Assembly (NCBI GenBank): GCA_021846605.1
Contig: JAJZWQ010000102.1
Location: 1 to 11,813, forward strand
Reading direction: 5' to 3'
DNA length: 11,813 nucleotides
Source of the DNA: Bacillota bacterium
GTDB taxonomy: Bacteria; Bacillota_E; RBS10-35; JAJYVN01
The position numbers and the translations under genes are program-made. The notes under the pieces were generated by a model, which saw nothing but the letters and a program-made list of their open reading frames with translations, was not told the DNA's origin and ran no database searches. This document shows positions 1 through 11,813 of the stretch, one piece after another (within the stretch, counting starts at the first letter, position 1; each line of letters begins with the position of its first letter).

Positions 1-225
1 CTCATGCGCAACCTGCACCTGCTCCCACCCGCCCCCAGCGGTTAACCACAGGACAGACTGCCCGCAACCCGTTCTCGCCCAAGGGATCCGACCCACAAGA
101 CTCGAATAACTAGGAAACTGCCGCTAGCGTGGAAGTTGACGACCCGATGCCCGTCCTTAGCCGTCCGCCACCTGGCCGCCTGGTTCACTTCCGCCGCTGC
201 GGCGGTGGGGTGCTGCGGTGAGAAG

Positions 226-359
226 GACTTTATTGTTCGCGGAACGACATCGCCGGGGGGACACTCGCAGCCCGTGAACAACTTGCATTGGCCTATGGCT
301 GATCGCACCATACGGCATTTGTAGCCCGTCGAGCATGTGGCAGCGAACGACTTTATTGT
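226..359. repeat. Two direct copies of GACTTTATTGT, 123 bases apart
   Basis: GACTTTATTGT occurs at 226-236 and again at 349-359, each preceded by GAAG or GAAC, so the shared core is GAA[G/C]GACTTTATTGT. The copies stand out because they are AT-rich in a very GC-rich surrounding. They could be operator half-sites, ends of a degenerate element, or chance. No function can be assigned from sequence. Confidence 0.4.
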
Positions 360-569
360 CGGTCCACACCGCCGCCCGCGGTGAAGGCGGTTTCGCCCTG
401 GGCACCTGGCGGGATCGGGCCCCTGCCCGCACCCGTGCGGGGCTTCGCGCTCTGGTCGCGCCCAGGGGCCGTCGATCCGGTCGGTTCCGCATCTGGAGCG
501 TGTGGCGGCGGGGTGGAGGTGGAATCTGGGTCTCCCGCCGCCGCTTGGGGGTCGCCTGCCTTCGCCGGT

Positions 570-584
570 GGGGCCGCGGGCCCC
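570..584 (-). terminator. GC-rich hairpin after the lipoprotein gene
   Basis: GGGGCC (570-575) and GGCCCC (579-584) form a six-pair stem around the three-base loop GCG, about 40 bases past the stop codon of the lipoprotein gene on the minus strand. No T tract follows, so it is at best a weak intrinsic terminator or an RNA-stabilising hairpin. Confidence 0.25.
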
Positions 585-623
585 CGGCCGGCCGCCGGTC
601 GTCACCATTCGCAGGACGGACGG

Positions 624-1250
624 CTAGCGGACCGTCATCGTGCCCTTCATCCAGCCGCTCGTGGACATGGGTCCGCCCCAACCGCCGGTTCCCGTGCCGC
701 AGGCCGCCATGCACTGCCAGCCGTGCGTGCCCGGGGCGCCGCTGTCGAACCGGACCCGGACGACGCTGAGCGGCGGGATGGGGATGTTCAAGCCGGTGTC
801 GGCCATGGTGATGGTGTGCGAGACGTTCTTGGGGTCTATGGCGTGGACCGTCTGCTGCTTGGCGCTTGGGAGCTGGTTCACCAAGGGCGCGACGGTCATG
901 GTGCCGCCGACGGTGCCCTTGACCTTCTCATAACCGGCTGGAACGGTTGCGGGGCCGTCGTCGAAGCAGCGGATCTCGCACTCGATGGTGGTGTGTGCCG
1001 GTACGGTGAAGTCGGCCGGCGCCATTTGCGGGAACCCTTTCTTGCCGAGCATCTTTCCGGTGAGAATCGTCAGATACAACCAGGAGCTGCCCCCGCTTGG
1101 TGTCGCCGTGCCGCCGCTGCCTCCAGTCGTTGCGGCGGAAGCGTGCGGCGCGGATGCGGCCCCGCAGGCGGAAAGCAGGGCGGTGGCGGCCAGTGCGCTT
1201 CCGCCCACCAGGAGCCGGCGACGTGTCGCGTGTCCACCCGCATCGTCCAT
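624..1250 (-). CDS. Tat-type lipoprotein with cupredoxin/CuA-like domain
   Basis: A 208-residue protein predicted to be exported and lipid-anchored, probably acting in electron transfer or copper binding at the outer face of the membrane. Residues 10-29 (RRRLLVGG...LLSAC) combine a twin-arginine-like motif, a hydrophobic stretch and a lipobox with Cys29. A Gly/Ser/Thr linker to about residue 56 leads to a beta-rich domain. The C-terminus (WQCMAACG at 178-185, then GWGGPMSTSGWM at 190-201) resembles the copper-loop region of cupredoxins and COX subunit II. His145, Cys180, Cys184 and Met195 are candidate ligands. The usual His following the Cys is missing, so the type of site is uncertain. The start is ATG at 1250, behind AGGGAGGT about seven bases upstream. 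It appears to stand alone: the nearest gene, mrp, is on the other strand about 725 bases away. Confidence 0.8.
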   Translation of the reverse strand: MDDAGGHATRRRLLVGGSALAATALLSACGAASAPHASAATTGGSGGTATPSGGSSWLYLTILTGKMLGKKGFPQMAPADFTVPAHTTIECEIRCFDDGPATVPAGYEKVKGTVGGTMTVAPLVNQLPSAKQQTVHAIDPKNVSHTITMADTGLNIPIPPLSVVRVRFDSGAPGTHGWQCMAACGTGTGGWGGPMSTSGWMKGTMTVR

Positions 1251-1296
1251 GGGTCAGACCTCCCTGGAGACCGTCTTACTGCTTTAGAGAAACCGC

Positions 1297-1308
1297 CCAT
1301 CATGATGG
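1297..1308. promoter_or_regulatory. Perfect 12-base palindrome upstream of the lipoprotein gene
   Basis: CCATCATGATGG is a perfect palindrome centred about 50 bases upstream of the lipoprotein start. That is a position where a dimeric regulator could overlap or flank a promoter. I cannot define the promoter itself with confidence, so the operator role is an inference. Confidence 0.3.
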
Positions 1309-1636
1309 CTCGGGCGCGCGGCGTCGGATAGGGTCGATGGTGCCGCGGCGTGCGGTGTGAGGGACGCAAGGCGTGGGGCCGATTGCCGGCGGCCGGGGAT
1401 TGTCCCCTGGCCGGAGATCAACGGTCCGAGGGCGTTGCGCATGGGGCGGATGGCGGTGCGCGGCGGGGCGATCGGCCTGCTCGACGCGGTCGATGCGGCG
1501 AGGGTCCGCGCTCTTGCCTGAGCCTACGCGGGTGCGCCCCACGAGCCTCCAGGGGGCGTCTGGTCCGGGGTGGGGTCCATTCGTCCCGAGGCGCACGGTC
1601 CTACGGCGCGGAGGGCCAACCGCCACCGCGATGGGG

Positions 1637-1668
1637 GGGGGCGTCGGTCGGGAGACGCCGACGCCCCC
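1637..1668. other. Eleven-pair perfect inverted repeat (hairpin)
   Basis: GGGGGCGTCGG (1637-1647) is followed, after a 10-base loop, by its exact reverse complement at 1658-1668. The predicted hairpin is very stable. There is no U tract on either side, and it does not follow a gene closely, so a terminator role is not clear. It could be part of a small RNA or an mRNA leader, or a protein-binding site. Confidence 0.45.
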
Positions 1669-1914
1669 TCCGCAGTCCGCCTGGGTCTTGCCCATATTCA
1701 AGGGGCACTGCCCGCCCGTCGAGGTTGTCGGCGGCACCCGGAGCGCGGCGCCGTGCGGAAACCGGCGGGCGACCCCGGCGAAGCGCGCGAGCGCTGCTTC
1801 GACCCGCCCCGGCCGGAACGGGTTGCGGCCACGCGAGCGCAGGGATGGACGGCGTGCGGCGGCTCGCGTCACCCGCCGCGGGTGTCCGTGACCACCGGCG
1901 GGGTGCGATGCGGG

Positions 1915-1922
1915 TATACAAT
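1915..1922 (+). promoter_or_regulatory. Possible -10 element for mrp (TATACAAT)
   Basis: TATACAAT lies about 54 bases upstream of the mrp start and shares ATACAAT with the much better promoter of the fluoride operon at 7439-7445. No good -35 hexamer sits at 16-18 bases; GTGACC at 1888-1893 is too far away. The promoter call is therefore tentative. Confidence 0.35.
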
Positions 1923-1975
1923 GGCGGCTGTGCGGCTGCCGGCGGCGGACGCACGTGTGCGAGGGAGGCGAATCG

Positions 1976-3070
1976 ATGGATGCGACGACACTGAAGCGGG
2001 ACGTCATCCGCGCCCTGTCGCGTTGCCAACTCTCCGGTTGCGAGGGCGGTCCGCTGAAGTCGGGTCTGGTGCTGGATGTCTTGGTCTCTGGTCAGGACGG
2101 CGCCGTCGCGGTCCTGTTGGTCGACCGGATCGGCGGCCCGAAGGGGGCCCCGGTGCCCGCCGCCTGGGAGGAGATCATCCAGGCGACGGTCGCCGCGGTG
2201 CCGGGCATCGGTCCGGTTACGGTGGAGCAGCGCCCGGCCGGATCGGTACCGCCGTCCGTCTCCGCCCACGCGGCGAGCCAGCGTCCGGTGGTGGACGTCG
2301 GCACGGCGCGGGTGATCGCCGTGGTCAGCGGCAAGGGCGGGGTCGGCAAGTCGACGGTCACCGCGAACTTGGCGGCGGCGCTCGTCGATCTCGGATACAA
2401 GGTGGGCGCCGTGGATGCGGATATCTATGGCTTCAGCCTGCCTACCCTCCTGGGTGCGAGCGCCGCCCCCGGCCTCACGCCGGACAAGCGCTGGATTCCG
2501 GCCCCGGCGTCCGGCGTGGCCCTGCTGTCGATGGACTTTTTCGCCGGTCCCACGGGCGAGGCGGTGATCTGGCGTGGGCCGATGCTGGGCAAGGCCCTGA
2601 AGGACTTCCTGGTACGACCGCTGTGGGGTGATCTGGACTTCCTCGTTCTTGACCTGCCGCCGGGGACCGGGGACGTTGCGTTGGATGTCCACGAGATGCT
2701 GCCGACCTGCCAGGAGATCGTCGTGACCACGCCCGACCCCCTGGCCGCCCGCGTGGCGATCCGCGCCGGCCTGATGGCGCAAAAGACCGACCACACGGTG
2801 CTGGGTGTCGTGGAGAACATGACCAGTCTGCGCTGCCCGCATGGGGAGGAACTGCGCCCGTTTGGGGAGGGCGGCGGAGACCTCGTCGCGCGCGGGCTGG
2901 GGGTGCCGGTGCTCAGCCGCGTGCCGCTGGGTGGGGCGGTGCGCCCGGGCACCGGGCTCTACACCCCGGACAGCGAGCCGGGGCGGGCGTTGCGCGCCCT
3001 GGCCGAGGCGGTGGCCGCGCTGCCGGCGCCGCAGGCGTCAGCGTCCGCCGCGGCGCCCACGCCCTGCTGA
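1976..3070 (+). CDS. mrp: Mrp/ApbC-family P-loop ATPase (iron-sulfur carrier type)
   Basis: A 364-residue cytoplasmic protein of the Mrp/ApbC/NBP35 family. Members bind ATP and usually carry and deliver Fe-S clusters. The N-terminal 90 residues are a diverged partner domain in the position of the usual MIP18/DUF59 domain. The ATPase core follows: deviant Walker A SGKGGVGKST (118-127), DADIYG (147-152), the Walker B-like segment LDLPPGTGD, and ENM before the metal site. The site that is normally CPxC(G) reads C287-P-H-G290, so the second cysteine is gone. FGEGGG and VPLGGAVRPG follow as in the family. The start is ATG at 1976 behind GGGAGG (1963-1968); the in-frame GTG at 1955 would place that site inside the gene. 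It is a single-gene unit, convergent with the nitroreductase. Confidence 0.92.
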   Translation: MDATTLKRDVIRALSRCQLSGCEGGPLKSGLVLDVLVSGQDGAVAVLLVDRIGGPKGAPVPAAWEEIIQATVAAVPGIGPVTVEQRPAGSVPPSVSAHAASQRPVVDVGTARVIAVVSGKGGVGKSTVTANLAAALVDLGYKVGAVDADIYGFSLPTLLGASAAPGLTPDKRWIPAPASGVALLSMDFFAGPTGEAVIWRGPMLGKALKDFLVRPLWGDLDFLVLDLPPGTGDVALDVHEMLPTCQEIVVTTPDPLAARVAIRAGLMAQKTDHTVLGVVENMTSLRCPHGEELRPFGEGGGDLVARGLGVPVLSRVPLGGAVRPGTGLYTPDSEPGRALRALAEAVAALPAPQASASAAAPTPC

Positions 3071-3086
3071 TGCGTCCCGCCGGAAT

Positions 3087-3148
3087 CCCGGGTGCACTGG
3101 AGTCTGCGCGCCGGCACGCCGGTCGCCGTGGATCCGGGGGCACCCGGG
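3087..3148. terminator. Inverted repeat between convergent genes, possible bidirectional terminator
   Basis: CCCGGGTGC (3087-3095) pairs perfectly with GCACCCGGG (3140-3148). The 44-base loop between them contains a smaller CCGG/CCGG hairpin. It sits in the 135-base gap between the convergent mrp and nitroreductase genes, where a shared terminator would be expected. There is no T tract, so the role rests only on position and structure. Confidence 0.3.
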
Positions 3149-3205
3149 GTTGCCGGGGGCGGCGCAGGCCGGCCAGGTTACCGTCGGCGTCCGAAGCCTC
3201 AAGCA

Positions 3206-3790
3206 TCAGGAGAGCCAGGTGGTGCGGTCCGCGGCGGCCTGGGGCGCCGGACGTGGCGGCACTTGCGCGGCAATGCCCAGGGGGCACAGCACCACCAGGC
3301 GCTCACCCGTCTCGATGCCCAGCAGCCGCAGCGTCTGGTCATCCCGCGTCACGGTCCCGGTGTTCCAGCGGCCGGCGATGCCGCGGGCCCAGAGGGCGAG
3401 CAGCGCGTGATCGGCCGCCAGGGCACAGGCCGCGTAGTCTTCTTCCGCGACGAACCGGTCTGCGGCCACGCGCTGCACCACCACGAGCAGGACGGCCGCG
3501 TTGTTCATCTCGGCGCGGGCGCGCTCCCCGACGGCGATGGCCTCCGGGCTTTCGGGTCGGGGATGGGCCGCCTGTTTCAGTTGGCCGGCGCGGTCGGCGA
3601 GTTGCCGCTGGGTGTCACCCCGCGCGACGATGAAGCGCCACGGTTCGGTGCGGCGGTGGTTGGGCGCCCAGACGGCGGCCTCCAGCGCCGCGCGCAGATC
3701 GTCGTCCGCTATGGGCGTATCGCCGAAGACGCGCACGGAACGGCGTTCGGTCAGCAGATGGTCGATGGTGTCTACCGGTATGGCTTGAAT
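3206..3790 (-). CDS. Nitroreductase-family FMN oxidoreductase, apparent ATT start
   Basis: A protein of about 194 residues from the flavin-dependent nitroreductase family, whose members use NAD(P)H to reduce nitro groups, quinones or related acceptors in the cytoplasm. Family marks are the N-terminal FMN-binding segment LLTERRSVRVF, the WAPNHRRTEPWRF segment typical of the smaller YdjA-like members, and a late VLCPLGIA strand. The natural substrate is unknown. The first ATG/GTG in frame is the GTG at 3736, which falls inside RRSVRVF and would delete conserved sequence. Upstream in frame the protein continues as IQAIPVDTIDHLLTERRS, beginning at an ATT (3790-3788) seven bases after GGGAGGG (3798-3804). 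I use that ATT as the start. A frameshift joining the ATG at 3797 is the alternative. It lies 87 bases after the second permease gene, on the same strand, so it may be the last gene of that operon. Confidence 0.8.
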   Translation of the reverse strand: MQAIPVDTIDHLLTERRSVRVFGDTPIADDDLRAALEAAVWAPNHRRTEPWRFIVARGDTQRQLADRAGQLKQAAHPRPESPEAIAVGERARAEMNNAAVLLVVVQRVAADRFVAEEDYAACALAADHALLALWARGIAGRWNTGTVTRDDQTLRLLGIETGERLVVLCPLGIAAQVPPRPAPQAAADRTTWLS

Positions 3791-3877
3791 GGGGCATCCC
3801 TCCCAGGGCGGCGGGCCGCCCCCACCTGTTTTCCCTTTCGGGTGCTCCCTTCCTGCGCCGCCGGTTCCGGCGCGGGT

Positions 3878-4690
3878 TCAGGACCCGGCGCCCTGGTACT
3901 GGGCGACCGCGCGCAGCCAGACCAGCCACGCCAGCCCGGCGCAGGTCAACCCGACCGGCAGCACAAAGAGCCCCGCGGCGGCGGGCAGGAAGGCGCCCCG
4001 GGTGGTTTCGTGCAGCAGCCAGGCCGCGGGGTAGAAGTTCATAAACGCAAAGGGCAGGATGAAGGTCATGGCGGCCTGCAGCGGCTTGGCGAAGATGTTC
4101 GCCGGATAGACGATGTAGCGCTCCTCCAGCACCATGGCCAGCCAGGAGAGTTCGCCGGTATCCACCAACCAAAAGCCGGTGGCGGCCACCAACAACTCGA
4201 CCGCGAAGGCGATCAGTGCCCCCCCGACGATGGTCAGCAGCAGCACGGCCACGTGTGGCGCGGTCCACCGCAAATGCACCATGGCGGCGGTCAGCCCAAA
4301 AAAGAGGATGCCCACGACCAAGTCGTGGCCGGGTTGGGGGTCGGGGATCGCCAGGGCCTGCAGCAGCGGCGGTTTGGGACGCAGCAGGAAGCGGTCGAAC
4401 GTGCCTTGGCGGATGTGCGTCGGAACCTGCTTCACCGGACGGAACAGCAGCAGGTATACGCCGTGGGACAACAGTCGGAGCGCAAACAGGAAGAGCAGGG
4501 CGGGAAGCGGCCAGCCGCCCAGGCGGTGGAAGCGGCTCAGCAGCACGTAGATGGTACCGACGCCCACAAGCTGATACAGCAGGGTGTAGGCGGTGCCCAC
4601 CGCGAAGTCGTACGGATACTGCGCAAAGGCCCGCACATTGAGCCACCAGGCCCGGGCGAAGTAGCGCAGGAGCGACGCCAAGGCGGTCAC
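3878..4690 (-). CDS. ABC-2-type exporter permease (COG3694-like)
   Basis: A 270-residue integral membrane protein, the second permease of an uncharacterised ABC exporter. It has about six hydrophobic segments, starting near residues 29-51. It carries the signature HIRQGTFDRFLLRP (92-105), a cytoplasmic loop shared with the partner permease, and ends in a VAQYQGAGS tail like the alternating tail (RYQ/E-x-x-G) common in this family. The substrate is unknown. The GTG start at 4690 overlaps the TGA of the upstream permease gene in a GTGA four-base overlap, so the two are very likely translationally coupled and form a heterodimer. A much longer open frame covers it in the same phase, but its upstream part is only a shadow of the other permease. 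Confidence 0.87.
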   Translation of the reverse strand: MTALASLLRYFARAWWLNVRAFAQYPYDFAVGTAYTLLYQLVGVGTIYVLLSRFHRLGGWPLPALLFLFALRLLSHGVYLLLFRPVKQVPTHIRQGTFDRFLLRPKPPLLQALAIPDPQPGHDLVVGILFFGLTAAMVHLRWTAPHVAVLLLTIVGGALIAFAVELLVAATGFWLVDTGELSWLAMVLEERYIVYPANIFAKPLQAAMTFILPFAFMNFYPAAWLLHETTRGAFLPAAAGLFVLPVGLTCAGLAWLVWLRAVAQYQGAGS

Positions 4691-5526
4691 CCCCCCTGGA
4701 TGACCAGTTTGCGGACGGCGCGCGACCAGACCCAGGCGGCGGTCAGACCGACGCCCGCCGTCCAGACGGCCTGGCGCGCGAGGGCCTGCCAACCGGCGGT
4801 GCCCCCCAGGTGTCCCAGGTAGAACAGGATGGGCAGGTTGATCAGGCCCTGGAAGGGCAGAAACGCCGCCACGGCACCCAGGACACCCGGAAAGAAGGCC
4901 AGCGGCAGCGTCGAGCCAGATAGGAACTGAATCACAAACAGGCTGCCGCCGATCAGGCCGCGGCCTTCCAGGGTCCAAAAGCAGAGGCTTCCCAGCAGCA
5001 GCATCAGCACCCGCACCAGCACCGCCGCCAGGATGACCGCCAGCACGAATTGGAACGCCTGCGGGGCGGCGGGCGGCAGCGGCCGCAGCAGGGGCACGCC
5101 CACCAGCCCGATCAGCGCCAGCATGGGAAGGGCGAAGACCTTGTTGCCGAAGTCCTGTGCCAACAGGGCCACCGGTACGGGCACCGGGCGGAGGAATTCC
5201 ATGGCGATGGTGCCCTCGCGGATTCCCTCCCGCAGGGTCCACGTCACGTTGGAGCCGGTCAGCAACTGGATGGCCAGCGACACGAGGGTGTAGGTGAACA
5301 GGGCCCGGAGGCTCATGCCGTCCACCACGAGGCCGGGCCGACCCTGATACAGCGCCAACCACAGTGAGAGCGGCACACCGAGGTTGAAGGCCAGGGCGAT
5401 GAAATCCAAGACCAGCGCCGAGCGGTAGGCCCCGAACGACGCCAGTCCCAAACGGAAGCTGCCCGCCACGGCGCGCAGCCAAGTCCTGGGCCCGGTACGG
5501 CGCAACGGCACGGCCGCGTGTGGCAC
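4687..5526 (-). CDS. ABC-2-type exporter permease (COG4587-like)
   Basis: A 279-residue integral membrane protein, the first permease of the ABC exporter. It has about six membrane segments, the first near residues 38-60. The loop GIREGTIAMEFLRPV (101-115) matches the equivalent loop in the partner permease (I-R-x-G-T, then L-R-P). It ends KLVIQGG. The GTG at 5526 is chosen because it follows a GAGGGGG site and lies just after the ATPase stop codon, 35 bases away. The open frame extends far upstream without similarity because it shadows the ATPase gene. Order and overlap indicate one operon: ATPase, permease, permease. Such trios are common in Bacillota and Actinomycetota and have no established substrate. 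Confidence 0.87.
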   Translation of the reverse strand: MPHAAVPLRRTGPRTWLRAVAGSFRLGLASFGAYRSALVLDFIALAFNLGVPLSLWLALYQGRPGLVVDGMSLRALFTYTLVSLAIQLLTGSNVTWTLREGIREGTIAMEFLRPVPVPVALLAQDFGNKVFALPMLALIGLVGVPLLRPLPPAAPQAFQFVLAVILAAVLVRVLMLLLGSLCFWTLEGRGLIGGSLFVIQFLSGSTLPLAFFPGVLGAVAAFLPFQGLINLPILFYLGHLGGTAGWQALARQAVWTAGVGLTAAWVWSRAVRKLVIQGG

Positions 5527-5561
5527 ATCCGGGCCCCCTCTTGGCCGCCCGCCGGGCCGGT

Positions 5562-6566
5562 TCAGCGGCTGGCGGGCACGGTGGGTAGCGGCGGCGTCCG
5601 CGTCTGGTACACGCGCCGCACGCTGTCTTCCAGCGCCGGCTCTTCCAGGGCGAAGTCGGCCACGGCATGGCGGGAAAGGAGCTCGCCCATCAATGCGGGG
5701 GCATCGACCCCTTCCTCCAGGGGGATGCGCACCCGGTTTTCCTCCTGCGCGCAGGCCACACCGGCGCCGAGACGGACCGGCTCGGCGTGGCGCAGCGTCA
5801 CCACCAACACCCGCGGGCCACCGTAGCGGCGGCGGAAGCTGGCCTGCGAGCCGTCGTAGACGACGCGTCCGCCGTCGACCACGAGGATCCGGTCGCACAG
5901 CGCCTCCACATCGGCAAGGTCATGGCTGGTCAAAAAGACCGTCACGCCGAGGTTGCGGTGCGCGTCTTGCAGCATGCGGCGCAGTTGGTCTTTGGCGACC
6001 AGGTCGAGTCCGATCGTCGGCTCGTCCAGAAAGAGGATGCGCGGTCGGTGGATCAGGCTGGCCGCCAGGTCGCCGCGCATCCGCTGTCCCAGGGAGAGCT
6101 GGCGGACCGGCACGCGCAGGAACGGTTCCAGGTCGAGCGCCGCGGTGAGTTCGGCCAGAGAGCGCCGGAAGGCGTCGGGCGGAAGGTCATAGACATACTG
6201 GAGGAAGTCGAGGCTGTCGGCCAACGGCAGGTCCCACTGCAACTGGCTGCGCTGGCCGAAGACCACCCCGATGCCGCGCACGTACGCCAGGCGGTCCTTC
6301 CAAGGGACCAAGCCGCCGACCCGGACGCTCCCCGATGTGGGAACCAGGATGCCCGTCAGGCACTTGACGGTGGTCGACTTGCCGGCACCGTTGGGGCCGA
6401 TGTAGCCGACGGCCTCACCCGCTTCAATGGTGAAACCGACATCCGTCAGGGCCGCGGTCTCCTCGTAGGAGCGCGTCGTGATCCAGCGCAGGCCCGCCAA
6501 CGAACCCTTCGGGCGCACGCGCCGGCGGAAGGTCTTGGTGAGGTGCGCGACCTCGATGAACGCCAC
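5562..6566 (-). CDS. ABC exporter ATP-binding protein (COG4586-like)
   Basis: A 334-residue ATPase powering the two permeases encoded downstream. Motifs in order: Walker A GPNGAGKST (57-65), Q-loop region VFGQRSQLQWDLP (102-114), signature LSLGQRMR (157-164), Walker B ILFLDEPT (177-184) and the switch histidine in TSHD (213-216). The LSLGQRMR signature in place of LSGGQ, and the VFGQRSQL segment, are typical of the COG4586 subgroup that pairs with COG4587 and COG3694 permeases. The last 100 residues are a C-terminal extension of unknown role. The start is GTG at 6566, with GGGAGGGG six bases upstream. It is the first gene of its operon. No clear promoter is seen upstream, and no substrate can be inferred from the neighbours. 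Confidence 0.93.
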   Translation of the reverse strand: MAFIEVAHLTKTFRRRVRPKGSLAGLRWITTRSYEETAALTDVGFTIEAGEAVGYIGPNGAGKSTTVKCLTGILVPTSGSVRVGGLVPWKDRLAYVRGIGVVFGQRSQLQWDLPLADSLDFLQYVYDLPPDAFRRSLAELTAALDLEPFLRVPVRQLSLGQRMRGDLAASLIHRPRILFLDEPTIGLDLVAKDQLRRMLQDAHRNLGVTVFLTSHDLADVEALCDRILVVDGGRVVYDGSQASFRRRYGGPRVLVVTLRHAEPVRLGAGVACAQEENRVRIPLEEGVDAPALMGELLSRHAVADFALEEPALEDSVRRVYQTRTPPLPTVPASR

Positions 6567-7415
6567 GGGGAACCCCTCCCCGGGGGACCGACGGTATCCG
6601 GCGGTTCGTCGCGCTGCGCCCTGAGCCCTGTTGCGCCGGCGCGGACGGGAGGGCGCCGGGCGCGTCGCGGGCCCGGCGCGGCGGGGGCCTGCCGACGCGA
6701 CGGCGGGACGAGCGTGGGGATCGCACGGGCGGAAGTTCGATCCCTGGCGCCCGCCGTGATCCCGCTCCGAGTTGGGCGCTTCGCATGCCGCGCCCGTGTC
6801 CCATGCCGAAGGTGGCGATGGCGAACGGCTGCGCTCGGCAGGGCAGGTGGCAAAGCTCCTCCGGGGCTCCGTCCACCGGATGCGACGCGATGCGGTGGGG
6901 GCGTGGCTTCGCAGGCGCCCTGTTGACGGCCGTCACGGACCCGCGCGCTGCTCTTGCGCGGGCGAAGTCGGCGCCCCGCACCCCAGGCGCCAGCGGTCCA
7001 ACGGGATGCCGCCAGGCCATCAGCCCCGCGTCCAGGTGGTGCTCCCAGGCGGCAGCTGCCAACGGTCCGGCCCCATCGTGGCGGTGAGGCTGCCGCTGCG
7101 CCGGAGTGTGAGCCCTCCGGAGTTACGGATGGAGGCCTGAACGGGATATGCGCCCGGGGAGTTGCGGCAGGGCGATGGATTTCCAGCGGCGGGCGCCATC
7201 TGGAGAAACGAGCCGGGCTCGCCGACACAGACGCCGACCCGCGGTCCCGGGTGGCCTGCCGCCACCACCCAAACGGGTCACGGTGTGGGCTGCCGGGCCG
7301 AAGTGGCCCTCCTTTGGCATGGCACCTGGGGGCCGCCAGTCGACGCGGCGGGGGCGCCCGTGCCAGAAGGTTCGATCCGTGTATCCACCGGCCGGCGGTG
7401 TTGATATGGCAGGCA
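6567..7415. other. About 850 bases with no recognised gene, between divergent operons
   Basis: This gap separates the ABC exporter operon (minus) from the fluoride operon (plus). Frames here, such as 6772-7140 (+) and 6424-7062 (-), encode Arg/Gly/Pro/Ala-rich sequence without domain similarity or good ribosome binding sites. Two T-arm-like strings (AAGTTCGATCC near 6734 and AAGGTTCGATCC near 7368) were checked and do not belong to foldable tRNAs. A decayed gene or a small RNA is possible but not demonstrable by eye. Confidence 0.5.
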
Positions 7416-7445
7416 TTGCACAGCCTCGGCTTCAAGGCATACAAT
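7416..7445 (+). promoter_or_regulatory. Sigma70/sigmaA-type promoter of the fluoride operon
   Basis: The -35 TTGCAC (7416-7421) and the -10 TACAAT (7440-7445) are separated by 18 bases. The start site expected about seven bases after the -10 falls at 7451-7453, exactly where the riboswitch aptamer begins. This agreement supports both calls. The strong hexamers suggest that control is mainly by the riboswitch after initiation. Confidence 0.8.
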
Positions 7446-7451
7446 CCCACT

Positions 7452-7531
7452 GGGCGATGGAGCACCGCCTGGCTCGAAGGCCAAACCGCCTGTGCGCTGA
7501 TGGCTCCTGGCTTAAGGCCGGGGGCTTTTTT
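7452..7531 (+). promoter_or_regulatory. Fluoride riboswitch (crcB motif) with expression platform
   Basis: The 5' part GGGCGATGGAGCACCGCC (7452-7469) and the 3' part CTGATGGCTCCTGGC (7497-7511) match the conserved halves of the fluoride aptamer. GGCG (7453-7456) pairs with CGCC (7466-7469). A variable hairpin TGGC/GCCA follows (7470-7483), then CGC/GCG (7487-7489 with 7494-7496) just before CTGATG. The diagnostic pseudoknot is present: GGAGC (7459-7463) with GCTCC (7503-7507). GCTCC is also the left arm of the downstream terminator, so aptamer folding and termination exclude each other. Fluoride should stabilise the pseudoknot and allow read-through, an ON switch. This riboswitch class normally controls fluoride exporters such as CrcB/Fluc or CLC-F. 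Here it precedes a Cys/His-module protein and an MFS transporter. Confidence 0.95.
7503..7531 (+). terminator. Intrinsic terminator of the fluoride riboswitch
   Basis: GCTCCTGGC (7503-7511) and GCCGGGGGC (7517-7525) form a nine-pair stem with two G-U pairs around the loop TTAAG, followed by six T residues (7526-7531). It lies 36 bases before the first gene and shares its left arm with the aptamer, as expected of a regulated terminator. Confidence 0.92.
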
Positions 7532-7567
7532 CGTCTCTTGACCGCGAGGGAGGAAGGGGGTGCGATC

Positions 7568-8764
7568 ATGCAGGCGGAGCACGCTCACGGCCCGAGTGAT
7601 CGTCCGGCGGCGGCGGCCGGAACCTGTCCTGCCTGTGTGGTGGGGCGTACTGCGGCCGACCGGGTGGTGGCGGGGCTTGCCGCGGCGCAGGGGGCATTGC
7701 CCGCCTTGTGTGCCCGGCACGGTGCGTTTCTTGGGCAACAGGCGCCGCGGGAGTGGCTGGAGCGGTTGGCGGCCCGGGAGGCGAGCAACTGGGTCGAGGG
7801 CCGTGTGCCATGGCGGATTGAGCCTTGCTTGGCTTGCGAGGCCGCAACGGCGGCGGCTGCGGCGTTTGCCGCCACCCTCGCCGGATCCCCAGAGGGCGAG
7901 AACTCGGATGTTTGCTGGCGCCATCTGCGGGCGGCTCTGGTCGCGGCGGGCCGGCACGCCGCAAGGACATCCCTGGCACGCGCCGTTCGAAGCCAGCTTG
8001 AGGCCCTGGCCGTCGATTTGGAGCGGTATTCGCTGCTGCTGGACTATCATTATCGCGACCTGCCGCGCGGCCCGGAACAGGAAGCCTGGCGCCGTGCCCT
8101 GCTGCGTTTCTGGCCGCCCGAGTCGCTTGCCGCCACCCCGTCGGTGGTGGCGAGTCGACCGGTGCGGGTGCCGGACGGCGTGGACGACGTCGGCCTGGTC
8201 CACGCCTTGTTCCTGCTCGCGCCCGGTGGTTGTCCCGTCTGCGCACAGGCCCGTCGGGCCGCGGCGACGCACCTGCGCTGGTTCTTGCTGGATAACTACA
8301 ACAGCCTTGCGACCGTGCTGGCCCTGCGCCGCGGCGGGTATTGTTCATCCCACGCCGGGTTGCTGTGGACGCTGCCGGTGGCCCAGCTGAGTGTCACCTT
8401 TGAAGCCTTGGTGACGGCGGCGCTCGCGGACTTGCGGGCGGGTGTGCCGCCAGCGGAGACCGATGGCTGTCCGGCGTGCCGCGCGGCCGATAACGCGGCG
8501 GACGTGGCGGTGGCGGACCTGCAGGCCCTCTGGCGGGTCGCCTGGGGGCGCGGGGCGCTGGCCGCCGGTCCGACCCTGTGCCGGCGGCATGCGCTCTTGT
8601 GGCTACACGGCTTCCACGGACCGGGACGGGTGGATGCGGCCCAGGCCTGGGCCGCCGCGCTGCAGCGATCGCGGGATCGCGGGGCAGCCGCCGTGGTCGA
8701 TGCCCTGTGGGGCGGCACGTCCGTTCCGCCCGAGCGGGACGCGACGTTCACCTGCGCGACGTAA
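7568..8764 (+). CDS. Four-module CxxC...CxxH protein, DUF6062-like, first gene of fluoride operon
   Basis: A 398-residue protein of unknown function without signal peptide or membrane segment. It has four copies of a CxxC...CxxH module: C20/C23 with C48/H51, C87/C90 with C116/H119, C222/C225 with C259/H262, and C301/C304 with C338/H341. Each set could bind one zinc or similar metal. Modules 1-2 are followed by a helical stretch ending LLLDYHYRDLP...EAWRR (156-176), which resembles the FDYR tail I recall from DUF6062 proteins. The second half (from about 210) repeats the module pair without that tail, so the gene looks like an internal duplication. The third gene of the operon encodes a relative. 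The ATG at 7568 follows GGAAGGGGG (7552-7560) with seven bases between. It is directly under fluoride riboswitch control. A role in metal or fluoride handling is an inference. Confidence 0.85.
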   Translation: MQAEHAHGPSDRPAAAAGTCPACVVGRTAADRVVAGLAAAQGALPALCARHGAFLGQQAPREWLERLAAREASNWVEGRVPWRIEPCLACEAATAAAAAFAATLAGSPEGENSDVCWRHLRAALVAAGRHAARTSLARAVRSQLEALAVDLERYSLLLDYHYRDLPRGPEQEAWRRALLRFWPPESLAATPSVVASRPVRVPDGVDDVGLVHALFLLAPGGCPVCAQARRAAATHLRWFLLDNYNSLATVLALRRGGYCSSHAGLLWTLPVAQLSVTFEALVTAALADLRAGVPPAETDGCPACRAADNAADVAVADLQALWRVAWGRGALAAGPTLCRRHALLWLHGFHGPGRVDAAQAWAAALQRSRDRGAAAVVDALWGGTSVPPERDATFTCAT

Positions 8765-8824
8765 CGATGTCGCACGGACGGCGGTCTGCTGGGATCGCCG
8801 GTGACGCAGACGGGAAGGGATGTG

Positions 8825-10048
8825 GTGTGGGTGGCGGATGAAGGGGCGGCAGACGCGCCGGGGGCGCCTGGGGCCTGGCGCACGGCGGATGTCTGGCGGA
8901 TCGCCATGTCGGCGTTCTGCGCCGATTTGGGTTATCAGGCGGTGCTGGCGGTCTTTCCGCTCTTCTTGGTCCTGCGACTGCATGCGCCGGTGGCGCTCTT
9001 TGGGCTGGCCACCGCGGTCGCTTACGGACCGGGTGCCCTGGCCGGCTACATCGGCGGCCGGGTGGGGGACCGGGTGGGACGCAAGCGCACGGCGGTTTGG
9101 GGCAACGCCTTCATACCGCTGCTGTCGCTGATCGGTCTGGCGGCGGCGCCGGTGGAGGCCGTTGCCCTCTTGGCCCTGGGCTGGTGGGCGCGCAACTTCC
9201 GGTCGGCCCCGCGGCGGGCCATGCTGACCGAGATCGTGGCGCCGGCCGATCGGGGCAAGGCGTTCGGCTTTCTGCATGCGCTGGACATCGGTGGCGGCAC
9301 CCTGGCGGCGGTGTATGCGTTTGCGCTGGTGGCCCTGCTCGCGGCCCCCTACCGCCTGGTGCTGCTGCTTACGTTGGTCCCGCTGATCGCTTCGACCGTT
9401 GTGTTGGCGTTTGTGCGCGCCGGCAGGCGGCCGGCCGCACCGTCCCCGGCCGCAGGCGAGGCGCCCCCGACCAAGGCCGGCGACATGGCGGTGTATCGGG
9501 GTGTGCTGGTGGCCACGGCGCTGTATGGTTTCAGTTCCTATAGTGCGGGCTTCCCGATCCTGACGGTGGCACAGGGGACGCACAGCCCTGCCCTGGGCGT
9601 GCTGTCCTACGTGCTGTTTCTCGGGGTGTCCGCCCTGACCGGTCTGTGGGCGGGGCGGCGGTGGGGGGACAGCGTGCGCGGGCTGGCGCTGGCCGGCTAC
9701 GGAGCGGCCGCCCTGGGCTCGGCGGGGATCGCCCTCTCCTACGCCCTGCACCTCGGGGTCGCGGGGTTGTATGTGTCGATGGCGATCCTAGGCTTTGCGC
9801 TCGGGGTGGTGGAGACGCTGGAGCCGACCCTGATCGCCCGTTTGGCTCCGGCGGCCAAGACCAGCGGCGGCATGGGCTCATTGACCGCGTCCCGCAGCGT
9901 CGGACTGTTTGTCGCCAACATCGTGTTGGGCCTGCTGTATGCGCTGAGCCCCGTCTACTCCTACGCGTACGCCACCGCGGTGGCCGTTGCGGCCGTCGTC
10001 GTTTTGCTGGGGGTGCGGGCGCGCGTCGGGCGCCTGGCGGCCACATGA
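8825..10048 (+). CDS. MFS transporter, second gene of fluoride operon
   Basis: A membrane protein of about 407 residues from the major facilitator superfamily, with roughly 10-12 hydrophobic segments. The loop after the second segment carries MFS motif A, GGRVGDRVGRKR (77-88). A hydrophilic Pro/Ala-rich loop near the middle separates the two six-helix halves. Family members move solutes using ion gradients; the substrate cannot be read from the sequence. The gene sits 60 bases after the first gene and 45 bases before the third, all behind a fluoride riboswitch. Fluoride, or a compound whose export helps during fluoride stress, is therefore the obvious candidate substrate (inference). The start is one of several in-frame GTG codons (8801, 8822, 8825, 8831). 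I use 8825, which lies six bases after GGAAGG (8813-8818). Confidence 0.88.
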   Translation: MWVADEGAADAPGAPGAWRTADVWRIAMSAFCADLGYQAVLAVFPLFLVLRLHAPVALFGLATAVAYGPGALAGYIGGRVGDRVGRKRTAVWGNAFIPLLSLIGLAAAPVEAVALLALGWWARNFRSAPRRAMLTEIVAPADRGKAFGFLHALDIGGGTLAAVYAFALVALLAAPYRLVLLLTLVPLIASTVVLAFVRAGRRPAAPSPAAGEAPPTKAGDMAVYRGVLVATALYGFSSYSAGFPILTVAQGTHSPALGVLSYVLFLGVSALTGLWAGRRWGDSVRGLALAGYGAAALGSAGIALSYALHLGVAGLYVSMAILGFALGVVETLEPTLIARLAPAAKTSGGMGSLTASRSVGLFVANIVLGLLYALSPVYSYAYATAVAVAAVVVLLGVRARVGRLAAT

Positions 10049-10093
10049 CGCGCCGGGTGGGTCGATTCCATCCGGTCCGGGGCGGGAGATGGG

Positions 10094-10846
10094 GTGCCCG
10101 TGCAGCCGTTTGAGGCATCGGCCACGTACCAGGACCTCCAGCGATTCCTCGACGAAGCGGGCTGCGCGGTCTGTCAGGCCATGGCCCAGGCGGAGCGACG
10201 CTACTTTGACGCCCTGCTGTATGAGAACGTCCTTTCTCCACCGGTGCACCTGCGGCTGCGCGCCAGCAACGGCTTTTGCGGGCGGCACCTGGAGACCCTG
10301 GTCGCGCTGCGCGACCCCATGGCGACGGCGATCCTCTATGCCGGGGTGCTGGACGAACGGCGGCACTTGCTGGCGCGGTGGCGGCATGGCAACCGCTCCA
10401 TTACCCGGACCGTGGCCGTCGCGGCGCAATTGACGACCATCGGCTTGCGCTGCCCGGCCTGCGAGGCTGAAGGCGAGGCCGGAAAGCGGTCCTGCGAGGT
10501 CTTGGCCGCCGGCCTGGATACTGGAACCCTCCGTGCGGATTGGCGGCGGTCGGTCGGATTGTGCTGGCCGCACTTCGTTCAGACGCGGGCGCTCTGCCAT
10601 GCCGGCCGGCGGGAGTTGGAAGACCACGAATCCGAGGTGTTGGACCGCCTTGCCGCGGACGTGGACACCCTGGTCCGCAGCTTTGACTACCGCTGGCAGG
10701 GGGTGCGGACTTCCGCGGTCGAGGCGGCATGGCGCCGGGTGGTGGCGACGGTGGCCGGCCGCTTTCAGGGCGGCCTGCCGCATCCACCGCACCCCCGGCC
10801 CCCCAAAGACCGTCTGCAGGACGGAGGCCAGGGGGATGTTCCGTAG
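10094..10846 (+). CDS. Two-module CxxC...CxxH protein, DUF6062-like, third gene of fluoride operon
   Basis: A 250-residue soluble protein of unknown function, related to the first gene of the operon. Module 1 is C24/C27 with C62/H65 (NGFCGRH); module 2 is C120/C123 with C157/H160 (GLCWPH). A helical tail follows with LAADVDTLVRSFDYRW and EAAWRR (about 186-215), which lines up with residues 147-176 of the four-module protein. Module 1 lines up best with the third module of that protein (ARRA...FLLDNYNS...GYCSSH against AERR...ALLYENVL...GFCGRH). The C-terminal 30 residues are Pro-rich and probably disordered. The GTG at 10094 is five bases after GGGAG. It probably works with the first protein and the MFS transporter, but whether as metal carrier, sensor or partner subunit is unknown. 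Confidence 0.83.
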   Translation: MPVQPFEASATYQDLQRFLDEAGCAVCQAMAQAERRYFDALLYENVLSPPVHLRLRASNGFCGRHLETLVALRDPMATAILYAGVLDERRHLLARWRHGNRSITRTVAVAAQLTTIGLRCPACEAEGEAGKRSCEVLAAGLDTGTLRADWRRSVGLCWPHFVQTRALCHAGRRELEDHESEVLDRLAADVDTLVRSFDYRWQGVRTSAVEAAWRRVVATVAGRFQGGLPHPPHPRPPKDRLQDGGQGDVP

Positions 10847-10909
10847 GTCGTCTCGGTCGGCCGATCGTGCAACCTTTGAGTGCCATCCCACGGGCGGTCT
10901 GCGTTTCCC

Positions 10910-11809
10910 TCAGGAAGTGGGGCGGCAAAGCGGTAGCCGCGACTGGACGAAGCGCACAAAGGCGTCGGCCGCAGGTGCCAGCCGCCTCGGGTGGTAGACG
11001 AGGACGACCCGGCGCAGCAGCGGCAGGTCGCGGAGGCGGACCGTCGCGATCCCGTGGGATTCGGCGTCCGCCATAGCCAGCCCGGAGACGAAGCCGATGC
11101 CGTGTCCGGCGGCGACGGCGGAAAGCAGGGCCTGCGGGCTGGAGACCTCCAGCGCGATGCGATGGGGGGGCAGGGCGGCGCCCGCGGCGGCGAGCACGCT
11201 GCGGACGGTGGCCTCGGTGCCGGAGCCCGACTCGCGGGCGACGAACACCTCGTCGGTGAGGTCCTGGGGCTCGATCTGGCCTCGGTTTGCCAGCGGGTGG
11301 CGCGCGGGGACCGCCAGAACGATTTCTTCTTCGGCGACCGCGATCGGGTGCAGGGTGGTGCCCCGTGGCGGCCGGCCGAGAAAGCCGACATCGCAGTGGC
11401 GGGTGCGCACGCACTCCTCGACGCTGTCCGAGTTCATGACGTGCATCTGAGCGCGCACGCCGGCGTGGTGGTGGCCGAACTCCGCCAGGAGGGCGGGTAC
11501 GAGATGCTCGCCGGGGGTGGTGCTGGCCGCGACGTGCAGCACCCCGGTGAGGGGTGAGGCGGGCGATGCCGCGCGCAGTTCGTCCCATTCGCGCAGGGTG
11601 CGCTCGGCGAAGTCCAGTATCATCAGGCCGTGGCGGGTCGGGGTGGCGGCCGGGCGCAGGCGCTCCAGCAGGGGGATGCCCAATTCCTGTTCCAGGCGGC
11701 CGATGCGGCGACTGACCGCGGACTGGCTCAGGCCAAGGGCGTCCGCCGCCAGGGAGAAACTCCCGCGCCGCGCCGTCTCGACAAAGGCGCGCAGGTCTTC
11801 GCTGTCCAC
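10910..11809 (-). CDS. LysR-type transcriptional regulator
   Basis: A 299-residue DNA-binding regulator. Residues 1-62 form the winged helix-turn-helix (LRAFVETARRGSFSLAADALGLSQSAVSRRIGRLEQELG). A linker helix follows, then the two-lobed effector domain, with GVLHVAASTTPGEHLVP opening the first lobe and VFVARESGSGTEATVR in the second. The latter is typical of the CysB/CbbR-like branch of LysR proteins. The effector is unknown. It reads toward the fluoride operon and ends 63 bases from it, so it is convergent with that operon and not an obvious regulator of it. LysR proteins usually control a divergent neighbour, which here would lie beyond the window edge. The GTG at 11809 is only four bases from the edge, so the start and ribosome binding site cannot be checked. 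Confidence 0.9.
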   Translation of the reverse strand: MDSEDLRAFVETARRGSFSLAADALGLSQSAVSRRIGRLEQELGIPLLERLRPAATPTRHGLMILDFAERTLREWDELRAASPASPLTGVLHVAASTTPGEHLVPALLAEFGHHHAGVRAQMHVMNSDSVEECVRTRHCDVGFLGRPPRGTTLHPIAVAEEEIVLAVPARHPLANRGQIEPQDLTDEVFVARESGSGTEATVRSVLAAAGAALPPHRIALEVSSPQALLSAVAAGHGIGFVSGLAMADAESHGIATVRLRDLPLLRRVVLVYHPRRLAPAADAFVRFVQSRLPLCRPTS

Positions 11810-11813
11810 CGCC

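Follow-up and report, generated by a model that had tools for sequence, protein, structure and literature searches.

DUF6062 proteins behind fluoride riboswitches: an operon of two Cys/His-rich proteins and an MFS transporter

What does a fluoride riboswitch control when no exporter of a known kind stands behind it? The question is raised by a locus on the plus strand of the 11,813-nucleotide stretch analysed here (the window), in which a riboswitch-like leader precedes two genes for Cys/His-rich proteins with a transporter gene between them. In the portions available of two accounts, the known members of fluoride riboswitch islands include CrcB, antiporters, mutS-like genes, enolase and hydrogenase/complex I-like genes (PMC2864571, PMC11139923), and fluoride resistance is described as export combined with pH, phosphate and metabolic adjustment (PMC11139923). 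The features of the locus are as follows.

7417–7445, plus strand: promoter-like −35/−10 pair, TGCACA(17)TACAAT, 9/12 in a consensus scan
7444–7516, plus strand: fluoride riboswitch aptamer (RF01734), cmscan, model positions 1–64
7502–7526, plus strand: terminator hairpin and T tract, 11 pairs, loop of 3; putative ON-switch expression platform
7568–8764, plus strand: ORF1, 398 aa, diverged DUF6062-like protein with four CxxC...CxxH modules
8801–10048, plus strand: ORF2, MFS transporter, 415 aa, called from GTG at 8801, with 8822 as a possible alternative start
10094–10846, plus strand: ORF3, 250 aa, DUF6062 protein (PF19538) with two CxxC...CxxH modules

The aptamer scores 32.5 bits (E 7e-6), 1.5 bits lower than the Rfam gathering score of 34 for RF01734 and strictly below this curated threshold. 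By the covariance-model score that the initial annotation named as a possible refutation, the element falls short of the threshold; because the match lies far beyond chance, the reading that the leader works like a fluoride riboswitch nevertheless stands. In the alignment, GGCGAUGGAG...CGCC and AACCGC...GCUGAUGGCUCCU are both intact, the pseudoknot strands GGAG and CUCC are present, and these strands and the conserved core are found across model positions 1–64. The promoter scan of the leader yields one site against 0.0 expected from shuffles, and the terminator scan two overlapping sites against 0.2 expected. As read from the sequence, the hairpin overlaps the 3′ strand of the aptamer, giving the arrangement of an expression platform, with an overlapping terminator in the 5′ leader and an ORF downstream. 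Simple RNA folding does not set the leader apart (z −0.34), so the evidence for a riboswitch comes from the covariance model and from position. The aptamer halves, pseudoknot, terminator and promoter are thus readable, as first annotated. Among relatives, the 3′ half of the aptamer and the hairpin are conserved in L001 and L002; the aptamer of L001, the nearest relative, lacks the GAUGGAG loop, has a decayed 5′ half and scores 23.5 bits, and that of G490, a class relative, reaches 35.6 bits, above the threshold, ahead of a DUF6062 gene. Elsewhere in the window, a mir-3957 match at 5569–5633 was rejected as chance (25.1 versus 84 bits).

ORF3 matches PF19538 with 48.3 bits (cut-off 27) along its length and through both Cys3His modules, whose spacings of 38 and 37 fit those of the family. 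ORF1 carries the spacings CxxC-(28,29,37,37)-CxxH and reaches only 15.4 bits, under the same cut-off; its relation to DUF6062 is established through profile comparison only (hhalign against the DUF6062 alignment, Prob 95.6, E 1.3e-8). Two modules arise in 2 of 20,000 shuffles of ORF1 and in none of 20,000 shuffles of ORF3, and two modules are kept in 60 of 63 clustered ORFs; P0020, in which many conserved positions are lost and a frameshift is suspected, was excluded from alignment A3. The AF2 model of ORF3 is all helical (pLDDT 83.7), and fold searches with it returned no usable match and no function-giving neighbour among the matches listed. The corresponding model of ORF1, built on a four-row alignment, was discarded as useless (mean pLDDT 35.5). 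ORF1 and ORF3 belong to or derive from DUF6062, an unstudied Cys/His-rich family for which we know of no described function, and their modules, judged by the Cys3His motif, most likely bind zinc. The initial description of two related proteins, with four and two modules, flanking an MFS transporter agrees with the module scan, the hhalign comparison and the PF07690 match of ORF2.

The association between DUF6062 and fluoride riboswitches extends well beyond this locus. A search of 398 genomes placed DUF6062 genes that pass the cut-off in 51 genomes of the phylum, 62 genes in all, with matches under the cut-off in G313, G383 and G376 kept out of the set. A same-strand fluoride riboswitch ends within 250 nt upstream of 19 of these 62 genes, against about 0.04 expected from the numbers of riboswitches and genes, and 26 of the 62 have one within 2.5 kb. 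Twelve of the 19 close riboswitches score over the Rfam gathering score and seven under it (20.3–30.5 bits), and one tight genome group supplies six of the 19 pairs. On the DUF6062 tree the riboswitch label has to change 11 times, with at least nine changes forced by well-supported branches; this count is slightly off, as the L002 protein, whose ORF was extended upstream through the riboswitch that precedes it, is marked as lacking one, and the two halves of ORF1 are entered among the linked rows. Starting from riboswitches picked regardless of DUF6062, 12 of the first 103 listed lead a run containing a DUF6062 gene, counting one 61-aa fragment and one match under the Pfam cut-off. The gene directly behind the riboswitch is DUF6062 at 7 of these 103 sites and at 21 of 152 in a set enriched for DUF6062; in G327, G281 and G305 it seems to be served by a separate riboswitch in addition to the one belonging to the following gene (20.3–28.7 bits).

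The linkage is far from universal: 43 of the 62 genes lack a riboswitch within 250 nt, in 19 of the 51 genomes there is no fluoride riboswitch at all, none adjoins the DUF6062 loci of G003 (C184), of Atribacteria G401 and of G402, and unlinked copies adjoin LonB, nitronate monooxygenase, Nudix or sugar kinase genes. DUF6062 nonetheless recurs in the fluoride regulon of this phylum and is, given its place behind fluoride switches in many branches of the family, probably an overlooked part of bacterial fluoride coping. Fluoride control of the three window genes, asserted at the outset, gains support from the leader sequence itself, from riboswitches before equivalent genes in relatives (L001, L002, G490) and from this family-wide link.

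The neighbours of DUF6062 were compared between 30 loci whose retrieved stretch contains a riboswitch and 33 whose stretch does not; the set takes in G376, with a DUF6062 match that falls short of the Pfam cut-off, as well as loci such as L127 where the riboswitch is not upstream of DUF6062. A full-size dynamin-like GTPase occurs at 17 of the 30 loci and at one of the 33, there as a 179-aa piece. This count is 17 rather than 19 because L106 and L108, each with only a 112-aa cluster member, were dropped, a similar 113-aa member (L091) having no Pfam match. CPA2 antiporters (12/30), MFS transporters (10/30), Usp (8/30) and MutS-like proteins (5/30) are all absent from the 33 loci without a riboswitch, and HEAT proteins occur at 8 of 30 and 1 of 33. 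The MFS count is 10 rather than 11 because the apparent MFS of L101 (G117) has no Pfam match and was rejected. In the unselected runs (the first 103 listed), CrcB is found in 44, a dynamin-like GTPase in 23 and an MFS transporter in 3.

The transporter of the window is a PF07690 (MFS_1) protein (86 bits versus a cut-off of 33.4, E 3e-24, residues 35–372), and an MFS as constant partner of DUF6062 was considered and rejected. Subfamily members with 51–73% identity, from 26 further genomes of the class, have neither a riboswitch nor DUF6062 in flanks of up to 1.5 kb, some clipped by contig ends; the fluoride-linked MFS proteins are spread over several clades, and in G387, G374, G123, G344 and G174 the fluoride-linked MFS is not the one that best matches the window protein. 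With no fluoride link seen for this subfamily in the flanks of those 26 genomes, the constant element is DUF6062. Within the class of G001, an MFS gene comes immediately after DUF6062 in G446 (with a riboswitch), G517 and G451, and in G001 itself the MFS gene precedes DUF6062. Between two DUF6062-type genes in this lineage, the transporter probably exports a product of the fluoride response or an ion involved in it. The gene trio as such is narrow, with at least three close relatives of ORF1 (76–86% identical) and one weak one among the matches listed; the suggestion of an undescribed fluoride-stress system is broadly right where DUF6062 is concerned, and the MFS subfamily is usually neither riboswitch-linked nor adjacent to DUF6062.

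No CrcB or CLC match was found by Pfam scan among the nine main ORFs of the window, including the three of the operon. The reported absence of the usual exporters agrees with the ORFs scanned, yet it reflects the window borders: all three relatives with DUF6062 carry a CrcB pair elsewhere in the genome, behind its own riboswitch in G001 and G003 (in G002 the contig starts too near to tell). Since these relatives have CrcB elsewhere, the operon more likely supplements fluoride export than replaces it, which leaves the idea of a new fluoride system without an exporter half right. DUF6062 and CrcB share one riboswitch-led run in four cases, one of them a fragment and one under the cut-off.

Taken together, these observations favour, with moderate confidence, a fluoride-inducible operon at 7417–10846 in which DUF6062 acts as a helper working with membrane and ion partners, CrcB elsewhere being the bulk exporter. 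Without fluoride, the leader would form the terminator at 7502–7526 and transcription would stop; Mg-bound fluoride would stabilise the aptamer pseudoknot, hold the CUCC strand and permit read-through into ORF1, the MFS gene and ORF3. This switching is carried over from the known riboswitch, and the leader parts it would employ are present in the window. DUF6062, the family of small all-helical proteins with paired Cys3His modules to which ORF1 and ORF3 belong or trace back, would act in the cytosol as a metal-bound adaptor or as a protective protein limiting fluoride damage, and the dynamin-like GTPase, CPA2 antiporter and various MFS carriers would serve as its partners in membrane and ion homeostasis, while CrcB elsewhere in the genome would provide bulk export. 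We infer that DUF6062 is a fluoride-induced helper, predicted to bind metal, in the response to membrane and ion stress. A bolder form, which we hold only tentatively, would make it a new kind of dedicated fluoride-defence protein, metal-binding and helical, forming with dynamin-like GTPases and interchangeable MFS carriers a second line of membrane repair or metal-fluoride handling beside Fluc/CLC-F.

Other readings of the locus differ in what they make of the transporter. That the operon handles another toxicant or metabolite accompanying fluoride stress, such as an organofluorine, a metal-fluoride complex or damaged lipid, with export by the MFS protein and a metal- or thiol-buffering role for DUF6062, overlaps the helper reading and is rather unlikely; the differing MFS clades at different loci suit it, as do membrane-upkeep genes behind fluoride riboswitches elsewhere (dynamin-like GTPases and, in G122, a CMAS-type cyclopropane synthase). 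Against it, no dehalogenase is present among the nine window ORFs scanned. It appears improbable that the MFS protein is a new exporter of fluoride or HF, with the DUF6062 proteins as partners and the operon replacing CrcB. Its position within the operon, the recurrence of MFS at DUF6062 loci with a riboswitch, in contrast to those without, and the riboswitch-MFS-MutS-MutS runs of G311, G374 and G091 speak for such a role, but they are countered by the unlinked subfamily members, the several clades of fluoride-linked MFS proteins, the CrcB pairs of relatives and the rarity of MFS in unselected runs.

The remaining two readings question the fluoride link itself. Slightly less credible again is an incidental association in which DUF6062 is carried along in stress islands next to the genes that truly deal with fluoride: most DUF6062 genes do lie outside such islands, and the islands hold many genes, but its first position behind riboswitches in distinct clades and the seemingly dedicated, if low-scoring, riboswitches of three genomes argue otherwise. 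A decayed riboswitch, leaving the operon no longer fluoride-controlled in this organism, would account for the sub-threshold score and has a parallel in the 5′ half of L001; it is very improbable in view of the intact core positions, pseudoknot strands, terminator and T tract of the window and the above-threshold aptamer of G490. For the preferred reading of DUF6062 as an inducible helper, the riboswitch link in many branches points to an unrecognised fluoride target or repair step and gives the family a testable function; the dynamin-like GTPases are a second pointer of the same sort.

Compared with known systems, the window combines familiar and unfamiliar elements. The available portions of the RF01734 regulon accounts name no DUF6062, dynamin-like GTPases or MFS (PMC2864571, PMC11139923). 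The full-text literature searched, to which most subscription papers do not belong (the 2012 report listing genes behind fluoride riboswitches included), contains no mention of DUF6062 and no joint mention of fluoride riboswitches and dynamin. ORF2 is a clear PF07690 member with no match to PDB sequences at E 0.001. CrcB/Fluc and CLC-F have no counterpart among the window ORFs scanned, and CrcB stands under the same riboswitch class as the window operon. ORF3 is a member of the PF19538 family, from which ORF1 differs as a diverged, four-module protein under the cut-off. Unlike the described fluoride (crcB) regulon, the operon is without an exporter of a known kind, while its aptamer and terminator logic are the same.

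The operon comprises three genes on one strand, with intergenic gaps of 36 nt (ORF1/MFS) and 45 nt (MFS/ORF3), behind a riboswitch leader:

7417-7445, +, promoter-like pair, 5' of the aptamer
7444-7516, +, fluoride aptamer (RF01734 match)
7502-7526, +, terminator hairpin and T tract, overlapping the aptamer 3' strand
7568-8764, +, ORF1, diverged DUF6062-like protein with four modules
8801-10048, +, MFS gene, between ORF1 and ORF3
10094-10846, +, ORF3, DUF6062 protein with two modules

The RF01734 match covers the whole Rfam model at 32.5 bits in a covariance-model scan of the window. The initial annotation had held that a score under threshold would refute this reading of the element; literally, the score does lie below the gathering score of 34, yet an E value of 7e-6 makes a chance match unlikely, and the described aptamer, promoter and switching terminator were each located in the sequence. 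With a terminator that, as read from the sequence, overlaps the aptamer, the leader is built like a transcriptional ON switch; free folding of the leader RNA gave nothing exceptional (z -0.34). In the class relative G490 (locus L234), a 35.6-bit aptamer precedes the DUF6062 gene. The aptamer 3' half and hairpin are near-identical between the window and the operon loci of two relatives, L001 and L002; the GAUGGAG loop is missing from the L001 aptamer, which scores 23.5 bits and lies on a MAG contig of 2.4 coverage, and the L002 hairpin lacks the T tract.

ORF3 matches the DUF6062 profile at 48.3 bits (cut-off 27); ORF1 stays under the cut-off at 15.4 bits and aligns to DUF6062 in hhalign with Prob 95.6 and E 1.3e-8. 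A motif scan bore out the four and two CxxC...CxxH modules previously counted in ORF1 and ORF3, with spacings of 28, 29, 37 and 37 in the former and 38 and 37 in the latter; two modules arose by chance in 2 of 20,000 residue shuffles of ORF1 and 0 of 20,000 of ORF3. Two modules are kept in 60 of 63 clustered DUF6062 ORFs (25/27 riboswitch-linked, 35/36 others), and among the linked ORFs the spacing is 36-41, except one of 73. The predicted structure of ORF3 is all helical (pLDDT 83.7), with every CxxC and CxxH at a helix start or just before it, and Foldseek and VIA-align returned no usable structural neighbour. Cysteine motifs at helix starts are typical of many zinc sites, and we infer that the ORF3 modules may bind zinc.

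The association of DUF6062 with the riboswitch is family-wide. Among 398 genomes from the phylum of G001 (a relative of the window), sampled evenly from a larger group, DUF6062 is present in 54 (51 above cut-off) and RF01734 in 156. Rescanning 51 DUF6062-bearing genomes for riboswitches with laxer filters (E 0.005; G001 from a separate scan) was positive in 19/30 and 13/21 genomes. A same-strand riboswitch ends within 250 nt upstream of 19 of the 62 DUF6062 genes in the 51 genomes above the cut-off; at 1 kb upstream the number is 22 and at 2.5 kb 26, and within 5 kb, with strand disregarded, it is 28. Of the 19 close riboswitches, 12 exceed the Rfam gathering score, and the other seven, at 20.3-30.5 bits, are weak. 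Random allotment of riboswitches to genes predicts about 0.04 close pairs against the 19 observed (Poisson P 6e-45, a statistic that ignores kinship), six of which come from one tight group. On the DUF6062 tree (65 rows), which takes account of kinship, 11 changes are required for the riboswitch label (a riboswitch no farther than 2.6 kb upstream), and well-supported branches force nine or more of them. Against a fluoride-only role of DUF6062 count the 43 of 62 genes without a close riboswitch, the 19 of 51 genomes without any, and the neighbours of unlinked copies, which adjoin LonB, nitronate monooxygenase, Nudix and sugar kinase genes. Two more distant DUF6062 loci, those of G401 (Atribacteria) and of G402, have no adjoining riboswitch; G401 carries two elsewhere, preceding dynamin-like and MutS-like genes.

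Within the class of G001, an ORF3-alignment search was positive in 16 of 154 genomes (21 loci). Of 17 loci scanned for riboswitches, five were positive: in G427, G446 and G490 the element stands directly 5' of DUF6062, in G403 it lies some 0.9 kb upstream, and in G003 it is downstream. The other four loci are L250, L251 and those of G001 and G002, the last two positive in another scan. Tandem or double DUF6062 genes occur in G427 (L237) and in G451:C84 (L248, L251), where an MFS gene comes next, as in the window.

The surrounding genes also differ with the riboswitch. Thirty DUF6062 loci whose retrieved stretch contains a riboswitch at any position (27 retrieved for this purpose plus the window, L001 and L002) were compared with 33 retrieved loci that contain none: a full-size dynamin-like GTPase occurs in 17/30 versus 1/33 (a 179-aa piece), a CPA2 antiporter in 12/30 versus 0/33, MFS in 10/30 versus 0/33, Usp in 8/30 versus 0/33, HEAT in 8/30 versus 1/33 and MutS-like in 5/30 versus 0/33. 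An unselected set consisted of the first 103 riboswitches of the phylum search, picked regardless of DUF6062 and all examined, with genes called by small home-made profiles and 28 loci limited to 1.5 kb. CrcB was found in 44 of these runs, a dynamin-like GTPase in 23 (some genes broken or cut), DUF6062 in 12 (including one 61-aa fragment and one under the Pfam cut-off), CPA2 and Usp in 9 each, HEAT in 6, MFS in 3 and MutS-like in 2; 81 also hold a gene outside these classes, those looked at including other-branch antiporters, enolase, a CMAS-type synthase and a MoxR ATPase. DUF6062 is therefore a regular member of riboswitch-led runs, and MFS, at 3/103, is rare in this set.

Several individual runs were recorded. 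The dynamin-like GTPases are PF00350 proteins (for example L084:2560-4326, -; L110:4095-5951, +; L140), and one also follows a fluoride riboswitch in a Candidatus Atribacteria MAG. The order riboswitch, MFS, MutS-like, MutS-like recurs in G374, G091 and G311 (L110:9903-11093, -; L111:7407-8669, +; L170). Three further kinds of gene behind fluoride riboswitches were seen at L151:207-1382, L143:500-1450, L123:10097-12230 and L062. They are a CMAS-type cyclopropane synthase in G122, a MoxR AAA ATPase, recognised by Pfam in G253 and by NCBIfam-like matches and inspection in G344, with a DUF58-like protein beside it, and a GGGtGRT-like pair in G128 and G189; the DUF58-like protein and the pair were recognised by eye.

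The window MFS belongs to a broad subfamily, with at least 623 matches (the best 120 listed), and has relatives at E 1e-60 in 27 of 151 genomes of the class. These relatives occupy 28 further places, one of them a second copy in G001 and the remaining 27 spread over 26 other genomes; neither a fluoride riboswitch nor a DUF6062 gene was found there in the flanking sequence, which reached at most 1.5 kb and in some cases ended at a contig border. In a quick tree of 31 fluoride-linked and background proteins, the fluoride-linked members fall into several clades. Within the class, however, a DUF6062 gene directly followed by MFS recurs in G446 (with a riboswitch), G517 and G451, where the 437-aa DUF6062 protein matches ORF1 (E 4e-7).

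ORF1 has at least three close relatives (76-86%) and at least one weak one among the matches listed, ORF3 has 16 matches, and two other contigs probably carry all three genes. L001, from a Bacillota MAG, is syntenic with the window without ORF1 (riboswitch, MFS, DUF6062, LysR). L002 reads riboswitch, DUF6062, DUF190, then a second riboswitch (48.5 bits) heading a run whose first gene encodes a complex I/hydrogenase membrane subunit. Formate hydrogenlyase belongs to the known targets of the fluoride riboswitch (PMC2864571, PMC11139923). The operon had been described as having no known fluoride exporter, and the three relatives G001-G003 each carry two CrcB genes elsewhere in the genome, so replacement of the exporter is not favoured. 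The G001 pair lies 3' of its own riboswitch and 5' of DUF190, the G003 pair has a riboswitch immediately upstream, and the G002 contig starts only 249 nt ahead of the first CrcB match. Because of these pairs, the window operon is probably an addition that supplements CrcB. Elsewhere in the window, an ABC-2 transporter block (3878-6566, -; DrrA-like ATPase and PF06182 permease) separates a nitroreductase gene from the riboswitch, whereas in L001 the nitroreductase gene directly adjoins its riboswitch. A 208-aa protein (624-1250, -) matches no Pfam family and, judged by eye, starts with a lipoprotein-like signal.

By analogy with the known riboswitch, fluoride would induce transcription of the operon. 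DUF6062 proteins, which their motif suggests bind metal, may serve the membrane/ion part of the fluoride response as adaptors or protection proteins that carry metal, with CrcB left with export and DUF6062 helping beside it. The full texts searched yielded no mention of DUF6062 and no co-mention of 'fluoride riboswitch' and 'dynamin'; neither DUF6062 nor dynamin is named in the accessible portions of the 2010 paper (PMC2864571) and the 2024 review (PMC11139923). Although it may have been listed before under another name, for instance in the gene tables of a 2012 paper, DUF6062 would thus represent an undescribed effector family under the control of a known regulator.
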